Positions 1-43,059 of a stretch of 43,059 nucleotides of DNA are shown piece by piece. The notes under the pieces were generated by a model, which did not search any database, was not told where the DNA came from, and saw only the letters and a list, made by a program, of their open reading frames with translations. Source of the DNA: Oscillospiraceae bacterium (GTDB lineage Bacteria; Bacillota; Clostridia; Oscillospirales; Ruminococcaceae); NCBI GenBank assembly GCA_017545185.1, contig JAFWQJ010000044.1, positions 1 through 43,059 on the forward strand, in the 5' to 3' direction. Numbering within the stretch: the first letter of the stretch is position 1; each line of letters opens with the position of its first letter. Position numbers and translations under genes: made by a program.

Positions 1-219
1 ACGAAAGTGCGCTTCTTGTGTTATACTGTTCATAGACAACTTCCTTTTTGATATTGGTGTTTGGGTGGTACTTAACATTATATCATTTTGGAAGTTGTTT
101 TTCTATCCCCTCTGTTACCTATCTATTGTATCATAACATTTGACGCGAAAAAACGCCGCAGCGCAGCCCCGAACTGCCGCAAAAGCAAATCGGATGAACG
201 GCGGCATTGCCTTCCATAA
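1..219. other. AT-rich left edge, no gene seen
   Basis: This stretch is much more AT-rich than the rest of the window and contains no convincing coding frame. It holds an 8-bp inverted repeat (CAACTTCC at 37-44 and GGAAGTTG at 90-97) around an AT-rich loop, followed by a short T run. A TATACT hexamer lies near position 21. It could be the end of an element or the terminator and leader of a gene outside the window. I cannot assign it. Confidence 0.4.
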
Positions 220-255
220 ACGGAAATCCCGTCTGACTGCAGAATCAGACGGGAT
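220..255 (-). terminator. Hairpin after the minus-strand 280-codon gene
   Basis: An 11-bp perfect stem (226-236 with 245-255, ATCCCGTCTGA) lies a few bases past the stop codon at 261. The T-run on the minus strand is poor, so this may be a weak intrinsic terminator. Confidence 0.6.
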
Positions 256-260
256 CATGT

Positions 261-1079
261 TCATGCCGGACGCGCCGATGCGGCGACTGCCTGCGCCAGT
301 GCGGGGTCATCGCTTGCAACCCACAGTTTCTGAACCGTATCATCATCAGAATCCGGATAAAAAGTGATATCCAGACGGTACCGGCCGCCCTCGGAGCGTC
401 CCTGCCGGATGATCGCATTCACGGAATCCGCCTCATAGTAATACTTGCATTCTTCGACTTCCGCCGGTGTTTCCAGCGGGTGATCACGGTCATCCGTGAC
501 ATAGCCGATCATAGCCGGAATATTGATTGCTTTTATTATAGCCAGCTTTGAGAATGCATAGGATTCGGTCAGCGACAGCGGATTGTAATCATCCGGATTC
601 ATTTTTTGCAATAAATACATCATTTCATTGTTGTTTTCCGGGATCCTGTATCCGATTTTTTTCATGCCAAGCTTCATGAGCCAGCCGCGCCCGGTGATCC
701 ATTTGTTCATCAGATGCCCGTTTTGTTCGTTGACCTCATAAAAATCAACCAGGCTGTTCTGATCCGGTCCGGACAGAATGATGAGATCATACTGCGAAGT
801 ATCCTTGCCGAGATAACCCCTGAATACTTCATTGCTGTCCGTTTCCGGCTGAAAGCAGTCGGGCGCATACAGCTTTAAGCCTGCCGCGGTATATTCCGCA
901 AAATCATCGGGAACCTCGGCCGTGCTGCCGGGAAACGCCCTGACCTCTCCGGGCTGATATGGCTCAAAGGCAGGGAAGATATAATATTTGAGAAAGAAAT
1001 AGTCTGCGCCGATCAGCAGAAAGTATATGACAGTCAGAATGATCAGAACAATGATCAGTTTTTTGATGCGCTTGCTCAT
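261..1079 (-). CDS. Membrane-anchored hypothetical protein
   Basis: I do not recognise a family. The 272-residue product has a basic N-terminus (MSKRIKKL), one hydrophobic helix at about residues 8-27, and a mostly polar remainder that should be extracytoplasmic. The chosen ATG at 1079 has AGGGAG seven bases upstream. A longer form starting at 1103 overlaps the end of the preceding gene and lacks a good ribosome site. The C-terminal part alternates charged and aromatic residues and contains a region rich in Asp and Tyr, but no catalytic motif is visible. It starts 20 bases after the stop of the LRR-dockerin gene on the same strand and is probably co-transcribed with it from the promoter at 3161-3189, so a role at the cell surface is plausible but inferred. 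Confidence 0.75.
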   Translation of the reverse strand: MSKRIKKLIIVLIILTVIYFLLIGADYFFLKYYIFPAFEPYQPGEVRAFPGSTAEVPDDFAEYTAAGLKLYAPDCFQPETDSNEVFRGYLGKDTSQYDLIILSGPDQNSLVDFYEVNEQNGHLMNKWITGRGWLMKLGMKKIGYRIPENNNEMMYLLQKMNPDDYNPLSLTESYAFSKLAIIKAINIPAMIGYVTDDRDHPLETPAEVEECKYYYEADSVNAIIRQGRSEGGRYRLDITFYPDSDDDTVQKLWVASDDPALAQAVAASARPA

Positions 1080-1099
1080 TGTGATGCTCCCTTCGCTTT

Positions 1100-3109
1100 T
1101 CATGACAGGGAAACGCCCCAGCCGCCTGCTAAGTACCGGCGGAGAATGACAAGATCCTTCAGATCAAGGGAGCCGTCCTTGTTGACGTCCGCCGCTTCCG
1201 CATTGACGGTGACATCCCAGTCTGCGAGCGCGCGCCGCAGCTCTGTCACATCCTTCAGGTCAATGCTGCCGTCATCATTGACGTCGCCGTATTTCACCGA
1301 CGGGATCTCCGGCGCTGCACCGAGCGATTCAAACGCAAGCGAAGATTCCTTTGCGTATGCCTCCGCGGTCGAGCCGTCATAGCCCGCAAGGATCAGGTCG
1401 TCGTCGGTGCCGAATGCGCCCTCTCCGATTACGGCATGACCGTTCAGAACCGTGACCTTATCCGGATAACAGCGGGCAAATGCGTTTTTCCCGATGCTTT
1501 CAACAGCAGCCGGAAGAACGACCGTTTTCAGTTCCGTGTCATTGTAGAACGCCGATTCCCCGATGCGCGTCAGGCTGTCCGGGAATGTGATCCCGGTGAT
1601 ATCCCATGCCTTATAGAACGCTTCATCAACGAGCTCCGTCACGCCCTCCGGGATCGTGACCTTGCCCTTGCAGGTTTTGCCCGTATACAGGCTGCTGTTG
1701 ACAATGACCAGCGGGTCTTCCGCGATCCGGTCAGCGAGCCACGGCGTTCCGGAAAACGCCTCCCTGCCGATATGCCGGACGCTCTCCGGGATCACGATCT
1801 CCGTGAGCTCACCGAAATCCCGGAACGCATAGGCACCGATGCTTGTGATGCCGTCCGCGATCACAGCCTTTTTCACATCGGCACAGCGCGCATTCCAGAC
1901 CGGACGGCTGCTGAAATCCGCCATGTCACCGGTGCCGGAAATGTTCAGCGTATCCGTTCCGTCAAATTCCCATGTCAGACTGCCCCATGTGCCGGATGCC
2001 GGCTTCTCAATCGCGGAAAACGGCTTTCCGTGCTGCTGCGCAAAGGTCTCCGCGGCGGAACCGCTGTAGCTGTAGATCGTGCCGCGGAACGGTGCTCTGT
2101 CCCGCGCCGTATAGTCGTCTATGATCTCACTGCAGACCGTCTGCGGATTGCCGGTGATATTGCAGTCATAATTCAGGATCGTGAGGCTTTGCAGCCCCGC
2201 GCATTCGCAGAACGCCCAGCCGCTGACCGAGCCGACGCTCCACGGCAGCGTGATCTCCCTGAGCGCGGAACATTTCGCGAATGCATAGCTCCCGATGCCC
2301 GTCACGCCGTCCGGGATCGCAATATCCTTCAGATTCGTGCATTCATAAAATGCAAAGCCGCCGATATTCGTCACGCCTTCTTCGAGGACGGCCTTGCTGA
2401 TCTCAGCGCGGGAGCGGTACCACGGTACCTCATTTTTGGATGACCATTCCGCCATTCTTCCGCTGCCGGAGACCGTCAGGACACCGCTGCTGTCCAGCGT
2501 CCATGTGAGATTTTCGCCGCAGGTGCCGCTTCCGAGGATTTCCCCGGATGAACCGGCTGCAGCTTCAAACGGAATGCTGTGCGCCTTTGCGTAGGATTCC
2601 GCACAGGAGCCTGTTTTTCCTTTGATCGTCAGATTTCCGCAGCCTTCAAAAGCAGTCTCGTCAATGCTTTCGATGCTGTCGGGGAGTGTAACAGATACCA
2701 GATGACTGCAGCCGGAAAAGGCATATTCGCCTATTTCCGCGGTGCTGTCGGGAATTGTCAGTGCAGAGCACCCTCTGAACACTTCGCTGCCGATTTGCGT
2801 CACGGTGCCTGGTATTGTGATATCGGTTATTTTGGAACAATCTGCGAATGCACGGTATTTGATTTCAGTCACCGGCAGTCCTTCAAATGCAGCCGGAATT
2901 TCTGCTTTTTCATCGGAACCGAGGTATTTTGCTAAGGCTGTGCTGCTGCCGTCAAGGCTGACGGAATACTCATAATCAAAATCATAAATTTTATTTGCCG
3001 CACATGCGGTCAGCGCAGGACGCAGCAGGGTTGTGCGCTGCGGCACGGCGGAAAACATCATCGCGGCCGCCGCAAAAATGCTCAGAATGCGGTTTGGGTT
3101 TTGTTTCAT
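1100..3109 (-). CDS. Secreted BspA-type leucine-rich-repeat protein with C-terminal dockerin
   Basis: The 669-residue protein starts MKQNPNRILSIFAAAAMMFS, a signal peptide, and the ATG at 3109 is preceded by AAAGGAGG. The body is a series of BspA/LRR_5 repeats of the form 'GVTxIGxxAFxxCxxLxxIxIPxSV'. Short inserted blocks contain GS/LTWxLDxSGxLTxSGxG-like motifs between repeat arrays. The C-terminus (about 606-669) is a dockerin with two calcium-binding repeats, DVNDDGSIDLKD and DVNKDGSLDLKD. BspA repeats are known adhesive or ligand-binding modules, and dockerins dock onto cohesins of a scaffoldin. The likely role is therefore a non-catalytic cellulosome component that binds substrate or protein. 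The two repeats carry paired Leu-Arg-Arg after the loop, unlike the dockerin of the neighbouring xylanase, which suggests a different cohesin partner. That is inference. Confidence 0.9.
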   Translation of the reverse strand: MKQNPNRILSIFAAAAMMFSAVPQRTTLLRPALTACAANKIYDFDYEYSVSLDGSSTALAKYLGSDEKAEIPAAFEGLPVTEIKYRAFADCSKITDITIPGTVTQIGSEVFRGCSALTIPDSTAEIGEYAFSGCSHLVSVTLPDSIESIDETAFEGCGNLTIKGKTGSCAESYAKAHSIPFEAAAGSSGEILGSGTCGENLTWTLDSSGVLTVSGSGRMAEWSSKNEVPWYRSRAEISKAVLEEGVTNIGGFAFYECTNLKDIAIPDGVTGIGSYAFAKCSALREITLPWSVGSVSGWAFCECAGLQSLTILNYDCNITGNPQTVCSEIIDDYTARDRAPFRGTIYSYSGSAAETFAQQHGKPFSAIEKPASGTWGSLTWEFDGTDTLNISGTGDMADFSSRPVWNARCADVKKAVIADGITSIGAYAFRDFGELTEIVIPESVRHIGREAFSGTPWLADRIAEDPLVIVNSSLYTGKTCKGKVTIPEGVTELVDEAFYKAWDITGITFPDSLTRIGESAFYNDTELKTVVLPAAVESIGKNAFARCYPDKVTVLNGHAVIGEGAFGTDDDLILAGYDGSTAEAYAKESSLAFESLGAAPEIPSVKYGDVNDDGSIDLKDVTELRRALADWDVTVNAEAADVNKDGSLDLKDLVILRRYLAGGWGVSLS

Positions 3110-3160
3110 GGGGATACCTCCTTTGCGTTCGGTTTGCGGTCTGCATATCTGCTGTTTATT

Positions 3161-3189
3161 ATTATAACGGAAAATGTTGCGGCCGTCAA
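3161..3189 (-). promoter_or_regulatory. Sigma-A promoter of the LRR-dockerin gene
   Basis: Read on the minus strand, TTGACG (3184-3189) and TATAAT (3161-3166) are separated by 17 bp. It lies about 50 bases upstream of the ATG at 3109. Confidence 0.8.
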
Positions 3190-3268
3190 GCGATTTGCGC
3201 GGAAAACCTCTGAAATCAGCAGCAGAAATGCGCATTCCGGAATTGTTCCGGCATTTGTTGTCAGATAC

Positions 3269-3297
3269 TTGACTTTTTTCACGAAATATGGTATAAT
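3269..3297 (+). promoter_or_regulatory. Sigma-A promoter of the small membrane protein gene
   Basis: TTGACT (3269-3274) and TATAAT (3292-3297) have a 17-bp spacer. The promoter faces right, back to back with the promoter at 3161-3189. Confidence 0.85.
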
Positions 3298-3373
3298 ATA
3301 CATCGGCGCAGAGAGAAATCTGCACCCGCGGGCAATTGCCCAAGAGGATTTTTGATTGGGAAAGGATACTGAC

Positions 3374-3877
3374 ATGAGTGAGAAGCAAACAAAGCCCGAA
3401 GCAAACCTCGATAAGCTGTATGCAGAGATCGAAGAGAACGCAAAGCTCGAACAGAAGAATCTGACTGCACAGGCTGAGGCAAATGCACGCAAGGTCAACA
3501 AGGAACAGAATGAGCTGCTGCGCTTTTTCGGCGGTATGCTGCTGTTCGGCGCAGGCATGTTCATGATCTTCCAGAACATGATCGTCGAAAGCTCGTGGGG
3601 AATGGGCTCCGTTTTCCACATCGGCGGCTACGGCATCCCGAACGGCACGATCATGATCCCGCTGCTGCTCGGCATCGCACTGCTCTTCCTGCTGGACAGA
3701 AAGCTCTGGGGCTGGCTCTTTATCGCAGTCGGCTTCGTGATCGTCCTTGCAGCTGTCATCATGAGCGTCAGCGTTCGCTGGAGAACCTCCAGTGCATGGA
3801 TGTTCTTTGTGATGTTCGCGATGACCTTTGCCGGCGGTGCAATGATGCTCCGTGAGCTGTTCCGCGGAAAAGACTGA
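3374..3877 (+). CDS. Small membrane protein with N-terminal coiled coil
   Basis: The 167-residue protein has a charged, Ala/Glu/Lys-rich N-terminal segment (about 5-55) likely to form a cytoplasmic coiled coil. Four hydrophobic helices follow (about 57-75, 92-108, 114-134 and 142-158), and the protein ends in a short basic tail. The ATG at 3374 is favoured over a TTG at 3356 because AAAGGA lies seven bases before the ATG. The gene is monocistronic, between a consensus promoter (3269-3297) and a strong terminator (3897-3927). I recognise no family. The strong promoter suggests it is well expressed. Confidence 0.85.
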   Translation: MSEKQTKPEANLDKLYAEIEENAKLEQKNLTAQAEANARKVNKEQNELLRFFGGMLLFGAGMFMIFQNMIVESSWGMGSVFHIGGYGIPNGTIMIPLLLGIALLFLLDRKLWGWLFIAVGFVIVLAAVIMSVSVRWRTSSAWMFFVMFAMTFAGGAMMLRELFRGKD

Positions 3878-3896
3878 ACACATCGTAAACGATCTG

Positions 3897-3927
3897 CTGC
3901 CGCAGGCTTCTGCGGCAGTATTTTTTT
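3897..3927 (+). terminator. Intrinsic terminator
   Basis: A perfect 9-bp stem (CTGCCGCAG, loop GCTT, CTGCGGCAG) is followed by TATTTTTTT. Confidence 0.92.
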
Positions 3928-3994
3928 GCAGCAATTTCAGAAATATATTGGTCTGCGGTTATGCCCGCTATCAAAAAGCTCTATGCGGAACGGC

Positions 3995-4023
3995 TTGCAA
4001 TCCGCTCCCGAATATGCTATAAT
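3995..4023 (+). promoter_or_regulatory. Sigma-A promoter of the xylanase gene
   Basis: TTGCAA (3995-4000) and TATAAT (4018-4023) have 17-bp spacing. The expected start is about 40 bases before the ATG, so the leader is short. Confidence 0.85.
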
Positions 4024-4071
4024 AGAAGCAGCCGCGAATGCGGCATCATAAAACAAGGGGGAGTTCATATT

Positions 4072-6039
4072 ATGAAGCGTTTTTCCAAGACAGCAGCCGC
4101 TGCTGTCAGCGCTGTGCTTGTTCTGCAGAGCCTGCCGGTCACCGGTACGATCTACGCTGCGGATGCAGGCAAGGAGATCCTCGTCACAGGTTTCGAGGAC
4201 GACGGCGCATCCAAATTCACCAAGCGCGGCGATGACGATACGTCCGTCATCGAAAAATCCACGGAGAAGCCGCACTCCGGCGACGCCTGTATGGCCGTGA
4301 CCGGACGCTCCGAGGGCTGGAACGGTCCGGCGCTCGTGCTGTCCGATCTGGGCTGTGAGCCGGGCGTCCGCTACATCGCAAGTGCATGGGTCAAGACCCA
4401 GTGGTACAACGAATGCAAGCTCAGCCTGCAGTACACCGATGCCGACGGCGAGCAGCATTACAGCAATCTGTCCAAGGCGATCAGCCAGGGCGAATGGGTC
4501 AAGATCCCGGACACCAAGTTCAGCTTTTCCGCGGATATGAAGGACGTCCAGATCTACATTGAGAGCAACGACAAGGTCGATCTTTATGTGGACGATTTCT
4601 CTCTGACCGAGGGCCCGAGCTACAGCATCCAGAAGGACATCCCGTCGCTGAAGGATGTGTACAGCGGTTATTTCAAGGTCGGCACGGCGGTCACGGCTGC
4701 GGAGCTGGCACCGAATGCGACCAAGGATCTGATCCGCAAGCACTTCAATTCGCTGACGCTCGGCAATGAGCTGAAGCCGGAAAACATGCTCGATCAGAAG
4801 GCGTGCCAGAAGTATCTGAAGGAGAACGATGACAACACCGTCCCGCAGGTCAGACTGCAGGGCTCCGCGAAGATTATTCTTGATTTTGCGAAGGAAAACA
4901 ACATTCCGGTGCGCGGTCATACGCTTGTTTGGCACAGCCAGACCCCGACATGGTTCTTCAAGGACGACTACACCATGGACGGCGACTGGGTCAGCAAGGA
5001 CGTCATGCTGAAGCGCATGGAGAACTACATCAAGGGCGTGTTCGAGGTGATCGAGGCGGAGTATTCCGATATCGACTTCTACGCATGGGACGTCGTGAAC
5101 GAAGCATTTGACGACAACACCGCCGGCCCGCGCAACCCCGGCGTCTATGAGGACTACCGCGGCGATTCCGCATGGGTCAAGGTGTTCGGCGACAATTCCT
5201 TCATCAAGTATGCATTCAAATATGCAAGACAGTATGCACCGGCAGAGACCAAGCTCTATTACAACGACTACAACGAGTACATGACCGAGAAGCAGAACAG
5301 CATCATCAAGCTGGTCAAAGAGCTGGCAGCCGATAACCTGATTGACGGCATCGGTATGCAGTCGCATCTCGACGTCAGAAAGGGCTCTGACGCATTCCCG
5401 TCCGCAAGCCATTATGCAATGGGCATGAAGAACTTTGTTGACGTTGCCAAGGAGCTGAACCTCGATCTGCAGGTCACGGAGCTGGACGCAACGCTCGATA
5501 AGAGCTGCCTCAACGAGGCGGGCTTCCAGACGCAGGCGAAGTATTACAGCGATATCATGGATGTGATCGTGAAGTACAAGGATTACATCTCCGCGGTCGT
5601 GTTCTGGGGCACCACTGATGACCAGAGCTGGCGTGTCGAGGGACTGCCGCTGCTGTTCAATGAGGACTATACCGCAAAGCCGTGCTTCGATTCGATCATC
5701 GACGGCATCGAGTATGTCGAGCCGCCTGTCACGACGCCGAAGGTCACCACGACCAAAGCCGTGACCACCACGACCGAAGCTGTCGTGACGACAAAGAACG
5801 GCCTTGTGACAACGACCGGCAGCAAGCTCACGCCGACCAAGAAGGGCGACATGACCTGCGACGGCAAGGTCGATGTTTCCGACGCAGTCCTGATCGCAAG
5901 ATACATTGCCGAGGACAGAAACGCAGTCGTGACCGATCAGGGTCTTGCCAATGCCGATATCGACGAGACAAAGGGCGTCGGGGAAGGTGACCTGACCATG
6001 GTTCTGAAGGCGATCGCGAAGATGATCATTCTGAACTGA
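4072..6039 (+). CDS. GH10 endo-beta-1,4-xylanase with N-terminal CBM and C-terminal dockerin
   Basis: The 655-residue protein hydrolyses internal xylan bonds and should be assembled into the cellulosome. The ATG at 4072 follows AGGGGGAG. Order of parts: signal peptide (about 1-28, ending TIYA); a beta-rich carbohydrate-binding module of the CBM22/4-9 type (about 33-180); GH10 catalytic domain (about 185-545); Thr-rich linker (about 550-590); dockerin (about 592-655). Within GH10, the motifs GNELKPENML and RGHTLVWHSQTP are present. The acid/base is Glu344 in WDVVNEAF and the nucleophile is Glu470 in QVTELDA, so the enzyme looks active. The dockerin has a regular first calcium loop (DMTCDGKVDVSD) and a divergent second one (DIDETKGVGEGD). 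It has its own promoter and terminator. Confidence 0.96.
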   Translation: MKRFSKTAAAAVSAVLVLQSLPVTGTIYAADAGKEILVTGFEDDGASKFTKRGDDDTSVIEKSTEKPHSGDACMAVTGRSEGWNGPALVLSDLGCEPGVRYIASAWVKTQWYNECKLSLQYTDADGEQHYSNLSKAISQGEWVKIPDTKFSFSADMKDVQIYIESNDKVDLYVDDFSLTEGPSYSIQKDIPSLKDVYSGYFKVGTAVTAAELAPNATKDLIRKHFNSLTLGNELKPENMLDQKACQKYLKENDDNTVPQVRLQGSAKIILDFAKENNIPVRGHTLVWHSQTPTWFFKDDYTMDGDWVSKDVMLKRMENYIKGVFEVIEAEYSDIDFYAWDVVNEAFDDNTAGPRNPGVYEDYRGDSAWVKVFGDNSFIKYAFKYARQYAPAETKLYYNDYNEYMTEKQNSIIKLVKELAADNLIDGIGMQSHLDVRKGSDAFPSASHYAMGMKNFVDVAKELNLDLQVTELDATLDKSCLNEAGFQTQAKYYSDIMDVIVKYKDYISAVVFWGTTDDQSWRVEGLPLLFNEDYTAKPCFDSIIDGIEYVEPPVTTPKVTTTKAVTTTTEAVVTTKNGLVTTTGSKLTPTKKGDMTCDGKVDVSDAVLIARYIAEDRNAVVTDQGLANADIDETKGVGEGDLTMVLKAIAKMIILN

Positions 6040-6070
6040 CCGGCTTCTGCAATTTCAACTGCATACAGAT

Positions 6071-6105
6071 ACGGCACCGGCTGATGACAGTCGGTGCCGT
6101 TTGTT
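6071..6105 (+). terminator. Terminator of the xylanase gene
   Basis: A 9-bp stem (ACGGCACCG at 6071-6079 with CGGTGCCGT at 6092-6100) is followed by TTGTT. The U-tract is short. Confidence 0.7.
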
Positions 6106-6581
6106 ATGTTCGGGCGGCGGTCAGTTATGTTTGTGCTGCTGCGGTTGTGGGTTGCTCCGCGCTTTCTGCGCGGAGCAACTTTATGCGCTGAAAGCTTGCG
6201 GCTGACTGCGTCAGCCCGACACTTTCAGCGTGGCTGCGAATCTCTTGGAGATTCGCCTGAAATAAGGTATCCGCTGCGCGGATGCTATTTAAGAATGGGA
6301 GCCGCTCTTGCCTGCTCCCAAGCCCTTCGAGCGCTTGAACGCTAGGGGAGTTTCGCGCTCTGCGGAGCGCGACGGGGCTCCGCCCCTCGACCCCGCAAAC
6401 TTTTGAAAAAGTTTGATCAAAACTTTTGATATGGATGCGTGCTGCGGCGTAATGCCCGACCAGTAACGAAAAAGGGTGCCGACTGTTACGTCAGCACCCA
6501 TTTGTTCATCATAATGGGGTCTGGGGGCACGCCCCCAGCGGGGTTTGGGGCAGAGCCCCATTTTTAATCCGCCGGAGGCAC
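6106..6581. repeat. Composite intergenic repeat, left copy
   Basis: This 476-base gap has no gene and is built of nested palindromes. They include GTTGCTCCGCGC/GCGCGGAGCAAC, a long stem with GCTGAAAG...CTTTCAGC arms near 6184-6233, and GCGAATCTC/GAGATTCGC. The segment 6344-6428 recurs in the same orientation at 42874-42959 with few differences. It includes CCCCTCGACCCCGCAAAC followed by AAACTTTT motifs in alternating orientation (AAACTTTTGAAAAAGTTT and AGTTTGATCAAAACT). The right part (6518-6566) is a second type, with the hairpin CTGGGGGC-ACG-CCCCCAG and a GGGGTTTGGGGCAGAGCCCC stem that ends just before the folD stop. It may terminate transcription of folD. Confidence 0.75.
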
Positions 6582-7427
6582 TTACATCTGCTCCTTCGCG
6601 GCCGTCAGGGTGTTGCGCATCAGGATTGCGCGGGTCATGGGACCGACACCGCCCGGCACCGGCGTGATCGCGGAAGCCTTTGCCGCGACCTCATCATAGC
6701 ACACATCGCCGCAGAGCTTGCCCTCCGCATTGCGGTTCATGCCGACGTCAATGACCACGGCACCCTCCTTGACCATATCTGCCGTGACAAAGCCCGCCTT
6801 GCCCACCGCCGCGACCAGAATATCCGCCTGACGGGTGATCTCCGGCAGGTTCTGCGTGCGGGAATGGCAGATCGTGACCGTTCCGCTGCGGTGCAGGAGC
6901 AGCATCCCCATCGGCTTGCCGACGATGTTGCTTCTGCCGATGACGACACAGTGCTTGCCGCTGATCTCGATCTTCATCGCGTCCAGCATCTCAATGACGC
7001 CCGCCGGTGTGCAGGGCAGGAAGCTGTAATCGCCGATCATGATGCGGCCGACGTTCTCCGGGTGGAATGCGTCCACATCCTTCGCCGGGGAGATCGCGTG
7101 CAGAATGGTCTGCTCGCAGATCTGCTTCGGCAGCGGGAGCTGTACCAGAATGCCGTTGACCTTCTCGTCCGCATTCAGCTGCGCGACCAGCTCAAGGAGC
7201 TGTTCCTCGGTGGTCTCCTCCGGCAGCGCGTATTCATAGGACTTGAACCCGCATTCCGCGCAGTCCTTTTCCTTGTTCGAGACATAGACACGGGATGCCG
7301 GATTGTTGCCGACCAGCACCACGGCCAGTCCCGGATCCTTGCCCTGTGCGCGGAGCTTTTCGACCTCTGCGCGAACCTCTGCCTTGACGTTTGCGGCAAT
7401 CTGCTTGCCGTCAATGATCTGTGCCAT
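6582..7427 (-). CDS. folD: Bifunctional methylenetetrahydrofolate dehydrogenase/cyclohydrolase
   Basis: FolD interconverts 5,10-methylene-, methenyl- and 10-formyl-tetrahydrofolate in the cytoplasm, feeding purine and fMet synthesis. The 281-residue length is standard. The substrate-site Lys motif (YVSNKEKDC) and the motif GILVQLPLP are present. So are the Rossmann segment GRSNIVGKPM, the stretch CHSRTQN and the closing signature TPVPGGVGPMT. The ATG at 7427 has AGGAGG upstream. It is the last gene of the minus-strand block, 39 bases after lgt, and is followed by the composite repeat. Nothing is missing. Confidence 0.97.
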   Translation of the reverse strand: MAQIIDGKQIAANVKAEVRAEVEKLRAQGKDPGLAVVLVGNNPASRVYVSNKEKDCAECGFKSYEYALPEETTEEQLLELVAQLNADEKVNGILVQLPLPKQICEQTILHAISPAKDVDAFHPENVGRIMIGDYSFLPCTPAGVIEMLDAMKIEISGKHCVVIGRSNIVGKPMGMLLLHRSGTVTICHSRTQNLPEITRQADILVAAVGKAGFVTADMVKEGAVVIDVGMNRNAEGKLCGDVCYDEVAAKASAITPVPGGVGPMTRAILMRNTLTAAKEQM

Positions 7428-7466
7428 GTGATATTCCTCCTGATATTTTGATTGACAATGATAATG

Positions 7467-8639
7467 TTATTCCGCGTCCGGATCTGCGGCGTCCGCGATC
7501 TCCGCCGCCGCATCCTGAACGGCCTCTGCCGCTTCAGTGACGGTCTCACTGACTGCATCCGCAGCATCTTCAGCCGCATCCGCAGCCTGCTCCGCGATAT
7601 CCGCGGCAGCTTCCTCCGCTTTTTCAGCAGCCTCCTCCGGAATCAGCACATGCGTGGATTCCTCGTCCGCGGTGATCGCCTTCTTGCTGTGACGCTCCTG
7701 CCATTCGAGCTCGCGGGCATCGCTTTCCGCAAGCAGACGCTTCGATTCTTCGGTATCGACATACAGCTGGTAGTCCGTGCCGAGCCGCTTTGTCCGCGCA
7801 AGACCGATCAGCAGCAGCACAAGCGCCGCCGTCACCGAGATCACCGCAACGACCTGCGAGATCTTCAGCGTACCGGCATAGAGGCTGTCCGTGCGCAGCG
7901 ACTCGATGAAGAATCTGCCGCTGCCGTACCAGATCACATACATCAGGAAGATCTGGCCGTCGAATTTGCGCCATTTCTTCGAGATAATATGCAGCAGAAT
8001 GAAGCCGAGCAGACACCACATCGACTCATAGAAGAAGCAGGGATGCACCGGCTGTTCCGCGATCACGGAGCCGTCCGTATAATTCCGCTCGATCCACGAC
8101 TGGATCTTGCCGCTCGTCATGCCGAACAGACCGTCCGTATTGCTGCCGAACGCCTCATGATTCGTAAAGTTGCCCCAGCGACCGATGCACTGGCCAATCA
8201 GAAAGCCGAGGGCTGCGATATCGAACATCGGCAGGAGCCGCACCTTGCGCAGCTTGCAGACTACCGAACCGACCAGCAGCGCGCCGATGATACCGCCGTA
8301 GATCGCAAGGCCGCCGTTGCGGATGTTGAAGATCGTTTTCCAGTCTCCGGCGTAGCTGTCCCAGTGGAAGATCACGTAGTACAGTCTTGCGCCGATGATA
8401 CCGCCGATCACGCCGCCGATGATGCCGTCCAGTGCGCGGTCGGTATCCAGACCGAAGCTGCGCATTCTGCGGAAAGCGTAGATCATCGCGAGCATCATGC
8501 CGATCGTGATGAGGATGCCGTACCATGTGACGGAAAAGCCGAATATGGTAAAGGCCGTGCTTTTGACGGTCATCTCCAGCCCGAGCCGCGGAAAGCGGAT
8601 CAGGTTCGGATCAACCGCATGGATTAACGAACAGATCAT
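7467..8639 (-). CDS. lgt: Prolipoprotein diacylglyceryl transferase with long acidic tail
   Basis: Lgt transfers diacylglycerol from phosphatidylglycerol to the lipobox cysteine of prolipoproteins in the membrane. The 390-residue protein has about seven hydrophobic helices. It contains GGLAIYGGIIGALL, the signature GRWGNFTNHEAFG, and HPCFFYESMW near the end of the catalytic core. The usual length is about 260-290 residues. Here roughly 110 extra residues follow the last helix, ending in an Ala/Glu/Asp-rich helical tail (EEAAEKAEEAAADIAEQAAD). The start overlaps the stop of the upstream M16 gene by four bases (ATGA), indicating translational coupling. The tail is cytoplasmic by the positive-inside pattern; its role is unknown. 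Confidence 0.95.
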   Translation of the reverse strand: MICSLIHAVDPNLIRFPRLGLEMTVKSTAFTIFGFSVTWYGILITIGMMLAMIYAFRRMRSFGLDTDRALDGIIGGVIGGIIGARLYYVIFHWDSYAGDWKTIFNIRNGGLAIYGGIIGALLVGSVVCKLRKVRLLPMFDIAALGFLIGQCIGRWGNFTNHEAFGSNTDGLFGMTSGKIQSWIERNYTDGSVIAEQPVHPCFFYESMWCLLGFILLHIISKKWRKFDGQIFLMYVIWYGSGRFFIESLRTDSLYAGTLKISQVVAVISVTAALVLLLIGLARTKRLGTDYQLYVDTEESKRLLAESDARELEWQERHSKKAITADEESTHVLIPEEAAEKAEEAAADIAEQAADAAEDAADAVSETVTEAAEAVQDAAAEIADAADPDAE

Positions 8640-9946
8640 AATTCAGATTCTTCCTTTCCGAGTGATTCCGGTTCAATGACCGAAAGACAGATATTGTCCG
8701 TGCAGAAGCGTGTTTCGAGACAGCCCTGCACATCGTCCGCCGTCAGCTGTGCGAGCAGCTCTGCCCGCGCAAACGGCGAAATGCCGTCCCAGATAAAGGA
8801 ATCCAGCATTGCGGCACAGGCTGCCTCCGGATGATTCATGCTGATGACCGTGTCGCCGTAAGCGGCACGCTTCAGCGTATCAAAGAGTGCGCGGTCTGCG
8901 CCCTCTTTTTTCACGCGCCCGATCTCTGCACAGAGCGCATCCAGCACCGCCTCCGGGCAGTCGGATTCGCCCTCCGCCAGTACGGTGAACCAGCCGTCCC
9001 CGGCAAAGCAGTCGGTCGAAAACGTATCGTTGATGAGCCCTTCCGCGAGCAGACGCTGACAAAGCGGCGATGAGGAACCGATCAGCAGCTCCGCGGTCAG
9101 CGAGCTGAGCAGCGATTCCTTCAGGCGCACCGTGCCGGATTCCGGTCTGCTCCGGAACCCCGCCGCAAACTGCGTCTTGCCGACGGGCATCGTTTTTCTG
9201 CGGATCAGCCTGCCGGCCGGTGCACGCTCCGGATACCGGAACGGTGCAGCCGTGACGGGCGTCCGCTTTTTGATCATGCGGTCACAAAGCTGCAGGATCT
9301 TTTCCGCCTCAACATTGCCTGCACAGCAGAGCACCATGTTCTGCGGGTGATAGAACAGCGCGTGGCAGGTATAGAGTATCTCCGGCGTGATCTGCCGGAT
9401 GCTTTCCTCCGTGCCGAGCACATCGGTGTGCACCGGATGCTCCGGATACAGTCCGCCGAGCATCTGAAAGAATACCTGATCGGCGGGGTCGTCCAGACAT
9501 TCCCGCAGCTCCTGCGCAATGATGCTGCGCTCTCTTTCGACGCTTTCCTGCGTGAAATAGGGCTCCTGCACGAAGCCGGTCAGCAGCTCCAGCGCCTCAT
9601 AAAAATGCTGCTGCGTCTGGAAATAATAGACCGTCCGGTCGAAATCGGTATAGGCATTGTCCCGCGCGCCGAGCCTGCTGAATGCAGCCGAAATGCTGCT
9701 GTCGGGATTCTCAAACAGCTTGTGCTCAAGGTAATGCGCGATGCCCGCGGGCATTTCTGTATATGCCGCATCGCCTGCGCGGCGGAATTTCCTGTGCACC
9801 GAGCCGAACCGCGTTCCGAACTGCGCGTAGGACGTACTGAACGCAGGCATCTCCATGACGCGGATCTCAAGCCCGCTGTCATGCTGCATTCTGATGCAGA
9901 CATCGCCGGTGCAGGGGTCGGTCAGACGGGTGATCTCAGCCGGCAT
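8636..9946 (-). CDS. M16 family metallopeptidase (YmfH-like)
   Basis: This 436-residue protein carries the inverted zinc motif HxxEH (His71-Tyr-Leu-Glu74-His75) and the downstream Glu region ERSIIAQELRECLDDP, as expected of an active M16 zinc peptidase. The rest shows the two-lobed M16 layout, with a second inactive half. Together with the next upstream gene it resembles the Bacillus YmfF/YmfH pair (also written YfmF/YfmH), in which YmfH keeps the zinc site. That pair has been linked to EF-P modification; the role here is not shown by the sequence. Its start overlaps the end of the partner gene by 11 bases, and its stop overlaps the lgt start. Confidence 0.9.
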   Translation of the reverse strand: MPAEITRLTDPCTGDVCIRMQHDSGLEIRVMEMPAFSTSYAQFGTRFGSVHRKFRRAGDAAYTEMPAGIAHYLEHKLFENPDSSISAAFSRLGARDNAYTDFDRTVYYFQTQQHFYEALELLTGFVQEPYFTQESVERERSIIAQELRECLDDPADQVFFQMLGGLYPEHPVHTDVLGTEESIRQITPEILYTCHALFYHPQNMVLCCAGNVEAEKILQLCDRMIKKRTPVTAAPFRYPERAPAGRLIRRKTMPVGKTQFAAGFRSRPESGTVRLKESLLSSLTAELLIGSSSPLCQRLLAEGLINDTFSTDCFAGDGWFTVLAEGESDCPEAVLDALCAEIGRVKKEGADRALFDTLKRAAYGDTVISMNHPEAACAAMLDSFIWDGISPFARAELLAQLTADDVQGCLETRFCTDNICLSVIEPESLGKEESEL

Positions 9947-11249
9947 CCGCGTCCGCCTCCTCTCCGTCCTCTGCGCGCAGCAGATAGACCGTGTCAGGCG
10001 TTAGCTGCTTTGCGGCTTCCGCGATCTGTTCCCGCGTGACCTGCCGCATGGCTTCCGCGAGTGCCTCCGGCGTGCGCAGGTCACGCCGCCGGTACATGGC
10101 CGCCGCTGCTGCCGCCGTACTGTCCGGCGCATCCTGCACGGCTGCCGCGTGATATTCATACTGTAAGACTGCCTGCCGCATCATTTCGTCGGGGAAGTCC
10201 CTGTCCTGCAGCTTCCGGAGCTGCTCTGCGACGGCCGCCTGAACGGTCTCCGCCTGCTCCGCGTCCATACCGCAGTCAATTGTCACGGTATGCTTAAACT
10301 GTGAGCTCTGCAGCGCGCAGTAATAGCAAAGACCCTGCTTTTCCCGCAGATTCAGGAACAGCAGCGATTCCGGGATCCCGCCGAGCACGCCGCAGAGAAC
10401 GGCCAGTACCTCCCGCGGGATGCTGTCATAGCGGTACACGAGCACCAGCTTGCTCTGTTCCAGCGGCATGGTCTCCGTCTGAACGGCGGGGCGCTGCTTC
10501 GGGGCCGTCGGTGCATCAAAATCAAAGAATGCCGCATTCCGGGGAAGCTGACCCAGTGCGCCGCGCACCGCCGCCTCGATCTCGGGCTTCGGCTCCGGCG
10601 TCACGCAGACGATCTCACAAAAGGACGTCCGCAGGATCTCCTGCCAGACCCGATAGGCCTGCGCCGGCGTGACGGTCTCCGCATCCTCCCTGCTGCCGTG
10701 CACGGAAAACGCCGCGGGCGTTCCCTGATAGGCGATCGCCGCCGCCTGCTGCAAAGCGTATTCGCGCTTGTCGTTGCAGAGGCAGTCGATATCGTCCAGC
10801 AGGTTCTGTTTGCAGATCCGAAAGGCCGGATCGCAGAACGCGCCGTTTTCCGCATTCGGCTGCAGCAGACAGCCGAGGATCAGGTCGAGCACCTGTCCGG
10901 TGATCGCTTCGCCGTTCAGCGCATAGCGGTCATCGAGCCATGAGGCCGTAAAGACCAGCGCGGCATCGTCTCCGCAGAGCGAGAGCTTCGCGGAAAAATC
11001 CGCCGCATACAGCGATTCCAGCCGCAGCGAAAGCGCCGCGTGATCTTTATATGCCGCGGACGATGCCGTCAGCAGATCGGTCAGCAGCGCGTGGACAGGC
11101 GCAGTCTCCTTTGTCCTGTGTACATAGAAATAAAATGTCAGCAGGCAGCTCCGGAACTTCGGGCTGCACAGTGCCGTATAGCGAAGCCCGTTTTCCGTGC
11201 TGCCTTCCCCGCAGTCCGGTGCGGCATATTCAGTCATCTTCCTGCTCAT
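9936..11249 (-). CDS. M16-like peptidase subunit lacking the zinc motif (YmfF-like)
   Basis: The 437-residue product has the M16 fold pattern (LLTDLLTASS, LESLYAADFSAKLS, LREKQGLCYYCALQSS) but no HxxEH, so it is probably the non-catalytic partner of the following gene. The ATG at 11249 has GGAG seven bases upstream. A second ATG at 11237 follows AGGA very closely and is also possible. Either start overlaps the end of the upstream Pro/Glu-rich gene (stop at 11230), so the three genes are translationally linked. M16 proteins usually work as heterodimers of an active and an inactive subunit, which fits this arrangement. Confidence 0.85.
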   Translation of the reverse strand: MSRKMTEYAAPDCGEGSTENGLRYTALCSPKFRSCLLTFYFYVHRTKETAPVHALLTDLLTASSAAYKDHAALSLRLESLYAADFSAKLSLCGDDAALVFTASWLDDRYALNGEAITGQVLDLILGCLLQPNAENGAFCDPAFRICKQNLLDDIDCLCNDKREYALQQAAAIAYQGTPAAFSVHGSREDAETVTPAQAYRVWQEILRTSFCEIVCVTPEPKPEIEAAVRGALGQLPRNAAFFDFDAPTAPKQRPAVQTETMPLEQSKLVLVYRYDSIPREVLAVLCGVLGGIPESLLFLNLREKQGLCYYCALQSSQFKHTVTIDCGMDAEQAETVQAAVAEQLRKLQDRDFPDEMMRQAVLQYEYHAAAVQDAPDSTAAAAAAMYRRRDLRTPEALAEAMRQVTREQIAEAAKQLTPDTVYLLRAEDGEEADADAG

Positions 11250-12426
11250 GCGTCGGCTCCGTTTCCTCCTCGTTCTGCGCATCCGGCGCATCGGTATGCA
11301 GGGCGGCGATCTGCCATGTGCCGTGCGCCTGCTTCATGATAAATTCACTGTGCCGGACGACCGGCGCTTCTGTCTGATACCACGACGGCTGCTCCGGCCT
11401 GCACACGACACTGACCGTATACAGCCCGTCCTGCTCCGTGACGCTCTGCACCTCCGGCAGATTGCCGAAATAGCGCGGATCTGCGGGCAGCAGGAAGCTG
11501 TCCTGATCGGCGTCGTAGTAAAACCGCAGCGCGTCGGTAAAGCCGACTGTGCGGCATTCCGGCTGACGGGCGGTGCCGAACCGCAGATTGCCCGCCTTGA
11601 CGATCTCCGCAGCGGGTACCGTGCAGAGGTTCGTGTCCGAGGGGTATTCCGCGAGCCTGCCGTCCGTGATGAACGCCCAGACCGCCGCGGTCAGGAACTG
11701 CTGATCGGTCAGGTCGTCAGGCTTCTCAAAGGACGGCATATCCATAACACAGAGCGGCAGGATGCATTGCGTGACCGCCGCGTTTTTTGTACTGCTTCGT
11801 TCTTTTGCGGAGCGGATGCCCGTCCGCGCCAGCGAAAATATACCGATCAGCGCGAACAGCAGCAAAGCGAGCCCGAAGGCCGCCTCGCGGAGCGTTCTGC
11901 GCTGCGGCTTTGCGGATGCCTCCGGCTGTTCCTGCGGCGTCTCCTCAAGAACCGGAACGTCATAGATCCGTCTCTGCCGCTTTGCCGCATCGGCTGCCTG
12001 CCGGCGGACCGGAACGGTCTTTGCGCTTTGCTTTCCGGCTGCCCGTCTGCGCTGCTGCCGTCTGATCGCGACAGAGACCAGCGAGCGCTGAGGCTTCAGC
12101 GGCTCCGGAGCCGGCTGCTGTTCCGGTGTTTCCGGAGAAGGCTCCTGCTCGGGCGTATCCGGCTCCTGTTCGGTCGTATCCTGCTCCTGCTCGGGCGTAT
12201 CGTGCTCGGGCGTGTCCGGCGGTGCGGGTTCCGGTGCGGGTTCCGCTTCGGGCTGTGCCGCATCGGGCTCCGCCTCCGGCGTTACCGGTTCGGATTCCGG
12301 CTCTGCATCCGGCACGGGCTGCTCATTTTCCGCGGATCTCTCCGGTTCCGGCTGTCCGCCGTCTGTATCCTTTTCATGCCGGAGCTGATCGAGGATCTCG
12401 TCCAGCTCCCGATCTGAAACAGCCAT
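11230..12426 (-). CDS. Pro/Glu-rich single-pass membrane protein, function unknown
   Basis: The 398-residue protein has three parts. Residues about 20-110 are an unstructured acidic region of Pro-Glu repeats (PEAEPD, EPAPEP, TPEQE). Residues about 110-180 are strongly basic (RRQQRRRAAGK, RRQAADAAKRQRR). One hydrophobic helix (about 183-203, AAFGLALLLFALIGIF) leads to a roughly 190-residue domain outside the cell. That domain contains FTDALRFYYDADQDSFLLPADPRYF and ends with a pattern like a small alpha-beta fold seen in accessory wall proteins. I do not recognise the family. It sits two bases after proA and overlaps the M16 gene, so it belongs to the same transcription unit. Confidence 0.8.
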   Translation of the reverse strand: MAVSDRELDEILDQLRHEKDTDGGQPEPERSAENEQPVPDAEPESEPVTPEAEPDAAQPEAEPAPEPAPPDTPEHDTPEQEQDTTEQEPDTPEQEPSPETPEQQPAPEPLKPQRSLVSVAIRRQQRRRAAGKQSAKTVPVRRQAADAAKRQRRIYDVPVLEETPQEQPEASAKPQRRTLREAAFGLALLLFALIGIFSLARTGIRSAKERSSTKNAAVTQCILPLCVMDMPSFEKPDDLTDQQFLTAAVWAFITDGRLAEYPSDTNLCTVPAAEIVKAGNLRFGTARQPECRTVGFTDALRFYYDADQDSFLLPADPRYFGNLPEVQSVTEQDGLYTVSVVCRPEQPSWYQTEAPVVRHSEFIMKQAHGTWQIAALHTDAPDAQNEEETEPTHEQEDD

Positions 12427-12427
12427 T

Positions 12428-13681
12428 TCAGCGAACCTGTCCGTCGCCGCTGATGAGGTACTTCACCGAGGTCAGCTCGTAAAGCCCCATCGGTCCGCGG
12501 GCGTGGAGCTTCTGCGTGGAAATGCCGATCTCCGCGCCGAAACCGAACTCGCCGCCGTCCGTAAAGCGCGTCGAGGCGTTGACGTAGACCGCCGCCGCAT
12601 CGACCTCGCGCTGGAATTTCTCCGCATGGTCAAGCGATTTCGTCACGATGCACTCGCTGTGGTTCGTGCCGTATTTGGAAATATGCGCGATCGCCGCGTC
12701 CACATCGTCCACGATCTTCACGGCAAGCTGATAATCGAGGTATTCCGTTGCCCAGTCCTCGTCATTCGCGGGAATGACGCAGTCGCCGAGCACTGCCTTG
12801 GTACCGTCATCGCCGTGCAGCGTGACGTTATGCGCATCAAGGCGCGCCTTCATCATCGGCAGGAACTTTGCCGCGATATCGCGGTGGATCAGCACCGTCT
12901 CGATCGCGTTGCAGACAGAGGGGCGCTGCGTCTTGCCGTTGTCCACGATATTGACCGCCATTTCAAGGTCGGCGGAATCGTCCACATACACATGGCAGTT
13001 GCCGACGCCGGTCTTGATGACGGGGACGGTCGCATTCTGCGCGACCGCGTTGATGAGTCCCGCACCGCCGCGGGGGATCAGCACATCGAGATACTCCGAC
13101 AGCTTCATCAGCTGATTCGAAGATTCGCGGCTGGTATCCGGCACAAGCTGAATGATGTCAGCGGGCATTCCGGCGGACTGCACCGCGTCGCGCATGATGT
13201 CCGTCAGGCAGACATTCGAGGAGAACGCCTCCTTGCCGCCGCGCAGGATCACGCAGTTGCCGGCCTTCATGCAGAGCGTCGCGGCATCGACCGTCACGTT
13301 CGGGCGGCTCTCGAAGATGATGCCGATGACGCCGAGCGGCACTCTGGTCTTCTGGATGCGCAGACCGTTCGGGCGGACATACCCCGCCTCGACCTGTCCG
13401 ACGACTTCTTCCAGCGAGATCAGCTTGCGCACGCCGTCGGCAATGCCTTTGATGCGCTCCGGTGTGAGGAGCAGTCTGTCCTGCATGGACTTGGACATAT
13501 TGTTTTTGACCGCGTTTTCAAGGTCTGTCTGATTCGCCGCAACGATCTCCTCCGTGCGGGCGATCAGTGCATCCGCGATCGCGGCGAGTGCGTCGTTTTT
13601 CTGTTTGGGTGATGCAGCTGCGAGCGTCGCTGCCACAGCCTTTGCACGGGCACCGAGCTGCTGAACGGTAAGCTGTTCCAT
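12428..13681 (-). CDS. proA: Gamma-glutamyl phosphate reductase
   Basis: ProA reduces gamma-glutamyl phosphate to glutamate semialdehyde with NADPH, the second step of proline synthesis. At 417 residues it has family length. The catalytic cysteine lies in QRPSVCNAIETVL, and the motifs IFESRPNVTVDA, LRGGKEAFSSN and ARGPMGLYELTS are present. The ATG at 13681 follows an AGGAGG-type site. It lies 50 bases downstream of proB, forming a proBA pair. Confidence 0.97.
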   Translation of the reverse strand: MEQLTVQQLGARAKAVAATLAAASPKQKNDALAAIADALIARTEEIVAANQTDLENAVKNNMSKSMQDRLLLTPERIKGIADGVRKLISLEEVVGQVEAGYVRPNGLRIQKTRVPLGVIGIIFESRPNVTVDAATLCMKAGNCVILRGGKEAFSSNVCLTDIMRDAVQSAGMPADIIQLVPDTSRESSNQLMKLSEYLDVLIPRGGAGLINAVAQNATVPVIKTGVGNCHVYVDDSADLEMAVNIVDNGKTQRPSVCNAIETVLIHRDIAAKFLPMMKARLDAHNVTLHGDDGTKAVLGDCVIPANDEDWATEYLDYQLAVKIVDDVDAAIAHISKYGTNHSECIVTKSLDHAEKFQREVDAAAVYVNASTRFTDGGEFGFGAEIGISTQKLHARGPMGLYELTSVKYLISGDGQVR

Positions 13682-13731
13682 ACTTTTGTTCCTCCTATGC
13701 TTAATCCGGTTTCCGATTCATCATTCACTGT

Positions 13732-14550
13732 TTATTTCCGTACTGCGGAAACAAATCTCGTTCCGACCGGCTCGTCATTCAGGAGCAGATCATAGAGCCG
13801 CTCCGGCTTTTCGCCGTTCATGATGACCATGTCGATGCCTGCTTCCGTCGCGATCTTTGCTGCGGATATTTTTGTCGTCATGCCGCCGCGGGCGTTCGGG
13901 GTACCTGCACCGCCTGCGACTGCTTCGATCTCCGGCGTGATCTCATGCACGACCGGGATCAGCTCCGCGTTTTCGTTCTTGTGCGGGTCTGCGGAATAAA
14001 GCCCCTCAATGTCGCTCATCAGCACGAGCGTGTCCGCATGGACAAGCCCCGCCACGATCGCCGCCAGCGAATCGTTCTCGCCGATCTCCAGCTCCAGTTC
14101 GTCGATCGCGACCGTGTCGTTCTCGTTGACGATCGGGATGACGCCGAGCTCTAAGAGCCGCTCCATGCAGTTGCCCGCATTGACGCCGCCGTTGGAATTC
14201 AGGATCGCCTTTGTCAGCAGCACCTGCGCGACATTGACGCTGTAATTGCCGAACTGCCGGTCATAGAGATACATCAGCTCGCACTGTCCGACCGCGGCAC
14301 ATGCCTGCTTGGTCGGGGTATCGGTCGGGCGTTCGCGCAGACCGAGCTGTCCGACGCCGAGGCCGACGGCGCCCGACGAAACAAGGATCAGCTGCTTGCC
14401 CGCATTCGAGAGATCGGCCAGCACGCGGACGAGATTGTGGAACCGCCGCAGATTCATTCTGCCGGTGCGGTGCGTCAGCGTCGAGGTGCCGACCTTGACA
14501 ACAATGCGCTTGCTCTCCGAGAGCGGGCGCAGGGTATTCTGCGTTTCCAA
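13732..14550 (-). CDS. proB: Glutamate 5-kinase, short form without PUA domain
   Basis: ProB phosphorylates the gamma-carboxyl of glutamate, the first step of proline synthesis. The protein shows the amino-acid kinase core: RIVVKVGTSTL, LVSSGAVGLGVGQLG, PIVNENDTVAIDE and LVLMSDIEGLY, and GGMTTKISAAKIA near the C-terminus. At 272 residues it lacks the C-terminal PUA domain of the longer E. coli type. I chose TTG at 14550, which has AAGGAAG eight bases upstream. A GTG at 14595 would overlap the upstream stop (GTGA) but has a weaker ribosome site. Both give the same kinase core. Followed by proA. Confidence 0.93.
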   Translation of the reverse strand: METQNTLRPLSESKRIVVKVGTSTLTHRTGRMNLRRFHNLVRVLADLSNAGKQLILVSSGAVGLGVGQLGLRERPTDTPTKQACAAVGQCELMYLYDRQFGNYSVNVAQVLLTKAILNSNGGVNAGNCMERLLELGVIPIVNENDTVAIDELELEIGENDSLAAIVAGLVHADTLVLMSDIEGLYSADPHKNENAELIPVVHEITPEIEAVAGGAGTPNARGGMTTKISAAKIATEAGIDMVIMNGEKPERLYDLLLNDEPVGTRFVSAVRK

Positions 14551-14591
14551 AAAAATACTTCCTTTCAGTCTGATAAAGGTATCTCCGGTAC

Positions 14592-15581
14592 TCACTCCGC
14601 AGCCGGTGCCGTTACGCCGTTGACCACATGCTGCGGATTGCCGTTCAGCCAGCCGCGGAGATTGTCCTCCGTGATATCGAGCAGGCGGCGTCTGGCTTCC
14701 AGCGGCGTCCAGCCGATATGCGGCGTGATCGTGCAGTTTTTCGCATTTTTCAGCGGGGTATCCGGCGACATCGGCTCCTTTTCAAGAACGTCGAGATATG
14801 CCGCCGCGAGCATATCGTGATTGAGCGCATCTGCGAGATCCTGCTCCACGACCGTGCCGCCGCGCGAGGTATTGATGAGGACCGCGCTCTCCTTCATCAG
14901 GGCGAGGGAGCGCTTGCAGACCAGTCCCTTTGTCTGCTCATTGAGCGGACAGTGCAGCGTCAGGACGTCCGAGCGGCGGAACACCTCCTCGGCCGTCACG
15001 ACCGGATACGGACAGTTTTCCGGCACGGTTCTTGTCGCGATCAGCACGGACATGCCGAGTGCATCCGCGATCTTCGCGACCTGTCTGCCGATGTTGCCGT
15101 AGCCGATGATGCCGAGCGTCTTGCCGCGCAGCTCGCCGGTCGGATACGGGAAATAGGAGAAGGTCGGGGACTTTTCCCAGCCGCCGAGCCGCACCTCCAT
15201 GGAATAGAGCGCGACCCGCTGGAAATAATCGAAAATATACGCAAACACGAGCTGTGCGACCGCGTCCGTGGAATAGCTGCCTGCATTGCAGACCGGGATC
15301 CCGCGCTCTGCGGCAGCAATCAGGTCAACATTGTTGAAGCCGGTCGCCAGAATGCCGATGTACTTGATGTTCGGGCAGGCCTCCATGACCTCCTGCGTGA
15401 TCAGCACCTTGTTGCAGATGACGACGTCCGCGTCGCCGATGTGCTGCACGGTCTCCTCGGGCTTGGTCTGCGGATAGATATCCACATGCGCAGCCAGAGA
15501 GGCAAAGCGGCGGGCATTCAGCTCCTCGCGGTGATAGGCCATTGTATCCCAGTCCAGAATGACGATTCTTTCCGCACGCAT
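14592..15581 (-). CDS. D-2-hydroxyacid dehydrogenase (glycerate-dehydrogenase-like)
   Basis: The 329-residue protein is an NAD-dependent D-isomer-specific 2-hydroxyacid dehydrogenase. It has the substrate-domain motif ILATGFNNVDL, the dinucleotide loop GIIGYGNIGRQVA, and the catalytic Arg in LINTSRGG. The catalytic Glu is near DVLEKEPM and the catalytic His is in ITPHIGWTPLEAR. The NPQHVVNGV ending resembles glycerate/hydroxypyruvate reductases rather than SerA, and there is no ACT domain. The exact substrate cannot be read from sequence. It ends two bases into the alternative proB start and follows a small membrane gene after two bases. Confidence 0.9.
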   Translation of the reverse strand: MRAERIVILDWDTMAYHREELNARRFASLAAHVDIYPQTKPEETVQHIGDADVVICNKVLITQEVMEACPNIKYIGILATGFNNVDLIAAAERGIPVCNAGSYSTDAVAQLVFAYIFDYFQRVALYSMEVRLGGWEKSPTFSYFPYPTGELRGKTLGIIGYGNIGRQVAKIADALGMSVLIATRTVPENCPYPVVTAEEVFRRSDVLTLHCPLNEQTKGLVCKRSLALMKESAVLINTSRGGTVVEQDLADALNHDMLAAAYLDVLEKEPMSPDTPLKNAKNCTITPHIGWTPLEARRRLLDITEDNLRGWLNGNPQHVVNGVTAPAAE

Positions 15582-15583
15582 GA

Positions 15584-15880
15584 TCAGCCCTCCGCATCGG
15601 CAGCAGCCTTCAGCTTCTCTGCCTTCTTATCGCGGGCGTTCTGCACAAGGTTGAGGATGAACGCGAGTGCGAGCAGCACGGCTTCACCGATGCCGACGCC
15701 GTAGAACAGCGTTTCATTTTCCGGTGCGATATAGATCAGCAGCGAAAGCGGCACTGCGATCGCGAGAATCAGCTGATAGATGCGCTTTGTGCGGACAAAC
15801 TGCAGCAGAAAGAATACAGCCGCAACTGCGCAGAAAACGATGTGCTTGTCCATTGTGATCGGGAACAGGGTCTTTTCCAT
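15584..15880 (-). CDS. Small membrane protein
   Basis: The 98-residue protein is almost entirely hydrophobic, with three likely helices (about 10-25, 33-50 and 58-77) and a charged C-terminal tail (ARDKKAEKLKAAADAEG). The ATG at 15880 follows AAAGGAG at about 11 bases. A TTG at 15889 is too close to the ribosome site. It lies between rodA and the dehydrogenase gene on the same strand. No family is recognised. Confidence 0.75.
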   Translation of the reverse strand: MEKTLFPITMDKHIVFCAVAAVFFLLQFVRTKRIYQLILAIAVPLSLLIYIAPENETLFYGVGIGEAVLLALAFILNLVQNARDKKAEKLKAAADAEG

Positions 15881-15928
15881 AAAAATCAATACTCCTTTGG
15901 AATCAGTATATCTTCAGATGCGGCGGGC

Positions 15929-17089
15929 TTACTGTGCAGCCTCCGCATCATAGAATACGCGGTATTTTTTCTGGTTGTGCGAATACGCACTGATGACCAG
16001 ACCGATACAGAGATACATCGAAAGCATCGCCGTACCGCCGGCACTGAAAAACGGCAGCGGAATGCCGATGACCGGCATCACCTTCAACACCATGCCGAGA
16101 TTCATCAGGTCATGTGTAAAGAGGATCGCGAATACGCCCATGCAGAGCGTTCTGCCCATGGAATCCTTGGCTGCGCGGCTGTCGCTGAAAATGCGCAGGC
16201 AGATCGCCGCAAGCAACACGATCACGGCGATCGCGCCGACAAAGCCGAACGCCTCGCCGATGAACGAGAAGATGAAGTCATTGTGCATTTCCGGCACGGA
16301 GACATAGCCTTCGCCGCTTAACCCGAGCCCGAACAGTCCGCCTTTGCGGATCGCTTTCAGGCCGAGGTTCTGCTGATATTCGAGGCCGAGCGGGTCGGTG
16401 CCGGGATTCAGCAGCACCCGGATGCGGTTCCGGTGAACGTCACCGAAGGCATACGTCCAGACGAACCAGATCAGCAGCGGCATCAGTGCCGCGCCGCCGA
16501 GCATATACCAGAGCGAGAGCCCCGCGGTGAACAGCATGAACACGGTCATCGCCGCGAAGATGATCGCGGTGCCGTAGTCACCCTGCAGCGCCACGATGCC
16601 CATGGGGAAGGCGGCGTGCATCAGCAGCAGAAAGAGCTGGAACGGCTGATTCAGCTTATCCCCGACTTTGGATATGTGATAAGCGAAGGTCAGCAGAAAG
16701 ACCAGCTTCAGGATCTCCGACGGCTGCACCTGCACGAATCCGAAGTCGATCCAGTTGCGGTCGTCGGCGCCCTCGCGCCCGTAGCCGAGGCTCGTGAACG
16801 TCAGCGCAACCAGTCCCAGCGCGACCGGCGCATACAAAAACCAGAATTTCGCCAGCTTGTGATAGTCGATCGCGGACACGACCAGACAGCCGGCCAGACC
16901 GAGCCCCAGTGAAATGAGCTGCACGATCCAGTCGTTTGCATCGACCTCGTCCGTGATCTGCTGCACCCAGAGCGTCCGGAGCAGCACAACGCTCATGCCG
17001 GAGCAGAGCGTCACGAGCAGCAGCAGCAGCCGGTCGATGCGCTTGAAAAAGCCGCCGCGCGCTGTCTCGGTTGAGATGTTTCGCTTCAA
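15929..17089 (-). CDS. rodA: RodA/FtsW/SpoVE-family peptidoglycan glycosyltransferase
   Basis: The 386-residue SEDS protein polymerises glycan strands from lipid II in the membrane, working with a class B PBP. It has about ten hydrophobic helices and the family motifs QPSEILKLVFLL, LQGDYGTA, HNDFIFSFIGEAFGF (containing the essential Asp) and GIPLPFFSAGGTAMLS. I assign rodA tentatively because no division genes are nearby; ftsW or spoVE remain possible. The start is TTG at 17089, eight bases after AGGAG. It is preceded by a hairpin repeat and the YezG-like gene, and a weak promoter candidate at 17111-17139 may give it its own transcript. Confidence 0.88.
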   Translation of the reverse strand: MKRNISTETARGGFFKRIDRLLLLLVTLCSGMSVVLLRTLWVQQITDEVDANDWIVQLISLGLGLAGCLVVSAIDYHKLAKFWFLYAPVALGLVALTFTSLGYGREGADDRNWIDFGFVQVQPSEILKLVFLLTFAYHISKVGDKLNQPFQLFLLLMHAAFPMGIVALQGDYGTAIIFAAMTVFMLFTAGLSLWYMLGGAALMPLLIWFVWTYAFGDVHRNRIRVLLNPGTDPLGLEYQQNLGLKAIRKGGLFGLGLSGEGYVSVPEMHNDFIFSFIGEAFGFVGAIAVIVLLAAICLRIFSDSRAAKDSMGRTLCMGVFAILFTHDLMNLGMVLKVMPVIGIPLPFFSAGGTAMLSMYLCIGLVISAYSHNQKKYRVFYDAEAAQ

Positions 17090-17110
17090 TTTTGTTTCTC
17101 CTGTTTTTCT

Positions 17111-17139
17111 TTTATAATGTATCTCCGATGGATTGATAA
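17111..17139 (-). promoter_or_regulatory. Possible promoter of the rodA-type gene
   Basis: On the minus strand TTATCA (17134-17139) and TATAAA (17111-17116) have a 17-bp spacer. The hexamers are imperfect, so this is a candidate only. Confidence 0.4.
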
Positions 17140-17140
17140 T

Positions 17141-17187
17141 GAGGGCGCTGCCCTCAAACTCCCGCCAAAGGGACAGTGTCCCTTTGG
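17141..17187. repeat. Twin-hairpin intergenic repeat
   Basis: Two perfect palindromes lie in tandem: GAGGGC-GCT-GCCCTC (17141-17155) and CCAAAGGGAC-AGT-GTCCCTTTGG (17165-17187). They begin a few bases after the stop codon of the YezG-like gene (17195). There is no T-run. A similar CCCGCC/CCCTTTGG mix occurs near 42688-42702. Confidence 0.7.
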
Positions 17188-17194
17188 AATCCCG

Positions 17195-17683
17195 TTATGA
17201 GATTGGTTTTTTCCCAATTTCAACTGAGGGATATTTCGTATAATAGTAACGGTATTTTGCATCAAAGAATTTTCTGAAAACAGCATCATGCCGTTCAATC
17301 ATATTTCCTTTTGGCAGTTCATGTTCAAAATCAATGTGAACCAATCCGTCAGACTGTAAGGTATAATACATGGCTTTCCATACGCTGTTCTGACCGAATC
17401 TGATGACGTATGCTTCATAAAGTGCTTCAATCATGTCGGATAACTTCACATAGGATTCCATTTCTTCGACAGAGTAGCGGTCGTAACGCTTAAAGAAAAA
17501 GTCAGATGTACAAATGACTTTTGTTTCCGATTCAACAAGCGCAAACCAGATAGATGTTGTTCCCGGTGCAGCATCCGCATAAAAGCAAATCTTCTCCCAC
17601 GGCACAGGCATCATGCTGACAAGAAACTGCCCGAGTGCTGTCTGTGCGGCTTCGATCTCCTGCATGTTTTCAAGCTGTTCCAT
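17195..17683 (-). CDS. YezG/DUF600-like immunity protein, copy 1
   Basis: The 162-residue acidic, soluble protein resembles the YezG (DUF600) family, whose known members are antitoxin/immunity proteins to LXG-type toxins. The diagnostic start is LGQFLVSMMPVPWEKICFYADA, here split by residue position: LGQFLVSMMP near 19-28 and PWEKICFYA near 30-38. It is followed by a strand-rich core with TTSIWFALVESET. The ATG at 17683 has AAAGGAG upstream. A paralogue lies at 33161-33628 and shares the opening EALQT/EAAQT-LGQFLVSMMPVPW almost exactly. No toxin gene is adjacent: it sits between comM and the rodA-type gene. The family call is from motif memory, not a search. Confidence 0.75.
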   Translation of the reverse strand: MEQLENMQEIEAAQTALGQFLVSMMPVPWEKICFYADAAPGTTSIWFALVESETKVICTSDFFFKRYDRYSVEEMESYVKLSDMIEALYEAYVIRFGQNSVWKAMYYTLQSDGLVHIDFEHELPKGNMIERHDAVFRKFFDAKYRYYYTKYPSVEIGKKPIS

Positions 17684-17705
17684 GACCGGCTCCTTTCCTG
17701 TACGG

Positions 17706-19247
17706 TTACTTATCAGATGTCTGCCAGTATTTGCGGTCCAGCGTGCGGTACTGCACCGCCTCCGCGATATGCTGCGCGTCAATAACCTCGCTCTGCTGCA
17801 TATCCGCCGCGGTTCTTGCGACCTTGAGCAGCCGGTCGTAAGCGCGCGCGGAGAGCCCCATTTTCTCAAAGACCGCTTTCAGCCGCGCTTTTGCTTTATC
17901 TGTCATCGGACAGAATTTTGCGAGCTTGTCCGGCGTGATGCGCGCATTGCAGGTGATGCCGGTGCCCTCGAAGCGGGCATTCTGAATCTCCCTTGCCGCG
18001 ACCACGCGCTTCCGGATCTCCGCGCTGGATTCCTCCGGCTTCTGCGAGGAAAGGTCGTCAAAGGTCACGGGTGCCGCTTCGATATGCAGGTCAAAGCGGT
18101 CAAGCAGCGGCCCCGAAATGCGGTTCAGATACTGCGCCGCGGCACGCTGACCGCAGGTGCAGGGTCTGGTCGGGTGTCCGAGGTAGCCGCAGGGACATGG
18201 GTTCATCGCCGCGATCAGCATGATGGAGCAGGGGTAGCGGATCGTGCCCGCCGCACGGGAGATCGTCACCTCTCTGTCCTCTAAAGGCTGCCGCAGGATT
18301 TCGAGTGTGCGGCGGTCAAATTCCGCCAGCTCGTCAAGAAAGAGCAGCCCGTTATGGGCAAGCGAGATCTCGCCGGGGTGCGGGATCGTCCCGCCGCCTG
18401 CAAGTCCCGCGGAAGAAATCGTATGGTGCGGCGACCGGAACGGCCGCACAGTCACGAGCGGGTGCTCGGAATCGAGCAGTCCCGCCACGGAATGGATCAT
18501 GGTCGTTTCAATGGATTCCGCAAAGGTCAGCTCCGGCAAAATCCCCGGCATCCGCTTGGCAAGCATACTTTTGCCGCTGCCCGGCGGGCCGATCAGCAAA
18601 GCATTGTGTCCGCCTGCCGCCGCTAATTCCAGCGCGTGCTTGGCGGCGGTCTGCCCGTGGACGTCCGCGAAATCCGGGATCGGCGGCATTCCCGCCTGCG
18701 CAAGGCCGATATGCCCGACCGGTTCCAGCAGCTCGTCGCCCTCAAGGTGTGCGAGCAGCTGTTTTGCATTCGCAATGCCGTAAACGGTCATGTCCTCGAC
18801 AACAGCAGCTTCTTTGGCATTTTCCAGCGGCACGTACATCGTCGTGATGCCGCGGCTTTTGGCGGTCAGCGTCATCGGCAGAACGCCGTTCACCGGCCGG
18901 ATATCGCCGTTCAGCGAGACCTCTCCGATGATCGCGGCGTCCTCCGGCACCTGTACTCTGCCCAGTGCCGCGAGGATCGCCATGAAGATCGCAAGGTCAT
19001 GCATACTGCCGTTCTTGCGCTTATCCGCCGGTGCCAGATTGACGATGCAGTTTGAGGTCGGGAATACGATCCCGCAGGTATACAGTGCAGACTTGATGCG
19101 TTCGCGGCTTTCCTGCACGGCGGTATCCGCCAGCCCGACGATCTCAAAGCGCGGGAGCCCCTTGTTCACGGAGATCTCCACATCGACGGGAAAGGCATTC
19201 AGCCCGAACAGTCCCATACTGTTGACTTTTGCAAACAATCGGCTCAC
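17706..19247 (-). CDS. comM: ComM/YifB family AAA+ ATPase (Mg-chelatase-like)
   Basis: The 513-residue protein has the ComM layout. The N-terminal ChlI-like domain (NSMGLFGLNAFPVDVEISVNKGLPRFEIVG) occupies the first third. The AAA+ core follows, with Walker A GPPGSGKS (Lys226), Walker B LLFLDELAEF and the sensor region RPFRSPHHTISSAGL. Next come a cysteine cluster (NPCPCGYLGHPTRPCTCG) and a C-terminal helical lid. ComM is known as a hexameric helicase promoting branch migration during natural transformation; in Firmicutes its role is less clear. The start is GTG at 19247 after AGGA; the ATG at 19217 is a possible alternative. It ends 22 bases before the YezG-like gene. Confidence 0.93.
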   Translation of the reverse strand: MSRLFAKVNSMGLFGLNAFPVDVEISVNKGLPRFEIVGLADTAVQESRERIKSALYTCGIVFPTSNCIVNLAPADKRKNGSMHDLAIFMAILAALGRVQVPEDAAIIGEVSLNGDIRPVNGVLPMTLTAKSRGITTMYVPLENAKEAAVVEDMTVYGIANAKQLLAHLEGDELLEPVGHIGLAQAGMPPIPDFADVHGQTAAKHALELAAAGGHNALLIGPPGSGKSMLAKRMPGILPELTFAESIETTMIHSVAGLLDSEHPLVTVRPFRSPHHTISSAGLAGGGTIPHPGEISLAHNGLLFLDELAEFDRRTLEILRQPLEDREVTISRAAGTIRYPCSIMLIAAMNPCPCGYLGHPTRPCTCGQRAAAQYLNRISGPLLDRFDLHIEAAPVTFDDLSSQKPEESSAEIRKRVVAAREIQNARFEGTGITCNARITPDKLAKFCPMTDKAKARLKAVFEKMGLSARAYDRLLKVARTAADMQQSEVIDAQHIAEAVQYRTLDRKYWQTSDK

Positions 19248-19282
19248 CGCCCTTTCCTGTTTCTGTTATGTATCCGGGTATA

Positions 19283-20281
19283 TCAGTTCAGCGGATGATC
19301 GAGTCTCGCCTGTTTCATGGCAGCCTCGTGTTCGTCTCTTGCCTGCTTCATGGCAGCCATGCGCGCCCGCACCTCGGCGGGGTCGGGCAGCTGAGACGCA
19401 TCGCCCTTCTGCACCGCATGAGACGGCACCGCCGTCATGTCCATGAGCAGCTCCTCTGCGGAGACCTTCGGCAGCGCATCAGCGCCGGTTTTCGGCACAT
19501 CGGCTTCCTGCGGGACAAATCCCGCCAGCGAAACATCGCCGGTGATCTGCGGTGCGGGTATGGCTGCACGCGCCGTGCCGAGCTCTGCCTCCAGACCGAA
19601 ATCCGAGGGCTTTACCTCCGGCAGACGCACCTCCTGCGGGAGCCGGACATCCTTTCCGCCGAACAGCGATGCTGCGGCGGCTGCAGTTTCCTGCTCCGGC
19701 GCAGCGGGCAGCGGGGGTGCCGCAGGCGGGCCGACTGTTCCCATTGCACGGGAAGCGGCCTGCTTTCTGAGGCGCACATCCGCCGGCAGCTCATATTCGC
19801 CTGCGTAGGATGCTTCCGGCGAAAACAGCGGATAGCCCTCCTCGGTTTTCAGTGCCTCCTCGCGGTGCGTGATGATCTGCGACCATGTGCACAGCGCAAG
19901 TGCCGCGAGCAGCAGAATAATATTGATGTATGAGATACTGCTCTGCGTATGCAGGCAATAGTAGATCAGCAGGATCAGGCAGATGCCGATGCAGCAGGTG
20001 CCTGCGACCGGCGATCTGCGGTAATTGACAAAGCCGATGATGACCATGCCGATGCCGAGCAGGATCTGGAAGAAGCCTGCCGCCATGGCCGTATAGAAAA
20101 TGCCGGATCCGTGTGCGCCGTCCAGCATCGTGGAGCGCGCGCCTGCAAAGAAGGATGTTCCGAAGATGATGCAGCCGAGTGCGACAAATGCCCAGAAGCA
20201 TTTTTTATTGTCTGCATCGTTTTTCAGTTTTTTCAGGCGTTTCTGCGCAAGCTGTGCCTCTGCCTCAGGGGATAGTCTCAT
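19283..20281 (-). CDS. Multi-pass membrane protein with EGYPxF motif, member 1
   Basis: The 332-residue protein starts with a short charged helix (EAEAQLAQKRLKKLKND), followed by four hydrophobic helices (about 29-47, 60-84, 93-110 and 117-134). Then comes a long cytoplasmic tail rich in Ala, Pro and Glu that ends in two copies of AAMKQARxxHEA-like sequence. Directly after the last helix it has TEEGYPLFSPEASY, a motif shared with the next two genes upstream (EGYPEF and EGFPLF). I do not recognise a characterised family. It is 24 bases downstream of the 20306-21328 gene and 35 bases upstream of comM, so is part of the same unit. Confidence 0.8.
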   Translation of the reverse strand: MRLSPEAEAQLAQKRLKKLKNDADNKKCFWAFVALGCIIFGTSFFAGARSTMLDGAHGSGIFYTAMAAGFFQILLGIGMVIIGFVNYRRSPVAGTCCIGICLILLIYYCLHTQSSISYINIILLLAALALCTWSQIITHREEALKTEEGYPLFSPEASYAGEYELPADVRLRKQAASRAMGTVGPPAAPPLPAAPEQETAAAAASLFGGKDVRLPQEVRLPEVKPSDFGLEAELGTARAAIPAPQITGDVSLAGFVPQEADVPKTGADALPKVSAEELLMDMTAVPSHAVQKGDASQLPDPAEVRARMAAMKQARDEHEAAMKQARLDHPLN

Positions 20282-20305
20282 AGTCGTTCTCCTTGTTCCT
20301 GTCTG

Positions 20306-21328
20306 TTATCTGCGCTTTTTCTTTCCGCCGGATTTTTTCGGTGCGGGAGCCTGTGCAGGTGCCGGCGCGTCGGTTTTCAGCGACTGTGCCTTCGCGACCG
20401 CCTCCGCAAGGATCTCCTTTGCTCTGGCCTCTGCCTCCGCCATGATCGCGTCGGCATCGGTGAACGGGTCAGCCTTTTCCTCCGTAAGATCCTGCATCTC
20501 CGCCGCAGCGGGTGCAGCGGCTTCCGCAGCAGGCTCCGGCTTTGCTTCCGCCGTCTGCCCCGTTACCGGCTCTGCTGCCGGCCCGGATTTTGCATCATCC
20601 TTTGCGTTCTGCACCTCATTGATCTTCTTCTGCAGCGTTGCTGCAAGCTCCTCGCCTGCGTGTCCGTTCTCCGCATCGGGATCCTTCCGCTTTTTTGCCT
20701 TGCGGAGCGAATAATCCGTGGAAAACACCGAGGACTTCTTTTTCTTGACCAGATGCTCGCCCTTATGCGCCAGCAGCGTCTGCACGACGTAGTCCGACTT
20801 GGTGATATCGAGCTTCTCGTGAAATTCCGGATAGCCCTCCATCTGCGCGAGCGATTCCTCCTTGCGCAGCTCGAGGATCGAGAAATAGTAGAACACAATG
20901 CCGACCGCGCCGACCAGACCCGTCATATAGTCCAGCCGGACAATGCCGATGATCGTCACGATCACATACCACATTTCCAGAATGATGTTCAGGATGCGGT
21001 AGTTCGCCCATGCCAGATAGCCGAGCACGATGATGATCATGGCCGAAACGATCTGGAAGATGCCGACCGTGATGACGGTTGCGGCTCTGCTGGTGTCGAT
21101 CCCGTGTCCGCTCAGCAGGTCAAAGCCGCCGACATACACATGGAATACCGCCAGCAGACATACAAAAATGCAAAGGCCGAGGTTGCAGAAGAATGTGCGG
21201 CGGTGCACATGCTCGATGTCGTGCATCTGCATCCGGCAGTATTCGTAATGCGACTGGTCTTTTTCCAGATGTACGAGCTGCGGTTTTTCGTCTTCAAAGG
21301 GGTTGATTACCTGATTTGCCATAGTCAT
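20306..21328 (-). CDS. Multi-pass membrane protein with EGYPxF motif, member 2
   Basis: The 340-residue protein has a polar N-terminus (about 1-45), four to five hydrophobic helices (about 47-160), the motif MEGYPEFHEKLDI just after the last helix, and a long charged tail. The tail ends in a helical Ala/Glu/Lys segment (AEARAKEILAEAVAKAQ), an Ala/Pro linker and a very basic end (KKSGGKKKRR). The ATG at 21328 has AAAGGA six bases upstream. The shared topology and motif suggest that this and its two neighbours arose by duplication. The function is unknown; coiled-coil tails hint at a shared complex in the membrane (inference). Confidence 0.8.
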   Translation of the reverse strand: MTMANQVINPFEDEKPQLVHLEKDQSHYEYCRMQMHDIEHVHRRTFFCNLGLCIFVCLLAVFHVYVGGFDLLSGHGIDTSRAATVITVGIFQIVSAMIIIVLGYLAWANYRILNIILEMWYVIVTIIGIVRLDYMTGLVGAVGIVFYYFSILELRKEESLAQMEGYPEFHEKLDITKSDYVVQTLLAHKGEHLVKKKKSSVFSTDYSLRKAKKRKDPDAENGHAGEELAATLQKKINEVQNAKDDAKSGPAAEPVTGQTAEAKPEPAAEAAAPAAAEMQDLTEEKADPFTDADAIMAEAEARAKEILAEAVAKAQSLKTDAPAPAQAPAPKKSGGKKKRR

Positions 21329-21381
21329 TCGCCATCCTTTCCGTATCGTTGCCTGATCGTTATTTTAACCGGCTCGCCCGG

Positions 21382-22053
21382 TCAGAGCTCATCCATTTTA
21401 CCGTACTCGCCGGCATTGTTTATCGGCGCGCTGAATACGCCCTGTGCGCCCTCGCTGCGGTCATAATAGCCCTGCAGTGCAGAGATCTGCACCGGAACGT
21501 CCTCTGCTTTATCCAGCAGATCGCCCATTGCGCCGTGCACCTCGCTGTCCGCGGTTCTGCGGGTTCCGGCCTGTTCTGCGCGGAAGCGGGTTTTCTTTTC
21601 CGCGTTCTGCCGCCGCTCCTCCAGCTCGGAGAACGGGATGCGGAACAGCGGGAAGCCCTCCTCCTGCTCCAGCTTTCCGAAGATATATGCGCCGATCAGC
21701 GCACAGATCAGCCCCGGGATCAGCAGCAGGCCCATGCTGCCGCCGGAGATCAGATCAATCAGAATGACTGCGGGGACTGCGAGCAGAATCATTTTGACAT
21801 TGCGGCTGAATGCACAGAACGCCGCGACCGCTGCCGAGATCATCGGGCACAGATTCAGGAACAGCGCGAGCACACTGGTGCCCGTTGCGATATCCGCAAA
21901 GGTCGTCGGCAGGCTGAACACTGCCGCAATAAACAGCACAATGCCGGTCATGATCGGGATCGCGACCAGAAAATCGCTCACTTTCTTCTTTTTCCGCAGT
22001 TCTGCATAGCGCCGTTCGCGCTCGTCATCAGTCAGACAGCTCGGCATGCGCAT
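21382..22053 (-). CDS. Multi-pass membrane protein with EGFPxF motif, member 3
   Basis: The 223-residue protein has a charged N-terminus (TDDERERRYAELRKKKK), four to five hydrophobic helices (about 27-130), then LEQEEGFPLFRIPFSELEERRQ, where EEGFPLF matches the motif of the two following genes. A short polar tail follows. The start at 22053 has AAAGGAG four bases before; the ATG at 22047 has wider spacing and is equally possible. It is the first gene of the long minus-strand block, about 60 bases after the promoter at 22114-22142. Confidence 0.78.
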   Translation of the reverse strand: MRMPSCLTDDERERRYAELRKKKKVSDFLVAIPIMTGIVLFIAAVFSLPTTFADIATGTSVLALFLNLCPMISAAVAAFCAFSRNVKMILLAVPAVILIDLISGGSMGLLLIPGLICALIGAYIFGKLEQEEGFPLFRIPFSELEERRQNAEKKTRFRAEQAGTRRTADSEVHGAMGDLLDKAEDVPVQISALQGYYDRSEGAQGVFSAPINNAGEYGKMDEL

Positions 22054-22113
22054 CACGCTCCTTTCGCTGAAAGCGGGTATATGATCTACCGGTATACATA
22101 GATATTCCATTCT

Positions 22114-22142
22114 ATTATACCACACTTTTTCATAAATGTAAA
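22114..22142 (-). promoter_or_regulatory. Sigma-A promoter of the minus-strand block
   Basis: On the minus strand TTTACA (22137-22142) and TATAAT (22114-22119) have a 17-bp spacer. It faces the EGYPxF gene trio and is divergent from the promoter at 22194-22222. Confidence 0.8.
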
Positions 22143-22193
22143 TCCCGCAGACAGATTTTTTCGCCCGCGCACAGCGATTTCACAGGATTTTCA

Positions 22194-22222
22194 TTGTAAT
22201 GCAGTCCGAATCGTGCTATAAT
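22194..22222 (+). promoter_or_regulatory. Sigma-A promoter of the ferredoxin gene
   Basis: TTGTAA (22194-22199) and TATAAT (22217-22222) have a 17-bp spacer. The AAAGGAAG ribosome site and ATG at 22269 follow. Confidence 0.82.
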
Positions 22223-22268
22223 AATTGTTGCATCCTTGCAAAAACATCAAATGAAAGGAAGATAGATT

Positions 22269-23006
22269 ATGATTTTTTATTTTACCGGAACCGGAAATTC
22301 CCTCGCGACAGCGAAGGCGCTTGCCGAGGACGGCGAGCCGGTCGTCAGCATCGCGGAAGTGAACAAGACCAAGGCCTACAGCTATACATTCAAAAAAGGG
22401 GAGCGCCTCGGCATCGTGTTCCCGGAATACTGCTCGACGGTCGGCAAGCCCGTGCTGGATTTCGTGCGGAATCTGGACGTCAAGGGGCATCCGTACTGCT
22501 TTGCGGTGATCACCTGCGGCGGCGTGGTCAGCTTTGCCGCGGGTCTGCTCCGGCATGAGCTCGCGGAGCGCGGCATCCGGCTGCATTACGCGACCTTCGT
22601 CCGGATGCCGAACAACGCGATCACCTATTCGCCCGCACCGCCGGAGGACAAGCAGCAGGAGCTGTTCCGGAAAGCGGATGTGCGCCTTGCCGAGCTGAAG
22701 GAGAAGCTCAGAAAGCATACGGTGCGCCCGGTGCGCGGCGGTCTGCTCGCGACGGCATTCCAGCCGCTGCTGCGCAAATCCAGCTCGACGGTGCCGTTCC
22801 GCGCAGAGGACGGCTGCACCGGCTGCGGGCTCTGTGCAAAGCGCTGTCCGGAGGAGGCAATCCGCATGGAGAACGGCAGACCTGTCTGGGTCAAGGCGAC
22901 CTGCGCGATGTGCACGGCATGTCTGAACCGCTGTCCCGCGGGTGCGATCGAATACGGCGAAAAGTCCGCCGGCAGAGACCGCTATGTGCATCCGGATCTG
23001 CGCTGA
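22269..23006 (+). CDS. EFR1-type flavodoxin-ferredoxin fusion
   Basis: The 245-residue cytoplasmic protein combines an N-terminal flavodoxin-like domain and a C-terminal bacterial ferredoxin domain. The flavodoxin part has the FMN phosphate loop FTGTGNS at residues 5-11 and IVFPEYCSTVGKP. The ferredoxin part has two 4Fe-4S motifs, CTGCGLCAKRCP and CAMCTACLNRCP. This matches the EFR1 family found in anaerobes, presumed to transfer electrons to an unidentified partner. It is monocistronic with its own promoter. All eight cluster cysteines are present, so it should be functional. Confidence 0.93.
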   Translation: MIFYFTGTGNSLATAKALAEDGEPVVSIAEVNKTKAYSYTFKKGERLGIVFPEYCSTVGKPVLDFVRNLDVKGHPYCFAVITCGGVVSFAAGLLRHELAERGIRLHYATFVRMPNNAITYSPAPPEDKQQELFRKADVRLAELKEKLRKHTVRPVRGGLLATAFQPLLRKSSSTVPFRAEDGCTGCGLCAKRCPEEAIRMENGRPVWVKATCAMCTACLNRCPAGAIEYGEKSAGRDRYVHPDLR

Positions 23007-23061
23007 TTCTGCGTTAATTCTGAATGTTATTATAGAAAACATGAAGATTTTATGAAGCCGC

Positions 23062-23090
23062 TTGTTTTTTCATGTTGAATATGTTATGAT
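23062..23090 (+). promoter_or_regulatory. Promoter of the YfhO-type gene
   Basis: TTGTTT (23062-23067) and TATGAT (23085-23090) are spaced by 17 bp. The hexamers are moderately good. Confidence 0.65.
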
Positions 23091-23134
23091 ATGCAATGGT
23101 AAATGAACAAAGAATCAGCTTTGAAGGGATGCGA

Positions 23135-25813
23135 ATGAATCAGAAACGCCGGAGAACGACCGTGATCCCGCTGCTCTCCTGCCTGACCGTGTTTGTCATG
23201 TTTCTCGGCTTTCACGCGCTGTACGGGATATTTCCGTGCGGCAGCAATACCGTGGCATGGTGCGATATGGATCAGCAGGCAGTCCCGCTGCTTCTGCAGC
23301 TGAAGCGGCAGCTGCTCAGCGGCGAGGGGATCGGCTATTCCGTACTGGATGCAGGCGGCATGCAGTTTTACGGGATCTTCTTCTTTTTTCTCAGCAATCC
23401 GCTTTCCTTTCTCGTTCTGGTGACCGATCTGCCCGCAGACAGGCTCGCGGTGCTGCTGGTCATTGTCAAGCTGGCGCTTTCCGCGGGTACGGCGGCCTTC
23501 TGGCTGCAGTACCGCATCCGGCGCCTGCCCTGTCCGATGCAGCTCCTGCTGGCCGTGATGTACGGCTGCTCCGGCTACGGTCTGTTCTATTACCAGAACC
23601 TGATGTGGCTCGATATCATGCTGATGACGCCGCTGCTGCTCTGTGCAGTGCGGCATCTGCTGCAGACCGGAAAGGCGCTGCCCTATGCGGCCGTGCTTTC
23701 CGCCATGATGATCCTGTGCTTTTATCTCGGCTACATGGTCGTGCTGTTCGTGCTGATCTATACGGCACTTTCGGTGCGGTACACGGTGCCGGAGGAACGG
23801 CGCGGGAAGGTGTCGGCACATTTCTGGGGTGCGAGCATCTTCTCTGCGTGCCTGACCGCATTTGTCTGGCTGCCCTGTATCCTGCAGATCATGCAGTCCG
23901 GGCGGAACGGCAAGCTGCTCAGGGATCTGATGCATCCTGTGCTGTTTCATCATCTTTCCGACAGGATCTGCGTGCTCGGCGCGACATGCATCGGCTTTGC
24001 AATGCTGCCGATGCTCTTTCTGCCGATGAAGCCGTGCGGCAGAGTGCGGCAGCGTGACAGAAGGCTCTTTCTGCTGATGACGGCGGCGGTCGTGCTGGAA
24101 CCGGTCAACCGGATGTGGCACGGCGGCAGCTATCAGGCATTTCCGCTGCGCTGGGGCATGTTCCCGATTCTGCTGATGCTGACCTATGCCGGCGAACAGC
24201 TTTCGGACGGCGCATGTCTCCCGGAGGGCAGACGCCGGACAGCACATCCGCTCCTGCCGTTTTTCGGCGTTCTTGCGGCGGCCGTGACTGCATATCTGCT
24301 CCGCAGATTTGCGGGAACGTATCTGCGCTCCTATCTGGACAGCCTGTGGGTCAGCCCGGAGCACGCGCTCTGTATGCTGATCTGGTTTTTCCTGATGACG
24401 CTGCTCTATTCCTGCGGCATCGTCAGCTACCAGCAGCGGCGGTTTTCCCTGCGCGGCTGCACCGGATTTCTTGCAGTGCTGTTCCTGCTGGAATTTGCGC
24501 TGAACTACGATTCCTATTTCGGCAGAGCCGCAAACGACGGTCAGCTTTATTCGCAGACGACTGCCGCGGCGGAGCTCTTTACGCCGGAGGAGCCGGCAGC
24601 CAGACTGAAGGCTTCCCGGAAATATGTCCACGCGAATATGCTCGGGGCGATCGGTTATCCGACAACGGCGCATTATACCTCGTTCACGCGTGCCGATTAC
24701 CTGCGGGGCATGAAGCGGTTCGGCTACAGCTCCTACTGGCTTGAGGTACCCTCGACCGGCGGGACCTTCCTTTCGGACGCGCTCTGGAATATCCGGTATG
24801 AGCTTGGCACGGAGTACGACTTTCCGCCGTGGGTTAAGGCGATCGGTTCGGCCGGTGTGTTTTCTGTCGGAAAAAGCAGCATGACGATGCCTTCCGCGCT
24901 TCTGACCGATGCGGAACCGGAAGCGATCGCAGAGCTGCCCGAAAAGGGAAGCAGATGCGCCGTGCAGCAGTATCTCGCAGAGCAGTACCTCGGTGCTGCG
25001 GACGCCGTCATCCCGTATCAGCCCTCTGTGCTCCGCGGTGTGACGGTCAGTTCCTCGGAGACGGAGACAGTCTGCACGCTTGCCGACCCGGAAACGGACG
25101 GCCTTATCAGCTACTCGTTTTTCCTCAGGGAACCGCAGGCACTTTACTTTGATCTGTATTCGGACAGAGGCACCAGTCTGAACAACCCGAACAGCGCTGC
25201 CTGCGACATCGTCCTGAACGGCGTGTCCGTCCGGAAGGAGCACCCGGAGAACAACCGCAACGGGCTCGTTTACCTCGGCACCTGCGAGGGCTATACCTTC
25301 GTCAGCATCACCCTGCACAAGAATGTCACCTGTGAGAGCTTCGGGCTCTTCGGAATGCAGACGGACCGTCTGGCAGAAGCGATGCAGCATGTCAGCGGAA
25401 CGGTTTTGCAGTATCAGAAAGGCGTTTATACGGCGGAATGCGAAACCGACAGACCGCAGACGCTGATCCTTTCGGCCGCCTACAATGAAGGGCTGACTGC
25501 GGAGGTCAACGGCGAAGCGGCTCCGGTTTACCGCGTGAACACCTGTCAGGCAGCTGTCCGCGTTCCGGCGGGCAAAAGCCGCGTGACCGTGCGCTTTCAT
25601 GTGCGCGGGCTGAACGCCGGCATTCTGCTGGGGGCTGCTGGGCTCCTCGGGTTTCTGCTGTATCTGCTCGTGCGCAGACGGATCCCTGCACCGCTCGGCA
25701 GGGCGGCATACCGGTGCGGCGAAAGACTGCTCCGGATCAGCTTCTGCATGATCCTGCTGCTGATCTATCTGCTGCCGGCTGCGGCATGTGTCATCGGCAA
25801 GCTTTTGGTATAA
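23135..25813 (+). CDS. YfhO-family polytopic membrane protein
   Basis: The 892-residue protein matches the YfhO family. It has an N-terminal helix followed by a loop with the acidic patch AWCDMDQQ, and about ten closely spaced membrane helices over the first half. A large extracytoplasmic region (about 440-815) contains the conserved-looking LEVPSTGGTFLSDALWNIRYE. One or two helices lie at the C-terminus. Family members in Bacillus and Listeria are needed for glycosylation of teichoic acids or surface glycolipids using undecaprenyl-linked sugars; the substrate here is unknown. ATG at 23135 follows AAGGGA; an upstream ATG at 23096 lacks a ribosome site. It stands alone between the ferredoxin and ROK genes. 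Confidence 0.88.
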   Translation: MNQKRRRTTVIPLLSCLTVFVMFLGFHALYGIFPCGSNTVAWCDMDQQAVPLLLQLKRQLLSGEGIGYSVLDAGGMQFYGIFFFFLSNPLSFLVLVTDLPADRLAVLLVIVKLALSAGTAAFWLQYRIRRLPCPMQLLLAVMYGCSGYGLFYYQNLMWLDIMLMTPLLLCAVRHLLQTGKALPYAAVLSAMMILCFYLGYMVVLFVLIYTALSVRYTVPEERRGKVSAHFWGASIFSACLTAFVWLPCILQIMQSGRNGKLLRDLMHPVLFHHLSDRICVLGATCIGFAMLPMLFLPMKPCGRVRQRDRRLFLLMTAAVVLEPVNRMWHGGSYQAFPLRWGMFPILLMLTYAGEQLSDGACLPEGRRRTAHPLLPFFGVLAAAVTAYLLRRFAGTYLRSYLDSLWVSPEHALCMLIWFFLMTLLYSCGIVSYQQRRFSLRGCTGFLAVLFLLEFALNYDSYFGRAANDGQLYSQTTAAAELFTPEEPAARLKASRKYVHANMLGAIGYPTTAHYTSFTRADYLRGMKRFGYSSYWLEVPSTGGTFLSDALWNIRYELGTEYDFPPWVKAIGSAGVFSVGKSSMTMPSALLTDAEPEAIAELPEKGSRCAVQQYLAEQYLGAADAVIPYQPSVLRGVTVSSSETETVCTLADPETDGLISYSFFLREPQALYFDLYSDRGTSLNNPNSAACDIVLNGVSVRKEHPENNRNGLVYLGTCEGYTFVSITLHKNVTCESFGLFGMQTDRLAEAMQHVSGTVLQYQKGVYTAECETDRPQTLILSAAYNEGLTAEVNGEAAPVYRVNTCQAAVRVPAGKSRVTVRFHVRGLNAGILLGAAGLLGFLLYLLVRRRIPAPLGRAAYRCGERLLRISFCMILLLIYLLPAAACVIGKLLV

Positions 25814-25888
25814 TCATGCGTGGGAATTTGGATTATATTGAAAAACGCGCTCATTTCCTAGAAAAATAATTGTTTTCGTTTTTGCCTT

Positions 25889-25942
25889 TTTACAAAAAGT
25901 TCACATTTTGTTCACAGAACGCTCACATTTCTAATTTATAAT
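25889..25942 (+). promoter_or_regulatory. Four PhoP-like boxes at 11-bp intervals ahead of a -10 element
   Basis: Four direct hexamers lie exactly 11 bp apart: TTTACA (25889), TTCACA (25900), TTCACA (25911) and CTCACA (25922). They are followed by TATAAT at 25937-25942. There is no recognisable -35 hexamer; the boxes occupy about -60 to -22. The first three fit the Bacillus PhoP consensus TT(A/C/T)A(C/T)A, which also repeats every 11 bp, and the fourth misses one base. This is the arrangement of a promoter activated by an OmpR/PhoB-type regulator. Identity of the regulator is inferred. Confidence 0.72.
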
Positions 25943-25980
25943 TGTAAATGTAAAAAAGTCTTGTATGTATATGCTTTTTC

Positions 25981-26036
25981 GCGATTCATTTAAGATCACG
26001 CCGGAATCTGTACCAAATCGGCGCACTCTGAATCGC
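25981..26036 (+). promoter_or_regulatory. Nested hairpin in the leader of the ROK gene
   Basis: An outer 8-bp stem (GCGATTCA 25981-25988 with TGAATCGC 26029-26036) encloses an inner stem (CGCCG 25999-26003 with CGGCG 26019-26023). It ends nine bases before the ribosome binding site GGAGGAGG. It could tune translation, or the outer palindrome could be an operator. Confidence 0.5.
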
Positions 26037-26061
26037 TGAAATACGGAGGAGGAAATTGTAT

Positions 26062-27252
26062 ATGGAAACCAAAGGTATCAGCAAGCTCGATCTCAAGCGC
26101 AGAAACAGAAAGCAGATTCTGCTCGCGATCCGTCAGGCGGGAATGCTCGCCCGCGTGGACATCGCAGCACAGCTTTCCCTGACCCGTGCGGCCGTCACGA
26201 TCATCACCAACCAGATGATCACCCAGAACATTCTGGAGGACATGAACGGCCCGCTTCCGGAGGATCTCAGTGCTCCGAAGAAGAAGGGCAGAAAAAAGAC
26301 CATGATCCGCATCAACCCGACATTCAAGTATGTCCTCGGTGCCGCGATCAACGAGAACGACATCAGCGTGGGTCTCGCGAACCTCGCGAACGAGCCGATC
26401 GACCACAAGTATCAGGAGATCGGCGACGACACCGCGCCGGATGAGATCATCTCGTTCATCGTTTCCAGCTGCCGTGAGCTGATGAAGAAGCATTCCCTGA
26501 GCACCAAGCAGATGCTCGGCCTCGGCATCGGCGTCATCCCGGCGCGCTGGGAGCAGCTCCGCGGAGAGCTGAAGGGACCGGTCATCACGTTTGAAAAGCT
26601 CGTGTATCTGCTTGAAATGGAGCTGAGCATCCCGGTGCTTGCTGACAGCGCGATCAATCTCTATGCACTCGCAAATATCGACTACACGAATCCCAAGAGC
26701 GCAAACCAGCTCATGCTGTATTCCGGCCAGGCGTATAATTCCGTTGCGGTCGTCGGTCAGGAGCTGCTCGGCGGCTTCCTCGCGGATTCCGATTCGGTCA
26801 GCCACATGATCGTCAAGATCGGCGGCGCAAAGTGCGAGGGCTATCCGGACGGCTCCGTCTATGCGGAGATCACCCGCCCGGCACTGATCCGGAAGGCATC
26901 CGCACTGAAGAACAAGCCCATGACCGCCGCAGACATCAATGAGGCATATGCGGCAGGCGACAAGGATATCGTCAAGCTCGTGAACACCTACGCAGACCAG
27001 TTCTGCTTCCTGATGTACAACACCACGACCGGACACCATGTCCGCCGCGTGGTCATGCACGGATTCAAGTTCAGTGAGCAGATCTACAAGCTGATCTGCG
27101 ACAAGCTCGCTGAGCTCGGCAGAAACAGACCTGTTGAGCTGACCTACAGCCGCATCGACGGCGAAAACAGCTTCCTCGCGGGCTCCGCGCTGACCATTGA
27201 GCGTCAGTTCTACGAAATGGGCGGTATGCTCCCGGGCGAAACTGCAAACTGA
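26062..27252 (+). CDS. ROK-family transcriptional regulator
   Basis: The 396-residue protein has an N-terminal winged helix-turn-helix (about 8-65: LKRRNRKQILLAIRQAG, then ARVDIAAQLSLTRAAVTIIT) like NagC/XylR-type ROK repressors. A basic linker (KKKGRKK) and a ROK-like sugar-binding domain follow. The ROK zinc motif normally contains a CxCG..GC cluster; here the equivalent segment reads HMIVKIGGAKCEGYPDG with a single Cys, and no DxGxT phosphate loop is clear. It therefore probably senses a ligand without kinase activity. The ATG at 26062 has a strong GGAGGAGG; a TTG at 26056 is unlikely. The upstream box array suggests phosphate-type control. It is monocistronic; target genes are unknown. 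Confidence 0.87.
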   Translation: METKGISKLDLKRRNRKQILLAIRQAGMLARVDIAAQLSLTRAAVTIITNQMITQNILEDMNGPLPEDLSAPKKKGRKKTMIRINPTFKYVLGAAINENDISVGLANLANEPIDHKYQEIGDDTAPDEIISFIVSSCRELMKKHSLSTKQMLGLGIGVIPARWEQLRGELKGPVITFEKLVYLLEMELSIPVLADSAINLYALANIDYTNPKSANQLMLYSGQAYNSVAVVGQELLGGFLADSDSVSHMIVKIGGAKCEGYPDGSVYAEITRPALIRKASALKNKPMTAADINEAYAAGDKDIVKLVNTYADQFCFLMYNTTTGHHVRRVVMHGFKFSEQIYKLICDKLAELGRNRPVELTYSRIDGENSFLAGSALTIERQFYEMGGMLPGETAN

Positions 27253-27281
27253 TTTCATACCACACTCTTTTTCGGCGGGAG

Positions 27282-27313
27282 CCTGTCCTTCGGGGCAGGT
27301 TCCTGCTGCTTTT
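27282..27313 (+). terminator. Terminator of the ROK gene
   Basis: A CCTGTCC-TTCG-GGGCAGG stem-loop at 27282-27299 is followed by a broken T-rich tract (TTCCTGCTGCTTTT). Moderate strength. Confidence 0.6.
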
Positions 27314-27374
27314 AATCAAGTTTTTTTAATACCTGCCGGTCAGATAGGATTTTTGCCGATTTGCCGGATTCGGC

Positions 27375-27411
27375 GAAAGCGCTTGCGTTTCTTTTTTCAA
27401 CATGCTATAAT
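27375..27411 (+). promoter_or_regulatory. Promoter with overlapping CcpA/LacI-type operator
   Basis: TTGCGT (27383-27388) and TATAAT (27406-27411) are spaced 17 bp. The -35 overlaps the palindrome CGAAAGCGCTTGCG (27374-27387; one mismatched pair), whose centre AAGCGCTT matches the core of catabolite-responsive elements bound by CcpA and other LacI-family repressors. Binding there would block the promoter. Confidence 0.65.
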
Positions 27412-27464
27412 TGGTGTGACGGAACCCGTTTCCGGATTACTGATTTAACAGGAGGACGTATACA

Positions 27465-28589
27465 ATGAGAAAGAAAGCATTGATCTCCGCGAGCCTTGCG
27501 GCCGGACTGCTGCTCGGCGCGGCTGCTTATCCGGCAGTCGAACAGATCGAGGTATCGCAGGGCATCACCGCCTCGGCTGCGACCGGTACCACGACAGACG
27601 GCTGGAAGTTCAGCTATGATGACACGCACTGCGAGATCACCGGCTGCACGGACGCCGTCCGCGGCGCGGTCACCGTTCCGGCCTCCATTGAGATCGACGG
27701 CAAGGCACTGCCGGTCACGAAGATCACAAGCGCATTCAATGAAAGTGCTGCCGCCCAGCAGTCCATTACGTCGCTGACCGTTCCTGCAAGCGTGACAACA
27801 ATCGCCAATTCCGCTTTCTGGAAAATGAAAAGTCTCGAAACGGCGGATATTCAGGCACAGATCACTGCAGCGCCTTCGTCCATGTTTTCCAACTGCACCA
27901 GCCTTGTGAAGGTCAAGCTTCCGGACGGCCTCTTAACGATCGGAATCAATGCTTTCTATGACTGCCTCCGTCTGAAGGATATCCGGCTGCCGGATACGGT
28001 CAAAACGATCGGAGACAGCGCGTTCAAAGGCTGCGAATCGCTGGAAACGATCAACATTCCGGGCAGCGTCACGATCCTGCCGGAAAGTCTCTTTTACGGA
28101 TGCTCGGCACTGAAAACCGTTTCGATCGGCGAAGGTGTCATGACGATGTCTTCATACGTCTTTCAGAATTGTATCGCACTCGAGGAGGTCACATTCCCGA
28201 AGAGCATGACAAAGGTTTCCTCGCCGCTGATGTTCAGCGGCTGCAAAAGCCTGAAAAGCCTGACCTTTGAAAACCCGGAAACAGCAATCGAATATATCTC
28301 CGGCACCGAGGAAAAGCCCGTCACATTCTACGGCTATGAGGGCAGCACCGCAGAGCAGTATGTGAAAGCCAACGGCGGACGCAGTTATCTCGTGTTCAAG
28401 TCGATCGGCGAGAAGCCCGCACCGGAACCCGTGAAAGATTACGGCATGTTCTGCGATGCAAACGGCGACGGCACGGTCGATATCATTGATGTTCAGCTTA
28501 TCCTGAAGTATTATGTCGAGGACTTCGCGGGCAACAAGCCGAGCTGGTACGAGATCACCGGCAACCCGAAGGCACCCGACGCACCGTAA
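27465..28589 (+). CDS. Secreted BspA-type LRR protein with half a dockerin
   Basis: The 374-residue protein has a signal peptide (MRKKALISASLAAGLLLGAA), an N-terminal beta-rich region, and about six BspA/LRR_5 repeats (for example LPDGLLTIGINAFYDC, LPDTVKTIGDSAFKGC). A dockerin segment follows from about residue 329: one calcium loop, DANGDGTVDIIDVQLI, then LKYYVEDFAG and a linker ending APDAP. A complete dockerin needs a second loop after this linker, but the frame stops there, exactly at the edge of a dispersed-repeat fragment (28591-28640). The protein therefore looks truncated and may bind a cohesin weakly or not at all. The ATG at 27465 follows AGGAGG. The promoter carries a cre-like site, suggesting carbon-source control. 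Confidence 0.9.
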   Translation: MRKKALISASLAAGLLLGAAAYPAVEQIEVSQGITASAATGTTTDGWKFSYDDTHCEITGCTDAVRGAVTVPASIEIDGKALPVTKITSAFNESAAAQQSITSLTVPASVTTIANSAFWKMKSLETADIQAQITAAPSSMFSNCTSLVKVKLPDGLLTIGINAFYDCLRLKDIRLPDTVKTIGDSAFKGCESLETINIPGSVTILPESLFYGCSALKTVSIGEGVMTMSSYVFQNCIALEEVTFPKSMTKVSSPLMFSGCKSLKSLTFENPETAIEYISGTEEKPVTFYGYEGSTAEQYVKANGGRSYLVFKSIGEKPAPEPVKDYGMFCDANGDGTVDIIDVQLILKYYVEDFAGNKPSWYEITGNPKAPDAP

Positions 28590-28590
28590 G

Positions 28591-28640
28591 CGCGGGGAGC
28601 CCCCGCCGGCATTTCCCTCCGGCGGGCAGTGCCCGCTGCC
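28591..28640 (+). repeat. Fragment of the dispersed repeat family (copy D)
   Basis: The segment matches the outer part of the copy at 33769-33928 (read on the minus strand): GAGCCCCCGC, then CATTTCCCTCC, then GGGCAG(T/C)GCCCGCTG. It starts right after the TAA of the LRR gene and ends just before the coding frame of the headless gene. Confidence 0.7.
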
Positions 28641-28642
28641 GT

Positions 28643-28984
28643 ATCCGGAAGCGCGGCAGAAAACGGCTGCTCAGCGCAATCGCCGCAGCGGCAGCCGCTG
28701 TCATGATCGGCGGGACGGTGACTGTCGGCGCGATCAATGACTGGGATTATAACAGCCTCATGAACAACTATTTCAATAAATGGTTCGACACAAAATCCAA
28801 TTACGACTTTGAGGGGCAGGGCATCGACATCAAGGACACATTTGTCACGACGGAATCGGAGCTGGGAGACGACAGAAAGCTCAAAAGCTGTGAGATTACT
28901 GCAAACTTTACTGAGCCGATCAGCGTGGAAGGACTGAAAGAGATCCGCTTCAATCAGAACCGCATTATCCTGAACGAAAACTGA
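28643..28984 (+). pseudogene. Secreted-protein gene without a start codon
   Basis: The frame from 28643 to the stop at 28984 encodes a typical signal sequence: a basic cluster (RKRGRKRLLS), a hydrophobic Ala-rich core (AIAAAAAAVMIGG), then about 80 residues beginning INDWDYNSLMNNYF. No ATG, GTG or TTG occurs in this frame between the preceding stop and Met at 28703, which lies inside the hydrophobic core and has no ribosome site. The bases where the start should be are the repeat fragment 28591-28640. I read this as a gene beheaded by a repeat insertion or deletion. Use of 28703 as a start would give a 93-residue protein and cannot be excluded. No function is recognised. Confidence 0.55.
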
Positions 28985-28992
28985 CCTGATAC

Positions 28993-29034
28993 AAAACAGC
29001 CGCATCCTCTGCAAAGGGGGTGCGGCTGTTTTAT
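28993..29034 (+). terminator. Strong intrinsic terminator
   Basis: A perfect 12-bp stem AAAACAGCCGCA (28993-29004) / TGCGGCTGTTTT (29021-29032) follows the headless gene by nine bases. Confidence 0.9.
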
Positions 29035-29141
29035 TGTCACATGGAACTGTGCGATCGTATCCTCTTTGCCGCGTCAGGCCGAAAATTTGTCTCTGTAACC
29101 GAATTGTAACCTTTTCAAAGGATCCGGCCTATCATTTTTTG

Positions 29142-29172
29142 GCGGACTCCACAAAATCGGAGTCTGCTTTTG
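29142..29172 (+). terminator. Orphan terminator-like hairpin
   Basis: A 9-bp stem (GCGGACTCC 29142-29150 with GGAGTCTGC 29159-29167, one G-U pair) is followed by TTTTGT. No gene precedes it after the terminator at 28993-29034, and I found no clear promoter between. The rest of 29035-29269 shows nothing coding. Confidence 0.55.
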
Positions 29173-29269
29173 TACCGTCTGCACAAGTTTTTTGCGATGA
29201 TATTGGAAAATACGTTCGATTATCAGCCGATTTTGCCATTCTGAACCGCCTTCATAAAATCTTCAAAGG

Positions 29270-29298
29270 TTGACAAATTGATTACACCGTGTTATAAT
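29270..29298 (+). promoter_or_regulatory. Consensus sigma-A promoter of the cysteine-peptidase-like dockerin gene
   Basis: TTGACA (29270-29275) and TATAAT (29293-29298) match consensus exactly with 17-bp spacing. The transcript would have a leader of about 165 bases before the ATG at 29471. It begins with a CTCCGG-CTCACT-CCGGAG hairpin and an A-rich stretch. Confidence 0.92.
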
Positions 29299-29470
29299 GG
29301 CAGTACGCTCCGGCTCACTCCGGAGACGCAGCTACGGAAAAAACATAAGAAATCTGCAAAAAGCTTACACAGAAAAGAAAACGCATAACAAAAGAAAAAA
29401 AGGGAAACCCGGGAAGGCCTGTGCTCGCCCATACCACATCCACACACGGAAAGAGAAGGTAACCCACCCC

Positions 29471-30991
29471 ATGAGAGAACAACTGAAACGGCTCATCTCA
29501 GCGGCAGCCGCGATCTGTCTGCTGCCGGGCATGACAGCCGCGCCGTATTCCGGCGTGCCGTGTTATGCTTTGACCGTATCCGCAGCCGCCGCAAGTGCTG
29601 CGCAGTACGGTCAGTCTGCTGCATTCGCAGAGGCGGTGCAGCGCATTGAGGAAGGCGCCTGCGGGCTTTATACGGACAGAGACGGCACTCTGCCGGCACA
29701 GCTCGCGGTCGGCACCGCACTCAACAAGTACCAGACCTATTTCGTCAGAACGTCAGACGGCGGCGGCTGGAACGGCAAACAGTGCTATATCTACGCGCAG
29801 GGCGTTTACAGTCAGCTGTTTGACGCGCTGCCCTGCAACGGACAGCTTGATTCCGTATCTGCACGCGTCGTGCTGCACGGCCCTGCAGAGATCACGCCGC
29901 AGGTGCTGTATGAGCATCATGTCATGCCGGGCGCTTATCTGCGCACGACCGTGAATGCAGACGGCAGCTTCAACAGCAATGCAGGCCATTCGCTCATTAT
30001 CTTAGGCTATGACGCCGAGCAGATCACCGTGCTGGAGGGCAATGCCGACGGCCAGGGCGCGATCACCGAATCGACGATCAGCTATAAGGATTTTGCGGAT
30101 TGGTTTACAACAGGCCGCGGCAGAACCGTCACGCATATCATCCAGCCGGATGAATCGGTTTATCTGCAGCGCTACGGCATGCGCTATTCCGATCTGCCGG
30201 AGATCCCGCTCACGCCGGAACCGGAGGAAACGGCACCGGCTGCATCCGAACCGGAGTTTTCCGAACCGTGCACACCGGACGAGAATCACCCCGCTCCGGA
30301 TGTGATCCGGGAATACGTCGAACAGACGGAACCTGTCGTCACCGAGGCAGAGACAACGGTGACTGCGACCGTGACCGAAGCCGTCACGACAACCGAAGCG
30401 ACGACCGTCACGGAGGCGGCAGAGACTGCGCCGGAAACGGATGCATCCGAATATCAGCAGCCGCTGACCGCTTCGGAGCCCGTTCTCCAGAAGATGCCTG
30501 CTGCGTATACGGCAGAGCCGATCCATGTTTCCAGAAAGAGCACGCAGATCGCCCTGTTCCTTCCGGAGGCAAGAAGCTACAAATGGAGCAGCAGCGACCC
30601 CGCTGTCGCACAGGTCGATGAGACCGGAAGGGTCTCGATCCGCGGAAACGGCACCGCCGTCATTACCGCCGTGCGCGAGGGCACCTGCTACGAATTTCCG
30701 GTCAATGCACAGATCGTCAGCTGGGCAGAGCTCGGCGACATCAACATGGACGGCACGGCAGACCCCGGCGACGCGAACATTGCGCTCACGATGTATGTCG
30801 AATCGCTGGCCGGAAACAGCAGCGCAGCCGCGCTGACCGCTGAGCAGTACGCCCGCGCCGATACCGATGACAACGGCAGTATCACCATTGAGGATGCACA
30901 GAACATTCTGCTGTTCTATGTGCAATACATACTGTCCGGCAAGGGCCGCAGTCCGATGGAAACCTGGACAAAGCTGCTGAATCTGGAATGA
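29471..30991 (+). CDS. Secreted cysteine-peptidase-like protein with Ig-like domain and dockerin
   Basis: The 506-residue protein has a signal peptide (about 1-35). The N-terminal domain (about 50-245) has a candidate catalytic Cys105 in GKQCYIYAQGVY and His173 in AGHSLIILGYD, followed by ITVLEGNADG. This order and spacing resemble NlpC/P60- or CHAP-type papain-like hydrolases, but I cannot place it firmly. Next are a Pro/Glu and Thr-rich linker (about 250-325), a BIG2-like Ig domain (about 345-420, with YKWSSSDPAVAQVDETGRVS), and a complete dockerin (about 422-495, loops DINMDGTADPGD and DTDDNGSITIED). It may act on wall or plant-wall proteins as a cellulosome part. The ribosome site before 29471 (AGAAGG) is distant. 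It has its own strong promoter and terminator. Confidence 0.82.
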   Translation: MREQLKRLISAAAAICLLPGMTAAPYSGVPCYALTVSAAAASAAQYGQSAAFAEAVQRIEEGACGLYTDRDGTLPAQLAVGTALNKYQTYFVRTSDGGGWNGKQCYIYAQGVYSQLFDALPCNGQLDSVSARVVLHGPAEITPQVLYEHHVMPGAYLRTTVNADGSFNSNAGHSLIILGYDAEQITVLEGNADGQGAITESTISYKDFADWFTTGRGRTVTHIIQPDESVYLQRYGMRYSDLPEIPLTPEPEETAPAASEPEFSEPCTPDENHPAPDVIREYVEQTEPVVTEAETTVTATVTEAVTTTEATTVTEAAETAPETDASEYQQPLTASEPVLQKMPAAYTAEPIHVSRKSTQIALFLPEARSYKWSSSDPAVAQVDETGRVSIRGNGTAVITAVREGTCYEFPVNAQIVSWAELGDINMDGTADPGDANIALTMYVESLAGNSSAAALTAEQYARADTDDNGSITIEDAQNILLFYVQYILSGKGRSPMETWTKLLNLE

Positions 30992-31008
30992 TCAGATCAT
31001 ACAAGAAT

Positions 31009-31044
31009 CGCCTGCACAGCTCGTGCGCTGATGCAGGCGATTTT
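31009..31044 (+). terminator. Intrinsic terminator
   Basis: CGCCTGCA (31009-31016) pairs with TGCAGGCG (31032-31039), followed by ATTTTG. It separates the dockerin gene from recQ. Confidence 0.8.
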
Positions 31045-31075
31045 GTCATGCACAGAAAAGGAAGTATCACAGAAT

Positions 31076-32926
31076 ATGACTCCGCAATCCGTACTCAAGG
31101 AATATTTCGGCTATGACCGCTTCCGCGACGGGCAGGAAGCCCTGATCGGGCAGATCCTCTCCGGCGGTGATGTGCTCGGCATCATGCCGACCGGCGCCGG
31201 CAAATCGGTCTGTTATCAGGTCCCGGCGATGCTGCTGACCGGCATCACGATCGTCGTTTCGCCGCTGATCTCGCTGATGCAGGATCAGGTCACGGCACTG
31301 AAAGACGCCGGACTTCCGGCGGCGTGCCTGCACAGCAATCTCGATCAGCAGGCGTATTTTGAGACGCTTGATGCCGTACGGAACGGGGAGATCCGGCTGC
31401 TTTATGCGGCGCCGGAGCGCCTGCTGACGGACGCGTTCCTCTCGCTGACCGAATCGGTCGCGATCGCAATGGTCGCCGTGGACGAGGCGCACTGTCTTTC
31501 GCAGTGGGGACAGGATTTCCGGCCGGGTTATCTGCAGATCGCGGAGTTCCTGAATCTGCTGCCGCGCAGACCCGTCGTTGCGGCATTCACCGCAACTGCG
31601 ACGCAGTCCGTGCGGGACGATATCCGCATGCTGCTCGGGCTGAAAGATCCGCTGGAGCTGGTCACCGGCTTTGACCGCAGAAATCTCCGCTGGATTGTGG
31701 AGCGTCCGGCGAAAAAATATGACGCGCTGCTCAGGATCCTCAAACGGAACAAGGGCAAAAGCGGCATCATCTACTGCATCTCCCGCCGCGTGACGGAGGA
31801 GATCTGCTCGAAGCTCTGCGCGGACGGCTTCCGTGCCGTGCGGTATCACGCGGGGCTTTCCGCGGCGGAGCGCACCGCCAATCAGGAGGCGTTTCTCCGC
31901 GATGAGGTGCAGATCATCACCGCGACAAATGCCTTCGGCATGGGCATTGACAAATCAAATGTGTCGTTCGTCGTGCATTACAATATGCCGAAAAGCATGG
32001 AGGCGTACTATCAGGAGGCGGGCAGAGCCGGACGCGACGGCAGCCCCGCGGAATGCACACTGCTTTACAGCCCGCAGGATATCCGTACCAATGCGTTCCT
32101 GATCGACAATAACGAAAGCGAAAACGACCGCCTGACGCCGGAGCAGCGCACAGCCGTCCGGCAGAAGGATCACGAACGGCTGCAGGCCATGGTGCGGTAC
32201 TGCTCCCTGACCGACTGCCTGCGGCATTATATCCTCGGCTATTTCGGGGAGCAGTCCCCGACGCACTGCGGCAACTGCGGCAGCTGTCTGGCGGAGACGG
32301 AACCCGTAGACGCGACCGTTCCCGCGCAGAAGATCCTTTCCTGCGTGTTCCGCGTCGGACAGCGCGGACGCCGCTGCGGCACGAAAATGCTCTGCGATAT
32401 CCTGCAGGGGAAGGACACGAAGCAGCTGAAGGAGGCGGGCTATCAGACGCTTTCGACCTACGGGCTGCTCGGTGATATCTCCCGCATCCAGCTGGAGCAC
32501 ATCGTCAGCATTCTGATCTCGCGGGGCTATCTGGTGACCGATACCGGACAGTACGCGACGCTCTCGCTGACGACAAAGGCGAATGCCGTCCTGCGCGGAC
32601 AGGAAACTGTGCAGATCGCACTGCCGAAGCGTGACCTGAAACAAACGAAACGCGAGCAGCAGCTTGCGAATATGCCGGATTACGGCGTGGACGAGGAACT
32701 GTTCCAGAAGCTGCGGCGCGTGCGCGAGAAGCTGGCCGCACGGGAATTTGTCCCGGCGTATATCGTCTTTTCGGATGCGACACTGCGCGATATGTGCAAC
32801 AAGCGGCCGCAGGACGAGGACGAAATGCTCGCGATCTCCGGCGTCGGCAAGTACAAAATGGACAAGTACGGCGAGGCATTTCTGGAAGTGCTGCGTGCCT
32901 ATCAAGAGGTGTCTCCGACGGATTAG
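31076..32926 (+). CDS. recQ: ATP-dependent DNA helicase RecQ
   Basis: The 616-residue protein is a 3'-5' helicase of recombinational repair. Seen: FGYDRFRDGQEALI (Q-like motif 0), Walker A MPTGAGKSVCYQ (Lys43), DEAH box (residues 136-139), AFTATAT, motif V-VI ITATNAFGMGIDKSN and EAGRAGRDG. The zinc cysteines are in CSLTDCLRHYILGYF...CGNCGSC. An RQC winged helix follows, and a C-terminal HRDC domain (about 545-612) with AISGVGKYKMDKYG. The length equals E. coli RecQ. The ATG at 31076 follows AAAGGAAG; an upstream frame start at 31031 lies in the terminator and is unlikely. A dispersed repeat begins five bases after its stop. Confidence 0.97.
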   Translation: MTPQSVLKEYFGYDRFRDGQEALIGQILSGGDVLGIMPTGAGKSVCYQVPAMLLTGITIVVSPLISLMQDQVTALKDAGLPAACLHSNLDQQAYFETLDAVRNGEIRLLYAAPERLLTDAFLSLTESVAIAMVAVDEAHCLSQWGQDFRPGYLQIAEFLNLLPRRPVVAAFTATATQSVRDDIRMLLGLKDPLELVTGFDRRNLRWIVERPAKKYDALLRILKRNKGKSGIIYCISRRVTEEICSKLCADGFRAVRYHAGLSAAERTANQEAFLRDEVQIITATNAFGMGIDKSNVSFVVHYNMPKSMEAYYQEAGRAGRDGSPAECTLLYSPQDIRTNAFLIDNNESENDRLTPEQRTAVRQKDHERLQAMVRYCSLTDCLRHYILGYFGEQSPTHCGNCGSCLAETEPVDATVPAQKILSCVFRVGQRGRRCGTKMLCDILQGKDTKQLKEAGYQTLSTYGLLGDISRIQLEHIVSILISRGYLVTDTGQYATLSLTTKANAVLRGQETVQIALPKRDLKQTKREQQLANMPDYGVDEELFQKLRRVREKLAAREFVPAYIVFSDATLRDMCNKRPQDEDEMLAISGVGKYKMDKYGEAFLEVLRAYQEVSPTD

Positions 32927-32930
32927 AAAT

Positions 32931-33060
32931 GGGGGCGGGCAGCGCCCGCCGGCGATTCCCTCCGGGGACCGGTGAGCGAAGCGCTCCCAATTAGCGAAAT
33001 GCACGCCGCGGGGCGGCTTCTTTGGCTTTACTGCTCCCAATGCTGAAGCCCGCCGCTGGC
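32931..33060 (+). repeat. Dispersed repeat family, copy A
   Basis: About 130 bp, plus orientation. It opens with the palindromic GGGCGGGCAGCGCCCGCC, then GGCGATTCCCTCCGGG, GAGCGAAGCGCTCCCAAT, and near the end GGCTTCTTTGGCTTTACTG and CTCCCAATGCTGAAGC. The same blocks in the same order occur in copy B (33769-33928, minus) and copy C (38119-38240, plus). It codes for nothing I can see. Confidence 0.85.
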
Positions 33061-33074
33061 TTAACTGAAAACGA

Positions 33075-33110
33075 AAAAAGGACGCTGATGCAATGATCGG
33101 CGTCCTTTTT
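33075..33110. terminator. Bidirectional terminator between recQ and the YezG-like gene
   Basis: AAAAAGGACGC (33075-33085) pairs with GCGTCCTTTTT (33100-33110), giving a T-run on both strands. It can end recQ rightward and the YezG-like gene leftward. Confidence 0.88.
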
Positions 33111-33160
33111 GCTGTATGCGCTGAATGTGCAGCGGACGGGCTTATGGCTGGCCTGCTGCA

Positions 33161-33628
33161 TTATTCTGTTGCGGGGTATTTGCCTTTCAGACACTTATAA
33201 GGAACGCCAAAAAACCGTTCATGTATTGCATCATGCTGCTGAACAAAGTTTGCTTCTGAAATCACGTATTCAAATTCAATATTAACTGAATAATCAGAAT
33301 CAAGCGTATAATACATTTCAGACCATATTTTATCTTTGCCGAGTTTATCAAAATATGCCTGATAAAGCAGTTTTGTTAATTCCATCAGTTTATCAGTCGT
33401 ATCCCATTTATCCGTCGGATACTGAGCATATCGCCTCCAAAAAAATTCTCTCGTGCAAATCGCGCTCGTATCTTTTTCTTCAAAAGCATACCAGATTGTT
33501 CGTGCTCCACTTTCACAGTTGGCAAAAAAGCAAATCTTCTTCCACGGCACCGGCATCATGCTGACAAGAAACTGACCGAGTTCTGTCTGCAGGGCTTCGA
33601 TCTCTTCCATATTTTCGGGTTTGTCCAT
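33161..33628 (-). CDS. YezG/DUF600-like immunity protein, copy 2
   Basis: The 155-residue soluble acidic protein is a paralogue of the gene at 17195-17683. They share EALQT/EAAQT, LGQFLVSMMPVPW, KICF(F/Y)A, a Tyr/Trp-rich core (TIWYAFEE), MYYTLDSD and the HDAI/HDAV region near the end. YezG-family proteins are antitoxins to LXG toxins; no toxin gene is adjacent here. The ATG at 33628 has AGAGGT upstream and the gene has its own promoter (33687-33716) and terminator. The whole unit lies between two inverted copies of one dispersed repeat (32931-33060 and 33769-33928), and its coding sequence is more AT-rich than its neighbours, which suggests acquisition. Confidence 0.77.
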   Translation of the reverse strand: MDKPENMEEIEALQTELGQFLVSMMPVPWKKICFFANCESGARTIWYAFEEKDTSAICTREFFWRRYAQYPTDKWDTTDKLMELTKLLYQAYFDKLGKDKIWSEMYYTLDSDYSVNIEFEYVISEANFVQQHDAIHERFFGVPYKCLKGKYPATE

Positions 33629-33686
33629 AATAGACCTCTTTTCTCCGCAGAATCCCGATGCGCAGGCGTGCGCTGTTGATAAACAC

Positions 33687-33716
33687 ATTATACCATACCC
33701 ACGCCGGAAAAGTAAA
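33687..33716 (-). promoter_or_regulatory. Promoter of YezG-like copy 2
   Basis: On the minus strand TTTACT (33711-33716) and TATAAT (33687-33692) are spaced 18 bp, with TG-rich extended bases before the -10. Confidence 0.72.
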
Positions 33717-33768
33717 GGGGGCAGTCGTGTTTTTGCGCTGATTGCTGAATCCGCCGACCGTACCGGAA

Positions 33769-33928
33769 ATGCCCGCGGCAAGCTTCAGCACTGGGAGCAG
33801 TAACGCCAAAGAAGCCGCTTTAGCGGCGTGCAGGAGAGAATGTTGGGAGAACTTCGCCAACCGCCCCCGAAGGGAAATGCCAGCGGGCGCTGCCCGCCCG
33901 GAGGGAAACGCCCGCGGGGGCTCCGCGC
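33769..33928 (-). repeat. Dispersed repeat family, copy B (longest)
   Basis: About 160 bp, read on the minus strand: GAGCCCCCGCGGGCG, TTTCCCTCCGGGCGGGCAG, CGCCCGCTGGCATTTCCC, GGCGAAGTTCTCCCAAC, then the hairpin GCCGCTAAAGCGGC and GGCTTCTTTGGCGTTACTG, CTCCCAGTGCTGAAGC. Opposite in orientation to copy A. It includes the extra outer block shared with the fragment at 28591-28640. Confidence 0.85.
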
Positions 33929-33963
33929 AAAAAACCGCCGCTCTCCTTACGGAAAGCGGCGGT
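33929..33963 (-). terminator. Terminator of rpsT
   Basis: On the minus strand ACCGCCGCT (33955-33963) pairs with AGCGGCGGT (33934-33942) and is followed by a T-run (33929-33934). Confidence 0.9.
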
Positions 33964-33987
33964 ATTTCATAAGATTGTCGGTCTGAA

Positions 33988-34260
33988 TCAGCTTGCCTTG
34001 TTCAGAAGCTTCATCAGCTGAGACTTCTTTCTTGCGGCATTGTTCTTGTGCAGGATGCCCTTTGCACATGCCTGATCCACGCGCTTGATCGCGTAGCGGA
34101 TCACGGTCTCGCGGTCAGTGCCGCCGACGTATGCCTTCTTGATCGCGGTCTTCAGTGCGGACTTGGTTGCCTTGTTCCGCGCTGCACGGATCTTGTTGGT
34201 CTTGTCTCTCTTTTCCGGTGTCGGGCGCTTCTTCGGCCCAGCGTTCTTTGCAGCTGCCAT
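33988..34260 (-). CDS. rpsT: 30S ribosomal protein S20
   Basis: The 90-residue, strongly basic, all-helical protein has the S20 features: KKRPTPEKRDKTNKIRAARN near the N-terminus, ALKTAIKKAY, and GILHKNNAARKKSQLMKLLN at the C-terminus. It binds 16S rRNA early in 30S assembly. The ATG at 34260 follows AAAGGAG. An upstream in-frame ATG would add 25 residues not found in S20. It is divergent from gpr, the neighbour it commonly has in spore-forming Firmicutes. The promoter at 34413-34441 leaves a leader of about 145 bases, where S20 autoregulation could act (inference). Confidence 0.97.
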   Translation of the reverse strand: MAAAKNAGPKKRPTPEKRDKTNKIRAARNKATKSALKTAIKKAYVGGTDRETVIRYAIKRVDQACAKGILHKNNAARKKSQLMKLLNKAS

Positions 34261-34412
34261 TGTCTGGTACTCCTTTTCTTGTCTGCCAATTTGCAGAATT
34301 TCTGAATAATTCTTGGAAAGCGGCACACAGTACATACAGAATGATTATGGCGGGATCATTCTGCCAGCGCGGGTGGGGACCGCTTGCGTTCCATGCTGCC
34401 AAACCAACTATT

Positions 34413-34441
34413 ATTATATCAGGTTCGGCAGAAAAATGCAA
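34413..34441 (-). promoter_or_regulatory. Promoter of rpsT
   Basis: On the minus strand TTGCAT (34436-34441) and TATAAT (34413-34418) have 17-bp spacing. No sigma-A promoter is seen for gpr in the facing direction. Confidence 0.78.
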
Positions 34442-34522
34442 TAGGGCAATCTGCGGAATTTACGCTGATTTCGGCATTGCGTTTCGGCGGAATGCACAAC
34501 TCCCGCGCTTCGGAGGTACAAT

Positions 34523-35392
34523 ATGCAGCAGCAGACAGCGTTCAGCCGCACCGATCTTGCGGTCGAGCAGACAAATACAGCGGAATCGTATCCCGGCATC
34601 ACGGTCAGAGAGCGGGGCAGTGCCTTCCGGATCACGGATATCACGATCGACTCCGACGACCACGGCAAAGTGATCGGGCGGGGGAAGGGGCGGTATCTGA
34701 CGCTGGAAACCGCAGACCTGCACCATGCGACGCCGCAGCTCCGTGAACAGGCCGCCGAGCTCGCGGATGAACTGCGGCAGTTTATCCCGGAGGGGGCGGT
34801 GCTGGTCGCGGGGCTCGGCAATGCGGACATCACGCCGGACGCGATCGGCCCGGAGACGGCAGGGCGCGTCCTTGCGACAAGGCATCTGCGGCGGGAACTC
34901 ACGGACAATGCGCCGGACACCGCCTTTCTGCGCGGACTGCGGCAGGTCAGCGTCCTCGCGAACGGCGTGCTCGGTCAGACCGGCATTGAGACCGCCGAGC
35001 TGATCGCGGCGCTCCGGCAGACCGTTGACCCCGCCTGCGTCATCGCGATCGACGCGCTCGCCTGCTCCGATCTGCGGCGGCTCGGCACGACCGTGCAGAT
35101 CTCCGATGCAGGTATTTCCCCGGGCAGCGGCGTACAAAACCGCCGTGCGGAGTTAAGTCAGCGGACGCTCGGCGTTCCGGTGATCGCGGTCGGCGTCCCG
35201 ACGGTCGTCGATCTGCATACGGTCGTCACACAGGCAGCGGACGGTCATGCCGGTCTGCAGCATGTCCCGAACATGATGGTCACGCCGCGGAATATTGATG
35301 AGCTGCTGCACCATGCGGCGCGGCTGCTCGCACTGTCCCTGAATCTCGCGCTGCATCCGCAGTTCAGCTTTGAGGATGCGGAAGCGCTCTGA
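34523..35392 (+). CDS. gpr: Germination protease GPR
   Basis: GPR degrades small acid-soluble spore proteins during germination. The 289-residue sequence carries the family motifs FSRTDLAVE at the N-terminus, AGLGNADITPDAIGPE (Asp106), VLATRHLRREL, NGVLGQTGIETAE, AIDALACSDLRRLGTTVQI (Asp177) and GISPGSGVQNRR. The motif VIAVGVPTVVDLHT also lies in the second half. The two Asp residues correspond to those proposed as active-site residues in Bacillus GPR. The protein is somewhat shorter than Bacillus GPR (about 370). ATG at 34523 has GGAGGT upstream. It is followed closely by DUF421 and DUF4363 genes, a typical sporulation-lineage order. A forespore sigma-G promoter would be expected, but none is clear. 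Confidence 0.94.
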   Translation: MQQQTAFSRTDLAVEQTNTAESYPGITVRERGSAFRITDITIDSDDHGKVIGRGKGRYLTLETADLHHATPQLREQAAELADELRQFIPEGAVLVAGLGNADITPDAIGPETAGRVLATRHLRRELTDNAPDTAFLRGLRQVSVLANGVLGQTGIETAELIAALRQTVDPACVIAIDALACSDLRRLGTTVQISDAGISPGSGVQNRRAELSQRTLGVPVIAVGVPTVVDLHTVVTQAADGHAGLQHVPNMMVTPRNIDELLHHAARLLALSLNLALHPQFSFEDAEAL

Positions 35393-35410
35393 ACCCGAAA
35401 GGAGTATGCC

Positions 35411-36088
35411 ATGCTTGTCAGCTTTCTGCGCGTGCTGATCCTGTACCCGGTCGTCGTATTCGGGATCCGGCTCATGGGCAAACGGCAGCTCGGGGAGCTG
35501 CAGCCGACGGAGCTGGTCGTCACGATCCTGATCTCCAATATCGCAACGCTGCCGCTTGAGGATCAGAATCTCCCGCTGCTGATGAGCATTGTGCCGATGC
35601 TGCTGCTCGTCTGCTTCGAGGTGCTGCTCTCGTGGGGCGTGCTGAAAAGCCGGCGGCTCCGGCATCTGCTTTCGGGCGCGCCGCAGGTCATTATCCGCAG
35701 GGGAAAGATCGACCGGGAGACCATGCAGGCACTCCGCTTTTCGCTCGACGACCTGATGACCGCCCTGCGCGGCAGCGGCGTCTTTGATATCACCGAGGTG
35801 CAGCTTGCGGTCGTTGAGACGAACGGCAAGGTCTCGGTCTATCAGAAGGCGCCCGCCCGTCCGGTGACCTGTGCCGATCTGCAGCTGAGGCCGGACATAA
35901 AAGACCCGCCGGAGGTGCTGATCGCGGACGGCTGCATCAGCAGAGAGGGCATGGCTGCGGCAGGCTGGACGGATGCCCGTCTGCAGAATATCCTGCGGCA
36001 GAAGCAGCTTTCTGCGGAGCAGGTCTATCTGCTGACGGCGGATGCGGCGGGGCTGCGCTGTCTCATCAAAAAGGAGGCTTCTGCATGA
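35411..36088 (+). CDS. DUF421/YetF-family membrane protein
   Basis: The 225-residue protein has three N-terminal membrane helices (about 5-70) with the family motif RLMGKRQLGELQPTELVV. A cytoplasmic YetF-type alpha-beta domain follows (RRGKIDRETMQALRFSLDDLM, SGVFDITEVQLAVVETNGKVSV). Family members in Bacilli and Clostridia are often linked to spore membranes, though the function is not established. ATG at 35411 follows AAAGGAG, 18 bases after gpr, and its stop overlaps the next start (ATGA). Confidence 0.9.
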   Translation: MLVSFLRVLILYPVVVFGIRLMGKRQLGELQPTELVVTILISNIATLPLEDQNLPLLMSIVPMLLLVCFEVLLSWGVLKSRRLRHLLSGAPQVIIRRGKIDRETMQALRFSLDDLMTALRGSGVFDITEVQLAVVETNGKVSVYQKAPARPVTCADLQLRPDIKDPPEVLIADGCISREGMAAAGWTDARLQNILRQKQLSAEQVYLLTADAAGLRCLIKKEASA

Positions 36089-36447
36089 AGAACAAACGGA
36101 TCCGCACGGCGGCTGCGGTGCTAGGCGGCATCATTCTGCTGATGACCGGCTCCGTCATCACCGTGCGGCATTGCTGCGGCAGGCTGCTCCGGCAGACCGG
36201 AAAGATCCTCGACGCGATCGGTACGGAGCAGGCCGCCGCGGAGATCGAGGCACTGGAGGCGGACTGGCGGCGGTACAGCATCCCGCTGCATCTGTTCGTC
36301 CCGAATCAGCCGCTGACCGACCTGAACAAGACGGTTTTCCGTCTGCAGGCGATGAACGCCGACGGCTGCGACGATCTGCGCGCAGAGCTCTGCGCCGTCA
36401 GAGCCGACCTCGAATGGATCCGCGGTCAGGAGCTGTCTTTATTTTAA
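36085..36447 (+). CDS. DUF4363-family protein
   Basis: The 120-residue protein has one N-terminal membrane helix (about 8-27) and a helical, charged remainder (residues 30-120) containing WRRYSIPLHLFVPNQPLTDLNK. This matches the DUF4363 family, usually encoded directly after a DUF421 gene. ATGA overlap with the DUF421 gene indicates coupled translation, so the two probably act together in the same membrane. Function unknown. Confidence 0.82.
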   Translation: MKNKRIRTAAAVLGGIILLMTGSVITVRHCCGRLLRQTGKILDAIGTEQAAAEIEALEADWRRYSIPLHLFVPNQPLTDLNKTVFRLQAMNADGCDDLRAELCAVRADLEWIRGQELSLF

Positions 36448-36488
36448 GAGATCGCTGCGGCGGACTGCGCGGCGCATCCAATACAACA

Positions 36489-36527
36489 AAAGCCAAGCCG
36501 CTGAATGAACATCAGTGACTTGGCTTT
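36489..36527. terminator. Bidirectional terminator
   Basis: AAAGCCAAG (36489-36497) pairs with CTTGGCTTT (36519-36527). It lies between the convergent DUF4363 gene and the small membrane gene. Confidence 0.78.
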
Positions 36528-36549
36528 CTGTATTCGTGTTTTGCCGGAT

Positions 36550-36933
36550 TCAGTAGGATTCTGTGCGCGCAAGATAGGTGAATACGCCGTAGAATGCGGT
36601 TTCGACCAGCGGGATGAACACATTGCTCCCTGCCCGGATCGAGGACAGCAGCGAACCGATCATGATGAGCAGGCTGATCATACTGAGCCGCTTGCAGCGG
36701 TAGGGGTCGCTGTCCAGCCCCGCCTTGCCCGCGAAGATCGAGATCAGCCCGGCGGCAGCGGGGAATGCCAGAATGAGCGCCGCAATCAGCGTGATGCCGC
36801 CCTTCATCGTCTGATCCATACCGCTTGTCGCAAAGGATGCGATCAGAAAGATGATCAGGCAGGCCAGACAGTTCAGTCCGCCGATGACGATTGCAGCGAT
36901 GCAGCAGCCTTTGAAAATCTTGTAAGTATCCAT
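36550..36933 (-). CDS. Small four-helix membrane protein
   Basis: The 127-residue protein has four hydrophobic helices (about 11-34, 46-69, 82-98 and 104-120) with a short basic loop (DPYRCKR) after the second. The ATG at 36933 has AGGAGGT five bases upstream, and a full consensus promoter lies just behind it. It does not belong to a family I recognise. It is monocistronic and divergent from mnmA. Confidence 0.82.
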   Translation of the reverse strand: MDTYKIFKGCCIAAIVIGGLNCLACLIIFLIASFATSGMDQTMKGGITLIAALILAFPAAAGLISIFAGKAGLDSDPYRCKRLSMISLLIMIGSLLSSIRAGSNVFIPLVETAFYGVFTYLARTESY

Positions 36934-36962
36934 GATGTACCTCCTGATGTAAATTTTCTAAT

Positions 36963-36991
36963 ATTATACACGAAACTGCGGCAATTGTCAA
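36963..36991 (-). promoter_or_regulatory. Consensus promoter of the four-helix protein gene
   Basis: On the minus strand TTGACA (36986-36991) and TATAAT (36963-36968) with 17-bp spacing, back to back with the mnmA promoter. Confidence 0.9.
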
Positions 36992-37009
36992 GAGCCTGCG
37001 GCGATTTCA

Positions 37010-37038
37010 TTGACACGCGGGCATATCCGTGCTATAAT
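37010..37038 (+). promoter_or_regulatory. Consensus promoter of mnmA
   Basis: TTGACA (37010-37015) and TATAAT (37033-37038) with 17-bp spacing. Confidence 0.92.
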
Positions 37039-37086
37039 GGGGATTACGAAGAAAACCGGCATTTCGGCAACGATAACGGAGGAACT

Positions 37087-38193
37087 ATGAAAAAAGCATT
37101 GATCGCCATGAGCGGCGGCGTGGATTCCAGCGTCGCGGCCTATCTGACGATGCAGGCGGGCTATGACTGCATCGGCTGCACGATGCGGCTGCACGGGGAG
37201 AGCGGTCTGCCGGACGACACCGCGGATGCGCGCGCCGTCGCGGAGCGTCTGGGGATCCCGTTCCGCGTGTTTGACCTGACGGCGCTGTTCAAAGAAAAGG
37301 TCATCGGCAGCTTTGTGGACTGCTATCTCTGCGGCAAAACGCCGAACCCCTGCATCGAATGCAACCGGCATCTGAAATTTGCGAAGCTGCTGGAATTTGC
37401 CGCGGAGCTCGGCTGTGAGAAGCTCGTGACCGGCCATTATGCACAGGTCATTGAAACGCCGCAGGGCTTCCGGCTGAAGCGCGGCGCAGACCCCGGAAAG
37501 GATCAGAGCTACGTGCTTTATATGCTGACGGCGGAGCAGCTTTCTCATGTGCTGCTGCCGCTCGGCGGACTGACCAAGCCGGAGGTGCGCGCGATCGCGG
37601 AGGCGCAGGGCTTTGTCACGGCGCACAAGCAGGAATCGCAGGATATCTGCTTTGTGCCGGACGGCGACTATGCGCGCATTGTGGAGCGGGAAAGCGGCGT
37701 GAAGCCGGTGCCCGGTGATTTTGTCGATCTGCAGGGCCATGTGCTCGGGCAGCATCAGGGGCTGATCCATTATACGGTCGGGCAGCGGCGCGGTCTGGGC
37801 ATCGCGGTCGGGAAGCCTGCTTATGTCTGCGGACTGGATGTGCCGGGCAACCGCGTCGTGATCGGGGACAATGCCGATCTGTTTACCGATACCTGCAGAC
37901 TGGAGCGCATGAGCTGGACGGCGGGCGATCCCCCGAAAGAGCCCGTTCGCTGTACGGCGAAGATCCGCTACCGGCACCCGGCGCAGCCTGCTTTGCTGAC
38001 GTTCACCGGTACGGATACGGCAATTCTGCGGTTTGACGCGCCGCAGCGTGCGATCACCCCGGGGCAGGCGGCCGTCTGCTATGACGGAGACACTGTATTG
38101 GGCGGCGGGTCGATCGCGGGGCAGCCCCCGCTGGCGATTCCCTCCGGGAGCGATGAGCGAAGCTCGCCCAATAATCTGAACACACGCCGCTAA
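37087..38193 (+). CDS. mnmA: tRNA-specific 2-thiouridylase with repeat-derived C-terminus
   Basis: MnmA adds sulfur to wobble U34 of tRNAs for Lys, Glu and Gln. The 368-residue protein has the PP-loop MSGGVDSSVAA (residues 8-18), the catalytic cysteine motif TPNPCIECNRHLKF, the TGHYA segment, GKDQSYVLYML, the second catalytic Cys in QESQDICFVPDGDY, and TVGQRRGLG. The family normally ends soon after a CLGGGxI-type motif; here VLGGGSI ends at residue 343. The last roughly 24 residues (345-368, beginning GQPPLAIPSGSDERSS) are encoded by dispersed repeat copy C, which also provides the TAA stop inside its GCCGCTAAAGCGGC palindrome. The core is intact, so it is probably functional. The ATG at 37087 follows GGAGG. 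Confidence 0.95.
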   Translation: MKKALIAMSGGVDSSVAAYLTMQAGYDCIGCTMRLHGESGLPDDTADARAVAERLGIPFRVFDLTALFKEKVIGSFVDCYLCGKTPNPCIECNRHLKFAKLLEFAAELGCEKLVTGHYAQVIETPQGFRLKRGADPGKDQSYVLYMLTAEQLSHVLLPLGGLTKPEVRAIAEAQGFVTAHKQESQDICFVPDGDYARIVERESGVKPVPGDFVDLQGHVLGQHQGLIHYTVGQRRGLGIAVGKPAYVCGLDVPGNRVVIGDNADLFTDTCRLERMSWTAGDPPKEPVRCTAKIRYRHPAQPALLTFTGTDTAILRFDAPQRAITPGQAAVCYDGDTVLGGGSIAGQPPLAIPSGSDERSSPNNLNTRR

Positions 38194-38240
38194 AGCGGCT
38201 TCTTTGGCTTTGCTGCTCCCAGCGCTGAAGCACGCCGAAA
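38119..38240 (+). repeat. Dispersed repeat family, copy C
   Basis: About 120 bp, same orientation as copy A: CAGCCCCCGCTGGCG, ATTCCCTCCGGGAGCGATG, GAGCGAAGCTCGCCCAAT, hairpin GCCGCTAAAGCGGC, GGCTTCTTTGGCTTTGCTG, CTCCCAGCGCTGAAGC. Its left two thirds lie inside the mnmA reading frame. Confidence 0.85.
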
Positions 38241-38261
38241 GCATACCTGTATTCTTTATTT

Positions 38262-38338
38262 TAGTGAAGAGTGAATAACGAATAATGAATAGTGTATCGG
38301 TCTTTCACTATTCACTCCTCGCTTTTCACCATTCACTA
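38262..38338. repeat. 77-bp imperfect inverted repeat (MITE-like)
   Basis: Two 33-base arms (38262-38294 and 38306-38338) match at 26 of 33 positions when one is reverse-complemented. Both outer ends read TAGTGAA and both inner ends TGAATAGTG; the loop is 11 bases. It is AT-rich, unlike its surroundings, and has no T-run. It lies just downstream of repeat copy C and upstream of the methyltransferase gene. Confidence 0.8.
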
Positions 38339-38375
38339 TATTATATATGGTATAACCGGAACGGAGATGAAACAA

Positions 38376-38996
38376 ATGCAGAACCCGTGGGAGACGATCG
38401 CGCTCCCGGATTACGAAAACCACATGAAGCTGGATTCCGTCCGGCAGCTGCAGGCACTGAACCGCATGATGCAGGCGCAGCTTGCCGCTTATCCGGCGGA
38501 ATCCGTTATGATCCTCGGCATTGCGGGCGGAAACGGTCTGGAGCATATCCGGCCGGAACAGAAAACGGTGTATGCCGTTGATATCAACGGGGCGTATCTG
38601 CGCGCCGCGGCGGAGCGGTATCCGGCGCTTGCCGGCAGACTGCGCTGTCTGCAGCTTGACCTGATAACGGAGGCGGAGAAGCTTCCGCAGGCAGAGCTGC
38701 TGCTCGCCGACCTCCTGATCGAATATATCGGATACGGCGCATTTCAGCGCGCCGTTCAGCAGGCAGCGCCGGAATATGTCTCCTGCGTCATCCAGATCAA
38801 CGAAGATGCGGCGGAATGGGTTTCCGATTCTCCGTATCTCCATGTGTTTGACGGGCTGGATGCGGTGCATCATCTGATCGCGGAGCAGCCGCTGACGGAT
38901 GCCATGCGGGAGATCGGATATACCGGCACATTCCGGGGATCCGAAGCGCTGCCGAACGGAAAATCTCTGCTCCGGCTGGATTTTCAGAGACGCTGA
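38376..38996 (+). CDS. Putative class I SAM-dependent methyltransferase
   Basis: The 206-residue protein has a nucleotide-binding-like motif I (VMILGIAGGNGLEHI, about residues 42-56), an acidic strand end VYAVDIN (motif II) and LQLDLIT (motif III). This is the pattern of Rossmann-fold methyltransferases. The C-terminal half lacks recognisable substrate motifs, so the target is unknown. The ATG at 38376 lies nine bases after GGAG; an ATG at 38367 is too close to it. The stop codon lies inside the terminator stem. It is monocistronic. Confidence 0.75.
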   Translation: MQNPWETIALPDYENHMKLDSVRQLQALNRMMQAQLAAYPAESVMILGIAGGNGLEHIRPEQKTVYAVDINGAYLRAAAERYPALAGRLRCLQLDLITEAEKLPQAELLLADLLIEYIGYGAFQRAVQQAAPEYVSCVIQINEDAAEWVSDSPYLHVFDGLDAVHHLIAEQPLTDAMREIGYTGTFRGSEALPNGKSLLRLDFQRR

Positions 38997-39008
38997 AAAA
39001 ATTTTTTT
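38981..39008 (+). terminator. Terminator overlapping a stop codon
   Basis: TTTTCAG (38981-38987) pairs with CTGAAAA (38993-38999), followed by AATTTTTTT. The TGA of the methyltransferase gene is within the second arm. Confidence 0.8.
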
Positions 39009-39027
39009 CATGACAATATATTTTTTT

Positions 39028-39053
39028 GCAACCTCGCAGCGGCAAACGCTGTC
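39028..39053 (+). promoter_or_regulatory. ECF-type promoter of the sigma/PASTA operon
   Basis: GCAACC (39028-39033), preceded by a run of seven T, is followed after 16 bases by TGTC (39050-39053). This fits the (G/T)(G/C)AACC-N16-CGTC pattern of ECF sigma factors. A sigma-A reading (TTGCAA to CATAAT) would need a 21-bp spacer. It suggests autoregulation of the downstream sigma gene. Confidence 0.6.
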
Positions 39054-39088
39054 ATAATAGGCAGAGGAACATGAAAGGCGGTGAAACC

Positions 39089-39646
39089 GTGAATGATGAA
39101 AAGCTGATCGGATTGTTTGAAACCCGCAGTGAGCGGGGCATCGAGGAGGCGAACCGTGCGTACGGCGGCCTTTGCCGGTCGATTGCAATGCATATTCTTT
39201 CAGACAGCCGGGATGCAGAGGAATGCGTGAATGACGCGCTGCTGCATGTGTGGAATGCGATCCCGCCGCAGAAACCGCAGAAATTCTCCGCATTTTTTGC
39301 ATCAGTCACGCGCAATCTTGCACTGAACCGCTATGCGGCAAACCGCGCACAGCGGCGCGGCGGCGGACAGGTGCCGCTGGTGCTCGAGGAGCTTTCCGAG
39401 TGCATTTCCGCACCGGAGAGCACGGAGCAGGTGCTTGACCGCATGGCACTGCATGATACGCTGGAAGCGTTCCTCAAAAGTCTGCCTCCGAAGCACAGCA
39501 AGGTTTTTATGCGGCGGTATTTTTCCATGATGCCCGTCGCGGATATTGCCGCAGAGCTGAATATGCGTGAAAGCACAGTCAAGAGCATCCTGCGCAGGAC
39601 GAGAGCCAAGCTGCACGAACAACTTGAAAAGGAGGAGCTGCTATGA
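39089..39646 (+). CDS. ECF-family RNA polymerase sigma factor
   Basis: The 185-residue protein has sigma region 2 (about 25-85: YGGLCRSIAMHILSDSRDAEE, CVNDALLHVWNAIPP, FFASVTRNLALNRY) and region 4 (about 120-180: LKSLPPKHSKVFMRRYF, ADIAAELNMRESTVKSILRR). There is no region 3, as expected of ECF sigmas. The GTG at 39089 lies five bases after AAAGGCGGTG; the ATG at 39071 would place that ribosome site inside the gene. Its stop overlaps the start of the PASTA gene (ATGA), the usual sigma/anti-sigma arrangement, and an ECF-type promoter precedes it. Confidence 0.92.
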   Translation: MNDEKLIGLFETRSERGIEEANRAYGGLCRSIAMHILSDSRDAEECVNDALLHVWNAIPPQKPQKFSAFFASVTRNLALNRYAANRAQRRGGGQVPLVLEELSECISAPESTEQVLDRMALHDTLEAFLKSLPPKHSKVFMRRYFSMMPVADIAAELNMRESTVKSILRRTRAKLHEQLEKEELL

Positions 39647-41166
39647 AAGAACAGGATCTGCTGGAGGAGATCGGCAAGGTCTCCGAGGAGCTGATCGCGG
39701 CACACGCGCTGCCGGACGCAAAGCGGTACGGTGAGGGCGGTGCTGAACAGTCAGTCACTGCAAAGGAGCAAATTGTCATGAGCGAAAAGAAAACTGAATA
39801 TATCAAGAATCCGTTTATTCGCGCCCTGCCCGCGATCGCGGCTGCGGCGGCGGTGCTGGTCGCAGGCGTCATCATCCTGCCGAAAACCGGTCTGATGCGG
39901 ACACCGGCAACAAGCGTCGATTCCGAGGTCGAGACATCCGAGATCACCGAAACATCCGATTTCCGGCTGAAAATCAGCAAAGCGTGGATGAATGTCATTC
40001 CGGGGGCAGAGCTGGAGCATTCCGGCAATCTGGATGTGACGGCAGAGCTGGAATATGCCGGACAAGATGCCGCACCGACGGTCTGGTACGGCGGCTTCAC
40101 GCTGGAAAAAAACGGCAAACTTCTGTACGAAAATGTGGCTGACGGCGTGCAGCCGGAGCATTTTGAGAATCCGGCGGCTGAACCGGCAGAGAACGGTGCC
40201 GTGATCTATGACAAAGAGCCGGAGCCGCTTCCGGTCGCGTATTCCGCACAGGGCGCAGTTCCGCTTTCGATCCTTGCACCGGATCTGGATGCACACTGGA
40301 TTCAGAATGAGCCCGGTGATCTGATGCTGACAGTCTACTGCAGAGTCGGTTCCCCGGCTGCGGAGCCGATCACGGTCACTGCACCGGTCACAGATTATGA
40401 GGTCAGGGATTTTGAACCGACAGTGGCACTTCCGGATCTCAATAACTGGACGTATTACGATGCAAAGCAGCTGATCCAGGAGGCGGGGCTCTTAGTGGAC
40501 AAGCGCAGCGCATACAGCGATGAGATCCCGGAGGGACATGTCATCTCGACCGATCCGGAGCTGCCAGCCGAACTGGCCCCCGGCACGTATGTCCGCGTGA
40601 TCGTTTCCCTCGGATCAGGTCACAACATCATTCCTGTTCCGAACTTTACCGGCATGGACTGGGAGCTTGCCAAAACCATGGCAGACGGCATGGGGCTGAT
40701 CCTCGGAAAGAATCCGGTTCCGTCATCTGAACCGGAAGGCACGGTGCTGGCGCAGAGCATCGAAGTCGGTACGGAAGTCGCGGAGGACACCGTCATTGAC
40801 CTGGAGGTTTCCACGGGCAGCGAACAAAGCGAATTCCAGATCCGTACTTTCCGGATCCCGTTCCAGATCCCGACGGGCGTAACCGGCCAGTTCCATATCG
40901 AGCTTTACAAGGATGGCGAATGCGTCGAAACGGGCAGCAGCTTCGATCCGGAATATGCCGCCGGCACGACCTCGGTGGCTGTGACCGTTGAAAATGTCGC
41001 CGATGTGATCGCGTATCTGGTGAATGACAAAACCAGTGCAAAAGCGGAGATCGGAATCTGTCATCTTGATGCTTGGGACGGGAGTTTCTCCTTTGATAAA
41101 GAAATCAATATGGAGGAAGTGTTCCGGCAGGTCACGGAGACCGGCACATCTTCAGCGGATCAGTAA
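39643..41166 (+). CDS. PASTA-domain membrane protein, candidate anti-sigma factor
   Basis: The 507-residue protein has a cytoplasmic N-terminus (about 1-60) beginning KEQDLLEEIGKVSEELI, similar in style to short anti-sigma regions of clostridial ECF partners. One membrane helix follows (about 61-80). Then come an extracellular beta-rich region (about 85-260), two PASTA domains (about 262-327 and 328-393; DAKQLIQEAGL and ELAKTMADGMGLILG lines), and a C-terminal beta-rich region (394-507). PASTA domains in PknB-type kinases and PBPs sense peptidoglycan fragments or beta-lactams. No kinase domain is present. ATGA overlap with the ECF sigma suggests it holds or releases that sigma in response to a wall signal. 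The anti-sigma role is inferred. Confidence 0.78.
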   Translation: MKEQDLLEEIGKVSEELIAAHALPDAKRYGEGGAEQSVTAKEQIVMSEKKTEYIKNPFIRALPAIAAAAAVLVAGVIILPKTGLMRTPATSVDSEVETSEITETSDFRLKISKAWMNVIPGAELEHSGNLDVTAELEYAGQDAAPTVWYGGFTLEKNGKLLYENVADGVQPEHFENPAAEPAENGAVIYDKEPEPLPVAYSAQGAVPLSILAPDLDAHWIQNEPGDLMLTVYCRVGSPAAEPITVTAPVTDYEVRDFEPTVALPDLNNWTYYDAKQLIQEAGLLVDKRSAYSDEIPEGHVISTDPELPAELAPGTYVRVIVSLGSGHNIIPVPNFTGMDWELAKTMADGMGLILGKNPVPSSEPEGTVLAQSIEVGTEVAEDTVIDLEVSTGSEQSEFQIRTFRIPFQIPTGVTGQFHIELYKDGECVETGSSFDPEYAAGTTSVAVTVENVADVIAYLVNDKTSAKAEIGICHLDAWDGSFSFDKEINMEEVFRQVTETGTSSADQ

Positions 41167-41185
41167 ATGCATCTGAAAGCAGAGA

Positions 41186-41217
41186 CCCTGCCCGTTCGCG
41201 GGCGGGGCTTGCTTTTT
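41186..41217 (+). terminator. Strong terminator after the PASTA gene
   Basis: A 9-bp stem CCCTGCCCG/CGGGCGGGG with a TTCG loop is followed by CTTGCTTTTTT. It overlaps the -35 of the next promoter. Confidence 0.9.
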
Positions 41218-41237
41218 TACCGGATTTATGCTATACT
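41209..41237 (+). promoter_or_regulatory. Promoter of the aminopeptidase-rubredoxin genes
   Basis: TTGCTT (41209-41214) and TATACT (41232-41237) with 17-bp spacing. Confidence 0.65.
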
Positions 41238-41277
41238 GTATCTAAAATCGAACTGCACAAGAAATGAGTTGATCCAT

Positions 41278-42360
41278 TTGAACAGAATCCCTGCACTTTC
41301 TGCGATCCTGCGGGAGGAGGACGCAGATGCAATGCTCCTGACCGGCGAGGTCAATCTGACTTACATCACGCAGATGACGGGTCTGGAAGGGCAATGCCTG
41401 ATCCTGCCGGATGATACGGCAATTTTCGTGACCGACGGGCGTTATACCGAGGCCGCGGAGCAGAAGCTCATCCCGCGCGGTTTTACCGTGCTGACGCGCA
41501 GCAATATGAGCGCGATGTACGATTATCTGCGCAGCGTGCTGGAACAGCATGATATCCGCAGGCTGATGTATGAGGACGATGTGCTGACGGTCTCCGATTT
41601 TGCGCTGATGCGGGAGCAGCTGCAGCTTTCCTTTCAGCCGGTCGGCGACCGCATCAGGAAGCTCCGTGCGTGCAAATCACCGGAGGAGGTCGAATGCATC
41701 GTCAGGGCGCAGCGCATCGCGGAGGCGGCGCTCGAACGTCTGCTGCCGAAGCTGCACGCCGGCATCACGGAGCGCGAGGCAGCGGCCATGCTGAACTATT
41801 ATATGGCGCTGGGCGGCAGCGAAAAGCCTTCCTTTGATACGATCCTGCTGTTCGGCGAGAACACGAGCAAGCCGCACGGCGTACCCTCTGACCGCGCGCT
41901 GAAAGAGGGCGATTTTGTCCTCGCGGATTTCGGCGCGGTGTATCAGGGCTATCATTCCGATATGACGCGCACCGTCGCTTACGGCCATGCGACCGACGAG
42001 ATGCGGCAGGTCTACGAAACGGTGCTTGCTGCGCAGGAGGCTGCGATCAAAGCTGCAAGAGAGGGAATGCTCTGCTGCAATATGCATGAGGCTGCGGCCA
42101 ATGTGATCGCGGAGGCGGGCTACGGCGCATACTTCACCCATGCGCTCGGGCATTCGGTCGGGCTGGAGATCCACGAGACGCCGGTCGCGTCCCCGCGCTG
42201 CGAAAAGCCCCTGACCCGCGGCATCGTCATGACGGATGAGCCCGGAATCTATATGCCGGGAAAATTCGGCGTCCGCATTGAAGATATGCTGCTCATTGAA
42301 GGCGATACACCGCGCAATCTGACGGCGTTCCCGAAAACGCTGCGGATCCTGCCGGTCTGA
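41278..42360 (+). CDS. M24 family Xaa-Pro aminopeptidase
   Basis: The 360-residue cytoplasmic peptidase removes N-terminal residues preceding proline. It has a creatinase-like N-terminal domain (about 1-130) and a pita-bread catalytic domain. The five metal ligands are visible: two Asp in ADFGAVYQGYHSDMTRT, His in THALGHSVGLEIHE, Glu in TDEPGIYMPG and Glu in GVRIEDMLLIEG. The start is probably TTG at 41278 (protein begins with Asn-Arg-Ile-Pro), which gives the usual family length. An ATG at 41167 lies before the promoter and is rejected. The ribosome site is weak. A rubredoxin gene follows after 33 bases. Confidence 0.92.
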   Translation: MNRIPALSAILREEDADAMLLTGEVNLTYITQMTGLEGQCLILPDDTAIFVTDGRYTEAAEQKLIPRGFTVLTRSNMSAMYDYLRSVLEQHDIRRLMYEDDVLTVSDFALMREQLQLSFQPVGDRIRKLRACKSPEEVECIVRAQRIAEAALERLLPKLHAGITEREAAAMLNYYMALGGSEKPSFDTILLFGENTSKPHGVPSDRALKEGDFVLADFGAVYQGYHSDMTRTVAYGHATDEMRQVYETVLAAQEAAIKAAREGMLCCNMHEAAANVIAEAGYGAYFTHALGHSVGLEIHETPVASPRCEKPLTRGIVMTDEPGIYMPGKFGVRIEDMLLIEGDTPRNLTAFPKTLRILPV

Positions 42361-42393
42361 TATCCCGATTCTGACGGAAAGGAGGAACCTGCC

Positions 42394-42549
42394 ATGAAAT
42401 ATGTCTGCTCTGTCTGCGGTTATGTCTATGACGAGGCAGCCGGCGATCCGGACAACGGCATCGAGGCCGGCACCAAGTTTGAGGATCTGCCGGAGGATTT
42501 CGTATGTCCGCTCTGCGGCGTCGGCAAGGATATGTTCGAGGCTGAATAA
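42394..42549 (+). CDS. Rubredoxin
   Basis: The 51-residue protein has the two CxxCG iron ligands, [14 protein letters not shown] and [12 protein letters not shown], with the [19 protein letters not shown] segment between, exactly the rubredoxin pattern. It carries single electrons, in anaerobes often for oxygen or peroxide detoxification. The ATG at 42394 follows AAAGGAGG. It is co-transcribed with the M24 gene and closed by a long stem terminator. Confidence 0.97.
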
Positions 42550-42573
42550 GCGATCTGAACGAATAACAGAAAA

Positions 42574-42618
42574 CAGCCCGGCCGTACACGCGAATGCGCA
42601 TACGGCCGGGCTGCTGTT
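42574..42618 (+). terminator. Terminator of the rubredoxin gene
   Basis: A perfect 13-bp stem, CAGCCCGGCCGTA (42574-42586) with TACGGCCGGGCTG (42601-42613), is followed by CTGTT. Confidence 0.82.
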
Positions 42619-42639
42619 ATGAATCGAGGACTTTATTAT

Positions 42640-43013
42640 AAGAGAATGTCGGAATTATGGGGGCGGGTCGGACTTTGCGTCCAAGGGCTCCCGCCCTTTG
42701 GAAACCTGTACGCGCAGAAAGCTGACGGCTGACTTTGTCAGCCTGACGCTTTCGCGCGCTGCGGATCGCTCTGCGATCCGCCTAGGGAGGCCCTCTCTTA
42801 CAGGGCCCCCCTCTCATAAAAACGCTCCTCCGGAGCGTTTTTATGATTCACCCCTGCGGTGCGCCTGACGATAAGGGGGAGTTTCGCACTCTGCGGAGTG
42901 CGACGAGAGGCTCCGCCCCTCGACCCCGCAAACTTTTGAAAAAGTTTGATCAAAACTTTCATTTTTGTCCGCATAATGGGGAGTGGACGACAGTGACGGC
43001 GGGTACGGATTCC
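42640..43013. repeat. Composite intergenic repeat, right copy
   Basis: No gene is seen. The segment 42712-42783 has AGAAAGC/GACGGCTGAC/GTCAGCCTGAC/GCTTTCGCG arms resembling those at 6184-6233, then GCGGATCG-CTCT-GCGATCCGC. A terminator-like hairpin (AAAAACGCTCC-TCC-GGAGCGTTTTT) lies at 42818-42842. The segment 42874-42959 repeats 6344-6428 in the same orientation, including CCCCTCGACCCCGCAAAC and the alternating AAACTTTT motifs. Confidence 0.75.
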
Positions 43014-43059
43014 ATGCTCGTTGAAGATACGACATCGAATGTCTACTACAGATTCATTG
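43014..43059 (+). CDS. Possible start of a gene running off the right edge
   Basis: An open frame starts at ATG 43014 (MLVEDTTSNVYYRFI) and is still open at the window end. The ribosome site is weak (CGGAT). There are too few residues to identify it, and it may not be real. Confidence 0.2.
   Translation, partial: MLVEDTTSNVYYRFI

Follow-up and report, generated by a model that had tools for sequence, protein, structure and literature searches.

An ECF sigma factor and a membrane protein with two PASTA domains, encoded by overlapping genes in a stretch of clostridial DNA of 43,059 nucleotides (the window), likely make up an autoregulated sigma/anti-sigma operon, in which the sensor derives from a PASTA kinase and responds to the ligand of that kinase. 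The 3.6-Mb genome to which the window belongs, as contig C41, comes in 94 contigs, is 95% complete and has G021 as its closest relative among the genomes searched. The ligands and the outputs of PASTA kinases are still debated, and a sigma factor coupled to a sensor akin to theirs would be a simple transcriptional reporter for the input of the kinase sensor. Conversion-like copying between the sensors of kinase and anti-sigma factor would, if true, be a natural experiment on sensor swapping, and the short N-terminal peptide of the partner protein suggests a route by which clostridia assemble dozens of ECF switches with exchangeable inputs.

The operon, its promoter and the partner protein

The sigma factor has both a sigma2 and a sigma4 region (Pfam Sigma70_r2, 46 bits, and r4_2, 44 bits), which is the composition of an ECF (group 4) factor. 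It matches NCBIfam TIGR02937 with 89 bits and is distantly related to SigL of solved structure (6dv9_F, E 1.9e-9). The start at 39028 that was given in the first-pass annotation belongs to the -35 element of the promoter and not to a gene, since the sigma gene begins with the GTG at 39089. The translational coupling proposed there is borne out by the ATGA that is shared between the sigma stop, ending at 39646, and the partner start at 39643, and the partner gene also has an AGGAGG of its own at 39630-39635. Because a strong terminator-like site follows at 41186, the two genes look like a two-gene operon (Table 1), and because the pair is kept in relatives, the arrangement is not a matter of chance.

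Table 1. Features of the sigma/partner locus, in positions of the window
Feature	Position	Strand	Remarks
ECF-type promoter	39027..39057	+	-35 TGCAACC 39027-39033, N16, -10 TGTCATAA 39050-39057
ECF sigma factor, 185 aa	39089..39646	+	GTG start; Pfam and NCBIfam matches
Putative membrane anti-sigma factor, 507 aa	39643..41166	+	ATG start; ATGA overlap with the sigma gene
Proposed sigma-binding peptide, residues 1-26 (MKEQDLLEEIGKVSEELIAAHALPDA)	39643..39720	+	Tracks the sigma factor; conserved in orthologs
Transmembrane segment, single, about aa 61-79	39823..39879	+	Hydropathy 2.63
Extracellular segment before PASTA, about aa 85-258	39895..40416	+	About 170 aa, without family match
PASTA domain 1, counterpart of kinase PASTA 2	40423..40608	+	Pfam 50 bits
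PASTA domain 2, counterpart of kinase PASTA 3	40633..40815	+	Pfam 50 bits
C-terminal domain, about 110 aa (about aa 395-503)	40825..41151	+	Aligns with the C-terminus of the PrkC-type kinases of the genus
Intrinsic terminator	41186..41217	+	9-pair stem, 8 GC, then T tract

The promoter ahead of the operon had likewise been called ECF-type, and as a sequence it deserves the name: it is kept across orthologs, and matches to its strict pattern lie mostly before ECF genes. Its -35 element holds the AAC triad that is described as an ECF feature in PMC6056542. When the upstream regions of 18 orthologous sigma genes are compared (10 with the window included, plus 8; G001 has no upstream sequence in the first, 10-gene comparison), the -35 element reads TGCAACC in 12 cases, TGCACA in 4, and CGCAACC and TGCACC in one each. 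All 18 precede a -10 element of the TGTC or TGTT type, and the DNA farther upstream diverges. The strict pattern, with a gap of 14-17, has a single match in the window's genome and 8 matches over the 19 genomes searched, while the reversed pattern, which serves as control, has none in the same 19 genomes. Seven of the 8 precede ECF genes, 5 of them at this operon and 2 at a related sigma factor (G005 and G023). The eighth lies ahead of a gene for a predicted lipoprotein (L147, G017:C49:4226-4256), which the site makes a possible member of the regulon.

In the window's genome TG.AAC-N16-18-GTC precedes 8 of the 54 ECF genes that overlap their partners, where shuffling gives a mean of 0.39, and a scan for sigma-70-type promoters gives no site at 39027-39057 and only a weak one at 38993-39022. 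The conserved ECF-type promoter suggests that the sigma operon may be autoregulated. A regulon search with at most 2 mismatches in 13 genomes gives, with both strands counted together, 4-17 sites per genome versus 2-8 for the reversed pattern, and no targets are named because these counts are too near the background.

As annotated at first pass, the partner is a single-pass protein with two PASTA domains and without a kinase: it has one hydrophobic segment, and the PASTA domains, which together score 92 bits, are all that Pfam lists at E<=1, so that the partner does not qualify as a PASTA Ser/Thr kinase. Its match to NF033483, a model of PASTA kinases with a cut-off of 450 bits, is confined to the ectodomain and amounts to 69.6 bits, and the solved structures that match it are chains of PASTA kinases only (7 sequences, E<=0.01). 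That annotation omitted two parts of the ectodomain, namely the C-terminal domain and the segment that leads from the membrane to the first PASTA domain. The latter, which has no Pfam match at E<=1, is almost identical in the sister species and unlike in most other aligned orthologs. With a gene that overlaps the sigma gene from downstream, a cytoplasmic N-terminus, a membrane segment and an outer sensor, the protein has the layout of a membrane anti-sigma factor, the topology being predicted from hydropathy. No recognised anti-sigma domain is found in it with Pfam or NCBIfam. Anti-sigma factors of the ZAS class carry the motif HxxxCxxC in their cytoplasmic part, and the partner falls outside this class with 0 cysteines in residues 1-60. 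It falls outside the RsgI type as well, with PASTA as its only Pfam family at E<=1 and with both r2 and r4 in its sigma factor.

A short peptide that follows the sigma factor

The set of ECF factors in the window's genome is large: there are 69 ECF matches, of which one was left out as having no locus, and the 68 readable ORFs occur in 3.6 Mb. A first look with the sigma factor as query gives 61 candidates here versus 6-25 in several 2-Mb genomes of the genus. Downstream of 54 of the 68 ORFs lies an overlapping partner whose membrane segment starts within the first 130 aa; the overlap is exactly four bases in 39 cases, and a second membrane segment is rare among the partners. Of 356 related ECF loci in other genomes the 80 best were compared, and 75 of them overlap their partner, 65 of these by exactly four bases; PASTA is found at nine of the best 80 (L173-L181), which are those with the nine nearest sigma factors.

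Five ECF partners in the window's genome have PASTA domains, i.e., the one in the window and those on C46, C23, C69 and C62, and the other PASTA proteins of this genome are encoded on C36 (the PrkC-type kinase), C73 (a penicillin-binding protein) and C14 (a kinase-like protein). The four further ECF-linked PASTA proteins (L102:464-1798, L103:2687-4585, L069:2721-4367 and L074:2799-4502) have an early membrane segment; the one at L103 is a 33% match to the window protein, C-terminal domain included, and those at L069 and L074 have linkers rich in Thr and Ala.

Consider now how the parts of a partner vary with its sigma factor. In Mantel tests, the similarity between sigma factors was correlated with the similarity between the corresponding parts of their partners, both in 35 paralogous pairs from the window's genome and in 100 pairs from this and other genomes (4 of 39 and 4 of 104 pairs, respectively, were dropped for a zinc-type N-terminus or an unclear membrane segment). 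Residues 1-26 of the partner follow the sigma factor closely, with r 0.617 (p 0.0005) for the 35 and r 0.523 (p 0.001) for the 100 pairs, and the ectodomain does not, with r 0.05 (p 0.28) and r 0.07 (p 0.068). In the 35 own paralogs the remaining cytoplasmic part shows no correlation (r -0.02, p 0.63), and that of the membrane segment is weak (r 0.13, p 0.04). From this follows that some 26 N-terminal residues travel with the sigma factor and that the outside is exchangeable, which suggests that a short anti-sigma peptide may be joined to swappable sensors. The cytoplasmic part had been taken at first pass as the likely element for sigma binding; that it is a short part stands, and the Mantel tests narrow the proposed residues 1-60 to about 1-26. 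One pair of residues, K130 in the sigma factor and L17 in the N-terminal peptide, is the sole pair to covary above the maximum of 20 shuffles, and is noted as a lead.

In 30 genomes of the genus, the sigma factor is found at E<=1e-60 in 19 copies, distributed over 18 genomes. Fourteen copies in 13 genomes have PASTA partners (the one in G019 is a short ORF of 234 aa), four have partners with other ectodomains, and the copy in G018 has a weak match to the kinase ectodomain of 16.7 bits. The orthologs in G022, G005, G043 and G023 (L291-L294) share the promoter type and have a similar N-terminal peptide, and their partners of 670-900 aa have an ectodomain without a match to that of the kinase; here the switch appears to have stayed while the sensor differs. 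Among the PASTA proteins that were fetched from matches, there are 22 distinct loci with an ECF-type ORF directly upstream of the PASTA ORF, and the PASTA proteins without such a neighbour either are kinases or have a zinc-ribbon-like N-terminus, the latter being seven in number (L115, L124 and L129-L133). Among the fetched proteins, those of the present architecture are thus not widespread apart from a sigma gene, which is the observation that, according to the first-pass annotation, would have spoken against a sensor pair.

Kinship with the PASTA kinase of the same genome

Residues 261-500 of the partner are, over 240 aa, 57% identical to PASTA 2, PASTA 3 and the C-terminus of the genome's own PrkC/Stk1-type kinase on C36, a relation that went unnoticed at first pass, as did the dozens of ECF/partner pairs in the genome. 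For 7 of the 9 anti-sigma factors with their own kinase in the set, the own kinase ranks first of 16 by identity. When the comparison is made domain by domain with 28-29 kinases, the picture is a mosaic, and the own kinase is frequently not the nearest. The kinase ectodomain also occurs in a predicted lipoprotein (L299, G043:C48) and in a zinc-ribbon protein (L115, G023:C42), both of which have the own kinase as nearest relative with support of 100/99 and 98/90, respectively.

In a tree without G041 and G044, the sigma orthologs (11 genomes) come together in a single clade with support of 96/93. The anti-sigma ectodomains do not form one clade: their monophyly is rejected in AU tests both for 10 anti-sigma factors versus 24 kinases (p 2.7e-9) and in a larger set of 13 versus 29 (p 2.5e-10), where the groups are without G004b, which is of another sigma lineage, and G023x, and in the larger set also without G043y, both of which have no sigma factor. 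These tests reject one old capture with vertical descent thereafter; they share the weakness of the tree model toward long branches, and several anti-sigma rows are long.

In a tree with 36 rows, the anti-sigma ectodomain stands beside that of the own kinase in G003 (97/90), G002 (100/99), G008 (97/97) and G004 (99/97). In a tree with 45 rows, the same holds for G003 (98/88), G008 (98/94) and G002 (100/99) and weakly for G001 (92/62), whose kinase is truncated by a contig end, but G004a now pairs with G041a (91/97). The short G019a is absent from both trees, and the short G018a is absent from the 45-row tree, as are G022a, G005a, G043a and G023a, which have no ectodomain match; G004b, in both trees, and G044a, in the larger one, are entered with only part of the ectodomain.

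Third codon positions were tested codon by codon for clustering of matches to the own kinase in 17 rows, with a p floor of 0.0005, and such clustering is seen in 4 rows and is not significant in 13. In G003a, the tract spans codons 7-62, i.e., the first PASTA domain, with 92% DNA identity to the own kinase (p 0.0005). In G002a, it spans codons 140-231 in the C-terminal domain, with 94% identity (p 0.0005), and in the zinc-ribbon protein G023x codons 61-139, with 90% identity (p 0.0005). The tract in G041a (codons 2-63, first PASTA domain) has 82% identity and a p value of 0.006, which is not significant after correction for 17 tests. The best other kinases reach 69-77% in the tracts of G003a, G002a and G041a, and the own kinase is within the tract identical to the best other kinase by 74% in G003, 73% in G002, 77% in G041 and 78% for G023x.

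Such tracts, in three anti-sigma factors other than the window's, are what gene conversion would leave, and the first PASTA domain and the C-terminal domain seem to have been exchanged as units. The G003 kinase lies at a normal distance from other kinases within the tract, which fits copying from the kinase to the anti-sigma factor. In several relatives it thus looks as if the ectodomain has been re-copied from the kinase of the same genome. Functional convergence of the ectodomains is rejected for the genomes with tracts, since third codon positions also match locally. In the window's own gene a recent conversion tract is not seen (p 0.56). The ectodomain is common to this gene and its G021 counterpart (81% identity) and branches beside the kinases of both species (82/68), and its capture is older than the split from the sister species.

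The kinase gene prkC belongs to an operon with def, fmt, rsmB, rlmN and prpC that is located after priA and headed by a promoter-like element (L253:4339-4369; G000:C36:21338-21368) which resembles the promoter of the sigma factor. A site like TGCA.CC-N16-TGTTATAAT is found with 1-2 mismatches at the head of this operon in G000, G021, G003 and G004, with 3 mismatches at the operon heads of G024 and G019, and in G008 before fmt. With at most 3 mismatches it is absent in the stretches of G016, G005, G023, G009, G015 and G014, and the stretches of G020, G012 and G002, which have no site, do not reach the operon head. The element is accordingly present in several genomes that have a PASTA pair, and none was seen in the six genomes that lack the pair. 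The kinase operon is not claimed as a target of the sigma factor, because the -10 element suits the housekeeping sigma factor well as an extended -10, because in the window's own genome the site lacks the AAC triad, and because G005 and G023 have the orthologous sigma factor, with a non-PASTA partner, and lack the site.

Mechanism, rival readings and known systems

In the proposed mechanism, the first 26 or so residues of the partner would hold the sigma factor at the membrane, and one transmembrane helix would connect this peptide to an ectodomain of two PASTA domains and the C-terminal domain. The ectodomain would be of common origin with that of the own PrkC/Stk1-type kinase and in relatives apparently re-copied from it by gene conversion. 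The signal would be a change in the ligand of the kinase, which for the kinases that have been studied is lipid II or peptidoglycan fragments. Peptidoglycan or lipid II are ligands of PASTA regions in kinases (PMC5786024, PMC6428115), so that the kinase's own ligand is the likely input, and a beta-lactam is less likely as natural ligand than peptidoglycan material (PMC4601284). The anti-sigma factor would then release the sigma factor, most likely through intramembrane proteolysis, and the freed sigma factor would transcribe the operon that encodes it along with other targets. The genome has a site-2 protease gene (Peptidase_M50, 3 matches, the best with 204 bits at G000:C73), but as this is true for 14 of 14 control genomes too, it is no special evidence.

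A further-reaching reading of why the two sensors are alike, which is put forward tentatively and with clearly less than even confidence, is that the sigma factor is a transcriptional arm of the PASTA kinase. Recurrent conversion would match both sensors to one changing wall ligand, kinase and sigma factor would read the same signal or co-assemble through near-identical ectodomains, and the anti-sigma element would be no more than the N-terminal peptide of some 26 residues, which roughly 100 clostridial pairs in the comparison, and probably many others, have in common. Conversion between similar repeats can occur without selection, which counts against the mechanism proposed above. The likeness within a genome could then be a neutral by-product of recombination that is uninformative about ligand and function, with an ectodomain that may only tether the protein to the wall. 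The tracts are indeed local and unlike between genomes, and the lipoprotein in G043 and the zinc-ribbon protein in G023 also have copies nearest to the own kinase. Such neutrality is nevertheless rather unlikely, for PASTA is retained over large divergence (in 14 pairs from 13 genomes, the short ORF in G019 being one of them), and the same sigma factor has other large ectodomains elsewhere, which is more in keeping with a sensor slot than with a tether.

Less probable still is that the anti-sigma ectodomain meets the kinase itself in a cluster or heterodimer, and that PrkC frees the sigma factor by phosphorylating the cytoplasmic part of its partner. An ectodomain that is related to that of the kinase, and in several relatives most like that of the own kinase, is what such contact would lead one to expect, and phosphorylation of anti-sigma factors by PknB is described for mycobacteria (PMC8999054, PMC4601284); however, the cytoplasmic part beyond residue 26 is highly variable and does not track the sigma factor. 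It is very improbable, finally, that the partner is an activator or a merely co-expressed protein. The absence of a recognised anti-sigma domain leaves some room for this, the anti-sigma role being read from the sequence, but overlapping partners with an early membrane segment accompany most ECF ORFs both here and among the best-matching loci elsewhere, the N-terminus of the partner covaries with the sigma factor, and an anti-sigma gene in operon with an ECF sigma gene is the usual arrangement (PMC6056542).

With the partner taken as an anti-sigma factor with a kinase-derived sensor, the pieces at the locus fit a plan described for clostridial and Bacillus systems, where an outer sensor is connected by a membrane helix to an inner domain that holds the sigma factor, and stepwise proteolysis releases it (PMC6056542, PMC5014341). 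In SigV/RsiV, an ECF sigma factor is likewise paired with a membrane anti-sigma factor whose ectodomain binds the ligand directly; RsiV is a receptor for lysozyme, and release occurs by regulated intramembrane proteolysis (PMC5014341, PMC9044953). The ectodomain there is another one, whereas the one here combines a PASTA pair with a C-terminal domain, in common with the kinase, and release would be by analogy. SigI/RsgI of cellulolytic clostridia resemble the present pairs in having many paralogous operons per genome, and RsgI in combining a sensory module outside, a membrane part and a domain inside that holds the sigma factor (PMC6056542), with nine factors for different substrates (PMC12203970). 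They differ in that SigI is described with a sigma2 domain only (PMC6056542) and in that the partner here has no RsgI match in Pfam at E<=1; PASTA is absent from the text of PMC6056542.

The PrkC/Stk1/PknB kinases, a group reported as highly conserved in Gram-positives (PMC4478028), have the homologous ectodomain of PASTA 2, PASTA 3 and C-terminal domain, but the partner has, in place of a kinase domain, a short cytoplasmic peptide and an adjoining sigma gene. A wall-related signal is led into an ECF sigma factor also by SigP/RsiP and PbpP of Bacillus thuringiensis (PMC8092216), where, however, the beta-lactam sensor is a penicillin-binding protein, while here the anti-sigma factor itself has a domain of wall-binding type. 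In the accessible literature on PASTA together with anti-sigma factors or gene conversion, from which subscription journals are mostly absent, so that an earlier mention is possible, no PASTA anti-sigma factor is found. A minor observation concerns the neighbourhood upstream of the operon, where an MnmA-type ORF (tRNA_Me_trans, 36505-38193, + strand) has about 190 additional residues N-terminal of its domain, and its real start probably lies further in.
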